DNA of 47,111 nucleotides from a bacterium (GCA_029007115.1 JAQXHG010000049.1:1-47111), one strand, 5' to 3'. Positions 1 to 47,111 are shown, counted from the stretch's first letter. The notes: generated by a model not told the origin, from the sequence alone. Program-made: numbers and translations.

Positions 1-40
1 ATAAAGATTTATTACTTTTTTTAAGTTCTCTTTCTTCCAT
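1..40 (-). CDS. 5' end of an unidentified gene, cut by the window edge
   Basis: Only the first 13 codons are visible, beginning MEERELKKSN. A strong Shine-Dalgarno (GGAGG, 46-50) lies 5 bases upstream of the ATG. A TATAAT-like -10 at 63-68 lies just downstream of the spoVG terminator, so the gene probably has its own promoter, although no good -35 is seen. In Bacillus the gene after spoVG is glmU, but these charged residues do not look like a GlmU N-terminus. The function cannot be called. Confidence 0.6.
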   Translation of the reverse strand, partial: MEERELKKSNKSL

Positions 41-70
41 ATTTACCTCCAATATTATATATATTATACC

Positions 71-99
71 ATAAAAAAAATTCCAAATAAATGGAATTT
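71..99 (-). terminator. Intrinsic terminator after spoVG
   Basis: An 8-bp stem (AAATTCCA/TGGAATTT, arms 78-85 and 92-99) with a 6-nt loop is followed on the minus strand by a run of T (71-77). It lies 15 bases past the spoVG stop. Confidence 0.8.
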
Positions 100-113
100 A
101 ATTTAAAAAAGTT

Positions 114-395
114 TTATTCGTTTTCAGCTTCTGTATTAGTATCAAGTTCATTATATTTATCAAGAATAGCTTTTTCAAACATTGCTCTTACTTCTTTATT
201 GATTGGATGAGCAATATCTTTATATTCACCTACTGGAGTTTTTCTACTAGGCATTGCGATGAATAATCCTTTATCACCTTCAATAATTCTAATATCATGA
301 ATAGCAATTGCATCATCAACTACTACAGAAGCAATTCCTTTCATACGAGATCCTTCTCTCTCAACTTTACGAATTTTTACTGATGTAATTTTCAT
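114..395 (-). CDS. spoVG: SpoVG, RNA/DNA-binding regulatory protein
   Basis: A 93-residue protein of normal SpoVG length. It carries the family's N-terminal [11 protein letters not shown] strand, the central motif with FIAMPSRK, and the DIAHPI segment before the C-terminal helix. SpoVG is a small dimeric nucleic-acid-binding protein. In Bacillus it affects asymmetric septation and sporulation, and in other Firmicutes it affects capsule, virulence or metabolism. A strong RBS (AAGGAGG) precedes the ATG. The acidic tail is typical. It has its own promoter and terminator, so it is a single-gene unit downstream of the surface-protein locus. The veg-spoVG neighbourhood of Bacillus is kept in outline, but ispE, purR and yabJ are missing between them. 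Confidence 0.97.
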
Positions 396-421
396 AAGTA
401 CCTCCTTAATTTGCTATATTA

Positions 422-450
422 ATTATAATACAAATATTTTTCAATATCAA
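422..450 (-). promoter_or_regulatory. Sigma-A-type promoter of spoVG
   Basis: On the minus strand, TTGATA (445-450) and TATAAT (422-427) are separated by 17 bases and lie about 27 bases upstream of the spoVG start. In B. subtilis spoVG is transcribed by sigma-H; this one looks like a vegetative promoter. The rest of the 396-528 gap is AT-rich with no clear terminator for the gene before it. Confidence 0.75.
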
Positions 451-528
451 TATTTTTAATTAAATTTAATTAATATAAGACTTCTTATAAGATTAAATTA
501 CAATAGAATATACTACTTTTATGATTTT

Positions 529-2868
529 TTATTCATATATAGCCTCAAAATAACTACCATACCATATTTTAACTCTTTCATTAGGTTTGTATTTTATTCC
601 TGTAGACATATCGTACCAATATAAAATATTTTTACCAAAACTATTTGTACTATCTAAATAAAAATAACTTCCCTCATCTATTAATTTTTCATATCCTAAG
701 CTTGTTTTTACAACCCATTGTCTTATACCATCTTTATTGACATTTGGTGGTAACAACATATCTTTATTCATTTGATTTTGAAGTAGATAATACTTAAATG
801 TATCTTTACTCAAATAACCTAAATTAGCTAAATACTTACCTTCACTAGCTCTAAGGCCAGAAAACATATAATATGGCATTATATCATTAAATTCTAAATA
901 ATCATAAAGGTTATTTTTATCATTAATTACTTGATTTCTATTTAACCACATAATGTTATCATCAAAACCATACAAATTAGATAATATTACTGTTCCATCA
1001 GTTGTTAAAATATTGTTAGCAATTATATTATAATATCTAGTAGAAACCACATGATAATAATTTACTTCTTCATACACATATTCTATACTAACTACAGTAG
1101 CTGATATAAAACCAGTTTTATCTTCATTCATAATAGCAACAGTTGTACCAATATCAAATTCTTCTCTATTATCAACCGAAACAAATCTATTAAGGTCCAT
1201 ATTATATATGCCATGATATCCTATTGTTTTTAACTCATCTCCTGAAGAAAATTTTGTTAACTGATAAGATTGCGCTTTATGTTCTTTTTCTATCCAAATA
1301 GGATATTCATATACCATACGTCCCTCTTCATAACTCCAAACAAGAAGCAAATCATCATATCTTACGTTTTCGATGTTTTTAGTGCTTCCATCAGCTAAAC
1401 TAATTTTTGTTCCTTCTATTAAACATACACCACTTCCTCTAGCAGTAATGGTAATATCTCCATTTACATTAGGAATAGATATTTGTCCTGTACTACTACT
1501 ATATGTATAATCTGTACCATTTACTAGTGTAACACCATTCATAGTAACTGTAATAGAAACTGGCAAACTTACATTTCCTGAAACCGACAATGTTGCAGTA
1601 TATGTACTTCCTAATGAAGCAGTACTAGCACCTGAGGAAGTTAAATAAGTTAAATTATTAGTAACATTAAATATCCATTTTAAAGCAACAGTAGGAGATT
1701 GACGACAATAAATTGAATTAGTCGTTGCATCATTTACATATTCACTTCCATTATTTCCAGCTTGATCTGTTCCGTATATCTTAACGTAATAACTTCCTTC
1801 TTCAAGACCAGTAATACTATAACTTGTCAAATCACTATTATTATTATAAGTGTTTACTAAAGTATCATTTGTAGAATTATAAAGTAATATTGTATAACCA
1901 GTAATGCTAGTTCCACCACTATCTAGTCTACTCCAAGTAAGATCAGCCTGTCCTTCGTTATTGTTTATAGTAAAACTAATTTCGCCTATTTCTGGAATAC
2001 TAGTATCACTTAACTCTGACTTATCAACAGAAACAGTTATCTTACTAGTATTATAGTTTCCTAAAGTACCACATTGTAATATTAATATTGTATTATCAGT
2101 TGAATCATAAAATACACCATTATCTGTCTTTTTCAAGTAAATTTGATAATTATCTACAGTATTTGCTAAAATAGTAAAACTTCCCAAATCTGTTCCATCA
2201 CTATTTACTAAAGAAAAATTATTATTGCTAGATTTTATATTAAAAGTAATATTTCTACCATATGTGTTCATAACCTCTAAATTAATTAAAGCTAATTCAT
2301 TAGTACCAGTTAAATCTACAGATAATGGTGATACACTTGTAAAAATAGAACCTTTTTCATTATAATTTAATACAATGTCACTCTTAGCACTTATATCATA
2401 TGTTTGATTTGGATCACTTACATCTAAAATCAATTTTAATGTAACCGTTAAAATCTCTCCAGGAGAAATTACATCTCCATCATTAATATTAATAACTTCA
2501 AAAGATAATTGTCCACTTCCATCACCACTCGCAGTAACAATTGGTGTAAAATTAAAGGAATTATATGTATAACTATAGCTACTTTCATTTATGAAGTCAG
2601 CTGTATATATTGCATAATACTCAGTCTCAGTACCACCAAAACTTAAATTAAACTCAATTGTATTATCTGTAATAATTGGTGGAACACTACTTATAACATT
2701 AGAAGTATCAGTAAGTATTATATTATCTATACGAAATTTGCCATCTGGCTTTAAATTAATATTCCCGGAAAACTCTAGTAGTTGTCCATAGTATGCATAT
2801 CCTACACTCATAAAAGAAATGATTAGTAAAACAAATATATATATAATAACATTTCGATTTTTTGACAT
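529..2868 (-). CDS. Large secreted surface protein with FN3-like domain and Hint (hedgehog/intein) domain
   Basis: 779 residues. The N-terminal hydrophobic segment (about 8-26) ends in MSVGYAYY, matching MSVGFAAF in the TasA-like protein of the same locus, so both are probable SipW substrates. Beta-rich regions follow: about 40-285, a fibronectin-III-like domain (about 290-385), and a beta domain (about 397-478) ending in a TGQISIPNVNGDITITA motif common in gut Firmicutes surface proteins. A Hint domain spans about 482-625. Cys482 starts block A (CLIEGTKI, then ADGS and the DD pair 505-506), T548-H552 fits the block B Thr/His region, and YHVVS with YNIIANNIL (605-621) fits the block F strand. 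The C-terminal His-Asn of inteins is absent, so cleavage rather than splicing is expected. The last 155 residues end in a Listeria-Bacteroides-type repeat (YKPNERVKIWYGSYFEAIY). Exact function is unknown. Confidence 0.8.
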   Translation of the reverse strand: MSKNRNVIIYIFVLLIISFMSVGYAYYGQLLEFSGNINLKPDGKFRIDNIILTDTSNVISSVPPIITDNTIEFNLSFGGTETEYYAIYTADFINESSYSYTYNSFNFTPIVTASGDGSGQLSFEVININDGDVISPGEILTVTLKLILDVSDPNQTYDISAKSDIVLNYNEKGSIFTSVSPLSVDLTGTNELALINLEVMNTYGRNITFNIKSSNNNFSLVNSDGTDLGSFTILANTVDNYQIYLKKTDNGVFYDSTDNTILILQCGTLGNYNTSKITVSVDKSELSDTSIPEIGEISFTINNNEGQADLTWSRLDSGGTSITGYTILLYNSTNDTLVNTYNNNSDLTSYSITGLEEGSYYVKIYGTDQAGNNGSEYVNDATTNSIYCRQSPTVALKWIFNVTNNLTYLTSSGASTASLGSTYTATLSVSGNVSLPVSITVTMNGVTLVNGTDYTYSSSTGQISIPNVNGDITITARGSGVCLIEGTKISLADGSTKNIENVRYDDLLLVWSYEEGRMVYEYPIWIEKEHKAQSYQLTKFSSGDELKTIGYHGIYNMDLNRFVSVDNREEFDIGTTVAIMNEDKTGFISATVVSIEYVYEEVNYYHVVSTRYYNIIANNILTTDGTVILSNLYGFDDNIMWLNRNQVINDKNNLYDYLEFNDIMPYYMFSGLRASEGKYLANLGYLSKDTFKYYLLQNQMNKDMLLPPNVNKDGIRQWVVKTSLGYEKLIDEGSYFYLDSTNSFGKNILYWYDMSTGIKYKPNERVKIWYGSYFEAIYE

Positions 2869-2900
2869 TTTATTTTCCTTTTCTATTATATTATAAATAA

Positions 2901-3986
2901 TTAAGACTTCTTTTTTAAAATTCTTTTTCTATAATTTTCATCTAACAATGTATACATCCAAACAATGTCACCATTAATAAGTACAAAAACACTTTTACAT
3001 CCAGGCTTCTCTTCAAAATAATTAATTGGCATTCTTACTTCACTATGAGCATCAATTAATTCATCAAATGATAGTACATTAATAACTTTATATTTATTAA
3101 AATTAGGAATACTACTAACATTAACAATTATACTATCATATGCAGACATTATTTTTTTAAGTTCTATCGCATATTTACTTTTACTTTTATATAACATTAT
3201 TAATTCGTAAATAAATATTCCAAGTAGTATAATTGCTAATACTCCTAAAATAGTACCAAGCACTAAAAATATTTTATATTTAATATTATCTAATACAACC
3301 TCTTCTACTATGCTTCCAGAATTACTATCATTTTCAGCATTAATAGATAATTCAATTGCTTGCTCAGTAAGAGGAATAGTTAATTCAGAAGAAGAATTTA
3401 TATTAGCAACATTTTCAATTAACTCACTCTTTGTCTCACTTTCAACAATAAGTTCTAATTTTAATAAGCCAGTGATAGATAATCCATATTCTTTTCTAAA
3501 TTCTTTAAGCAAATCACTATATTTCTGATAATCAACTATTACGCTAGTGGTGATATTATAATTATTAATTTTACTAAATTCAATAGTTTCTGGTTCTGTT
3601 AAAATATAAGATTTAGACCAATAATTTGTATTACTAGATGCATCTTTATCAGCTAAAATAGTAGCTTTTACATAATAATTATACTTTCCAGATACAAGTT
3701 CACTATATTTAAGATTATATGTAAAAATAACATCTAAATGATCAATTAAACTTGCAATATAAGTTTTATTCATAGTTAAATATTCTTCATTAAAAAAGTT
3801 ATTTTTTTTCAAATATACTTTATAATTTATATCACTGCTACTTTCATAATCTAAAACATTTTTTATCTTATTATCTAATCCCATTCTTATATAAAAATAA
3901 GAGCACATACTTAAAATGATGATTGAAAAAACAATGAGTAAATAATAAATTTTTCTCATTAACAAAGAATTATCATCATTTTTCAT
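2901..3986 (-). CDS. DUF5305-like two-pass membrane protein of the SipW locus
   Basis: 361 residues. One membrane segment lies near 10-30 and a second near 238-260. Between them is an extracytoplasmic region of about 200 residues with the pattern typical of DUF5305 (YNYYVKATI, then a Trp-Ser-Lys stretch before a Pro-Glu-Thr, then VIVDYQKY). After the second helix come about 100 cytoplasmic residues ending in a basic tail. DUF5305 proteins are found beside SipW-type peptidases and TasA-like proteins in bacteria and archaea; their role is not established. The gene sits between the peptidase and the Hint protein with 22- and 32-base gaps, so it is surely co-transcribed. An assembly or anchoring role is inference from position only. 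Confidence 0.65.
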   Translation of the reverse strand: MKNDDNSLLMRKIYYLLIVFSIIILSMCSYFYIRMGLDNKIKNVLDYESSSDINYKVYLKKNNFFNEEYLTMNKTYIASLIDHLDVIFTYNLKYSELVSGKYNYYVKATILADKDASSNTNYWSKSYILTEPETIEFSKINNYNITTSVIVDYQKYSDLLKEFRKEYGLSITGLLKLELIVESETKSELIENVANINSSSELTIPLTEQAIELSINAENDSNSGSIVEEVVLDNIKYKIFLVLGTILGVLAIILLGIFIYELIMLYKSKSKYAIELKKIMSAYDSIIVNVSSIPNFNKYKVINVLSFDELIDAHSEVRMPINYFEEKPGCKSVFVLINGDIVWMYTLLDENYRKRILKKKS

Positions 3987-4008
3987 ATTATCACCACACT
4001 TATTCTTT

Positions 4009-5124
4009 TTATATATTACCTAGTTTTTCATTAATCCATATTGTTGGATAGCCAACATAAGGAATCTTATGTATCACAATTCCTTTAACATTACTACCAC
4101 TAACAGTTCCAGCATCAATATTTTTATTATTATCCCCTTTTGTGATAAATTGATAATCACCATTTTTATATTGAATATTTACTACTCTATGTGTTATTAA
4201 TATATTATTTTTAGTAAAAGCAATAATTGATCCTATTTTTACTTCTTCAAGTGATTTTATCTTAGTAAAGATTACCGCATCACCACGCTTATATATTGGT
4301 TCCATACTACCAGATCCAATTGCAATCATTTGATATTTTCCAATACCTGATGTAAGTAATGCAATTATAAATAAGAATGAAATCACAGGATATAATATAT
4401 ATTTTTTCTTTATTGTAGTCAAATATTTACTACTTTTGTCATAAGATTGAATAGTTTTATATATCATTACATAAACTAAAGCCGGATATAATATTCCAAA
4501 AAGAGACATTAAATATTCTCCTAAATTTGGAAATATAGGTATAATGTATATATATAAGCCAAATGTCAGTTTCATAATTAATGTAGGTATGAAACTAATC
4601 TTATAAGTAATATAACTACATAAAATTTCGTAAGAAATACTTTTTAATACTACTAAACATATGAACTTGAACAATATTTCGAAATTGTAAAAATTGTATC
4701 CATTAATTTGAGTAAAAATTTCTAAAAATACATATACTAAAGTAAGCATAATATAGGGCTTTATATCATCTACACAATTTTTAGCATAAATATATCGAAT
4801 AAGTTCTTGGCAAGTAATTAAAGTGAAAGGATATAGCATATTCATAATGATTGACTTAAGATTTAAATCAAAAAAATTTTTACTAAATCCCGTAATTAAA
4901 CCTAGACTATAAGTAATTAAAAAATATGAAAATATACTAATTATTATAATTTGAATAGTATTATATTTTAAATAATTCTTATCTTTAGGAAAACCACATT
5001 TAAAAAATAAAAAGATAGTTAATAAAATCCACAATAAAATATTATAATTATTATCATTAAATAATACAATTAAAGATATAATTATTATATTACATATATA
5101 AAATGTCAATATATTTTTTTTCAT
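4009..5124 (-). CDS. sipW: SipW-type (ER-type) signal peptidase I with a multi-pass N-terminal extension
   Basis: 371 residues. The catalytic domain is C-terminal: GSGSMEP with nucleophile Ser273, then ITHRVV with His312 in place of the bacterial general-base Lys, and Asp residues in KGDNN (331) and further on. The Ser-His arrangement marks the ER/archaeal/SipW class, which processes TasA-like and camelysin-like proteins rather than general secretory proteins. It is about twice the size of B. subtilis SipW (190 residues) because of about 240 extra N-terminal residues with roughly seven predicted membrane helices. The origin of that extension is not clear. It follows the TasA-like gene by 69 bases and precedes the DUF5305-like gene, suggesting a dedicated processing enzyme for this locus. 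Confidence 0.9.
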   Translation of the reverse strand: MKKNILTFYICNIIIISLIVLFNDNNYNILLWILLTIFLFFKCGFPKDKNYLKYNTIQIIIISIFSYFLITYSLGLITGFSKNFFDLNLKSIIMNMLYPFTLITCQELIRYIYAKNCVDDIKPYIMLTLVYVFLEIFTQINGYNFYNFEILFKFICLVVLKSISYEILCSYITYKISFIPTLIMKLTFGLYIYIIPIFPNLGEYLMSLFGILYPALVYVMIYKTIQSYDKSSKYLTTIKKKYILYPVISFLFIIALLTSGIGKYQMIAIGSGSMEPIYKRGDAVIFTKIKSLEEVKIGSIIAFTKNNILITHRVVNIQYKNGDYQFITKGDNNKNIDAGTVSGSNVKGIVIHKIPYVGYPTIWINEKLGNI

Positions 5125-5193
5125 ATTTTTACTCGCTAATTATATATTTGTAATTATCAATTCGATAAACTAATATTTATAAATAATATTAAT

Positions 5194-5757
5194 CTATTCA
5201 GGTTTTTGTTCATATGAAAGAGAGGCAGTTAAAGGTATACGAACTTCTTCCTGTGGTAAATCATTTGGATTTTCTGGTGCTATATATTCTACACGAACTT
5301 TAACACTAGCAACACCATCAGTTGAATTTAACGTCTTAGACAATCCTGAAGTTGTTTGAGTATACTCTACACCATCATATGTTAATTTATGAGTTAAATA
5401 TTTAGATTGTGCTTCCGTCAATGAACTTAATGTAATTCCAACTAAATTAGCATTAAATGTACCTGAATTTTTTACATTAATTGTAAATTCATAAAAATCT
5501 CCTGGTTTAGATAACTTTACTTCATATGTGACTGATGTACCAGTAATTACTATATTCTTACTATCTACATTAACGCTTCCATCAGTTACTGTAAAACTAT
5601 CTGTTAAAAATTTAACATTCCAAGTTGATACACCAACTGTAGTATTACTATTAATATCTAATCTTTGAGTAAATGCTGCAAAACCTACTGACATAGTCAA
5701 TACCGCAATTGCCAAAACTGCAATAACCAGCATTTGTGTATTTCTTTGCTTTTTCAT
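5194..5757 (-). CDS. TasA/camelysin-like secreted protein with SipW-type signal peptide
   Basis: 187 residues. After a basic start, a hydrophobic segment (about 9-28) runs into MSVGFAAFTQRLDINSN, the hallmark of SipW-processed TasA/CalY-like proteins. The mature part is a small beta-sandwich-like domain with TFTINVKNSGTFNAN-type strands: KPGDFYEFTINVKNSG sits at about 85-100 and is followed by aliphatic strands. TasA relatives form extracellular fibres in Bacillus biofilms; fibre formation here is inference. It is the first gene of the four-gene surface locus and has a near-consensus promoter with a repeated upstream element. No clear terminator separates it from sipW. Confidence 0.8.
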   Translation of the reverse strand: MKKQRNTQMLVIAVLAIAVLTMSVGFAAFTQRLDINSNTTVGVSTWNVKFLTDSFTVTDGSVNVDSKNIVITGTSVTYEVKLSKPGDFYEFTINVKNSGTFNANLVGITLSSLTEAQSKYLTHKLTYDGVEYTQTTSGLSKTLNSTDGVASVKVRVEYIAPENPNDLPQEEVRIPLTASLSYEQKPE

Positions 5758-5817
5758 TTCTCCAATCCTTTCTATTTTAATTTATAATCACTTATAAATA
5801 TAGACTACTATACATAA

Positions 5818-5846
5818 ATTATACATCAGAATATATCAGCAGTCAA
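5818..5846 (-). promoter_or_regulatory. Promoter of the TasA-like/SipW/DUF5305/Hint operon
   Basis: On the minus strand, TTGACT (5841-5846) and TATAAT (5818-5823) are separated by exactly 17 bases, about 60 bases before the first ATG. It drives the TasA-like gene and probably all four genes, because no strong terminator lies between them. Confidence 0.85.
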
Positions 5847-5847
5847 C

Positions 5848-5890
5848 GATTTAAATATTGAAGTATTATGATTTAATTATTGAAGTATAA
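5848..5890 (-). repeat. Tandem 22-bp-period direct repeat abutting the operon's -35
   Basis: Two copies of a 19-base element (5848-5866 and 5870-5888) match at 18 of 19 positions. On the minus strand each reads ATACTTCAATAATTAAATC or nearly so. The spacing of 22 bases is about two helical turns, and the block starts one base upstream of the -35. This is the layout expected for a dimeric activator or repressor; the protein is not known. Confidence 0.7.
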
Positions 5891-5919
5891 GCAATTTATA
5901 TATTAATCAAAGACAATTT

Positions 5920-5966
5920 TAAAATTATTTAAGATATCTATTCATTTAAAAATAATAATCTTAAAT
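5920..5966 (-). terminator. Possible weak terminator after veg
   Basis: A 9-bp inverted repeat (ATTTAAGAT/ATCTTAAAT, arms 5927-5935 and 5958-5966) with a long AT-rich loop lies just past the veg stop. It is followed on the minus strand by AATTTT. There are no GC pairs in most of the stem, so this is weak. Confidence 0.4.
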
Positions 5967-5970
5967 ATTT

Positions 5971-6186
5971 TTAATTAAATTTTGTTAATATCACATTCTT
6001 AATAACTACATCTGAATAAGAAAATGCCTTTATTCCTTTATTGGTTTCAACAACAAAAACATTTGGATGAATCTTATTTATAAATCCCTCATAATACTCA
6101 TACTTGTTACGGCCTAAATTTACTTTTATTTTAATTTTAGATTTACCAAAACTTTTTAGTTTATTTTTGATTTTTTCTATGTTCAA
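5971..6186 (-). CDS. veg: Veg family protein
   Basis: 71 residues. The SH3-like core resembles B. subtilis Veg: a Gly-Arg turn, then EGFINKIHPNVFVVE and a FSYSDV strand. The start is TTG (6184-6186), with the Shine-Dalgarno AAGGTGAT 4 bases upstream; no in-frame ATG fits. Veg is a small, highly expressed protein linked in B. subtilis to biofilm matrix expression and spore outgrowth. The yabG-veg order is the same as in Bacillus. Here it also lies next to a TasA-like operon, which fits the biofilm link, though position alone does not prove it. Confidence 0.85.
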   Translation of the reverse strand: MNIEKIKNKLKSFGKSKIKIKVNLGRNKYEYYEGFINKIHPNVFVVETNKGIKAFSYSDVVIKNVILTKFN

Positions 6187-6225
6187 TTTATCACCTTATT
6201 TAAGAATATTATTATATTCATTATA

Positions 6226-6975
6226 TTATTCCTTTTTTCTTGGATATCCTATTCTCATAGTACCATTAATCACAAATCCACCTATTCCTTCACTACCATA
6301 TTTTGTTTTTGATAACATTTCTATTAAATCAATAGTTTTATCTTTGCTAGTTAATGCTATATATGTAGCAATTATAGCTGGATCTAAAGCATGAATATTA
6401 ATATGAGATGGACTTGATGCGAATGTAGAACCTGCTTTTATAAGTCCTTCATAATCACTTTGACATGCTCCTGCTATTATAATTACATTTGAATACTTAT
6501 CTCGAATTTGTTTAACAGTATCAATAAAATATTTACTATTCTTATATTTATCATTTTTATAATATGCATCATGACCAGTTATAACGACTATTTCAGGCTT
6601 GTGTTTTTGAATGAGATCATTTACTTTATCTTTAAAATCCTTTTCTTTAAATATATAACCATAATATTTTACTTTTTGTGTTTCATAATATTCTTTACAC
6701 TTTTCTAAATAATTTTTATCTGCATCTATATGAAGGACTCTACCAGGAATATAAAAATATTTATCCACATCTAAACTTCTAAGAGTACTTACTTCTTCTT
6801 TTTTTTTACTAATTGATGTTAATACTAAATCATTAATATATGCATCTGCATATAATCTAACATCTACTCCACTTAAAATAATTAAATCTTTATTTATACT
6901 TTTAATTTTAAATACGATATCATTATTGTACTTTTTTCTTGTGACATAATCACCAACTTTAAATCTACTATTCAT
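6226..6975 (-). CDS. yabG: YabG, sporulation-specific cysteine protease
   Basis: 249 residues against about 290 in B. subtilis. The N-terminal SH3-like part (FKVGDYVTRKKYNNDIVFKI) and the whole catalytic part match the family. VITGHDAY with His135 and IAGACQS with Cys171 correspond to the His and Cys regarded as active-site residues of Bacillus YabG. The C-terminal FASSPSHINIHALDP stretch is also conserved. YabG trims spore coat proteins and, in clostridia, germination proteins. The gap relative to Bacillus is in the variable helical segment after the SH3 part. No strong Shine-Dalgarno is seen at this ATG. It lies upstream of veg, as in Bacillus, and its presence argues that the organism sporulates or recently did. 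Confidence 0.95.
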   Translation of the reverse strand: MNSRFKVGDYVTRKKYNNDIVFKIKSINKDLIILSGVDVRLYADAYINDLVLTSISKKKEEVSTLRSLDVDKYFYIPGRVLHIDADKNYLEKCKEYYETQKVKYYGYIFKEKDFKDKVNDLIQKHKPEIVVITGHDAYYKNDKYKNSKYFIDTVKQIRDKYSNVIIIAGACQSDYEGLIKAGSTFASSPSHINIHALDPAIIATYIALTSKDKTIDLIEMLSKTKYGSEGIGGFVINGTMRIGYPRKKE

Positions 6976-7040
6976 ATTAAATTATATTTATAAAATTTTA
7001 AATAATACTATAATTGTTTTAAATATCTTAATTAATAAAT

Positions 7041-7076
7041 AAAAAACCTTTAAAGTATAATTTATACTCTAAAGGT
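7041..7076 (-). terminator. Terminator of the two-kinase operon
   Basis: A long hairpin (ACCTTTAAAGTAT pairing with ATACTCTAAAGGT, arms about 7047-7059 and 7064-7076) is followed by six T on the minus strand. It sits 8 bases past the second kinase stop. Confidence 0.85.
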
Positions 7077-7083
7077 ATATATA

Positions 7084-8925
7084 TTATTTATCAAATAGTT
7101 CATTAATTATTCTATCTAAGTCAGTAGTATTTATTGGTTTTGATAAGTATTCATCGAATCCTTCACTTAGATACATTTCTCTCATACCTGCAACAGCATT
7201 TGCAGTTAATGCAATAATAGGAGGTAACTCATAACCATTTAATTTCTTAAGTACATGTAATGTTTCAATACCATCCATCTCTGGCATCATATGATCCATG
7301 AATATTGCATCATAATGTGTTCCTTCTTTAATTTTATAAACACAATCTTTACCAGAAGTAACACTTTCAACTTTAAATTTATAAGTTTCAAGAAGTCTTT
7401 TTGCAACTTTAATATTTAAATTATTATCATCTACAATTAAAACAGTGTATTTAGAACAGTCAAGTTTTTCTGTAGATTGTTTTTTCTCTTTTGCAACGCC
7501 AACAGGAGTAGCATCAACTATTTTTTGTGGAACTTCAATATAGAAAGTAGTACCAACCCTATATTGACTATCAAACCATATTTTCCCTCCTAATAGTTCA
7601 ATATACTCTTTAGTTATTGCTAAACCTAACCCGCTACCTTCAACTTCATTTTGCTTAGCATTTGCAAGTCTAACACCTTTTTGGAATAACATTGCTTGTT
7701 CTTCTTCTTTAATACCTGAACCAGTATCACTAATTTTAAATAATAAATTTTCAACATTTGATGCCTTTGTACTAGTTAAAGTAAATGTGATTTTACCAAC
7801 ATCAGTAAATTTAGCAGCATTTGTAACTATATTTGTTAATGCTTGGTATAATTTAGAATAATCACCATTTAATACTGATGATATATTTTGATCAACATTG
7901 ACCATTAATTTTACTTGCTTAGCACCAATTTTAGATTTAGCAATATTAATAACATCCGTTAATAAATTATTAACTTTATAATCCCTTTCTTGAAGAGTAC
8001 CTTTACCTGTTTCAATTTTAGATATATCTAATATATTATTTACTATATCTAACAAACTATTACCCGATGTGTATATTTGAGATATATCCTCTCTAACAAG
8101 TTTCTCATTAAATACTGGCATACTTTTCAATTCATCACATAAACTAACAATAAGATTCATTGGAACTTTTATTTCAGATGTCATATTTGATAAGAAATCT
8201 GTTTTTGTTTGATTAGATTGTTCAATATCTCCTTGTGCGGTTGTTATTTCTTCTAAGATTTCTAAATCTGGATTTTCAATAAAGAAATATAAATCATATA
8301 ATTGCAATATTAATGCAAAAGGTAAAAATGAAACCTGAGTAAATATTATTTGCAATGGTATAAAAACTAAAGGAATAATAACAGCATAAATATAATATTT
8401 CTTTTTATATTTAGAAATATTTTTCTTTGTTGTTGACAAAGTAATTATTGTGACAATAAACACAATTAATAAACATGCTATATAAAAATATATACTGTAG
8501 TTTGGAATAAAATTTAATGCTTCTGAGTCAATGTTGTCTATTGGCAAAATAATATATGCTATTGTAATTATTAATATTAATGCAGATACAATTTTAGATA
8601 TTAAATTACCAACAAATAATTCTTTAATAGACTTTTTTTCTTCCACAGATAGTGCACATAATATATAATAGCAAAAAATTAAATTAAACATTAAACAAAT
8701 CACAAAATGAAATTTAAAAATAATGGTATTTATTAAATTAGAGTCAATTACATCTAATAATAATATAGATATTATTTCAAAAGTAGAAAAGGATAAACTA
8801 AGTAATAATAATAATTTAAACATAAATGTCTTTAAATTTTTGAAGGTTTGTTTTTTAAAGTATATCATTAATAATAGTAAAATAAATGCAACTGTACCTT
8901 CAGTTAATATTAATTCAAATGTCAT
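7084..8925 (-). CDS. Hybrid histidine kinase with intact ATPase but Ser replacing the phospho-acceptor His
   Basis: 613 residues. An N-terminal part with about seven membrane helices (1-215) is followed by a HisKA-like dimerisation region, an HATPase_c domain and a receiver. The H-box reads SNMTSEIKVPMN instead of [11 protein letters not shown], so Ser250 replaces the phospho-acceptor His. The ATP-binding motifs are intact: N-box LTNIVTNAAKF (Asn369), G1 SDTGSGI (Asp400) and G2 GSGLGLAI (430-437). The receiver keeps Asp499/Asp500, phospho-acceptor Asp544 in FMDHMMPEMDG, and Lys596. It follows its partner kinase by 18 bases with a good RBS (GGGAGTG). It probably cannot autophosphorylate in cis. 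No DNA-binding response regulator is adjacent. Confidence 0.9.
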   Translation of the reverse strand: MTFELILTEGTVAFILLLLMIYFKKQTFKNLKTFMFKLLLLLSLSFSTFEIISILLLDVIDSNLINTIIFKFHFVICLMFNLIFCYYILCALSVEEKKSIKELFVGNLISKIVSALILIITIAYIILPIDNIDSEALNFIPNYSIYFYIACLLIVFIVTIITLSTTKKNISKYKKKYYIYAVIIPLVFIPLQIIFTQVSFLPFALILQLYDLYFFIENPDLEILEEITTAQGDIEQSNQTKTDFLSNMTSEIKVPMNLIVSLCDELKSMPVFNEKLVREDISQIYTSGNSLLDIVNNILDISKIETGKGTLQERDYKVNNLLTDVINIAKSKIGAKQVKLMVNVDQNISSVLNGDYSKLYQALTNIVTNAAKFTDVGKITFTLTSTKASNVENLLFKISDTGSGIKEEEQAMLFQKGVRLANAKQNEVEGSGLGLAITKEYIELLGGKIWFDSQYRVGTTFYIEVPQKIVDATPVGVAKEKKQSTEKLDCSKYTVLIVDDNNLNIKVAKRLLETYKFKVESVTSGKDCVYKIKEGTHYDAIFMDHMMPEMDGIETLHVLKKLNGYELPPIIALTANAVAGMREMYLSEGFDEYLSKPINTTDLDRIINELFDK

Positions 8926-8943
8926 CTTAATTTCACTCCCTTC

Positions 8944-10839
8944 CTAATTACCATTTTGACCAAATATTTTATTAATTAATTTATTTAAATCTCTAAAATT
9001 AAGTGGTTTTTGAAGATAATCTGTGAAACCTTCTGAAATAAATCTTTCTTTTAGACCTCTATATCCATTTGCTGTTAATGCAATTATTGGTGGTAATTTT
9101 TTACCAGTTGCTTCCATAGCTTTAACAGTTTGAACTCCATCCATATCAGGCATCATATGATCTATAAACACAATATCATAATCATTATTTTTAATATATT
9201 CAACACAATCTCTTCCATTGGTAGCAGTAGTAACAGTAAAATTAAATTGATTCATATATCTCGATGCTAGTTTTAAATTTATTTCACTATCATCAACTAT
9301 TAATACTTTCTTACCTTCACAATTTAATATATCTCTACTACTAGAAACATGTCCAACATTACTTTCAAATATATTTCCAATTTTTTCTTCATTAGTTATT
9401 TTTTGTTTTATTCTAATAAAATATCTAGTTCCATGTCCTCTTTCATTAACAAATTCAATTTCACCACCCATTAACTCAGTCAATTGTTTTGCTATAATTA
9501 ATCCAAGATTAATAGTTTTTACATTATTTTTTTGTGATGCATTTTCAATTTTTACATAATCTGCAAAATCCATATTAAAGCTTTCTTGAGTCATTGCATG
9601 ACCTGTATTTGAAACTAAGAAACAAAATTCAAAATTTTGAGGGTCTACTTTTTTACCATCAACATTAAGTTTAATTTCACCATAATTAGTATAATCAATT
9701 GCATTTTTTAATACATAGCATAAAATTTTAATTAATTTATAAGCATCACCATAATAACCTTTAGGTATACTTTCGTTTATTTCAATAGTAAATTTTAATT
9801 CTTCTTTTTCTATCTTTGCTGGAATTAAGCTATTAATTTCAAATATTAATGTCTCTAAATTATATTCAGAATCATTTAATACTTCTTCACCAGATTCAAG
9901 TCTTGAAATATCTAATATATTATTAATTAAGTCCATTAAAGTTGAACTTGCTGAATTGATACTTTTTAAATCATTTTTAACTGTTTCTTCAACAAGTACA
10001 GGATCTTTCAATAATGATTCACTGAAACCTAAAATAGTATTCATTGGAGTTCTAATCTCATGTGACATATTAATTAAAAACTCTGTCTTTGCTTTATTTG
10101 CAATTTCTGCTTCTTCTTTTGATTTTTTATATTCTTCTAACAATTTATTATCTTGACTTTCAATTGTAAAATATAAAGTTTCAATTATTATTGAGAAAAA
10201 TAATACAGTATCATTAACTTGATAATTATAAAATGTTTGAATCAAAGTAATCAATATAAAAGCTAATATTATTATATAAATAGGAGTCATCCATATATTT
10301 TTAATAATGTTTCTATAACTTGATAAAATTGTTATTAATACAAATCCTCCCAAAATAATTAATATATTTAATATAGTAACAGCTGTTCCACCTATAACAT
10401 ATGGTGTTCCATTCATACCATTAGAGTATTCAACTTTAAATATAATAGACATAAGAATTGCTATAACAATTGCAACAATTATATATATAATAAAAAATTT
10501 ATTTTTGTTTTTATTTTTATATTTTTCTTCATTATTTAGTAACAAAGTAGTAATGTATAATACAAATCCTCCAGCCCAAAGATATATAAGAACAATATAC
10601 AATCTACCTAAAATTGTATTTAATATAGTTAAATTATCTATCTTAGAAATTGTATAGCTAGTTGCAAACTCTAAAAACAATAATAATATTGTAATAATTA
10701 ATAAATAAAAGAATATACGACTTTCTTCATTATTTTTTTTCTTCTTTGTTATAAACATTACAAATACTGTAAGCATAAATAATAAACCACTTAATGTAAA
10801 TCCAATACTTGCAAAATATGAGTCTATCACACAAACCAC
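8944..10839 (-). CDS. Hybrid histidine kinase with intact His but degenerate ATP-binding motifs
   Basis: 631 residues: about seven membrane helices (1-225), a coiled-coil linker, HisKA, an HATPase_c-like domain and a receiver. The H-box [11 protein letters not shown] is canonical (His260). In the ATPase domain Asn379 of the N-box remains, but G1 is SNTGHAM, with Asn411 instead of the essential Asp, and G2 is TINLGLII, missing the first glycines. The receiver is intact (Asp516/517, Asp560 in [10 protein letters not shown], Lys611). The start used is GTG at 10837-10839; a GTG three codons later is better placed relative to the AAAGGGA Shine-Dalgarno and may be the real start. It is first in the operon and is a close paralogue of the next gene. 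Confidence 0.9.
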
Positions 10840-10864
10840 TTCCCTTTATAGTATTCTCTATATT

Positions 10865-10893
10865 AGTATACAAAATTTTAAAATAAAATACAA
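10865..10893 (-). promoter_or_regulatory. Promoter of the two-kinase operon
   Basis: On the minus strand, TTGTAT (10888-10893) and TATACT (10865-10870) are 17 bases apart, about 25 bases upstream of the first kinase. Confidence 0.65.
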
Positions 10894-10942
10894 TATTGAT
10901 TTTTAAAATCATTTACTTTTTTATTTATATATTAAATTTTAT

Positions 10943-10976
10943 TATATAAAAATGAATTGCGTTATTTCAATTCATT
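10943..10976 (-). terminator. Terminator overlapping the rsmA stop codon
   Basis: A 9-bp stem AATGAATTG/CAATTCATT (10951-10959 and 10968-10976) encloses the rsmA TAA in its loop. It is followed on the minus strand by a T-rich tract. Confidence 0.8.
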
Positions 10977-11741
10977 TACTATATTTACAAACTCAACAAC
11001 TGATAAAGCTTCTGCTCTATATGTTAAATCTTTACCTAGGGATTTTAATATTCTATCTAACTTATTTAAATCATAATTTTTAAGATTATTTTTTAAATTT
11101 TTTCTTTTTTGAGCAAATGAATCTTTAACAAATCTATAAAAATATTCTTCATCATTAACTATATACTTTTTATTCTTTTTTAATTTTATAACCATACTAT
11201 CTACTTTCGGCATTGGTATAAAACTTTGTTTAGACACATTTACTATTTTTTTTATATCAAAATTATATTGTAAGAAAACTGACAATGAGTTATAGTTTTT
11301 TGAATTTGGTTTTGATGAAAATCTTTCTCCTACTTCTTTTTGAACCATTATAATTATTTCATAAGGATCAGATTCACTAATTATCTTATTTATAATTGCC
11401 GTTGTTATATAATAAGGTAAATTTCCTACAAAATAAATATGATTGTATTTTTCTCTATCTATATATTCACTTAAATTTACTTTCAAAAAATCTTTAAAGA
11501 CTATATTAATTCTATCTGAATCAATTGCTTCTAATATTTCTTTTAAACGTTCATCTATTTCAAAACAGATAATATCGCAATTCTTTTTTACAAGTTCTTT
11601 TGTTAATGCACCTGCTCCTGGACCAATTTCCACAATTAAATCATTTTCATTAGGATTAATATTATCAGATATTTTTTTTATAATATTTTTATCTTTTAAG
11701 AAATTTTGCCCCAATGATTTTTTGTAATTAAAACTTTTCAT
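10962..11741 (-). CDS. rsmA: 16S rRNA dimethyladenosine transferase RsmA (KsgA)
   Basis: 259 residues. It dimethylates two adjacent adenines in the 3' hairpin of 16S rRNA. KKSLGQNFLKD opens the protein. The SAM-binding motif is VEIGPGAGALTKEL, and GNLPYYITTAII carries the catalytic NLPY. I start at the ATG at 11739-11741 rather than three codons upstream. It forms an ATGA overlap with the preceding stop and has AAGGA 8 bases upstream, while the upstream ATG has no room for a ribosome site. It is translationally coupled to the 3D-domain gene, as part of the tatD-3D-rsmA cluster seen in Bacillus (rnmV is missing here). Confidence 0.96.
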   Translation of the reverse strand: MKSFNYKKSLGQNFLKDKNIIKKISDNINPNENDLIVEIGPGAGALTKELVKKNCDIICFEIDERLKEILEAIDSDRINIVFKDFLKVNLSEYIDREKYNHIYFVGNLPYYITTAIINKIISESDPYEIIIMVQKEVGERFSSKPNSKNYNSLSVFLQYNFDIKKIVNVSKQSFIPMPKVDSMVIKLKKNKKYIVNDEEYFYRFVKDSFAQKRKNLKNNLKNYDLNKLDRILKSLGKDLTYRAEALSVVEFVNIVNELK

Positions 11742-12295
11742 CTCTTCCATCCTTCTCTAAGTACTTTAAATTCCTGATTTTTTACTCTTCCTATTGTTTT
11801 AATTGCATAATCTTGTGAATCAGTTAATAAGTCTATATCATTACCGCCAACACCTCTATCTAACACTATTGCAATAATTGGTTCGTTAGATATTTTTCCA
11901 ACTTCAAATTCTAATATAGTTCCACAAGGATAATTTTTACTACTAGCAACTATTCTTACATTCCCATATGTTGCATCATTATAATATATACCTTCTTTTA
12001 ATACATTTGTATTAGGAGGACACGCAAGATATCCTGAACATAATGGGCAGTCTCCTACATAACCAGTTAAATCTCCAGTAAAAGAGAATAGTGGATTATA
12101 AAGTCCTTCTTTATATAATTCTAATTGAGTTTTCTCAATTTTATCTTTATCTACATAATTAGATAAGTTAAAATTAAATGCAACAGCTAAACTAGTTGTA
12201 TTAATAGATGAAGTTGTAAAAGCAAAAAAAACAATCACTATAACAACAATTGTTTGAACCATTTGAATTATTTTTGTTCTTATATATTCCTTCAC
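11738..12295 (-). CDS. Membrane-anchored 3D-domain (YabE/RpfB-like) cell-wall protein
   Basis: 185 residues. One N-terminal membrane segment (about 10-30) precedes an exported domain. The C-terminal 3D domain (about 110-180) has its three aspartates in VLDRGVGGNDIDL (Asp146, 153, 155), the signature of double-psi beta-barrel lytic transglycosylase-like domains. A Cys cluster (C83, C86, C92, with C124) between anchor and domain is unusual and could form disulfides or bind metal. Bacillus YabE at the same place is 437 residues with DUF348 and G5 repeats; these are absent here. A role in peptidoglycan remodelling is inferred from the domain. Confidence 0.85.
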   Translation of the reverse strand: MKEYIRTKIIQMVQTIVVIVIVFFAFTTSSINTTSLAVAFNFNLSNYVDKDKIEKTQLELYKEGLYNPLFSFTGDLTGYVGDCPLCSGYLACPPNTNVLKEGIYYNDATYGNVRIVASSKNYPCGTILEFEVGKISNEPIIAIVLDRGVGGNDIDLLTDSQDYAIKTIGRVKNQEFKVLREGWKR

Positions 12296-12334
12296 TACAA
12301 TACATCTCCTAATGAGATTATATAATAAGTACTT

Positions 12335-13078
12335 TTAAATGTCAAAAATTGAAGTTATATTATTATTTGTTACTTCTAATATTTTATTTTTATCTATACC
12401 CGTTATTTCAAATATTTTATTTAAAACATAATAAACATTATAAGGATTATTTTGTTTTCCTCTAAAAGGTTCTGGTGATAAGTATGGACTATCTGTTTCT
12501 AAGACTAAATCATTTATACCTATTTTTTCTATTAATTCTCTTAATTTAGAATTTTTAAATGTTAATACACCACCAATACCTAATTTATATCCTAACTTTA
12601 TAAAATTAATTGCCATTTCATAACTTCCACTATAACAATGAATGATTCCTTTTAACTTTCTTGTTTTTAATATATCATAACAATCACCTATACTATCTCT
12701 AATATGAACGATTATAGGTAAATTATATTTTTCAGCTAAATCTAATTGCCTAATAAATAATTCTTTTTGTAATTCTTTATTATCTTTATTCCAATAATAA
12801 TCAAGACCAATTTCTCCTATTGCTATGATTTTATTATTTTTAATTAAATCTTCTAATTTTTCTATATTATCTAAATCATTTACATTTTCTGGATGAATTC
12901 CTATCGCTGGATATAAAAATCCATTATATTTTTTTGATAAATTTAATATTTCATCTATATCTTTGAAACCACTAGCGCAATTAATAACTTTTAGTATTTT
13001 TTTACTTTTAAGTTCTTTAATTAATGAATCTATATCTTCATAATACTCACTTAATATATGTGCATGACTATCTATCAT
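12335..13078 (-). CDS. tatD: TatD family metal-dependent DNase
   Basis: 247 residues, TIM-barrel amidohydrolase-type fold. Metal ligands are all visible: DSHAHI (His5, His7), GEIGLDYYW (Glu89), IVHIRD (His125), IHCYSG (His147) and ETDSPYL (Asp about 196). Family members are 3'-5' exonucleases acting in DNA repair and degradation. It corresponds to yabD of B. subtilis, in the same order relative to yabE and rsmA. A consensus promoter and an RBS (AAAGGAGAT) precede it, starting a tatD-3D-rsmA operon that ends at the rsmA hairpin. Confidence 0.95.
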   Translation of the reverse strand: MIDSHAHILSEYYEDIDSLIKELKSKKILKVINCASGFKDIDEILNLSKKYNGFLYPAIGIHPENVNDLDNIEKLEDLIKNNKIIAIGEIGLDYYWNKDNKELQKELFIRQLDLAEKYNLPIIVHIRDSIGDCYDILKTRKLKGIIHCYSGSYEMAINFIKLGYKLGIGGVLTFKNSKLRELIEKIGINDLVLETDSPYLSPEPFRGKQNNPYNVYYVLNKIFEITGIDKNKILEVTNNNITSIFDI

Positions 13079-13109
13079 TATTTATCTCCTTTTAGGTAAT
13101 CTTTTTTAT

Positions 13110-13138
13110 AATATACATTAATCTGATATTTTTTTCAA
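13110..13138 (-). promoter_or_regulatory. Promoter of the tatD operon
   Basis: On the minus strand, TTGAAA (13133-13138) and TATATT (13110-13115) are 17 bases apart. They lie between the spoVT terminator and tatD. Confidence 0.75.
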
Positions 13139-13154
13139 TTATTTATTTTGATAA

Positions 13155-13181
13155 TAAAAAAGAATAAACGAATGTTATTCT
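13155..13181 (-). terminator. Terminator after spoVT, end of the tadA-spoVT operon
   Basis: A 7-bp stem AGAATAA/TTATTCT (13161-13167 and 13175-13181) overlaps the spoVT stop. It is followed by six T on the minus strand. Confidence 0.8.
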
Positions 13182-13677
13182 AGTTTAATATATTTGATTT
13201 TATTATATTGTTAATAATTTTAGAAGTATTAACTATATTCTCTATTTTATCTTTTCCAACTATTATTATGGCTCCAAGTAAATCACTATCTATAACAATA
13301 GGTTGTATAACTGACTTTCCCTCATCAATCGTATTCATTAAAATATTCAGTCTTTCTTCATGATTATTTACAAAAAACTTTCTCTCCTGTATAATTTTCA
13401 TAATACCAGAGTTTACTTCATCATCAATTCCAAGTGCTTTATTGTTTATAACTATATATATTTTATAATTAAGTATAGATGAGAAACATTTAGTTATTTT
13501 AATTAACTCATCATTGTAATTTTTTAATTTAGAATATCGTTCTAAAATTATTTTTTCATCATCCAATATTATTTGAAAGTCATCTCCAGTTGCGATATTT
13601 AAGCTTCTTCTTAATTCTTTCGGAAGAACAATTCTTCCAAGCTCATCTATTTTTCTTACTATACCAGTATTTTTCAT
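13180..13677 (-). CDS. spoVT: SpoVT, AbrB-family transcriptional regulator with GAF-like domain
   Basis: 165 residues (178 in B. subtilis). The N-terminal swapped-hairpin AbrB domain has the characteristic DELGRIVLPKELRRSL (11-26). The rest (about 55-165) is a GAF-like sensory domain, as in SpoVT. In Bacillus SpoVT is made in the forespore and tunes sigma-G genes. The position directly after mfd is the same as in Bacillus (pth-mfd-spoVT), which favours SpoVT over a generic AbrB. The RBS (AGGGTGA) lies inside a palindrome immediately before the ATG. Confidence 0.93.
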   Translation of the reverse strand: MKNTGIVRKIDELGRIVLPKELRRSLNIATGDDFQIILDDEKIILERYSKLKNYNDELIKITKCFSSILNYKIYIVINNKALGIDDEVNSGIMKIIQERKFFVNNHEERLNILMNTIDEGKSVIQPIVIDSDLLGAIIIVGKDKIENIVNTSKIINNIIKSNILN

Positions 13678-13679
13678 TT

Positions 13680-13703
13680 ATTCACCCTATTTATAGTGTG
13701 AAT
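13680..13703 (-). promoter_or_regulatory. 24-bp palindrome covering the spoVT ribosome-binding site
   Basis: The arms ATTCAC and GTGAAT, and the inner arms CTAT and ATAG, are symmetric with one mismatched pair and a 2-base centre. It spans the Shine-Dalgarno, so it could be an autoregulatory AbrB-type operator or an RNA element that masks the RBS. Confidence 0.55.
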
Positions 13704-13716
13704 ATTTTATTATTTT

Positions 13717-16700
13717 TTATACTTTAAATTTCATATTATAAATAAGTTCTAATAATTCTTCTAAATAATATATATAATTTTTTTGTAAACTAGCCTTAAG
13801 CAAAGTAATTAATATTGAATCATTTTTATACTGAAAATTAAACTTATTACTTATTTTAGTTGTTTCATAAAATAAATTTTCTATATTCAATTGTTCATAT
13901 ACTTCTCTTTTTAATTTTAATACAACTTTTAAATTATCATTAATTAATACTTTTACCATAGTAATCATAATTAATTTCTCTAGATATTTCTCATGAGCGT
14001 ATATTTCAAGAGAATGATTTGTCATTCCAAATCTGTCTCTTATTTCAGATAAGACTTCATTTAGTTCTTTTTTATTTGTTATGCCATTAATCTTTTTATG
14101 TAATTCTATAACTATGTTACTCTCATCTGTGTACTCACTACCAATATGAGTTTCTACATTAATTGGAATTGTTTCTTTGTCTTCTTCATTGTCTAAATCT
14201 ATGCCATTTACCTCTTCGTTAATTAAATCTAAATACATACTTACTCCTACTGAATCAATGAACCCAGCTTGTTCTTTGCCAAGAATATCACCAGCACCCC
14301 TTATTGCTAAATCACGCATAGATATTTTATAACCACTACCGAGTTCAGTAAACTCTTTGATTGCTTCAAGTCTCTTTAAAGCAGTACCTGTAAGAACTTT
14401 TTTATACATTAAATAAGCATAAGCAATTTTATCACTTCTACCTACACGCCCTCTAATTTGATATAATTGACTTAAACCAAACCTATCACTATCAATTACA
14501 ACAATAGTATTTGCATTTGGTATATCAATACCATTTTCAATAATAGTTGTACTAACAAGAACATCATATTTCTTGTTAGTAAAATCATATATAATATCTT
14601 GCATTTGATTTTTAGTCATTTTTCCATGTGCATAACAGATTCTAGCTTCTGGTATAAGTTTTTTATATTTATTTACAAGATTTTCCATATTAGTAATATT
14701 ATTATATAAAATAAATGATTGACCTTTTCTAGACATTTCTTTTAATATAACTTCTCTTAATAACATTTCATTATATTCTATAACATATGTTTGAACTGGA
14801 AATCTATTTTTAGGTGCACTTTCAATCAATGATAAATCTCTAATTCCCACTAAAGACATTTGCAAAGATCTTGGTATAGGAGTTGCAGAAATTGATAATA
14901 CATGGACATTAGACTTAATTTTTTTTATTTTCTCTTTTTGCTCAACTCCAAATCTATGTTCTTCATCAATTACTAAAAGTCCTAAATCTTTAAACTCAAC
15001 ATCATTACTTAAAAGTCTATGAGTACCAAATAATATATCTATCTTACCTTCTTTTAATCTATTTAATTTTATTTGAATTTGCTTGTTAGTAAAATGTCTA
15101 TTTACCAGATCTATATTTATACCATAATTCTTAAATCTTTTTACAGCGGAATCATATTGTTGATGAGACAAAAGAGTTGTAGGACATAGATATGCTACTT
15201 GTTTACCATTAATTACTGCTTTATACATTGCTCTAAATACAACTTCAGTTTTTCCATAACCAACATCCCCACATAATAATCTTTCCATTGGCCTTGGTTT
15301 TTCAAGATCTCTTTTAATCTCCTCTATTGCTTTTAATTGATCAACAGTTTCATTATATTCAAACTCAGATTCAAATATCATTTGGCTTTCATCATCTTTT
15401 TCAAAAGGTTTAATTGTTGCTTTATTTCTTTCTTTATATATTTTAAGTAATTCCCCTGTTATATTCTTAATACGATCTTTTATTCTAAGTTTAGTTTTGG
15501 TCCACTCAATACTATTTAATTTATTAATCGTAGGCTTTACGCCTTCCTTAGAAGAATACTTATATAACTTAGATATATCTTCTACTGGTAAATATAATTT
15601 ATCATTACCTTTATATTGAATTAATAAATAATCCATTTTCATACCATTTTTTTCAATAGTAGTAATTCCCTTATATATTCCTATCCCTGACTTTCTGTGT
15701 ACGACATAATCTCCAATATTTATACTATCTATTGACATTATTTTACTTCCATATGTTGTTTCTTTTACTTTATTTTTATTTGAATATCCATTATATAAAT
15801 CAAATTCCGAAAAATAATAAGAATTTTTATACACAAAACCATTATTAAGTGTATAATTTAATATTTTAATAGATTTATCAATATTTTTAATTTCATTAAT
15901 TAACAATTTATTTGTAGTACATAAAAAACCATTATTATTTTTAATATCCTTAACAAATTTTTCTTTATTATAATCATATTTATCAATAGTCTTTGCTTCT
16001 ATATTTAAATCAAAATTTTTATTATTAATTGTATCAATAAAAATATCATCTTCTTTTATTAAATCCTTAACTTTAAATAATTCTTTTTCAAGATTCAAAT
16101 ATTTAATTTGTGGCAAATTCATTTTCTCTTGTTCTAGAAGTTGGTTATAATCACTAAATATAGTAATACTATTATTTAAATATTCTCTAATCGATGAGGT
16201 GTTATCTGCAAAATCATCTTTTATAATTCCTATTTCAATAGTATTTATATTCTCAATTGATTTTTGAGTTAAAGGATCAAAATATCTTATATTTTCTATT
16301 TCGTTATCAAAGAATTCTATTCGTATTGGATTTTTTTCTTCTATTGGAAATACATCAATTACAAAACCTCTAACTGAGTAATCTGATACATCATACACAG
16401 TACTTTCTCTTTTATAACCATTCATATTTAATTTATTGATTAATTCATCTCTATTTATCTTATCACCAATATTTAATTTAATTTTATTATTTTTAAATAT
16501 ACTCTTACTAGGTAATTTTTTAATAAAACTATTTAAATGAACTATTATTATTTTTTTATTTTCATCATTCAGTCTATTTAAAAGATTTGCTCTCATAAAC
16601 AATAGTTCTGGAGAAGATGCTATTGCTTTTTTAGTTATAATATCATCTTCAGGAAATAAATATACATTATCAATATAATTTTTTAATGAATTATACACAT

Positions 16701-16863
16701 CAGTAGCCTCATTTAAAGTTGGTATTACTAATAACATATCTTTATTAGACTTTAAAAAGATATATAGCAATAATTGATTATATATTTCATTTTTATTTAT
16801 TGATATTTTTTTATATTTATTAATATCAAAATCAAATAATTCTAAACATAAATATTTATTCAT
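13717..16863 (-). CDS. mfd: Mfd, transcription-repair coupling factor
   Basis: About 1048 residues, slightly shorter than the usual 1150. Order: UvrB-like module, RNA-polymerase-interacting CarD-like domain (GDYVVHRKSGIGIYKG), then a RecG-like translocase with Walker A LCGDVGYGKTE, DEEH box VIDEEHRFG, and QIRGRVGRS in motif VI, then the C-terminal TRCF domain. Mfd removes RNA polymerase stalled at lesions and recruits UvrA. The preferred ATG (16861-16863) gives MNKYLCLELFDFD and overlaps the pth stop by 8 bases. An open frame extends 11 codons further up to 16896 and could only be chosen by experiment. It is in the pth-mfd-spoVT order of Bacillus. Confidence 0.97.
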   Translation of the reverse strand: MNKYLCLELFDFDINKYKKISINKNEIYNQLLLYIFLKSNKDMLLVIPTLNEATDVYNSLKNYIDNVYLFPEDDIITKKAIASSPELLFMRANLLNRLNDENKKIIIVHLNSFIKKLPSKSIFKNNKIKLNIGDKINRDELINKLNMNGYKRESTVYDVSDYSVRGFVIDVFPIEEKNPIRIEFFDNEIENIRYFDPLTQKSIENINTIEIGIIKDDFADNTSSIREYLNNSITIFSDYNQLLEQEKMNLPQIKYLNLEKELFKVKDLIKEDDIFIDTINNKNFDLNIEAKTIDKYDYNKEKFVKDIKNNNGFLCTTNKLLINEIKNIDKSIKILNYTLNNGFVYKNSYYFSEFDLYNGYSNKNKVKETTYGSKIMSIDSINIGDYVVHRKSGIGIYKGITTIEKNGMKMDYLLIQYKGNDKLYLPVEDISKLYKYSSKEGVKPTINKLNSIEWTKTKLRIKDRIKNITGELLKIYKERNKATIKPFEKDDESQMIFESEFEYNETVDQLKAIEEIKRDLEKPRPMERLLCGDVGYGKTEVVFRAMYKAVINGKQVAYLCPTTLLSHQQYDSAVKRFKNYGINIDLVNRHFTNKQIQIKLNRLKEGKIDILFGTHRLLSNDVEFKDLGLLVIDEEHRFGVEQKEKIKKIKSNVHVLSISATPIPRSLQMSLVGIRDLSLIESAPKNRFPVQTYVIEYNEMLLREVILKEMSRKGQSFILYNNITNMENLVNKYKKLIPEARICYAHGKMTKNQMQDIIYDFTNKKYDVLVSTTIIENGIDIPNANTIVVIDSDRFGLSQLYQIRGRVGRSDKIAYAYLMYKKVLTGTALKRLEAIKEFTELGSGYKISMRDLAIRGAGDILGKEQAGFIDSVGVSMYLDLINEEVNGIDLDNEEDKETIPINVETHIGSEYTDESNIVIELHKKINGITNKKELNEVLSEIRDRFGMTNHSLEIYAHEKYLEKLIMITMVKVLINDNLKVVLKLKREVYEQLNIENLFYETTKISNKFNFQYKNDSILITLLKASLQKNYIYYLEELLELIYNMKFKV

Positions 16864-17422
16864 TTGAATTACCATTATATTTTTGCATAAGCTCATCTAT
16901 TGTCATATAAGAAAAATCTTCAATTATTTTTGAAGTTATATCAAATAATTTATTTAATTTATTATTATCTTCATCACTGAATTTTCCAAGTACATAATCC
17001 ATCCTAGGTATATTTTTGTTTTTTGATATACCTATTTTTAGTCTATAAACATCTTCACTTTTTAATTGATTAATTATATTTTTAATTCCATTGTGGCCAT
17101 TATCTCTACCGCCTCTTTTTATTTTAAAAGTACCTACTTCGTAATCTACTTCATCATATATTATTAGTACATCCTTAAGTTCTAAGTTATAATAATTAAA
17201 AAATTTAATAACACATTCACCAGATAAATTCATAAAAGTTTGAGGCTTTAATAATATTATTTTTTCTCCATTGATAATATTTTCACAATATTCACCATTA
17301 TATTTATTTTTAAAAGTTAATGAGTTTTTTTTAGCATAAAAATCAATTGCTCTAAATCCACAATTATGTCTAGTATTAATATAATTCTTACCAGGATTAC
17401 CCAATCCTACTATTAACTTCAT
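16856..17422 (-). CDS. pth: Peptidyl-tRNA hydrolase
   Basis: 188 residues. It releases peptides from peptidyl-tRNAs that drop off ribosomes. LIVGLGNPGKNYINTRHN at the N-terminus includes the catalytic His (RHNCGF), with PQTFMNLSG and DEVDYEVGTFKIKRGG further on. The ATG at 17420-17422 is chosen because AAAGGGTG lies 6 bases upstream; a GTG three codons earlier overlaps that RBS. It is known as spoVC in Bacillus. Confidence 0.97.
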   Translation of the reverse strand: MKLIVGLGNPGKNYINTRHNCGFRAIDFYAKKNSLTFKNKYNGEYCENIINGEKIILLKPQTFMNLSGECVIKFFNYYNLELKDVLIIYDEVDYEVGTFKIKRGGRDNGHNGIKNIINQLKSEDVYRLKIGISKNKNIPRMDYVLGKFSDEDNNKLNKLFDITSKIIEDFSYMTIDELMQKYNGNSNE

Positions 17423-17455
17423 ACAATACACCCTTTCACTTTTATACTCTTATCA

Positions 17456-18286
17456 CTATTTAAACTCATTATATAATTTATTTTTACTAATATTATATCT
17501 TTCAGCTATTTCCCTAATAGCATCTCTTTTAGTATAACCAGAAGAAATTAACTCATTTATCATTTCTTCATAATTATTATTATCATCAATATTTGTTGAA
17601 CCTTGAACGATAATGACAATTTCTCCTTTTATATTATCACATAATTTAATAACATTTTCTATATTATCTCTTATTATTTCTTCATATAATTTAGATATTT
17701 CTCTAACTAAAGCTATTTTTCTATTACCTAATACTTCTAGCATCAAAGATAGAGTATCTTTAATTCTATGAGGAGCCTCATAAAAAATTAATGTATGTTT
17801 GATTTCTTTTAAATCAATTAATTCTTTTTTAGCATATGTTTTTTTCTTATTCAAAAAACCATAAAATAAAAATCTTTGGTTGCTTATTCCAGACATATTA
17901 ATTGCAGGTAATAAAGCATTTGGACCAGGTAAAGCAATAACATTTATATTATTTTCAATTGCATAGTCAACTATAACATTTCCAGGATCACTAATTAATG
18001 GAGTTCCTCTATCCGTAACATATGCTATATTTTTTCCTTCTTTTAGTATAGAAATTATTTTATCTTTATGAATCATTTCACTATATTTGTGACAACTTTC
18101 TACTTTCTTATTTATATTTAATAATTTTAATAATTTTAATGTTTCTCTACTATCCTCAGCATATATTATATCACATTCATTTAAGATATTTTTTGCTCTT
18201 ATAGTAATATCATCTAAATTACCAATAGGAGTTGGTACTAAATATAAATTTCCATATTTACTCTTTTCATAACTTCTTTGTATCAT
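17456..18286 (-). CDS. rsmI: RsmI, 16S rRNA (cytidine-2'-O) methyltransferase at C1402
   Basis: 276 residues. Tetrapyrrole-methylase fold: YLVPTPIGNLDDIT at the N-terminus, AEDSRET, the SAM-site loop YVTDRGTPLISDPG, and ALPGPNALLPA. The usual loop reads VSDAGTP, so this one is slightly divergent (TDRGTP). The last 40 residues form a small helix-turn-helix-like tail (SGYTKRDAIREIAERYNISKN) found in many members. It equals yabC of B. subtilis and lies next to trmN6 as there; the GIY-YIG gene usually between them is absent. Confidence 0.95.
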   Translation of the reverse strand: MIQRSYEKSKYGNLYLVPTPIGNLDDITIRAKNILNECDIIYAEDSRETLKLLKLLNINKKVESCHKYSEMIHKDKIISILKEGKNIAYVTDRGTPLISDPGNVIVDYAIENNINVIALPGPNALLPAINMSGISNQRFLFYGFLNKKKTYAKKELIDLKEIKHTLIFYEAPHRIKDTLSLMLEVLGNRKIALVREISKLYEEIIRDNIENVIKLCDNIKGEIVIIVQGSTNIDDNNNYEEMINELISSGYTKRDAIREIAERYNISKNKLYNEFK

Positions 18287-18319
18287 ATTTTACCCACTCT
18301 ATATTTTTATATCCTTTCC

Positions 18320-19063
18320 TTATTTTCCAAACATTTTAAGTATTTCTTCTGTATATTCATCATTATCATTATGTACATATAATGGCGGTAATATTTTTAA
18401 TCCACTTTTGCCATTTTTATGACCATCGATTAATACTAAATTAGACTCAACTCCAACTTTTGGATATATAAATCTTATTCTTTTTGGTTCAATATTATTT
18501 TTTTTCATACTACTAATTATATCAATTAATCGATCTGTTCTATGAATTAAACAAACAGAACCACCATTTTTTAATAACTTTTTAGATATTTTAAATAAAT
18601 CATCTAATTTAAATTTAACCTCATGTCTCGCTAAAGTTTTGATATAATTATCATTCGTTATACTATTTTCATTATATTTAAAATATGGAGGATTACATGT
18701 TATCAAATCAAAAGTATCTGTTTCATATTTATTTACTAATTCATTTGCATCTATATTTATTATTTTAATTTGACTATCTAAATCATTTATAGATACTGAA
18801 CGAATAGCAAGATCATATATTTCTTTTTGTAATTCTACACCTATTATATTAGCCTTCGTTTTCCTTGAAAAAATTAGTGGTATAGGTGCATTTCCGGTGC
18901 ATATATCTAAAATGTTTCTAGTATTTGGCGTAAGAAGAGCAAAATTTGGTAATAATACACTATCTAAACTAAAATTAAAATAATCTGAATTTTGTATTAT
19001 TTTTAAATTATCATAGTATACTAAATCATTTATTACTTCTTTTCTCATTCTTTTTCGATACAT
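18320..19063 (-). CDS. trmN6: TrmN6-type tRNA1(Val) adenine-N6 methyltransferase (YabB)
   Basis: 247 residues. A class I SAM methyltransferase: DICTGNAPIPLIFS is motif I and CNPPYFKY is the NPPY catalytic motif of N6-adenine enzymes. It corresponds to YabB of Bacillus, which modifies A37 of tRNA1(Val). The start is uncertain. The ATG at 19063 overlaps ricT by 38 bases; a second ATG five codons later is equally possible, and neither has a well-spaced RBS. Confidence 0.92.
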   Translation of the reverse strand: MYRKRMRKEVINDLVYYDNLKIIQNSDYFNFSLDSVLLPNFALLTPNTRNILDICTGNAPIPLIFSRKTKANIIGVELQKEIYDLAIRSVSINDLDSQIKIINIDANELVNKYETDTFDLITCNPPYFKYNENSITNDNYIKTLARHEVKFKLDDLFKISKKLLKNGGSVCLIHRTDRLIDIISSMKKNNIEPKRIRFIYPKVGVESNLVLIDGHKNGKSGLKILPPLYVHNDNDEYTEEILKMFGK

Positions 19064-19823
19064 CCACTTCTACTTTTGTATTATCATTTACCATTAATGC
19101 TATATATTTTTTTCTTGGAATATCTAAAGATATAACTATTGCCTCTTCTCCATTTACTTTTACTTTATCTCCAACTTCAGGTAAATATTTTCTATACTCT
19201 GTATATAAATCATCCTCATATTTTAAACAACAGAGAAGTCTACCACACAAACCATTAATTTTTTGTGGATTTAATGCTATGTTTTGATTCTTTACTTGTG
19301 CTATTCCGACAGAATCTAAATCATTTAAGAATGATGAACAACATAATTTTCTTCCACATGGCCCTATACCAGATATTTCCTTTGCTTTGTCTCTTACACC
19401 TACTTGCCTTAATTCTATTCTTGTTTTATATATTGAAGCTAGTGATTTTGCTAATTCTCTAAAATCAATTCTATTATCAGCTAAAAATTGAAATACTAAT
19501 TGTTTCTTATCAAAAGTATAATAAGAATCTAAAAACTTCATATCAAGCTCTAATTGGTTTGCTAAAGATTGGGCCTTATCTTTTGCTTTTAAAGCACTCT
19601 TAATGTTATTTAAATGTTGTTTTTCATCATCACTATTAGCTTTTTTTACTACTTTACTATGATCTTTTTTATCATCCTTGACATATATAGATGCTATTGT
19701 ACCAAATTGTAATCCTCTCTCAGTTTCTACTATAACATTATCACCTATCAATAATTCTATATCATTATCATAAAATGTATATTGTTTACCACCTTTTTTA
19801 AACTCTACTCCAATTGTTTTCAT
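19026..19823 (-). CDS. ricT: RicT (YaaT), PSP1-domain Fe-S protein
   Basis: 265 residues. The PSP1 domain includes the Cys pattern CGRKLCC and CGRLLCC, ligands of the iron-sulfur clusters in the RicA-RicF-RicT (Y) complex. In B. subtilis this complex assists RNase Y in mRNA maturation and affects Spo0A phosphorylation, competence and biofilm formation. The N-terminus MKTIGVEFKKGGKQYTF is typical. It overlaps holB by 4 bases (ATGA), so the two are translationally coupled. Bacillus has yabA next; no yabA is found here. Confidence 0.95.
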   Translation of the reverse strand: MKTIGVEFKKGGKQYTFYDNDIELLIGDNVIVETERGLQFGTIASIYVKDDKKDHSKVVKKANSDDEKQHLNNIKSALKAKDKAQSLANQLELDMKFLDSYYTFDKKQLVFQFLADNRIDFRELAKSLASIYKTRIELRQVGVRDKAKEISGIGPCGRKLCCSSFLNDLDSVGIAQVKNQNIALNPQKINGLCGRLLCCLKYEDDLYTEYRKYLPEVGDKVKVNGEEAIVISLDIPRKKYIALMVNDNTKVEVDVSKKNEKRSNK

Positions 19824-20608
19824 ATATTACATCTTCCCATTTCTATAATCAATCTATCTATACACATATTTTTATTTAAATTAAAATTTATTCTATTTAT
19901 GCTATCATTAATAACTAATATTTTGCTTATTAAACTATTAATATCATTATTTTTTAGTAAAGCATCACTAATAGAATCACTATTAACTATACAATTTAAT
20001 GCTTCCATATATTTATTTAACATATATTTTAAAATATTAACTAGTAAATCTCTATCTTCAATCAACTTATAAATTTTAGAAAATAATGATATAGAGTTTA
20101 CTCCCAATTTTTCTATACTTTCAATTAATGAATTTGCAATATCTATACAACTGTCTTCATATTTACTATCAATATAAGAAGAAATAAATATTTTTTGACA
20201 TCTGCTAGCAATAGTATTTTTAACCACATCTATATTTGTCGTTAATAAAAAAGCGTAAATATTTTCAGCTGGTTCCTCTAATGTTTTTAGTAAAGCATTA
20301 TATGAAAAATCATTTAAATTTTCACATTTATCTATAACATAGATTTTTGAACCATCAAATTGCGATGTTGTTGTTAAATTTTTTAATAAATCTCTTATAT
20401 CATCTTTTTTTATTATACCATTTTTTTCTTCTAAAAAGTATATATTAGGATTACTATCTACACTATTTTTATTTTTTAATATAAAATCATTAAATATTTT
20501 TAATAATACTGGCTTTATTTCACTTAAAGATACATTCCCTATTAGAAATGCATGAGATAGCTTTCCTTTTTTATATATTTTTTCAAAATAATGGTATAAA
20601 TTATTCAC
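19820..20608 (-). CDS. holB: DNA polymerase III delta-prime subunit (HolB)
   Basis: 262 residues. A clamp-loader subunit of AAA+ fold without a P-loop: the segment AFLIGNVSLSEIK stands where DnaX has its Walker A. It keeps the arginine-finger SRC motif (ASRCQKIF) and KTLEEPAENIYAFLLTT. The start is GTG (20606-20608) with GGAGG 4 bases upstream. It follows bofA by 24 bases. The tmk and yaaQ genes that precede holB in Bacillus are missing. Confidence 0.93.
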   Translation of the reverse strand: MNNLYHYFEKIYKKGKLSHAFLIGNVSLSEIKPVLLKIFNDFILKNKNSVDSNPNIYFLEEKNGIIKKDDIRDLLKNLTTTSQFDGSKIYVIDKCENLNDFSYNALLKTLEEPAENIYAFLLTTNIDVVKNTIASRCQKIFISSYIDSKYEDSCIDIANSLIESIEKLGVNSISLFSKIYKLIEDRDLLVNILKYMLNKYMEALNCIVNSDSISDALLKNNDINSLISKILVINDSINRINFNLNKNMCIDRLIIEMGRCNI

Positions 20609-20632
20609 AATTCCTCCACATAATTAGTAATA

Positions 20633-20803
20633 CTAATTAAAGTATTTCAAATATATTATAGCCAATATTCCAAAAAAGTCAAAAAGATATACTATTATTA
20701 TCGTATAAATATTTATTGGTACTATCTTCCCAACAGAACTCAATACTAAATTTAGAGTATATAGTAAACATAAAGTACACACCAATTTTTTTATTATATA
20801 CAT
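20633..20803 (-). CDS. bofA: BofA-like inhibitor of pro-sigma-K processing (56 residues)
   Basis: A short membrane protein with two hydrophobic segments (about 6-20 and 33-52). Between them is SSVGKIVPINIYTIII, the conserved core of BofA, in which the family typically has VGK, a proline and NxxT before the second helix. In B. subtilis BofA holds the SpoIVFB protease inactive in the mother-cell/forespore checkpoint. The position directly after recR is the same as in Bacillus and Clostridium. The ATG has GGGAG 4 bases upstream, inside a strong hairpin. The C-terminal part is shorter than in Bacillus (87 residues). The assignment rests on the motif and gene order. Confidence 0.85.
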   Translation of the reverse strand: MYIIKKLVCTLCLLYTLNLVLSSVGKIVPINIYTIIIVYLFDFFGILAIIYLKYFN

Positions 20804-20837
20804 AAAACTCCCTCATAAAAAAATATGAGAGAGTTTT
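20804..20837 (-). promoter_or_regulatory. 13-bp hairpin that buries the bofA Shine-Dalgarno
   Basis: Arms 20804-20816 and 20825-20837 pair at all 13 positions with one G-T wobble around an 8-base loop. The hairpin fills the whole recR-bofA gap. On the minus strand the 3' arm contains the bofA Shine-Dalgarno GAGGGAG. No T-tract follows on that strand, whereas six T follow on the plus strand, where no gene is read. It therefore looks like a translational brake on bofA, or a terminator of antisense RNA. Confidence 0.7.
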
Positions 20838-21434
20838 TTATGATATTACTTTTCTATCTTCTAATGCTTTTGAAATCATTAATGGATCAAGATATTCTAT
20901 CTCACCACCCATTGGTATACCATATGATAATCTAGAAATTTTTAAATTATATTTTTCTAATAATTTTTGTATATATAATGAAGTAACTTCTCCCTCAATA
21001 GATGGATTTAAAGCAAAAATCACTTCTTTTACTTCATTTTCTACTCTATTTAACAATGTATGTATGTTAAGATCTTCTGGATTAATGCCATCAATTGGAG
21101 ATATCAAACCATTAATTACATGAAAACAACCATTATACTTTTTTGTTTTTTCTATAAAAAATACACTTTTAGAATCTTCAACTATACATATAGTCTTTTT
21201 ATCTCTATTTTCATCAGAACATATATCACATATATTTTCATCACTCAAGCATCCACAAATTTCACAATTTCTAATTGTTTTTTTAAAATTAATTAAAGAA
21301 TCAGCTAAATTTTCAACCTCATCTTTATCTTTTTGACATAGAGCATATGCATATCTTTCTGCAGTTTTTTCTCCAACTCCAGGTAATATTGATAAATTAT
21401 TAATTAATTGTGTAAAACTTTTTGGCAATGGCAT
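20838..21434 (-). CDS. recR: RecR recombination mediator
   Basis: 198 residues, the normal length. A helix-hairpin-helix (LSILPGVGEKTAERYA), a Cys4 zinc finger (C57, C60, C69, C72) and a Toprim domain (ICIVEDSKS) lead into the C-terminal Walker-B-like part (YGIPMGGEIEYLD). With RecF and RecO it loads RecA on SSB-coated DNA. It follows ybaB by 3 bases, as in most bacteria (dnaX-ybaB-recR). Confidence 0.98.
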   Translation of the reverse strand: MPLPKSFTQLINNLSILPGVGEKTAERYAYALCQKDKDEVENLADSLINFKKTIRNCEICGCLSDENICDICSDENRDKKTICIVEDSKSVFFIEKTKKYNGCFHVINGLISPIDGINPEDLNIHTLLNRVENEVKEVIFALNPSIEGEVTSLYIQKLLEKYNLKISRLSYGIPMGGEIEYLDPLMISKALEDRKVIS

Positions 21435-21437
21435 TTT

Positions 21438-21731
21438 TTAGAATAATCCTCCAAGACCATTAGTATATTTACCTAATTTTTTATTCTTATCATCTATAAT
21501 TTGCCTTAAAACATCATTAACGGCTACTAATAAAACATCTTCTAACATTTCGTGATCTCCTAATACATCACCATTTTTAATGTTTATTTTTTTTATTTTA
21601 TTACTACCAAAAGCTTCTACCAATATATTTTCATTTTCATATTTGTATATTGTTTCATCTATTTCTTTTGTAGTTTTTTCTAATTGTGATTGTAACTTTT
21701 TTGCTTGAGCCATCATTGCTTGTATATTCAT
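21438..21731 (-). CDS. ybaB: YbaB/EbfC family nucleoid-associated protein
   Basis: 97 residues. A helix-strand-helix dimer-forming protein with MMAQAKKLQSQLEK at the N-terminus and the central VEAFGSNKIKKINI strand. It binds DNA non-specifically and is encoded between dnaX and recR in most bacteria. The strong RBS (AGGAGG) supports this ATG. Confidence 0.95.
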   Translation of the reverse strand: MNIQAMMAQAKKLQSQLEKTTKEIDETIYKYENENILVEAFGSNKIKKINIKNGDVLGDHEMLEDVLLVAVNDVLRQIIDDKNKKLGKYTNGLGGLF

Positions 21732-21742
21732 AACTTTTCCTC

Positions 21743-23362
21743 CTAAATTGTAGTGTAATCATTTCCAAATATATCTTCTACACTATCTTGTAACACTGTA
21801 TTTTTTGTAGCTTTTTTTTGTTTAGGACGTTCTTCAATATATTGATATTTAACCCCTGCTTTTATATTTTTTATATACTCATTTCTAATATCAATCCATT
21901 GTTCAGAACTTACTGCAACAACTACATATTTTTTATTATACAACATATTTATAAATTTTTGAATATCTTCTATATTTTTGTCAAATAAAACCACCTCAAA
22001 ATTATTTTTAAAAGTAAATAATATATTTTTATCCGATACTACTTCTGGGATTGATTTAAGTAATAAATTACTAATTGAATTATAATCTTTACTTGATACA
22101 TATTCTTCAACTATTTTAAATTTATTAATAAATTCATTTTTTAGCTCTTTATTTGCACCAGATAAAGCATTATTAATATTTATTTTTTTATCATTATTGG
22201 ACAATAGATTGTTACAATTAAATTCAGCGTTATTATTAACATTTTCACTAATATCTTCATTATTTTGACAAACTTTTGTTTTATAATTTAACTGATTTGT
22301 AAATAGTAAAGTAGCTTTAAGAAAATATATTTCAATTAATATCTTTTGATTATTTGTTTTTTTTAACTCATTATTCAATTCAAATAAATTTTTAGACAAT
22401 TCAAATATTTTATTTATATCAATTTTATTAAACTTAGATAGAATATTTTCATATTCAATATCAAAATAATTATCTGTTGAATTATAAATTAATATATTTC
22501 TTATTAATATTTCTAATTTATTAACAATACTAATTAAATTTTTTCCTTCATTTATATATTTATTAATATTATTTAAAAGTTCTTTAACATCACCTTTTGT
22601 TATTGTTTCTAATAATTTAGATACTTCTATATCGCTCAATTCGCCAATTAAATTATAAACCTGATCAGTAGTAACATTTTCTTCATTAATTGAAAGAATT
22701 TGATCTAACAAATTAATCGAATCTCTTAATCCTCCATCGCTTAATTTAGCTATTAAATTTAATACATCCTCATTTATATTTTTATTTTCTTCTTTTAAAA
22801 TATATTTTAATCTCTCTATTATTGTTTTATTGTTAATTTTTTTAAAGTCAAACTTCTGGCACCTTGAAACAACAGTAGCTGGAATCTTATTAAATTCAGT
22901 GGTTGCTAATATAAATATTACATGACTTGGTGGTTCCTCAAGAGTTTTTAACAATGCGTTAAACGCACTTGAAGATAACATATGTACCTCATCAACTATA
23001 TATACTTTATATTTTAGACTAGATGGCAAATATTTTACACTATTTCTTATTTCTCTTATTTCGTCAACACCATTATTACTAGCAGCATCAATTTCAATTA
23101 TATCTATTTCATTATTGTTTTTATTTTTACAATTATCACATTCACCACAAATATCATCTTTAAAATTCAAACAATTTACAGCTCTAGCAAATATTTTTGC
23201 AATTGTAGTCTTTCCAGTACCCCTTGGCCCACTAAATATGTAAGCGTGATTAATTTTATTGCTTTTAATGCTATTTTTTATTATTTTAATTATTACATCT
23301 TGACCAACTACTTCTGAAAATTTTTTTGGTCTATATTTTCTATAAAGTGATATATATGCCAT
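21743..23362 (-). CDS. dnaX: DNA polymerase III subunit gamma/tau
   Basis: 539 residues. AAA+ clamp-loader ATPase: Walker A GPRGTGKTTIAK, zinc-binding Cys group (CLN..CGECDNC), DEVHMLSSSAFNALLKTLEEPP, and the SRC arginine finger (VSRCQKFDF). Domain III and a variable Asn/Lys-rich linker follow, with a tau-like C-terminal end. The ATG at 23360-23362 (MAYISLYRKYRP) is chosen: GGAGG lies 5 bases upstream, whereas the TTG four codons earlier overlaps that RBS. Confidence 0.97.
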   Translation of the reverse strand: MAYISLYRKYRPKKFSEVVGQDVIIKIIKNSIKSNKINHAYIFSGPRGTGKTTIAKIFARAVNCLNFKDDICGECDNCKNKNNNEIDIIEIDAASNNGVDEIREIRNSVKYLPSSLKYKVYIVDEVHMLSSSAFNALLKTLEEPPSHVIFILATTEFNKIPATVVSRCQKFDFKKINNKTIIERLKYILKEENKNINEDVLNLIAKLSDGGLRDSINLLDQILSINEENVTTDQVYNLIGELSDIEVSKLLETITKGDVKELLNNINKYINEGKNLISIVNKLEILIRNILIYNSTDNYFDIEYENILSKFNKIDINKIFELSKNLFELNNELKKTNNQKILIEIYFLKATLLFTNQLNYKTKVCQNNEDISENVNNNAEFNCNNLLSNNDKKININNALSGANKELKNEFINKFKIVEEYVSSKDYNSISNLLLKSIPEVVSDKNILFTFKNNFEVVLFDKNIEDIQKFINMLYNKKYVVVAVSSEQWIDIRNEYIKNIKAGVKYQYIEERPKQKKATKNTVLQDSVEDIFGNDYTTI

Positions 23363-23404
23363 AATTTCCTCCAAATTAATTATATCAAATTAATAATAAA
23401 TTAA

Positions 23405-23812
23405 CTATCTTTTATCATAAAAAAAATTACTTAATTCTTTACTAAATTTTATTTCTTGTTCTGTTTTTATTTTAATATATTTTGTAGTATTTACTATATC
23501 TTTATTTTTGTTTAAAATATAATGTACTTTTTTTATTCTTGCTTCGTTTATTACTTCTTGACACATTTTGCAAGGAAATAAAGATACATATATTTCACAA
23601 TCACTCAAATTATATGTATTTAATTTTTTTGCAGCTTTCCTTATAGCTAATATTTCTGCATGTGCAAATGGATCTTTATTTTTTATTTTTTTATTATATG
23701 CATAAGAAATTATTTTATTATTCTTACTTATTAAACAAGAAACAGGAACATCATTATTTTTTAAAGCTTTTTGATTTAATTTAATCAATTTATTTATAAA
23801 CAATTCATTCAT
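23405..23812 (-). CDS. tadA: TadA-type tRNA adenosine deaminase
   Basis: 135 residues, a little shorter than the usual 150-160. Cytidine/adenosine deaminase zinc site: HAE (His51, Glu53) and PCKMC (Cys81, Cys84). TadA converts A34 to inosine in tRNA-Arg. Position next to the SRP RNA and dnaX is the same as in Bacillus (yaaJ-scr-dnaX), which supports TadA over other deaminases. A GAGGAG RBS lies just upstream, directly after the SRP RNA terminator, so the gene probably relies on read-through from the SRP promoter. Confidence 0.9.
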   Translation of the reverse strand: MNELFINKLIKLNQKALKNNDVPVSCLISKNNKIISYAYNKKIKNKDPFAHAEILAIRKAAKKLNTYNLSDCEIYVSLFPCKMCQEVINEARIKKVHYILNKNKDIVNTTKYIKIKTEQEIKFSKELSNFFYDKR

Positions 23813-23832
23813 AATATCTCCTCATAAAAAAA

Positions 23833-23905
23833 GTGCACACGAATTTGCTTTTTAAGGCTGCTATCTTCCGACTCTGACCTGGTTCAAACCATTTTCGTTG
23901 CACGC
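23833..23905 (-). ncRNA. ffs: Signal recognition particle RNA (small bacterial type)
   Basis: About 73 nt on the minus strand. The conserved helix-8 core is present: ACCAGGTCAG, the GGAA tetraloop in GTCGGAAGATAGCAG, and the closing strand with AGCAGCC. The ends pair (GTGCAACGAA with TTCGTGTGCAC), and seven T follow immediately, so the closing stem doubles as a terminator. It binds Ffh and targets membrane proteins. It is the small type without the Alu domain found in Bacillus scRNA (about 270 nt). Confidence 0.93.
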
Positions 23906-23909
23906 ATAT

Positions 23910-23938
23910 ATATTACACTAATTTTTTTAAAAAATCAA
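23910..23938 (-). promoter_or_regulatory. Promoter of the SRP RNA
   Basis: On the minus strand, TTGATT (23933-23938) and TAATAT (23910-23915) are 17 bases apart. Initiation about 6 bases downstream would fall at the 5' end of the RNA. Confidence 0.7.
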
Positions 23939-23956
23939 TAATTATTGTTAAAAATA

Positions 23957-23972
23957 TGTTTCATGTGAAACA
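23957..23972. promoter_or_regulatory. parS-like site 1
   Basis: TGTTTCATGTGAAACA, one base from the canonical parS TGTTTCACGTGAAACA that ParB/Spo0J binds. Confidence 0.85.
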
Positions 23973-24002
23973 TATTAATTTTAAACTTCATATTTAATTT
24001 TA

Positions 24003-24018
24003 AGTTTCACGTGAAACT
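24003..24018. promoter_or_regulatory. parS-like site 2
   Basis: AGTTTCACGTGAAACT is a perfect palindrome with the canonical parS centre; only the outermost pair differs. Confidence 0.8.
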
Positions 24019-24118
24019 TAAATATACTTTCATTTATAAGATATTACACATTTGTTTATTTTTGCATTTATATTTATTAATAATTAGTATTTTGATAACA
24101 TTTTAATTAAATTTATTA

Positions 24119-24134
24119 TGTTTCATGTGAAACA
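24119..24134. promoter_or_regulatory. parS-like site 3
   Basis: TGTTTCATGTGAAACA, inside repeat copy 1; same variant as site 1. Confidence 0.85.
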
Positions 24135-24163
24135 TTAATTAAATTATGTTTTAGTATTATGCA

Positions 24164-24187
24164 AAATTATTTCCCGGGAAATAATTT
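24164..24187. promoter_or_regulatory. Noc-binding site 1
   Basis: The core ATTTCCCGGGAAAT (24169-24182) equals the 14-bp Noc-binding consensus of B. subtilis. Symmetry extends to 24 bases. A Noc-type protein is encoded at 41590-42804. Confidence 0.85.
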
Positions 24188-24287
24188 ATAAAATATTACA
24201 TATAAAATTTTAATTTTGAAACTACATTATAAAAATAAATATATATCAATACATTATATAAATAGTTCTAATATTATAATTTAAATA

Positions 24288-24303
24288 TGTTTCATGTGAA
24301 ACA
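24288..24303. promoter_or_regulatory. parS-like site 4
   Basis: TGTTTCATGTGAAACA, inside repeat copy 2. Confidence 0.85.
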
Positions 24304-24332
24304 TTAATTAAATTATGTTTTAGTATTATGCA

Positions 24333-24356
24333 AAATTATTTCCCGGGAAATAATTT
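24333..24356. promoter_or_regulatory. Noc-binding site 2
   Basis: Second 24-bp palindrome, identical to site 1, with core ATTTCCCGGGAAAT at 24338-24351. Confidence 0.85.
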
Positions 24357-24533
24357 ATAATAATTATCAATTTATTTTAATAATATGATAATAAAAAATA
24401 GTTAAGTTGTTAATACTAAGTATATAAATAATAAATTATAATTATCTATGTTTTATTATCCTATTACTGATTCGTAAATAATTTTACTATATATCTGAAT
24501 TTAAATAAGTAATATATAAATGTTTTATGTTAT

Positions 24534-24562
24534 AAAAAAAGAAAATGCTAATTTGCATTTTC
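24534..24562 (-). terminator. Terminator of the recF-gyrB-gyrA unit
   Basis: An 8-bp stem GAAAATGC/GCATTTTC (24541-24548 and 24555-24562) with the gyrA stop at its loop edge is followed by seven T on the minus strand. Confidence 0.9.
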
Positions 24563-27034
24563 TTCATTTTCTTCTACTATTTCTTTATCAACAATTGAAA
24601 TAGAAGCAACTTTATTATTATCTTTAAGATTAATTAATTTGACTCCTTTCGTTACTCTTCCCATCTGTGAAATAGAATTAACATCCATCCTAATAATTAT
24701 ACCATTCTTTGTAATAATCATTACATCTTTATCATTTTGAGTTGACTTAAAACCAACTACTTTACCATTTTTTTCAGATAAATTTATTGTTTTTACACCT
24801 TTGCTTCCACGTTTTGTTTCTCTATATTCTTCTATTTCAGTTTTTTTACCATATCCATTCTCAGTTACTACTAATAATAAGTTTCCAGGTTTAGATATTT
24901 CTGTACCAACGCAAATATCACCATTCAAGTTTATACCTCTGACTCCAGAAGCTGTTCTACCCATGATTCTAATTTCATTTTCATTAAATCTAACCATTCT
25001 ACCATTTGATGAACACATTAAAATTTGACTATCTCCTTCAGTTACTTTAGCAGAAATTAATTCATCATCATCTTTTAATGTTATTGCAATTTTACCTGTT
25101 TGTCTTATATTAATATAGTCTTCATATTTAGTTCTCTTAACTAAACCATTTTTAGTACTTAAAAGCAAACATTTGTTTATATCTTCGTTATTTACTTTAA
25201 CCATTGCGTTAATTCTTTCATCTTTTTCTAGTTGTAATAGATTAATAATTGGTAATCCTTTACCGGTTCTTGAATATTCTGGTATATTATAACCTTTTAG
25301 CCTATAAACTTTACCTTTATTACTGAAGAATAAAACATAATCATGCGTATTTACTGAAATTAAATGTTCCACGAAATCCTCTTCTGTTGTTGTTATACCC
25401 TTAATGCCAACTCCTCCACGATTTTGAGACTTATAAGTATTTTTAGCAATTCTCTTAATATAATTTTTGTTTGTTAAGGTAATCATTACTTCTTCCTGAG
25501 GAATTAATGCTTCATCTTCTATATATTCTACAGCAGTCATATCTATTGTAGTTCTTCTATCATCACTATATTTATTTCTAATTTCAAGCATTTCTTTTTT
25601 AATAATATCTAAAACTTTTTGTTCTGATTGTAAAATTGATTTTAATTCTTCTATTTCTTTTAATAATTCTGCTAATTCTGCTTCAATTTTATCTCTCTCT
25701 AATCCAGTTAAACGTCTTAATTTTAGTTCTAATATTGCTTCTGCTTGTATAGTATCTAATCCGAATCGATTCATTAAATTAGTTTTAGCAATTTCATCTG
25801 TTTTAGCAGATTTAATAATTTTAATTACTTCATCTATATTATCTTGTGCAATTTTATATCCGTTTAAAATATGTACTCTTCTCTCATCTTTTGCTAAATC
25901 AAATTTTGTTCTTCTAATAATAACTACTTTTTGATGATCAATATATTTAGAAATAATTTCTTTTAAACCCAATGTTTTTGGAGTAAGTCCATCTAACATT
26001 AAGAATATTATTCCATAATTAATTTGAAAAGATGTATGCTTATATAAATTATTTAATACAACTTGAGGATTTGCGTCTTTTTTAAGAGTAATAGTAATTT
26101 TGATTCCATCTTTTAAATCAGTATGATAATCTGTTATTCCATCTATTATTTTATTATGAACTAATTCAGCTACTTTATTTTTTAATTCTAAAGTATTAAC
26201 ACCATAAGGTACTTCGGTAATTACTATGCAATTATGACCATGTATTTCTTCAATACTGGCCTTACTTCTAATAGTAATACTGCCTCTTCCTGTATCATAT
26301 GCTTTTTTTATACCTGAGTTTCCAAGAATAATTCCTCCTGTAGGAAAATCAGGACCTTTTATATATTGCATCAAACCTAAAGTATCGATATCAGGATTAT
26401 CAATATATGCAATACACCCATCAATTACTTCACCTAAATTATGTGGAGGTATGTTTGTTGCCATACCAACTGCTATTCCCAAAGAACCATTTACTAATAT
26501 ATTTGGAAATCTTGATGGTAGTACTTTTGGTTCTTTTCTAGTAACATCAAAATTATCATCCATATCAACTGTATCTTTATTAATATCTCTTAATAATTCT
26601 AATGATATTTTAGCAAGTCTTGCTTCTGTATAACGATAAGCAGCTGCTCCATCTCCTTCTATATTACCAAAGTTTCCATGACCATCTACTAACATATATC
26701 TTTGATTAAAATCTTGTGCTAAACGAACCATAGCTTCATAAATAGAACTATCGCCATGTGGATGATAATGTCCCATAACATTACCTACTGTTGTTGCAGA
26801 TTTTCTATGAGGTTTATCAGGTGTATTTCCCTCTTCATACATTGACCATAAAATTCTTCTATGTACTGGTTTTAATCCGTCTCTTAAATCAGGAATAGCT
26901 CTAGATGTTATAACACTCATAGAATAATCTAAAAATGAACTTTTTACTTCATCTACAATATTATTTACTGCATGACTATCTCTTTCATGAAAACTTCCGC
27001 TAAATTCATTTTCTTGTTTTATTTCTTCTTCCAT
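24548..27034 (-). CDS. gyrA: DNA gyrase subunit A
   Basis: 828 residues. Breakage-reunion subunit: DGLKPVHRRILW, HPHGDSSIYEAMVRLAQ (quinolone region, with Ser at the E. coli 83 position), catalytic Tyr in AAAYRYTEARL, then the C-terminal beta-pinwheel. The gyrase-specific GyrA box, normally QRRGGRG, reads QNRGGVG here, so two basic residues are lost. The adjacent gyrB and the pinwheel repeats still favour GyrA over ParC. The ATG at 27032-27034 has AGGAGG 6 bases upstream; a GTG one codon earlier is not needed. Confidence 0.96.
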   Translation of the reverse strand: MEEEIKQENEFSGSFHERDSHAVNNIVDEVKSSFLDYSMSVITSRAIPDLRDGLKPVHRRILWSMYEEGNTPDKPHRKSATTVGNVMGHYHPHGDSSIYEAMVRLAQDFNQRYMLVDGHGNFGNIEGDGAAAYRYTEARLAKISLELLRDINKDTVDMDDNFDVTRKEPKVLPSRFPNILVNGSLGIAVGMATNIPPHNLGEVIDGCIAYIDNPDIDTLGLMQYIKGPDFPTGGIILGNSGIKKAYDTGRGSITIRSKASIEEIHGHNCIVITEVPYGVNTLELKNKVAELVHNKIIDGITDYHTDLKDGIKITITLKKDANPQVVLNNLYKHTSFQINYGIIFLMLDGLTPKTLGLKEIISKYIDHQKVVIIRRTKFDLAKDERRVHILNGYKIAQDNIDEVIKIIKSAKTDEIAKTNLMNRFGLDTIQAEAILELKLRRLTGLERDKIEAELAELLKEIEELKSILQSEQKVLDIIKKEMLEIRNKYSDDRRTTIDMTAVEYIEDEALIPQEEVMITLTNKNYIKRIAKNTYKSQNRGGVGIKGITTTEEDFVEHLISVNTHDYVLFFSNKGKVYRLKGYNIPEYSRTGKGLPIINLLQLEKDERINAMVKVNNEDINKCLLLSTKNGLVKRTKYEDYINIRQTGKIAITLKDDDELISAKVTEGDSQILMCSSNGRMVRFNENEIRIMGRTASGVRGINLNGDICVGTEISKPGNLLLVVTENGYGKKTEIEEYRETKRGSKGVKTINLSEKNGKVVGFKSTQNDKDVMIITKNGIIIRMDVNSISQMGRVTKGVKLINLKDNNKVASISIVDKEIVEENEENAN

Positions 27035-27044
27035 CACAAACCTC

Positions 27045-28964
27045 CTATATATCTAAATTTTTTACAAATTCTGCATTTTCTTCTATAAATGCACGTCTTG
27101 GTTCTACTTCATCACCCATTAATTTTTCAAATATTGAGTCTGCTAATACACAATCTTCAACTGTTATTTTACGTAATACTCTTTTATTAATATCCATAGT
27201 AGTTTCATTCAATTCTTCAGCATCCATTTCTCCTAAACCTTTCATACGTGCAATTTCAGCTCTAGCTCTAACATTTTCAGGTAATGATGCTAAATATTCA
27301 TCTTTTTCTTTTTCATCTAGTGCATATTTTCTTGTCTTACCATGCATAATTCTAAATAATGGTGGTTGAGCTGCATAAATATGTCCTGCCTGTACTATAG
27401 GTTTAAAAAATCTATAAAATAATGTTAATAATAATACTCTAATATGGGCACCATCAACATCAGCATCTGTCATAATTATTATTTTGTCATATCTTAATTT
27501 ACTTAAATCAAAATATTCACCAATTCCTGTTCCAAACGCAGTTATAATAGTTTTAATTTCTTCATTACCAAGTGCTTTATCAAGTCTTGCTTTTTCAACA
27601 TTCAATATTTTTCCTCTTAAAGGTAATATTGCTTGTGTCATTGAATCTCTACCTTTTTTTGCTGAACCACCGGCAGAATCTCCCTCGACAATGAATATTT
27701 CAGATACTGTTGGATCTTTACTTTTACAATCCGATAATTTACCAAAAAAATTTGTTGTAGTAAGATCACTTTTTCTTGTAGCTTCTCTTGCTTTTTTAGC
27801 AGCCATTCTAGCATTTCTAGCTAATATAGCTTTATTTATAATAATTCTAGCATTTTCTGGATTTTCTAGTAAAAATTGTTCAAATCCTTCTGCAAATACA
27901 CTATCTGCAAGATTCTTAACTTCTGAATTACCTAGTCTACCTTTTGTTTGACCTTCAAATTGAGGGTTTGGATGTTTACAAGAAACTATCATAGTAATTC
28001 CTTCTTTAACATCATCTTCTCTTAAATTTTCATCTTTATCTTTTAATATATTATTTTTCCTTGCATATGAATTTATTACTCTAACTAAAGCTCTTTTAAC
28101 TCCATCTTCATGAGTACCTCCATCATGAGTATTAATGTTATTTACAAAAGAATAAATATTTTCATTATATCCAGAATTATATTGAAGTGCTACCTCAAAC
28201 ATAATTCCATCTTTTTCTCCTTCTAAATGTATTACATTATCATGAAGAACAGTTTTTCCTTGATTAATAAATTTTACATATTCACTTATTCCACCTTCAT
28301 ATAAGAAAATATCACCTTGTGTATCTTCCTCATCTCTATCATCTCTTAATGTAAGTCTTAATCCTTTATTTAAAAAAGCTAATTCTCTTGTTCTAGTTTT
28401 TAATGTTTCATAATCATAAATATCAGTATCAAATATATCTGCATCTGGTTTAAATGTTACTATTGTTCCTGTTCTATTTTTTTCACATTCACCAATCTCT
28501 GTTAATTTTTGAACAGTTTTTCCACCATTTTCAAATTTTGTTTCATATATTTTACTATCCTTATATACTGTTACAGTTACCCATTTTGATAATGCATTAA
28601 CAACTGATGCACCAACACCATGAAGTCCACCAGATACTTTATATCCGCCACCTCCAAATTTTCCACCTGCATGTAACACGGTATAAACTGTTTCCACTGT
28701 TGAAATACCTGTTTGAGGATGTATACCAACTGGAATACCACGACCATTATCTTTTACCGTTATAGAATTATCTTTATTTATTACTATTTCTATATTATTA
28801 CAATAACCCGCTAAAGCTTCATCAATAGAATTATCTACAATTTCCCACACTAGGTGATGCAACCCTTTTACATCCGTAGTTCCTATATACATACCAGGTC
28901 TTTTTCTTACTGCCTCTAATCCTTCTAAAACTTGTATATCTTTTACGCCATATTCTTCATTCAT
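27045..28964 (-). CDS. gyrB: DNA gyrase subunit B
   Basis: 639 residues. GHKL ATPase ([35 protein letters not shown]), transducer, and Toprim domain ([26 protein letters not shown]), with the short Gram-positive C-terminus. With GyrA it introduces negative supercoils. The ATG at 28962-28964 ([15 protein letters not shown]) is preferred, with GAGAGGGTGTGA just upstream, over an ATG six codons earlier that would overlap the recF end. It follows recF by 4 bases and precedes gyrA by 10. Confidence 0.98.
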
Positions 28965-28968
28965 AATA

Positions 28969-30048
28969 TCACACCCTCTCATTTAAATCATATATTTTGG
29001 CTTTTTTTATAATATTTTTATTAATATTTTTTAAATCTGTAGTTGTTATGAATATTTGTATATCTTTATTTAATGATTTAAAAATACTATTTCTATTTTT
29101 TTCATCAAGTTCACTAAATAAATCATCAAGTAATAAAATAGGAGTTATTTGATAATCTTCCATAAATATTTTTATTTCAGACAATTTCATAGCTAAAACT
29201 ATTAGTTTTTGTAATCCTTGGGAACTATATTCTTTAGAATTATTCCCATTATGCATAAATTCAAAATTATCCCTATGAATACCAAAAGAAGTCATACCAA
29301 TATTAATCTCTTTTCTTCTATTTTTCTTAAGTTCTTTTAATAATTTATCTTTATCATTTATTTCATAGTCAGATATGTAATTTAATTCAATTTCATTATT
29401 TTTTACATAGTTTTTAAAAATTGAATTAATATATTTATTTATAGAATCTATATATTTTTTTCTATAATTATATATTTTTATTCCCTCTTCTACTATTTTT
29501 TCATCTAATATATCTAAATATCTTGTATCTAATGTACTATTAGTTAATAGTTTTTTCAAATAATCGTTTTTATTTTTAATAAGCACGTTATAATTATTTA
29601 AATAATAAAGATATTCTTTATGCAACTGTGATATTTGTATATTTAAATAATTTCTTCTAATATTAGGTGATGATTTAATTAATTTTAATTCATCAGGAGA
29701 AAGTAAAATTATTCTATATTGAGAAATAAAAGAGCTTAATTTATTTTGTAATTTTGAATTTATTTTTGATTTTTTGCCATTTTTATCTAAATACAACTCT
29801 AAATTTTTTTTTTGTCCATCATCAAAATAATATATTTTTATTCTAAAATAATCAGTTCCTGTTTTAATTATAGACAATTCAGATGTAGTTTTAAAAGATT
29901 TAGCTAAACTACCTAAATAAATTGCTTCAAGTATAGATGTCTTACCTATACCATTTTTACCAATAATAATATTTAAATTTGAAAAATTATCAAAAATTTT
30001 TTTCTTGTAATTTCTAAAATTATTTAGTTCAATTTTTGTAATATTCAT
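28969..30048 (-). CDS. recF: RecF, DNA replication/repair ATPase
   Basis: 359 residues. ABC/SMC-like ATPase: [19 protein letters not shown] is Walker [20 protein letters not shown] is the signature motif, and [13 protein letters not shown] is Walker B. With RecO and RecR it helps load RecA at gaps. Bacillus has yaaA between dnaN and recF; here comK takes that place and yaaA is not found. A TATAAT-like -10 at 30116-30121, after the comK terminator, may start the recF-gyrB-gyrA transcript. Confidence 0.97.
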
Positions 30049-30137
30049 TTTTAAACCTCTTTAACCCCCAATTTTCGAATTTTTTATTTAAATAGTACTC
30101 CTACTCACTAATAAGATTATATCACAAATTTCCCTAT

Positions 30138-30165
30138 AAAAAAAGATAATTTTAATTATTATCTT
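30138..30165 (-). terminator. Terminator overlapping the comK stop
   Basis: An 8-bp stem AAGATAAT/ATTATCTT (30143-30150 and 30158-30165) is followed by seven T on the minus strand. It separates comK from recF. Confidence 0.85.
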
Positions 30166-30613
30166 CTTTTTTTATTAATCTTTCATTTAAAACATACTTT
30201 AATCTTGTTGCTCTCATTATTTGATTTGTTAAAGAACCATACGATATATTAAACTCTAATGTTGTTCCATCTTTAAAAATAATTGCTGATTTTCTAGTAT
30301 CTGTTTTAAAATACTTTTCAATTTTTTCTAAATTAATCCATACACAGTTAATATTATCTGGTGAAGTTGTTGGGAAAAATATTATTTGTCTACTTTCTTC
30401 AATTATAATTGGAGCCTTATGTGTAATTCCTAAAATTTTCTTCGTTCCTTCTTTTCTACCTTCATATGAACTACCAAAATATTCACAACTATGTTCTAAT
30501 ATTTCATGACAAGCTATATTTAATATATATTCATCTCCCTGTTCTATGACCTTTGTACACTCTTTACTAATTGGTAAGATTACTTGTGTATCTGAGTTGA
30601 TTTCATATTTCAT
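30152..30613 (-). CDS. comK: ComK, master regulator of competence
   Basis: 153 residues (192 in B. subtilis; the C-terminal tail is missing). The core motif CEYFGSSYEGRKEGT matches CRFFGSSYAGRKAGT of Bacillus ComK. Next comes THKAPIIIEESRQIIFFPT, matching SHKPPIMVDPSNQIFLFPT, and then ISYGSLTNQIMRATRLK. ComK binds A/T boxes and activates DNA-uptake genes. The missing tail in Bacillus carries the MecA-ClpCP degradation signal, so turnover may differ. It stands alone between two terminators with its own promoter, in the place of yaaA between dnaN and recF. The RBS is AGGGGG. Confidence 0.9.
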   Translation of the reverse strand: MKYEINSDTQVILPISKECTKVIEQGDEYILNIACHEILEHSCEYFGSSYEGRKEGTKKILGITHKAPIIIEESRQIIFFPTTSPDNINCVWINLEKIEKYFKTDTRKSAIIFKDGTTLEFNISYGSLTNQIMRATRLKYVLNERLIKKEDNN

Positions 30614-30644
30614 ATTATAATACCCCCTTTCTTTAAAATTGATT

Positions 30645-30692
30645 TCTATACTAACATATTATATTTGTCGAATTTTGTCATTTTTTGTCGAA
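30645..30692 (-). promoter_or_regulatory. comK promoter region with three phased Spo0A-type boxes
   Basis: On the plus strand, TGTCGAA occurs at 30666-30672 and 30686-30692, with TGTCATT at 30676-30682. That makes three units exactly 10 bases apart. TGTCGAA is the core of the Spo0A box. Two -10 candidates on the minus strand, TATAAT (30658-30663) and TATAGA (30645-30650), lie just downstream. No normal -35 exists for TATAAT, and for TATAGA the -35 (TTCGAC) is the box itself. Confidence 0.7.
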
Positions 30693-30727
30693 AATGGAAA
30701 TATTTTCCAATAAATGTGTTTTACATA

Positions 30728-30781
30728 ATAAAAAATGTAATAATTTATTAATTATTTTAAATAAACTATTACATTTTTTTT
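30728..30781 (-). terminator. Terminator after dnaN
   Basis: A long hairpin (AAAAAATGTAATA pairing across to TATTACATTTTTT, with further AT pairing inside) is followed by a T-run on the minus strand. It separates dnaN from comK. Confidence 0.85.
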
Positions 30782-30798
30782 ATATTATTAAATGATTA

Positions 30799-31917
30799 CT
30801 AATTAGTTTGAATAGGAAATACAAGTTGAATAAAATTATCATTATCAACTTCTTTTAACACAAATGGTTTTACACCACTATTTAATAATATATATATATC
30901 TTCACTACTAAACATCTTTAATGATTCAAGCACATATTTTGAACTAAATGATATGTATATATTATTATTAGTTAAATTTTCTATACTAATTTTTTCTTCT
31001 ACTTTACCCATTTCTGCACTTGATGCTTTTAATTTCAAATAATTATCTTTAATTTCTGCATCTATAATATATTTTTTACTAGATCCAGTTAATAATGATG
31101 CCCTATCTAAAGTATTGTAGAAATCTTTTAAATTTACTTTTATTTTATATTCAAACTCATTTGGAAAAATATTTTCAAGTTGTGGATAATTTCCATTCAA
31201 TAATGATGATTGAAAAATAATATTATCTAACTTAAATATAACTTTATTACTAAATACATGTATTTCCATTTTTGAATCAGAATTTATAATTTTTGCAAAT
31301 TCATTTATATTTTTTGCTGGAATCACGATATTTATATTTTCAATATACATTTCATCTAATTTTAGATTAATCTTTGAAATTCTATATGAATCTGTGGCAA
31401 TACATTCAAATAAATCCCCTTGAATCTTCACATTTACACCAGTTAATACAGGGTTACTTTCTTGTAATGAGCATGCAAATGTTGTTTTATTAATTATTTC
31501 TTTAAATTTATTACTTGATATGCTTATTGGATTTTTCCCTTCTTCTAAAGAAATATTTGGATAATCTTCAACCATATAGCAATTAAAATTATATATAGAA
31601 TTATTTGTTTTAAAAGATACTTCGTTGTTTTCAAAATTTTCTATTAAAATATCTGTTTCAGGTAATTTTCTAATAACTTCTAATAATGTTTTTCCATAAA
31701 TAATAGAACATCCTGTTTCTTCAATACTTTTAATATCTTTTTTATCAATATAATATTGAATTGTTATATCATTATCTGTTGCTGTTAAATATAAACCATT
31801 ATTTTGTAAATCAAATTTGATACAATTTAATACAGGTATTATATTTCTAGTAGATAAAGCTCTACTTACTGCATTTAGTCCTTCCATTAAAATATTTTTT
31901 TCAATTATTAATTTCAT
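30799..31917 (-). CDS. dnaN: DNA polymerase III beta sliding clamp
   Basis: 372 residues, the normal length. Three clamp folds can be traced: N-terminal MKLIIEKNILMEGLNAVSRAL, the middle ATDSYRISKINLKL strand and the C-terminal end QLVFPIQTN (usually VLPMR or VMPIRT). It tethers polymerases to DNA and recruits DnaX-loaded factors. It is co-directional with dnaA, with a strong RBS (AAGGAGG). The 131-bp gap from dnaA contains DnaA-box-like sites and an inverted repeat. Confidence 0.97.
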   Translation of the reverse strand: MKLIIEKNILMEGLNAVSRALSTRNIIPVLNCIKFDLQNNGLYLTATDNDITIQYYIDKKDIKSIEETGCSIIYGKTLLEVIRKLPETDILIENFENNEVSFKTNNSIYNFNCYMVEDYPNISLEEGKNPISISSNKFKEIINKTTFACSLQESNPVLTGVNVKIQGDLFECIATDSYRISKINLKLDEMYIENINIVIPAKNINEFAKIINSDSKMEIHVFSNKVIFKLDNIIFQSSLLNGNYPQLENIFPNEFEYKIKVNLKDFYNTLDRASLLTGSSKKYIIDAEIKDNYLKLKASSAEMGKVEEKISIENLTNNNIYISFSSKYVLESLKMFSSEDIYILLNSGVKPFVLKEVDNDNFIQLVFPIQTN

Positions 31918-31958
31918 AATTTTACCTCCTTATTTATATATATCATAATATTATTGAT

Positions 31959-32057
31959 TGTTGATATTGTTAATAACTGTTTTATGTTAAGTTATTAACA
32001 GGGTTTTTTAATTATTTTTTTTTGTTAGTTTGTTGATAACTGATTGATTTATTCACA
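31959..32057. other. DnaA-box cluster between dnaA and dnaN (second half of a bipartite origin)
   Basis: The reverse complement of TTATCAACA occurs at 32031-32039, TTATTCACA at 32049-32057 over the dnaA stop, and weaker relatives at 31959-31967 and 31968-31976. A perfect 10-bp inverted repeat, GTTAATAACT/AGTTATTAAC, lies at 31969-31978 and 31990-31999. DnaA boxes on both sides of dnaA are typical of Bacillus-type bipartite origins. Confidence 0.55.
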
Positions 32058-33434
32058 AATTTTCTCTTTTAAGATTTTTATTTCTTCTTGTAATTTTAAA
32101 TTAACTTTTAATTCTTCAGTAATTTTATCTCTTGAATAAATTATTGTTGAATGATCTCTTCCTCCCATCTCTAATCCTATTCTTTCTAGACTTTCATCAG
32201 TCATTAAACAACTGAGATATATTGCAATAGATCTAGCTGTAACAACATTTTTATTTCTCATTTTACCTTTAATCATAGAAGAATCTATTCCATAGTATTT
32301 TGCTACTACATCAATAATTTTAGAAACAGAATTTGTTCTATATATTACTTGGCCTACATATTCTCTTAAAGCATTTTGCGCTATTTCTAAAGTAATTTCA
32401 TTAATATTTAATGTTACTCTATAAGCAACCAATCTAATTACTGCATTTTCAAGATTTCTAATATCACTTCCACAATTATTGGCAATATATTCAACAACAT
32501 CTTCATTTAGTTGTGGAAAATCATTAAGCATAACCTTTTTTCTTATTATATTCTTTTTTAATTCAAATTCTGGGGGATTTATCGATTCAGTTAATCCCCA
32601 ACCAAATCTAGTTTTTAACCTATCTTCTAAATATTTATAATCATTAATAGAAGTATCTGATGCAATTATAATTTGTTTTTCATTATCATATAGTGTATTA
32701 AAAGTATTTGTAAATTCAATCTGTGTTTTGGTAGCTTTTTCTAAAAATTGTATATCATCAATCATTAATACATCAACATTTCTATATTTTTCTCTAAAAG
32801 CTTCTAAATAAGTAATATTGTTATTATTTTTATTTCGTGTATTTACAATAGAAACATAGTCATTAATAAATTGTTCAGAACTTATATATAAAACTCTTTT
32901 ATCTGAATGTGTAACTATATAATTACCAATTGCATGCATTAAATGTGTTTTTCCAAGACCGCTTTTAGCATAAATAAAATATGGATTATATAATTTTCCT
33001 GGGTTTTGTGCAACAGATAAGGCAGTTCCATATGCTAATCTATTTGATTCACCTACTACAAAAGTATCAAAAGTATACTTAGGATTAAAATTACTTTTAT
33101 ATTTATAATTAGTAATATTTTCTATTTGATCATCACTAATTTCTAGTTTTTTTTCTTCTTCATCTAATTTTTTTATATCTTTTTGTAATATATATTCTAT
33201 CTCACAAGTATCGTTAGTTAAGTCATTAGCAATATCTTCAACTATTATATTATAAGAATCTTTTAGATTTTGTATATATAATTCATTATTATTGCTGTCA
33301 GGAACTATAATTGTAAACTTACTATTTTTGTAAGAATGCAATTTTAAATCCTTAAAAAGACAATTATATGTAATTGGAGAAACTCTTTTACTTATTCGGG
33401 ATAATAATTCTTTCCATAATTCTTCTATAGTCAT
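32049..33434 (-). CDS. dnaA: Replication initiator DnaA
   Basis: 461 residues. Domain I (TIEELWKELLSRISKRV), AAA+ domain III with Walker A KSGLGKTHLMHAIGN and Walker B DVLMIDDIQFLE, and domain IV with the DnaA-box-reading GGRDHSTIIYS helix. The ATG at 33432-33434 has AAAGGAG 6 bases upstream. An open frame runs 14 codons further up, but through the promoter-proximal leader. It starts the minus-strand arm at the origin. Confidence 0.98.
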   Translation of the reverse strand: MTIEELWKELLSRISKRVSPITYNCLFKDLKLHSYKNSKFTIIVPDSNNNELYIQNLKDSYNIIVEDIANDLTNDTCEIEYILQKDIKKLDEEEKKLEISDDQIENITNYKYKSNFNPKYTFDTFVVGESNRLAYGTALSVAQNPGKLYNPYFIYAKSGLGKTHLMHAIGNYIVTHSDKRVLYISSEQFINDYVSIVNTRNKNNNNITYLEAFREKYRNVDVLMIDDIQFLEKATKTQIEFTNTFNTLYDNEKQIIIASDTSINDYKYLEDRLKTRFGWGLTESINPPEFELKKNIIRKKVMLNDFPQLNEDVVEYIANNCGSDIRNLENAVIRLVAYRVTLNINEITLEIAQNALREYVGQVIYRTNSVSKIIDVVAKYYGIDSSMIKGKMRNKNVVTARSIAIYLSCLMTDESLERIGLEMGGRDHSTIIYSRDKITEELKVNLKLQEEIKILKEKICE

Positions 33435-33464
33435 AATTTCTCCTTTCTTCTTGCTTACACAATT

Positions 33465-33492
33465 ATTATAAATCATCTTTTATTAATGTCAA
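33465..33492 (-). promoter_or_regulatory. Promoter of dnaA
   Basis: On the minus strand, a perfect TTGACA (33487-33492) and TATAAT (33465-33470) are 16 bases apart, about 30 bases before the dnaA ATG. Confidence 0.85.
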
Positions 33493-33698
33493 AACAAAAT
33501 AATTTATTAACATTTATATTAACAATTTCCAAACAGTTTGTAAACATTTTTTTCTTTTATTTATTGTCATAGAAAGAGTTATTAACAATATTAACAAATT
33601 TTAATAAATGTTTATATTATTATGTTAACAACTTGTTGATAAGTTAACATAAAATGTTAATATATTGTTGATAAATTAACATAAAATAAAAAAATAAA
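33493..33698. other. Probable replication origin (oriC) upstream of dnaA
   Basis: This is the strand-switch point of the window: genes on both sides point away. TTATCAACA (one base from the DnaA box TTATCCACA) occurs on the minus strand at 33634-33642 and 33666-33674. Both copies sit in a 23-base element repeated with a 32-base period (33633-33655 and 33665-33687, 22 of 23 identical). The rest is very AT-rich, with many TTAACA/TGTTAA units, as expected of an unwinding element. Confidence 0.75.
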
Positions 33699-33727
33699 TT
33701 AACATAACATTTAATTTATGATAAAAT
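33699..33727 (+). promoter_or_regulatory. Promoter of the unknown gene right of oriC
   Basis: TTAACA (33699-33704) and TAAAAT (33722-33727) are 17 bases apart, 15 bases before the ATG. Confidence 0.6.
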
Positions 33728-33742
33728 AAGTTAGGTGTTGAT

Positions 33743-35188
33743 ATGGAACAAAAAACTAATTTGGAAAATTATCTAAAAAATATGTTTAAATATTATAAAG
33801 ATAATAATTTTGAATCATTTATTAATAAAATATTAAGTTATAATATTGCAATTGGATCATATAAAAAAGATATTTCAATTATTTCTAAAAAAATATTTAA
33901 TGACTTATTAAAACTAGATTTTAATAAAAATTTTGTTACTTATAACGAATATAATAGTTATTTTTATATTGAAAATATAGATGACAAAAAAAATAAAAGA
34001 CATGATATTTTATTAGATATCCCTATATTTGAAGATAATTATGAATTTATTGCAAATAGTTTAGTTAAATATTGTTTTGAAAATAATATTAATTTTTCAA
34101 TTAAATTAAACAAAAAACTTAAAAATACTATATTTCAAATGAGAGTATATAAAGTAATTGATGCAAATAAAATAATAGATTATTTTACAAAATCAGAAGA
34201 AATATCTAAATTAGTTAAATCTCGAACATTGCCTTTTTTGTACCAAACTAATTTAATAGGCGTATATACAGAAATATCCCCATATTCTTTTAAAAATATT
34301 TTTATAAAATATTTGTATCAATATTATTCTAAATATATGAATGTAGATGATATAAATATTGAAACATTTTTGAGATACATTGAATTGTCTTATAAAAATG
34401 AAAAAAAATTAAATAAAAAAAGAATGTTAATTATTTTATATAATTATATACACATAATAAATAATAATGATGATATTTTTAATTTATTTGAAGAAAATCT
34501 AGTAATGGATTTAAGTAGTTTTCAAGCTAATGATTTTATTATAAAATATGATAAAAATGAAATGATATATTTTATTAATAAAGAAGATAATAATATTGAA
34601 ATTAGATATGAAAATGAAGACTTTTTTAATATTGCTTATGCAAAATATTATGAAAATATTATAAAAAAAGATACAAGTGACAAGTATTATTTATTATTTT
34701 ATAATACATTTAATAATATACTAATTACTAATTATAAAAATATTGAAGGTATTTTAGATTTAATTAGTCCTAATATGGATAAGATAAATAAAATATTATT
34801 ATTATCATCAAGTTTATATTTTGCATATAAAAAAATGAATTTTTCATTAAGACAAATTAAATTAATAATGGATTATTTAATCTCTATTATGGATAACTAT
34901 GAAAAAAAAGATATATATCAAAAAAATAATAAGGTGGATAAATATATATTAAGTGATAACTATGCTAATAAGATAATTAACTTGAAAAATGGAAATATTA
35001 TAACTATAAAAAAGTATATTTTAGATAATAAAATAATTGATAATATTCCAAATAATTGTATAGTAGAATTAAAAGAAGGTAAGAAGATAACTGGAAAAGA
35101 ATTTATTGATAATTTGTATAATTATATTCCAAACTATAATAATTATTTAGAATTGATTAATGATTTAGTTGATTCTATTGAATATTAA
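33743..35188 (+). CDS. Unrecognised 481-residue cytoplasmic protein divergent from dnaA
   Basis: I do not recognise this family. There is no signal peptide, no clear membrane helix, no P-loop and no metal-binding Cys/His group. It is rich in Lys, Asn, Ile and Tyr. The sequence suggests two parts. Residues about 1-215 mix helices and strands and include RHDILLDIPIFED and SRTLPFLYQTNLIGVYTEISP. The rest is mostly helical, with a C-terminal segment around residue 425 (INLKNGNIITIKKYILDN) that looks like a small beta hairpin. It starts only about 50 bases from the DnaA-box repeats, has its own promoter and RBS (AGGTG), and ends before a palindrome that overlaps the rpmH promoter. The position at oriC is shared by no Bacillus gene known to me. 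Confidence 0.85.
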   Translation: MEQKTNLENYLKNMFKYYKDNNFESFINKILSYNIAIGSYKKDISIISKKIFNDLLKLDFNKNFVTYNEYNSYFYIENIDDKKNKRHDILLDIPIFEDNYEFIANSLVKYCFENNINFSIKLNKKLKNTIFQMRVYKVIDANKIIDYFTKSEEISKLVKSRTLPFLYQTNLIGVYTEISPYSFKNIFIKYLYQYYSKYMNVDDINIETFLRYIELSYKNEKKLNKKRMLIILYNYIHIINNNDDIFNLFEENLVMDLSSFQANDFIIKYDKNEMIYFINKEDNNIEIRYENEDFFNIAYAKYYENIIKKDTSDKYYLLFYNTFNNILITNYKNIEGILDLISPNMDKINKILLLSSSLYFAYKKMNFSLRQIKLIMDYLISIMDNYEKKDIYQKNNKVDKYILSDNYANKIINLKNGNIITIKKYILDNKIIDNIPNNCIVELKEGKKITGKEFIDNLYNYIPNYNNYLELINDLVDSIEY

Positions 35189-35206
35189 TTTGTTAATAAT
35201 GAATTT

Positions 35207-35224
35207 TCAACTTAAATAAGTTGA
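35207..35224. promoter_or_regulatory. Palindrome overlapping the rpmH -35
   Basis: TCAACTT/AAGTTGA (7-bp arms, 4-base loop) shares four bases with the -35 TTGACT. It may be an operator, or a weak terminator of the preceding gene; no long T-run follows. Confidence 0.45.
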
Positions 35225-35249
35225 CTTTTAAAAAAACTTATAATATAAT
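35221..35249 (+). promoter_or_regulatory. Promoter of rpmH
   Basis: TTGACT (35221-35226) and TATAAT (35244-35249) are 17 bases apart, 32 bases before the rpmH start. Confidence 0.85.
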
Positions 35250-35281
35250 CTATTTCAGTCAAAGAGAAACGGAGGTTAATT

Positions 35282-35404
35282 ATGAAAAGAACATTTCAAC
35301 CAAATAATCTTAAAAAAAGTAAAACATCTGGATTTTTTGCTAGAAAAGGTACAAACGTATTAAAATCAAGAAGAGCAAAAGGAAGAAAAGAATTATCTAA
35401 ATAA
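35282..35404 (+). CDS. rpmH: Ribosomal protein bL34
   Basis: 40 residues: [12 protein letters not shown] at the start and [12 protein letters not shown] at the end, the bL34 signature. It is four residues shorter than the usual 44, the loss falling in the turn between ARKGT and NVLKSR. It lies next to rnpA and yidC near the origin, as in nearly all bacteria. GGAGG lies 7 bases upstream. Its small size makes it easy to miss. Confidence 0.96.
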
Positions 35405-35421
35405 TTCTATAAATATTTAAT

Positions 35422-35520
35422 AACTAAATTTGATAAAAAAATCTTAATAGATATTTAGTTTCAAATTATCAATATGAAGTAAGATTACATCGTATAGGTA
35501 ACTTACTTCTTTTATTTTAG
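35422..35520 (+). terminator. Terminator region after rpmH
   Basis: The main hairpin is GAAGTAAG/CTTACTTC (35476-35483 and 35502-35509), with inner TTAC/GTAA pairing, followed by TTTTATTTT. An upstream inverted repeat, AACTAAAT/ATTTAGTT (35422-35429 and 35453-35460), may form a second structure. The remaining 35521-35632 is AT-rich leader to rnpA with no gene. Confidence 0.7.
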
Positions 35521-35632
35521 ATTTTATAAATTAAGAAAAATAAATAAATTACTTTAATTTAAATTAATTTTTTTATATAATATTTTCATCAAGCAAAATA
35601 TATAATGTTATATATTAAAGGAAGTAATTATA

Positions 35633-35953
35633 ATGAATAAAAAGTATATAATCAAAAAAAATGAAGAAATTCAAAAAATAATAAAAAACTCGAAAAAAAT
35701 AGTTAATAAATATTTTATTATTTATTTAGTTAATAATAATTTAAAGTACAATAGATATTGCGTTAGTGTAAGTAAGAAAATTGGAAAAGCTAATATAAGG
35801 AATCTTTATAAAAGGAGAATTAAGGATATTCTAATGAAAAATAATTTTAATTCTTCTAATGATTATGTTATAATATTAAGGAAACCAATATTAGATATTT
35901 CTTATCAAGAAATAAATAATGAAATAATTAAGTGTTTAAAAGGAGAAAATTAA
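35633..35953 (+). CDS. rnpA: Ribonuclease P protein component
   Basis: 106 residues. The RNR motif of the family is KANIRNLYKRRIKD, and KKIGKANIR aligns with the usual KKxGxAVxRN. It is the protein cofactor of the RNase P ribozyme for tRNA 5' maturation. AAAGGAAG lies upstream. The N-terminal half is divergent and very Lys/Asn-rich, as in other AT-rich genomes. The stop overlaps the yidC start (TAATG). Confidence 0.95.
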   Translation: MNKKYIIKKNEEIQKIIKNSKKIVNKYFIIYLVNNNLKYNRYCVSVSKKIGKANIRNLYKRRIKDILMKNNFNSSNDYVIILRKPILDISYQEINNEIIKCLKGEN

Positions 35954-36864
35954 TGAAAAAAAAGATATTAATAATAACATTAGCATTGTTAATGTTATGT
36001 GGATGTACTAAGAGATTTACTTTAGAAAATAAAGAAACTGAAACAAAGAAAAATTATGTTTCTAATATATTATGTAAGCCTGAAAGTGAAGATTTACAAA
36101 AAATCTATTTTGAAAATAAAAGTGAATTGTTAGTAGACTATGATAAATTACCACAATGTAAAAATTTGAAGATTAATTCAGGTGGATATGAAGGATTATG
36201 GACGACATTGTTTGTTAAACCACTTGCTTGGGTAATAGTAAAAATAGGATTATTAGTCAAAAATAATGGACTTGCTATAATGATAGTAGGATTGATATTA
36301 AGAGCGGCATTATTACCATTATCTTTAAAATCAGCTAATATGAATGAAAATTTACAAAAGGCTCAAAAAGATTTAGAAAAATTAGAAAGAAAATATAAAG
36401 GTAAAGAAGATAAAGATTCTATGATGTTAAAAAGTCAAGAAATGTTGATGATTTATAAAAAATATAATATAAATCCAATGTCAAGTTGCTTATTTGCATT
36501 TTTACAATTACCTATATTCTTTGCATTTTTAGAAGCCGTTTATAGAGTACCTGCTTTCTTTGAAAATAATTTTTTAGTATTTAATTTAGGTACTACACCA
36601 CTAGAAGGAATATTAAATGGAAACTATTGGTATTTGATATTATTAGCACTAATTGTGTTAACAACATATTTTTCATTTAAAAATATGAATACTGCTAGTG
36701 GAGATGAAATGCAACAAAAACAAATGAAAATGATGAGTACTTTTATGATGATATTTATATGTATAGCTTCATTTAGTTTACCAACATCAATTGCACTTTA
36801 TTGGATAGTATCAAGTGGATTTACTGTAGTACAAAATTTAATAGTTAAGAGAGGTAAGATGTAA
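35953..36864 (+). CDS. yidC: YidC/Oxa1-family membrane insertase (lipoprotein)
   Basis: 303 residues. The signal peptide has a lipobox (LMLCGC, probable lipidated Cys18). The conserved hydrophilic-groove Arg is in LILRAALLPLSLKS. A long charged hairpin (MNENLQKAQKDLEKLERKYKG) precedes PIFFAFLEAVYRVPAF, with five membrane helices in all. It is the Gram-positive form without the large periplasmic domain and inserts membrane proteins with or without SecYEG. The ATG at 35953 is chosen, with AAAAGGAG upstream and a one-base overlap with rnpA; a GTG 21 bases earlier lies inside rnpA. Confidence 0.96.
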   Translation: MKKKILIITLALLMLCGCTKRFTLENKETETKKNYVSNILCKPESEDLQKIYFENKSELLVDYDKLPQCKNLKINSGGYEGLWTTLFVKPLAWVIVKIGLLVKNNGLAIMIVGLILRAALLPLSLKSANMNENLQKAQKDLEKLERKYKGKEDKDSMMLKSQEMLMIYKKYNINPMSSCLFAFLQLPIFFAFLEAVYRVPAFFENNFLVFNLGTTPLEGILNGNYWYLILLALIVLTTYFSFKNMNTASGDEMQQKQMKMMSTFMMIFICIASFSLPTSIALYWIVSSGFTVVQNLIVKRGKM

Positions 36865-36866
36865 AA

Positions 36867-37493
36867 ATGGAGAAGTATAAATTTCAAGCAAAAAATGAAA
36901 AAGGATTATTAGAAAAAGCATTAGAAGAACTTAATGTTAAAGAAGAAGATGTAATAACTAAGCTATATGAGGAAAAAGGTGGTTTGTTTAGCGGTAAAAA
37001 ATATACTATTGAATTAGTTAAATTATCTGATGTAGCAGAGGTTGGAAAGGATATATTAAAAGAATTATTAAATTCATTGAATATAATTGCTAATATTGAA
37101 ACCAAAATTAGAGATGGTAAAATAAAATATGAAATATTTTCAAAAAATAATTCAGTGTTAATTGGTAAAAAAGGACATATATTAGATTCAATTCAAACAT
37201 ATGTAAGACAAGCTATATATAATGCAATAGATTTATATGTAAATATTACGATTGATGTTGAGAATTATAAAGAAAAGCAAAATTACTTTTTAGAAAAGAA
37301 AGTTAAAAAAATAGCTAGAGAAGTAACTTTATCAAAAGTTGAAGTTAAATTAGATCCAATGAATTCTTATGAAAGAAAAATTGTTCATGAAGCATTGCAA
37401 GGATTTAAATATATTAAAACTGAATCTGAAGGTGAAGAACCAAATAGATGTGTAGTAGTAAAATATTGTGAAAAAAGTGAAGAAGAGGAGTAA
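36867..37493 (+). CDS. khpB: KhpB (Jag/EloR), RNA-binding protein
   Basis: 208 residues. Jag-N domain (KGLLEKALEELNVKEEDV), KH domain with GxxG in IGKKGHILDSIQ, and R3H domain with SYERKIVHEAL. With KhpA it binds many RNAs and affects cell elongation and division in streptococci. It is encoded after yidC, as in most Firmicutes. The linker between Jag-N and KH is very short, unlike the long linker of pneumococcal EloR. The acidic tail ends at a terminator overlapping the stop. Confidence 0.95.
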   Translation: MEKYKFQAKNEKGLLEKALEELNVKEEDVITKLYEEKGGLFSGKKYTIELVKLSDVAEVGKDILKELLNSLNIIANIETKIRDGKIKYEIFSKNNSVLIGKKGHILDSIQTYVRQAIYNAIDLYVNITIDVENYKEKQNYFLEKKVKKIAREVTLSKVEVKLDPMNSYERKIVHEALQGFKYIKTESEGEEPNRCVVVKYCEKSEEEE

Positions 37494-37510
37494 AAATACT
37501 CCTTTTTTTT
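37485..37510 (+). terminator. Terminator after khpB
   Basis: GGAGTA/TACTCC (37487-37492 and 37497-37502) with a 4-base loop, followed by eight T. It closes the rnpA-yidC-khpB unit. Confidence 0.9.
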
Positions 37511-37511
37511 A

Positions 37512-37540
37512 TTTACAATGAAGTATGTTTATGCTATAAT
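37512..37540 (+). promoter_or_regulatory. Promoter of the mnmE-mnmG-rsmG operon
   Basis: TTTACA (37512-37517) and TATAAT (37535-37540) are 17 bases apart, 24 bases before the mnmE start. Confidence 0.8.
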
Positions 37541-37564
37541 CTTGTGGAAAGAAAGGGGTATACC

Positions 37565-38914
37565 ATGAAAGATACAATATGTGCGATTGCTACTTTAGTT
37601 GGTGATAGTTCTATTAACGTAATTAGAGTTAGTGGTGATGATTCAATTAATATTGTAAATAATATTTTTGATAAAAATTTATTAAATAAGCAAAGTCATA
37701 CAATTACATATGGATTTATATATGATAAAGATGAAAAAATAGATGAAGTTTTAGTTTCTATATTTAGAAGTCCAAAATCATTTACAACAGAAGATGTGGT
37801 TGAAATAAATAGTCATGGTGGAAAAATTTGTGTTAACAAAATAATTGAGTTGTTATTAAATAATGGTTGTAGGCTTGCAGAACCAGGAGAGTTTTTAAAA
37901 AGAGCCTTTTTAAATGGAAGAATAGATTTATTAGAAGCAGAAGCTGTGGCTGATATGATTAGTTCAAGAACAGATAGTGCTAGAAAAATGTCAATGAAAG
38001 GTATTAGTAAAGAATTATCTAATAGAATAAATGATTTAAGAAGTAATATATTAACTTTAATAGCAAACATTGAAGTTAATATAGATTATCCCGAATATGA
38101 AGATGCAATTATTATTACAAGAGAATTAATAAAAGAAAAATTAGTATATATAAAAGATAAAATAAGAGAGTTATTAGATTCTAGTAAAAATGGAATATTA
38201 ATTAAAAACGGAATAAACATATCGATAGTAGGAAAACCAAATGTAGGCAAAAGTAGTATATTAAATGAGTTGATTGGAGAAGATAAAGCTATTGTTACAG
38301 ATATTAAGGGTACTACTAGAGATATTGTAGAAGGAAGTACTATATTAAATGGAATAGAAGTTATTTTTTTTGATACTGCCGGAATAAGAAAAACAACTGA
38401 AGTAGTAGAGTCAATAGGTATTGAGAAAAGTATAAAAAAAATAAAAGAATCAGATTTAATATTATTTGTTCTTGATTCATCAATAGAATTTGATAAAGAA
38501 GATAAAGAAGTATTAGATTTAATTAAAGATAAAAACGTTTTAATTGTATATAATAAAACAGATATAGGTAATTTTAAAAATACAATTTTAAATAACTATG
38601 ATTATATAGAAATAAATACTAAAGAAAAAGATAAAATAAAAATATTAAAAGATAAAATTATAGAAATATTTAATCTAAGTGATATAGAAAAGTCTGATTA
38701 TACATATATATCAAATGCTAGACAAATATCATTATTAAAAAAATGTCTAGAGGTAATAGAAGATATAGATAATGAGATAAAATCCGAAATTCCAATAGAT
38801 TTAATTGAAATAAATATTAAATTATTATGGGAAACATTAGGTGAAATAACTGGTCAAGTATATAAAGATGAACTATTAGATGAAATATTTAGTAAATTTT
38901 GTCTAGGAAAGTAG
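37565..38914 (+). CDS. mnmE: MnmE, tRNA U34-modification GTPase
   Basis: 449 residues. N-terminal tetrahydrofolate-binding domain (DTICAIAT), helical domain, and inserted G domain (G1 GKPNVGKSS, TTRDIVEG, DTAGIR, NKTD). The C-terminal motif is FCLGK, normally FCIGK, with the essential Cys. With MnmG it forms the 5-carboxymethylaminomethyl group on wobble uridines. The ATG at 37565 (MKDTICAIA) is chosen, with AAAGGGGT 5 bases upstream; the frame is open seven codons further. Confidence 0.97.
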   Translation: MKDTICAIATLVGDSSINVIRVSGDDSINIVNNIFDKNLLNKQSHTITYGFIYDKDEKIDEVLVSIFRSPKSFTTEDVVEINSHGGKICVNKIIELLLNNGCRLAEPGEFLKRAFLNGRIDLLEAEAVADMISSRTDSARKMSMKGISKELSNRINDLRSNILTLIANIEVNIDYPEYEDAIIITRELIKEKLVYIKDKIRELLDSSKNGILIKNGINISIVGKPNVGKSSILNELIGEDKAIVTDIKGTTRDIVEGSTILNGIEVIFFDTAGIRKTTEVVESIGIEKSIKKIKESDLILFVLDSSIEFDKEDKEVLDLIKDKNVLIVYNKTDIGNFKNTILNNYDYIEINTKEKDKIKILKDKIIEIFNLSDIEKSDYTYISNARQISLLKKCLEVIEDIDNEIKSEIPIDLIEINIKLLWETLGEITGQVYKDELLDEIFSKFCLGK

Positions 38915-40783
38915 ATGATAGAATTGAAATATGATGTTATTGTAGTAGGTGGTGGACATGCAGGATGTGAAGCTTGTCTTGCATGTGCAAGAATGGGGAA
39001 AAGAACATTACTTATTACTGGAAACTTTAAAAATATAGCAGATATGCCATGCAATCCATCAATAGGTGGTTCAGCTAAAGGAATTGTAGTAAGAGAAATA
39101 GATGCTCTTGGTGGAGAAATGGGTATAAATACAGATAAAACACTTTTGCAAATTAAAATGTTAAATGTGAAAAAAGGTCCAGGGGTGCGATCTTTAAGAG
39201 CACAAGGTTGTAAGAATAATTATCCTAAAGAAATGTTTAATACCTTAAATCATATAAAAAATTTAGAATTAAAAGAAGATTTTGTTAAAGAATTAATAGT
39301 GAAAGATAAAAAAATAAAAGGTATAGTAACAGAAAAAGAAGAAAGAATTTATGCAAGTGCAGTAATTTTAACAACTGGAACATATCTAAATTCTGATATA
39401 TTATGTGGACATGAAAGTTATAAAGGTGGTCCTCATGGTGAAAAAAATTCTATGTACTTAAGTAAATCTTTAGAAGAAAATGGTATAAAAATTATAAGAC
39501 TTAAAACAGGAACACCACCAAGAATTTTAAAAGAATCTATTAATTTCGATGAAGTAAAAATTGAAGAAGGGGATAAAGATAAGTTAACTTTTTCAAATTT
39601 TTATGAAGCCTCATATGATCCAAATAATCAAAGACCATGTTATTTAACTTATACGAATAAAGAAACCCATAAGATTATTTTGGATAATTTAGATAAATGT
39701 GCATTATATAGTGGATTAATAAAAGGTGTTGGACCTAGATATTGTCCTTCAATTGAAGATAAAATAGTTAAGTTCAGTGATAAAGATAGACATCAAATAT
39801 TTTTAGAACCAGAAAGAAGTGATGATATTGAATATTATGTAGGTGGTTTTTCTACAACAATGCCTCATGATATACAAGAGCAATTACTTCATACAATAGA
39901 TGGATTAAAAAATTGTGTTATTACTAAATATGGATATGCTATAGAGTATGATGCTATAGATCCAACACAACTTAATATGAATTTAGAAAGCAAAATTATT
40001 GAAAATTTATTTACTGCAGGACAAATAAATGGAACCAGTGGTTATGAAGAAGCCGCAGCACAAGGTTTAATTGCAGGAATAAATGCAGTATTAAAAATTG
40101 ATAATAAAGAGCCATTTATATTAAAAAGGAATGAAGCATACATTGGTGTATTAATAGATGATTTAATTAATAAAGGTATTACAGAACCATATAGATTATT
40201 AACATCTCGTGCTGAGTTTAGATTACTTTTAAGACATGATAATGCTATGATTAGATTAACTGATAAAGCATGGAATTTAGGTTTAATAGATGAAGAAAAA
40301 TATAATATTTATCAAAAAAAATTAATAAAAATAAAAGAATTAGAAGAATATTTAAGTAACAATTATTTAGAAAATAATAAAGATAATAATGAATTTTTAA
40401 AAGAAAATAATTCATCAGTACTAACTGGAAAGATTAGATTAGTAGAATTAATAAAAAGACCTGAAATATCATTAAATAAAGTTCTTGATTACTTGAATTA
40501 TGAATATGATAATGAAATATCAGATATGGTTGAAATAAATATAAAATATGAAGGTTATATTAAAAAGACTCAAAATGAGGTAAATAAAATGTTAAAACTA
40601 GAGGAAAAACAAATACCAGTAGATATTGACTATAATAATGTAAGAAATATAGCTACTGAAGCAAAACAAAAACTTTCACAAATAAGACCATTAACAATCG
40701 GACAAGCATCTAGAATAAGTGGAGTAAATCCATCTGATATATCAATGTTGCTTGTGTATTTAAAGAAAGAATATAACAAATGA
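38915..40783 (+). CDS. mnmG: MnmG (GidA), FAD-dependent tRNA U34-modification enzyme
   Basis: 622 residues. FAD-binding GGGHAGCEA near the N-terminus, PCNPSIGGSAKG, the FTAGQINGTSGYEEAAAQG stretch and the C-terminal tRNA-binding helical domain. Its ATG immediately follows the mnmE TAG with no gap, and its end overlaps rsmG by 4 bases. This is the conserved mnmE-mnmG-rsmG operon. Confidence 0.98.
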   Translation: MIELKYDVIVVGGGHAGCEACLACARMGKRTLLITGNFKNIADMPCNPSIGGSAKGIVVREIDALGGEMGINTDKTLLQIKMLNVKKGPGVRSLRAQGCKNNYPKEMFNTLNHIKNLELKEDFVKELIVKDKKIKGIVTEKEERIYASAVILTTGTYLNSDILCGHESYKGGPHGEKNSMYLSKSLEENGIKIIRLKTGTPPRILKESINFDEVKIEEGDKDKLTFSNFYEASYDPNNQRPCYLTYTNKETHKIILDNLDKCALYSGLIKGVGPRYCPSIEDKIVKFSDKDRHQIFLEPERSDDIEYYVGGFSTTMPHDIQEQLLHTIDGLKNCVITKYGYAIEYDAIDPTQLNMNLESKIIENLFTAGQINGTSGYEEAAAQGLIAGINAVLKIDNKEPFILKRNEAYIGVLIDDLINKGITEPYRLLTSRAEFRLLLRHDNAMIRLTDKAWNLGLIDEEKYNIYQKKLIKIKELEEYLSNNYLENNKDNNEFLKENNSSVLTGKIRLVELIKRPEISLNKVLDYLNYEYDNEISDMVEINIKYEGYIKKTQNEVNKMLKLEEKQIPVDIDYNNVRNIATEAKQKLSQIRPLTIGQASRISGVNPSDISMLLVYLKKEYNK

Positions 40784-41481
40784 AAATAGAAGAATTTAAA
40801 ATTGAATGTATTAAATTAGGTATTAAATTGACAGATGAACAATTATCTAATTTAAGTGAGTATAAAAATTTATTACAGATGTGGAATAAAAAGTTTAATT
40901 TAACAACAATTATTAGTGATGATGAAATATATTTAAAACATTTCTTTGATTCATTATGTTTGGTTAAATGCGTTAATCTAAATAATCAAACATTACTTGA
41001 TTTTGGAACAGGTGCTGGATTTCCTGGTATGGTTTTAGCTATTGTATTTAATAATTTAAATGTAACACTTTTAGAATCAAATAGTAAAAAAATATCATTT
41101 TTAAATGAAGTAAAAGGAAAACTTAAATTATCAAATGTTACTATTGTTAATGAAAGGGTAGAAGTATATGGTAGAAAAAATAAAGAAATATTTGATATAG
41201 TTACTTGTAGAGCAGTTTCTAATTTAAATATTATTTTAGAATTATCAAGTTCACTTGTTAAAATAAATGGATTATTTGTACCCATGAAATCTAATGTAAG
41301 CAAAGAATTAAGTGATTGTAAAGATAATATATCTAAGTTATCATATGATTTAATTGACACTTTAGAGTACGAATTGCCAAAAGAAATGTCAAAAAGAACA
41401 ATATTAGTTTTTAAAAAGATAAAAAAAACTGAAGAAAAATACCCACGAAATTATAATATTATAGTAAAAAAATATAAATAA
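40780..41481 (+). CDS. rsmG: RsmG, 16S rRNA G527 N7-methyltransferase
   Basis: 233 residues. SAM-binding motif LLDFGTGAGFPGMVLAI and the N-terminal helix with YKNLLQMWNKKFNLTTI are characteristic. The ATGA overlap couples it to mnmG. It ends 108 bases before noc; that gap is AT-rich with no sure promoter or terminator. Confidence 0.97.
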   Translation: MKIEEFKIECIKLGIKLTDEQLSNLSEYKNLLQMWNKKFNLTTIISDDEIYLKHFFDSLCLVKCVNLNNQTLLDFGTGAGFPGMVLAIVFNNLNVTLLESNSKKISFLNEVKGKLKLSNVTIVNERVEVYGRKNKEIFDIVTCRAVSNLNIILELSSSLVKINGLFVPMKSNVSKELSDCKDNISKLSYDLIDTLEYELPKEMSKRTILVFKKIKKTEEKYPRNYNIIVKKYK

Positions 41482-41589
41482 TAATTAATTGATTAATTGT
41501 AAATAGAAAATATTTATTAAAAATAATCCTTGATAATTTGTTTTAAATGAATTAAACTTATAGTAAGATAAGAGAAAAGGGATTTTAAT

Positions 41590-42804
41590 ATGGAAGAAAA
41601 TAATAAAGACAAAATTTTATATATATCAGTAGATGATATAATACCAAATAGATTTCAGCCAAGATTGGCTTTTAATGAAAATGAATTAAATGAATTAGCA
41701 TCTTCAATATCAAAATATGGGGTTATTCAACCAATTATACTTAGAAATATTGGAAATAAATATGAAATAATCGCAGGAGAGAGAAGATATAAAGCATCTT
41801 GTTTAGCAGGGTTGAAAAAAGTTCCTGCAATTATAAACAATACAGATGATAACACAAGTGCTGAAATTGCTTTACTAGAAAACCTTCAAAGAAAGAATTT
41901 AACTCCAATAGAAGAAGCCCAATCTTATAAAAAACTAATGAATAGAGGGTTTACACAAGAAGAGATTGCCAATAAATTAGGAATAAGTCAATCTGCTATT
42001 GCTAATAAATTAAGACTTTTAAATCTTCCTAAAAAAGTTCAAAATGCTCTATTATATAACAAAATTTCTGAAAGACATGCTAGAAGTTTATTAACTCTAA
42101 ATGATGAAGAATTACAAATTAGTTTATTAGATAGAATCATTAACGAAAGATTAACAGTAAAGCAAACTGAAGAAGAGATAGATATATTATTAAATAAAAC
42201 AAAGAATGCAAATGATATACCAATAGAAATACAAAAATATATAAGTGGTGATAGAGTAGATAATATTGAAAAAGATAAGCAGGATATAAGTAAGTCACCA
42301 TATGAAAGTGAAGAATTAGAAAAATTATTAGAAAGCAAAAATTCTAATGAACAAAAAACTAATTCATATGTATTTAAAATTCCAGATGTTGTAAATATAG
42401 ATGATAATTTTAATACTACTAAAGAGTTCGATAGAGATAATAATTTATTAATAAAAGAAAACAAAGATTTTGAAAATGATATAAATCCATTTCAAAGGGA
42501 TATTAATACAAATATGAATAATAATGTTTATGATAGATTGTCTCAAAACTTTAAAAATGATATCTTAGAAGATAATGATAATGTAACAGATAATCCTATT
42601 ATAAAAGAAAAGGAAGAAATAAAAGAACAATCTTCTGAATACATAAATGATAATAATCAGACAAATATACCTAAAATTATTGGATTAATAAGAGATTGTT
42701 TAGGTGAAATAAAAGGCAGTAGTAAAATTATTTCTACAGAAGAAAAAGACTTATCTGATAAATATCAAATTATAATAGAAATAGATAAAAATATAAGTGA
42801 ATAA
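41590..42804 (+). CDS. noc: Noc, ParB-family nucleoid-occlusion CTPase
   Basis: 404 residues (283 in B. subtilis). ParB/Sulfiredoxin-like CTP-binding domain (GERRYKAS at 63-70; ENLQRKNLTPIEEA), then the HTH domain with SQSAIANKLRLL and KISERHARSLL. Of four residues reported to separate Noc from ParB, three are Noc-type here (Gln134, Lys140, Arg162); the fourth is Asn145 instead of Lys. The position after rsmG is that of noc. A long Asn/Asp/Glu-rich linker (about 205-345) separates a short C-terminal dimerisation domain. The N-terminus lacks an obvious amphipathic membrane-binding helix like that of Bacillus Noc. Two matching Noc boxes lie at 24.2-24.4 kb. Confidence 0.85.
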   Translation: MEENNKDKILYISVDDIIPNRFQPRLAFNENELNELASSISKYGVIQPIILRNIGNKYEIIAGERRYKASCLAGLKKVPAIINNTDDNTSAEIALLENLQRKNLTPIEEAQSYKKLMNRGFTQEEIANKLGISQSAIANKLRLLNLPKKVQNALLYNKISERHARSLLTLNDEELQISLLDRIINERLTVKQTEEEIDILLNKTKNANDIPIEIQKYISGDRVDNIEKDKQDISKSPYESEELEKLLESKNSNEQKTNSYVFKIPDVVNIDDNFNTTKEFDRDNNLLIKENKDFENDINPFQRDINTNMNNNVYDRLSQNFKNDILEDNDNVTDNPIIKEKEEIKEQSSEYINDNNQTNIPKIIGLIRDCLGEIKGSSKIISTEEKDLSDKYQIIIEIDKNISE

Positions 42805-42891
42805 TTAAGTAACTTATATTTTTTTATCTAATAATTTATTAATTATAAGTAAATACATTACATTACTTTTACATTATGATAATAAAACTTC

Positions 42892-42921
42892 TTGTAATAA
42901 AAATCTAAGAGATGATATACT
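42892..42921 (+). promoter_or_regulatory. Probable promoter of the SPFH gene
   Basis: TTGTAA (42892-42897) and TATACT (42916-42921) are 18 bases apart, 25 bases before the ATG. Confidence 0.5.
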
Positions 42922-42946
42922 TAAATAAAGAAAAGAGGTAAGTTAA

Positions 42947-44077
42947 ATGGGATTAATAAGAGCTTTAGTAGAGTCAACATCTTCATCTTTAGGCGATCAA
43001 TTTAAAGAATATGTTAATTGCCCTACAACTGAAAAAAATATAATTATTCAAAGAGGACAAGTTAATCATGGAAAAGGTAATAAAAATCCTAGTGAAAATG
43101 TTATATCTAATGGTAGTGCAATAGTAGTGCCACAAGGAATGGCTATGATGATTATTGATAATGGACAAATAGTTGAATTTACTAGTGAACCAGGCACATA
43201 TACTTATGACAAAAGTAGTGAGCCTAGTATATTTACTGGTTCTTTAGGACAAGGTATTAAAGATACTTTTAAAACAATTGGTAAAAGGTTTACTTATGGA
43301 GGTCAAGCTGCTAAAGATCAAAGGGTATACTATGTAAATTTATTGACAATACCAGGAAATAAGTTTGGTTCACCACAACCAAAGAAAATAACAGATGAAA
43401 AATATGGTATGTTAGAAGTAACATTTTTTGGAGAGTATGCATTTAAGGTAGTTGATCCAATTTTACTAGTAAATACAGTAATTGGTGCAAATCCAGCTGA
43501 TAGTATTTCATATAATGATGTAGTTGGTTCACAATTACAAAGTAAATTTATAGAAAAATTAACACAAGCAATATCTGTTGTTATGAGAAAATATAAAGTT
43601 TCATTTGGTGATATGGGACTATACAATAGTGATATTTCTGATGAGATGAATGTATGTTTAGATGAAAGTTGGAAACAAAAATATGGTTTAGAAATTACAG
43701 ATGTAGCTTTAAATGATATTAATTTAACAGAAGAATCAATGGCTAAGGTTAATAAAGTTGATGAAGCAATTATATTTTCAGGCCAAGCTATGCAATCAGG
43801 TCTTATGGCATCAGCATCAGCAGATGCTCTTAGAAATGCTTCTAGTAATGAAAATGGAGCTATGATGGGATTTATGGGAATGAATATGGCAGCAGGAACA
43901 GCAACTAATATGATGGGTGCCATAAATCAAAATAATTCAAATAATGGACTATACAATCCTAATCCAAGTCAACCGGAGAATGGTACATTATTTTCTCTAT
44001 CAAATAAAGAATGTCCTAAGTGTCATAGTAAAGTAACTGGAAAATTCTGTAGTGAATGTGGAGAAAAATTAGAATAG
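42947..44077 (+). CDS. SPFH-domain protein with C-terminal zinc ribbon (YdjI/virion-core-protein-like)
   Basis: 376 residues. An SPFH/band-7-like domain spans about 30-290, preceded by a short MGLIRALVEST start as in Bacillus YdjI. A Met/Ala/Gly/Asn-rich low-complexity segment follows (about 280-345), then a C-terminal zinc ribbon CPKCHSKVTGKFCSECGEKL with four Cys. In B. subtilis YdjI helps place PspA and YdjH at the membrane under envelope stress. No PspA or YdjH is in this window, so that role is inference. It is monocistronic between its promoter and a strong terminator. Confidence 0.88.
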   Translation: MGLIRALVESTSSSLGDQFKEYVNCPTTEKNIIIQRGQVNHGKGNKNPSENVISNGSAIVVPQGMAMMIIDNGQIVEFTSEPGTYTYDKSSEPSIFTGSLGQGIKDTFKTIGKRFTYGGQAAKDQRVYYVNLLTIPGNKFGSPQPKKITDEKYGMLEVTFFGEYAFKVVDPILLVNTVIGANPADSISYNDVVGSQLQSKFIEKLTQAISVVMRKYKVSFGDMGLYNSDISDEMNVCLDESWKQKYGLEITDVALNDINLTEESMAKVNKVDEAIIFSGQAMQSGLMASASADALRNASSNENGAMMGFMGMNMAAGTATNMMGAINQNNSNNGLYNPNPSQPENGTLFSLSNKECPKCHSKVTGKFCSECGEKLE

Positions 44078-44088
44078 GTATTATATTA

Positions 44089-44128
44089 AAAAACTCAGTA
44101 CTATTTATATTTGTTACTGAGTTTTTTT
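44089..44128. terminator. Bidirectional terminator between converging genes
   Basis: AAAAACTCAGTA/TACTGAGTTTTT (44089-44100 and 44115-44126) with T-runs on either strand. It ends the SPFH gene from the left and the PBP gene from the right. Confidence 0.9.
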
Positions 44129-44133
44129 GTATA

Positions 44134-46071
44134 TTAATCTTTTTTTGAAATGTTTTCAAAAAATTCAATATTATTAAATCCAGGCTCAGTTCCATTTTCA
44201 AAATAACATATAATCCCATCTTTTTTAAGTTCACCAGATAAAGGATCAATTGTACTTATAGTTATACCTTTTGGTAATTCATACCAAGACTTAGTATTAT
44301 TTTCTAAAGAAGTTATAGTTTTAGCCCAAATTTTCTTAGTAATTTTAGCATCATTTGTATTAACATCACTATTATCATCATTTCCTGCCCATACCATCAT
44401 TAAGTAATCTTGATTATATCCAATAGTCCAATAATCTGTAGATGTACTACCACTTTTAGCTGCATATTTACTATCTAATTCATTTGAAATGCTTAAAAGT
44501 GTAGGAGAGGTATAACCAACCATTTTATAGTCATATGTTGATGTTAATAAATTATTTAGAATATATACATATTTTTTATTTAAAACATATTCGTTTTCAT
44601 AATTATACTCATATAATATATTTCCTTTTTTATCCGTTATTTTTTCAATTAAATGTGGTGTCTCATGCTTACCTTCATTTGCAAGAGTTATAAATGCATT
44701 ACTATAGTCAATTATATTTATCTCAGAAGTCCCTAGAGCAGAAGAAGCAATTTGTTTTACTTCTGTTTTAACATTTACTCTTTTCATTATGTTACTAAGC
44801 ATATCGATACCTAAAAATAAATGTGTCTTCATAGCATAGATATTATCAGAGTATGCAATTGCAGAAAGCATAGTGATATTAGAATCAGCATATCTATTAT
44901 TAGCATTTTTAGGTGAGTAAGTTTCATTACCTAAATTAAATGTTGTTCTTTCACTCAAAAAAGTACTAGCAGCAGTAAATCCATTTTCTAAGGCTGTATA
45001 ATAAAGAAGAGGCTTTATAGTGGAACCAATTTGTCTTTTTGAAGAAGTAGCTCTGTTAAATTGAGATTTAGAATAGTCTTTTCCTCCGATTAAAGATACA
45101 ATTTTTCCTGTTTTAGGTTCAACTATAATAGATGCAACTTGTAAAGTAGTATTACTCATTTCAATATTTATATTATTTTCTAACTTTTTTTGTACATTTT
45201 TATCATAATTTGTGTATATTTTTATTTCATCATTATTTAAAAGTAAATTTGGTATCGTTTTAATATTTGACATTTCTGATAAAACAGCATCTTTATAATA
45301 AAAAACACTAGATAACTCATTTTTTATATTTTTTCCATAAAAAACAAGTTCTTTTTTATAGATTTCTTCAATTTTATCTTTTTCTATATAATTATTTTTA
45401 TACATAGAATATAATACATCTTTTTGTCTTTTTTTAGCATTGTCATAATTATTAATAGGGTTATAATAACTAGGATTTTTAGGTATACCTACTAAAATAG
45501 TAGCTTCTTCTAAAGATAGTTCATTAGGCTCTTTATTAAAATAATAATTACTAGCTTGTCTAATACCATAGTTTCCACCACCAAAATCTATAGTATTTAA
45601 ATAGCCTTCTAATATCTCATCTTTATTATAATGAGTTTCAAGCTCGATAGTTAAAAAAGCTTCCTCAATCTTTCTCTGCCAAGTTTTATCAAATGTTAAA
45701 TAAAGGTTTTTTATATATTGTTGTGAAATAGTAGATGCTCCTTGTCTAATCTCACCACTTTTAATATTTATTAACATTGCTTTAATAATTCTTAAAAAAT
45801 CAAACCCGTTATGCTTGTAGAATTTCTTATCTTCTATAGATATGATAGCTTCTTTTACATAATCGCTTATATCCTCTAACTTAGTATAGTCACTAGAGTT
45901 AGTTTCATCGAAAATGTTATTTCCATCTTTATCATAAAAAACGATACTATCAGTATTATTAATATACATTTTAGGTGTGATAAACGCATAGATGTATAAT
46001 CCAAAGTAGATTATAATACTACTGAATACAAATAATGTAAGTATTTTTAAAATAAATATAATTTTTTTCAT
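44134..46071 (-). CDS. Class A penicillin-binding protein (glycosyltransferase/transpeptidase)
   Basis: 645 residues. One N-terminal membrane anchor (about 5-30). GT51 domain with catalytic Glu80 in SIEDKKFYKHNG and GASTISQQ; transpeptidase domain with SxxK Ser350-Lys353 (GSTIKP), SDN (408-410) and KSG (539-541). It polymerises and cross-links peptidoglycan outside the membrane, so the organism makes a wall. The first 20 residues are basic/hydrophobic with no long cytoplasmic tail. It is the only gene in the right arm that runs against the presumed fork direction. Confidence 0.96.
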   Translation of the reverse strand: MKKIIFILKILTLFVFSSIIIYFGLYIYAFITPKMYINNTDSIVFYDKDGNNIFDETNSSDYTKLEDISDYVKEAIISIEDKKFYKHNGFDFLRIIKAMLINIKSGEIRQGASTISQQYIKNLYLTFDKTWQRKIEEAFLTIELETHYNKDEILEGYLNTIDFGGGNYGIRQASNYYFNKEPNELSLEEATILVGIPKNPSYYNPINNYDNAKKRQKDVLYSMYKNNYIEKDKIEEIYKKELVFYGKNIKNELSSVFYYKDAVLSEMSNIKTIPNLLLNNDEIKIYTNYDKNVQKKLENNINIEMSNTTLQVASIIVEPKTGKIVSLIGGKDYSKSQFNRATSSKRQIGSTIKPLLYYTALENGFTAASTFLSERTTFNLGNETYSPKNANNRYADSNITMLSAIAYSDNIYAMKTHLFLGIDMLSNIMKRVNVKTEVKQIASSALGTSEINIIDYSNAFITLANEGKHETPHLIEKITDKKGNILYEYNYENEYVLNKKYVYILNNLLTSTYDYKMVGYTSPTLLSISNELDSKYAAKSGSTSTDYWTIGYNQDYLMMVWAGNDDNSDVNTNDAKITKKIWAKTITSLENNTKSWYELPKGITISTIDPLSGELKKDGIICYFENGTEPGFNNIEFFENISKKD

Positions 46072-46116
46072 AAAATATCACTATATTTATTATGTAATAT
46101 AAATGATAAAAAATAC

Positions 46117-46144
46117 TTGATTTATTATTAAAAATAAGTATAAT
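46117..46144 (+). promoter_or_regulatory. Promoter of rpoE
   Basis: TTGATT (46117-46122) and TATAAT (46139-46144) are 16 bases apart, 35 bases before rpoE. Confidence 0.75.
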
Positions 46145-46179
46145 TTATATGGAAAGAAATAGTCTAAGGAGGACAATGC

Positions 46180-46623
46180 ATGAAATTTAAAACAATAACT
46201 AATGAAGAATTAGAAACTTTACCTTTTGATGATATTGCTTATATTATATTAAAGGAAAAAGGTAAAAAAATGAAAATAAGCGATATATTTAAAATTATAT
46301 GTGATACTTTAAACTTGGGTGATGAGGTATTTGAAAATCAAATAGGTGATTTTTTTGCTTTATTAGCAACTGAAAAAAGATTTATTCAGTTAGAAAAAGG
46401 ATATTGGGATTTAAGAGAAAATCATACTGCTGAAATAAGCATAAAAGAAATAGAAGATGAATTAGATGATGAGATATTACCTGAAGAGTTTGATGATAAA
46501 GAAGAAGATGAAGAATTAGATTATTATGATGATATAGATGACATGGATGATGATAAAGAAGATGATGATCTAAAGGATTTAGTAATTGTTGACGAAGGAT
46601 ATGAAGATGAATCTGAATTATAG
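46180..46623 (+). CDS. rpoE: RNA polymerase delta subunit
   Basis: 147 residues. The N-terminal HARE-HTH domain (about 1-90, with ENQIGDFFALLATEKRFIQLEKGYWDLR) is followed by a highly acidic disordered tail of Asp/Glu (about 95-147), as in Firmicutes delta. It increases specificity and recycling of RNA polymerase. AAGGAGG lies upstream. It is followed by prfA after 35 bases; Bacillus has pyrG next instead. Confidence 0.93.
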   Translation: MKFKTITNEELETLPFDDIAYIILKEKGKKMKISDIFKIICDTLNLGDEVFENQIGDFFALLATEKRFIQLEKGYWDLRENHTAEISIKEIEDELDDEILPEEFDDKEEDEELDYYDDIDDMDDDKEDDDLKDLVIVDEGYEDESEL

Positions 46624-46658
46624 AGTACTTTCTCAAATAATTTAAGAGGAGGAAAAAT

Positions 46659-47111
46659 ATGAAAGAAAGATTAGAAATATTATTAGAAAGATATAATTAT
46701 TTGTGCGATGAATTATTAAAGCCAGAGATTTATGAAGATTATAAAAAGATGCAAGTTGTTTCTAAAGAAAAAAACTCACTTGAGAAGACTGTTCAAACTT
46801 ATAAAAAATATAATACTGTTTTAGATGATATAGAAGCTGCTAAAGAGATGGCAAAAGATCCAGATATGAAAGAATTTGCTCTTGAAGAAATTGACAATTT
46901 ACATAAAGAAAAAGAAGAATTAGAGAGTAAACTTAAGGTAATGCTTTTGCCTAAGGATGAAAATGATGATAAAAATGTTATTGTTGAAATAAGAGGAGCT
47001 GCTGGTGGAGACGAAGCAAATATTTTTGCCGGTGACCTATTTAGAATGTATAGTAAATATGCTGAAAAACAAGGATGGAAATTAGAAGTAACTCATCAAG
47101 TAGAAGGTGAA
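46659..47111 (+). CDS. prfA: Peptide chain release factor 1 (5' part, cut by window end)
   Basis: 151 codons are visible. The N-terminal helical domain is followed by the start of the central domain: [26 protein letters not shown], the RF1-type form of this motif (RF2 differs), then WKLEV. The PxT codon-recognition and GGQ motifs lie beyond the edge. RF1 reads UAA and UAG. GAGGAGG lies 6 bases upstream of the ATG. It is probably co-transcribed with rpoE. Confidence 0.95.

Follow-up and report, generated by a model that had tools for sequence, protein, structure and literature searches.

The locus considered here is probably a surface-fibre module of the TasA/SipW type, in which a large accessory protein carries an autoprocessing domain related to B-type BIL and Hedgehog Hint domains; this degree of confidence applies to the reading as a whole, including the chemistry predicted at Cys482. 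The window, i.e. the whole stretch of DNA that was analysed, is a contig of 47,111 nt within a draft genome of 1.24 Mb. In the following, the locus and its products are described, and the possible fates of the predicted thioester are weighed against the distribution of the domain among other exported proteins.

Organization of the locus

Four co-directional genes occupy positions 529-5757 of the window on the minus strand, in the order tasA-like, sipW, DUF5305 and Hint protein, and are separated, in the direction of transcription, by gaps of 69, 22 and 32 nt. The co-directional cluster proposed in the initial annotation was thus recovered, all four open reading frames lying in place on the minus strand:

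5818..5846, minus strand: promoter-like site TTGACT-17-TATAAT (consensus scan only)
5194..5757, minus strand: TasA-like exported protein, 187 residues, MSVGFA cleavage region (open reading frame; model pLDDT 87.3)
4009..5124, minus strand: SipW-type, ER-like signal peptidase, 371 residues (TIGR02228, 93.2 bits)
2901..3986, minus strand: DUF5305 membrane protein, 361 residues (PF17231, 60.5 bits)
529..2868, minus strand: exported surface protein, 779 residues, with a C-terminal Hint domain (open reading frame; AlphaFold mean pLDDT 86.4; homologues at the same place of the operon)

The promoter-like site is the best match of its kind and lies 60 nt before the ATG of the tasA-like gene, while spoVG has a promoter-like match of its own at 450-422; in the consensus scan used, such matches are no commoner than shuffled sequence would give, and the scan detected no terminator-like site at the locus. 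Veg and YabG are encoded upstream (5971-6975) and SpoVG downstream (114-395), so that the locus, in what is a very small genome, has genes linked to sporulation or biofilms on both sides. Just upstream of YabG, two hybrid histidine kinases of the membrane are encoded in tandem, their C-terminal domains being receiver-like (7084-10839), and the bacterial small SRP RNA (RF00169, 51.3 bits) is located at 23816-23914 on the minus strand.

The signal peptidase, the DUF5305 protein and the TasA-like protein

The initial annotation had assigned an ER-type signal peptidase and a DUF5305-like gene to the locus, and both products score above the cut-offs of the respective families. The peptidase exceeds the TIGR02228 cut-off of 51.85 bits, which places it in the family with ER-type Ser/His catalysis, and its Ser273, His312 and Asp331 are invariant among 15 homologues. 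With NF046067, the Bacillus SipW equivalog family, it scores 67.9 bits, below the cut-off of 190; as judged by profile comparison, it is an enzyme of the same class as Bacillus SipW and not the Bacillus SipW equivalog itself. About 240 extra hydrophobic residues precede the catalytic domain, with Gly75, Gly79, Glu107 and Arg110 invariant or near-invariant among them; the idea that this part is a known membrane protease was dropped, no Pfam family having been found for it. The DUF5305 protein compares with a PF17231 cut-off of 29 bits.

The TasA-like protein matched no curated TasA family, NF046066 included. When its model was searched with Foldseek, the TasA fibre (8aur) was the only hit below E 1e-3 (E 6e-4), with low TM values (0.28-0.33). 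The SipW-cognate signal motif TIGR04088 gave no match in the window proteins at E up to 1. An MSVG[FY]A region is common to the TasA-like and the 779-residue proteins, as had been noticed at the outset for their cleavage regions, and Tyr or Phe occupies the presumed P2′ in 19 of the 23 homologues of the large protein having a motif of this type. Phe at P2′ has been reported for TasA, which is processed by SipW (PMC10269814).

Architecture of the large surface protein

The 779-residue protein is composed of the following parts:

2794..2868, minus strand: signal region, residues 1-25, ending in MSVGYA; the presumed P2′ residue is aromatic (YY) (sequence)
2344..2754, minus strand: N-terminal beta domain, residues ~39-175, remotely TasA-like at its start (profile and model)
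1729..1992, minus strand: fibronectin type III-like domain, residues ~293-380 (profile A2 matches titin/fibronectin FN3, best E 5e-19)
994..1425, minus strand: Hint domain, residues ~482-625 (Foldseek, and profile match to BIL2 across the whole domain)
1423..1425, minus strand: Cys482, predicted nucleophile of the N-S acyl shift (44/44 homologues)
1213..1215, minus strand: His552, the block B His (43/43 homologues)
997..1002, minus strand: Thr623-Asp624, at the position of the splicing His-Asn pair (alignment to BIL2)
532..993, minus strand: C-terminal tail, helical at ~627-697 and followed by a beta repeat; possibly similar to an adduct-recognition region (secondary structure of the model)

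The TasA-like profile A5 matches residues 1-75 of the large protein (E 1.4e-5), and the N-terminal domain is all-beta in the AlphaFold model. Family profile searches recognized no wall anchor. The tail comprises ~150 residues, and tails with shared motifs also follow related Hint domains. This last feature bears on whether the domain could be of the PT-HINT type, which processes the pre-toxin region of polymorphic toxins: Hint or BIL domains are mentioned in the literature on Neisseria MafB and on CDI toxins, but here the region after the Hint domain is conserved across carriers rather than hypervariable, no toxin domain was recognized in the window protein and PF07591 has 0 matches in its own genome, which makes such a function very improbable.

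The Hint domain and its catalytic residues

Taken alone, the window protein is below threshold for a Hint assignment (TIGR01445, 13.3 bits; Hom_end_hint, 12.9), both alignments beginning exactly at Cys482. Searches with profiles built from homologues retrieved the Tetrahymena BIL2 structures, aligned along the entire domain (E 0.0018 and 2e-4), and the full-length AlphaFold model, in which the domain has a pLDDT of ~92, superimposes there with an rmsd of ~3 Å on BIL2 (6y75, TM 0.80), on the NpuDnaB intein (4o1r, TM 0.83) and on the Hedgehog Hint domain (6tyy, TM 0.78). With respect to Pfam Hint PF01079 (cut-off 29.7), the domains of two pilin-like proteins score 30.1 bits (L034) and 27.6 bits (L031), while no match was reported for the window protein.

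In the conservation set of 46 sequences, 44 cover the position of Cys482 and 43 that of His552, and each residue is present in every sequence that covers it, down to ~30% identity. Furthermore, Cys482 is the only cysteine common to all 18 full-length homologues; a second conserved cysteine (388) had been considered as an acceptor, and was dropped on being found in 13 of the 18 only. The residue preceding Cys482 is variable. The proposal of a Hint domain beginning at Cys482 is therefore borne out by the fold, the BIL2 profile matches and the conservation of the cysteine; indeed, a check fixed in advance, which looked for the lack of both a Hint hit and a Hint fold, found Hint profile matches and the fold alike. 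The proposed block B Thr/His pair stands as far as the histidine is concerned, whereas Thr548 is not conserved (24/43 homologues) and is placed four residues before His552, compared with three in inteins, i.e. one place earlier.

The splicing His-Asn pair, already noted as missing, is indeed absent in every homologue, with Thr-Thr-Asp, Thr-Ser-Arg and similar sequences in its stead. That the domain is an intein which interrupts a surface protein and splices itself out is hardly credible: the fold family is the same, yet the homologues have neither His-Asn nor a conserved nucleophile in the C-extein, and the domain is found at the C-terminus of unrelated proteins rather than inside a conserved host protein. 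The loss of catalysis altogether, with the fold retained to cap the terminus or to assist folding, deserves more weight and is nonetheless unlikely. It would agree with the lack of conservation of the block B Thr and of the block F Asp (the residue aligned with block F position 4, residue 606, is His, Asn or aromatic, not Asp), but not with the invariance of Cys482 and His552 while their neighbours vary, nor with a relative (L064) in which the Hint cysteine is the sole cysteine of the mature protein. As a whole, the domain matches a B-type BIL/Hedgehog-like Hint, with a predicted activity consisting of the formation of an N-terminal thioester and its resolution by hydrolysis or transfer.

Predicted mechanism and fate of the thioester

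After export through Sec, SipW would remove the signal peptides of the TasA-like and of the large protein. Outside the cell, Cys482, aided by His552, would then attack the preceding peptide bond leading to a thioester between residue 481 and Cys482, as the fold and the invariant residues suggest. Because His-Asn is absent, splicing could not follow, and the thioester would be resolved by an outside nucleophile. With water, the beta-rich part of ~455 residues would be released; with an amine or a hydroxyl group of fibre, wall or matrix, it would become covalently attached. Release and transfer are about equally likely, the conserved Hedgehog-like tail being an argument for transfer.

If the Hint domain only cuts, the beta-rich part would be shed from Hint domain and tail with no ligation. 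This is a realistic possibility: cleavage by B-type BILs at their N-terminal site (PMC7765530), with no splicing (PMC4031507; PMC7765530), has been described, and the large protein has no recognized wall anchor. However, a long conserved tail would not be required if the domain only hydrolysed, and the tail from which the beta-rich part would part company is only putatively cell-bound. If the thioester were instead transferred to the TasA-like fibre, to a pilus or to the wall, with an amine or a hydroxyl group as acceptor, a sortase-independent covalent link would be produced, as in the joining of Hedgehog to cholesterol. It is a plausible outcome, though one that falls short of being expected: a Hint domain with a conserved, partly helical C-terminal tail reproduces the layout of Hedgehog Hog, and the carriers are subunits of the fibre type, namely TasA-locus proteins, pilins and one collagen-like protein, while both the acceptor and binding by the tail are hypothetical and sortases are present. 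In Hedgehog lacking the region after the Hint domain, the thioester still forms and ligation stops (PMC7242414).

Sortases were detected in 20 of the 20 Hint genomes tested, with 1-7 matches each. The idea that the Hint domain substitutes for missing sortases was rejected on these grounds, and attachment by the Hint domain would therefore not be the only covalent route.

Conservation of the locus and distribution of the Hint domain

The gene order tasA-sipW-DUF5305-Hint was found in 23 loci, i.e. the window and 22 others, and the pairing of a Hint domain with a dedicated SipW peptidase, which had been suggested from the window alone, is supported by being kept in all of them. Relatives were retrieved by an alignment-based scan, a single-sequence Hint query of genome contigs having found none. 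The named records among them bear labels such as uncultured Bacilli, Tenericutes and Erysipelotrichaceae, and many are from rumen and gut. The Hint protein is encoded by two open reading frames in one of the 22 other loci, L062 (4707-7591), where the break is inside the Hint domain, and in L079 (1495-3859), where it precedes the domain; the cause may be a fault of assembly, gene decay or a genuine split.

DUF5305 is present in 127 of the 288 sampled genomes of the order, compared with 17 having a Hint match, weak partial matches included. Among 20 DUF5305 regions inspected, a sipW neighbour was seen in 19, a tasA-like neighbour in 20 and a Hint domain in none (in L151 the fourth gene runs off the contig); in L145 the fourth place is taken by a 447-residue protein matching the N-terminal part of the large protein, without Hint domain. 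Thus, from the difference between the two counts and from the Hint-less fourth gene, the Hint domain looks like a sporadic module added to a common, pre-existing operon.

A second arrangement consists of a short SipW (TIGR02228, 93-97 bits), a camelysin-type protein and an adjoining Hint protein, as in L055 (7170-11404) and L057 (4930-8912), two loci that also encode an exported protein of ~370 residues. In these loci, the camelysin-domain protein scores 40 bits with TIGR04088, the SipW-cognate signal. On the Hint tree, a single clade unites the four Hint domains from camelysin-type loci.

Hint domains on pilins and other exported proteins

The unit made of Hint domain and tail also ends type IV pilin-like proteins (L031, L032, L034, L035, L042, L044 and L045), with PF07963 above cut-off in L031 and L045. 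Since the pilin Hint domains branch at two distinct and well-supported positions of the Hint tree, pilins have, on this phylogeny, acquired the domain at least twice, and its recurrence on pilins suggests that it acts on exported fibre subunits. The Hint pilins of L044 and L045 are encoded among housekeeping-type genes, with no obvious pilus cluster. The same unit is also found at the end of large proteins from further families of the class, among them that of L154, with an open frame of 4168 residues. In a Burkholderiales MAG (L067:7065-8687), an exported collagen-like protein with GPTGPTGA repeats ends in the same Hint domain and tail, an apparent case of long-distance transfer or of a mis-binned contig. 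A phage origin was considered and discarded, as tblastn of a pilin-type Hint domain against 50,697 phage records gave no match.

A more general proposal, put forward tentatively, would be a sortase-independent, Hedgehog-like self-ligation: C-terminal Hint domains, with a tail that recognizes the acceptor, would couple matrix proteins exported by SipW, as well as type IV pilins, covalently to one another, to the wall or to some other molecule of the surface.

Comparison with known systems

The domain type itself is known (B-type BIL/Hedgehog-like Hint). As far as could be checked, what is new is the stable pairing with a SipW operon, the recurrence in a second SipW arrangement and the fusion with type IV pilins. 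No paper pairing SipW with a Hint domain was found in the open-access literature searched, and no title or abstract found in that literature describes a fusion of a Hint domain with a pilin or of an intein with a type IV pilin.

The SipW-TasA-TapA locus of Bacillus and the sipW-bsaABC locus of Clostridium perfringens are similar in that a single operon encodes SipW together with a small fibre protein and additional accessory proteins that are secreted (PMC7395162). The present locus differs from both in having a DUF5305 gene, a longer peptidase and an accessory protein with a Hint domain; neither ‘intein’ nor ‘Hint’ appears in the paper on C. perfringens (PMC7395162).

With B-type BILs, the domain shares the Hint fold, Cys1 and the block B His, the lack of a C-terminal His-Asn and the variable bacterial carriers; it differs in the conserved tail that follows it and in its fixed place in a SipW operon, its activity being predicted. 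What B-type BIL domains do in nature is, to our knowledge, unsettled. In the present case, a domain of this type keeps its place next to a dedicated export peptidase in many genomes and is found on pilins too, which ties it to exported fibre subunits.

The likeness to Hedgehog Hog, i.e. Hint plus SRR/ARR, lies in the C-terminal position of the Hint domain in an exported protein, in the helical region after it, in the structural similarity (TM 0.78) and in the match of a related domain to Pfam Hint (L034, just above the cut-off). In contrast to Hog, the carrier is a bacterial surface protein, the tail is likened to SRR by layout and there is no sign of sterol.

Finally, sortases build covalent surface assemblies through a thioester, and the same would be true of the locus described here if the hypothetical function of the Hint domain holds, with the difference that a single-turnover domain acting in cis, not an enzyme, would be at work. 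Should the thioester be transferred, bacteria would possess, as an alternative to sortase, a means of joining surface components covalently in cis.
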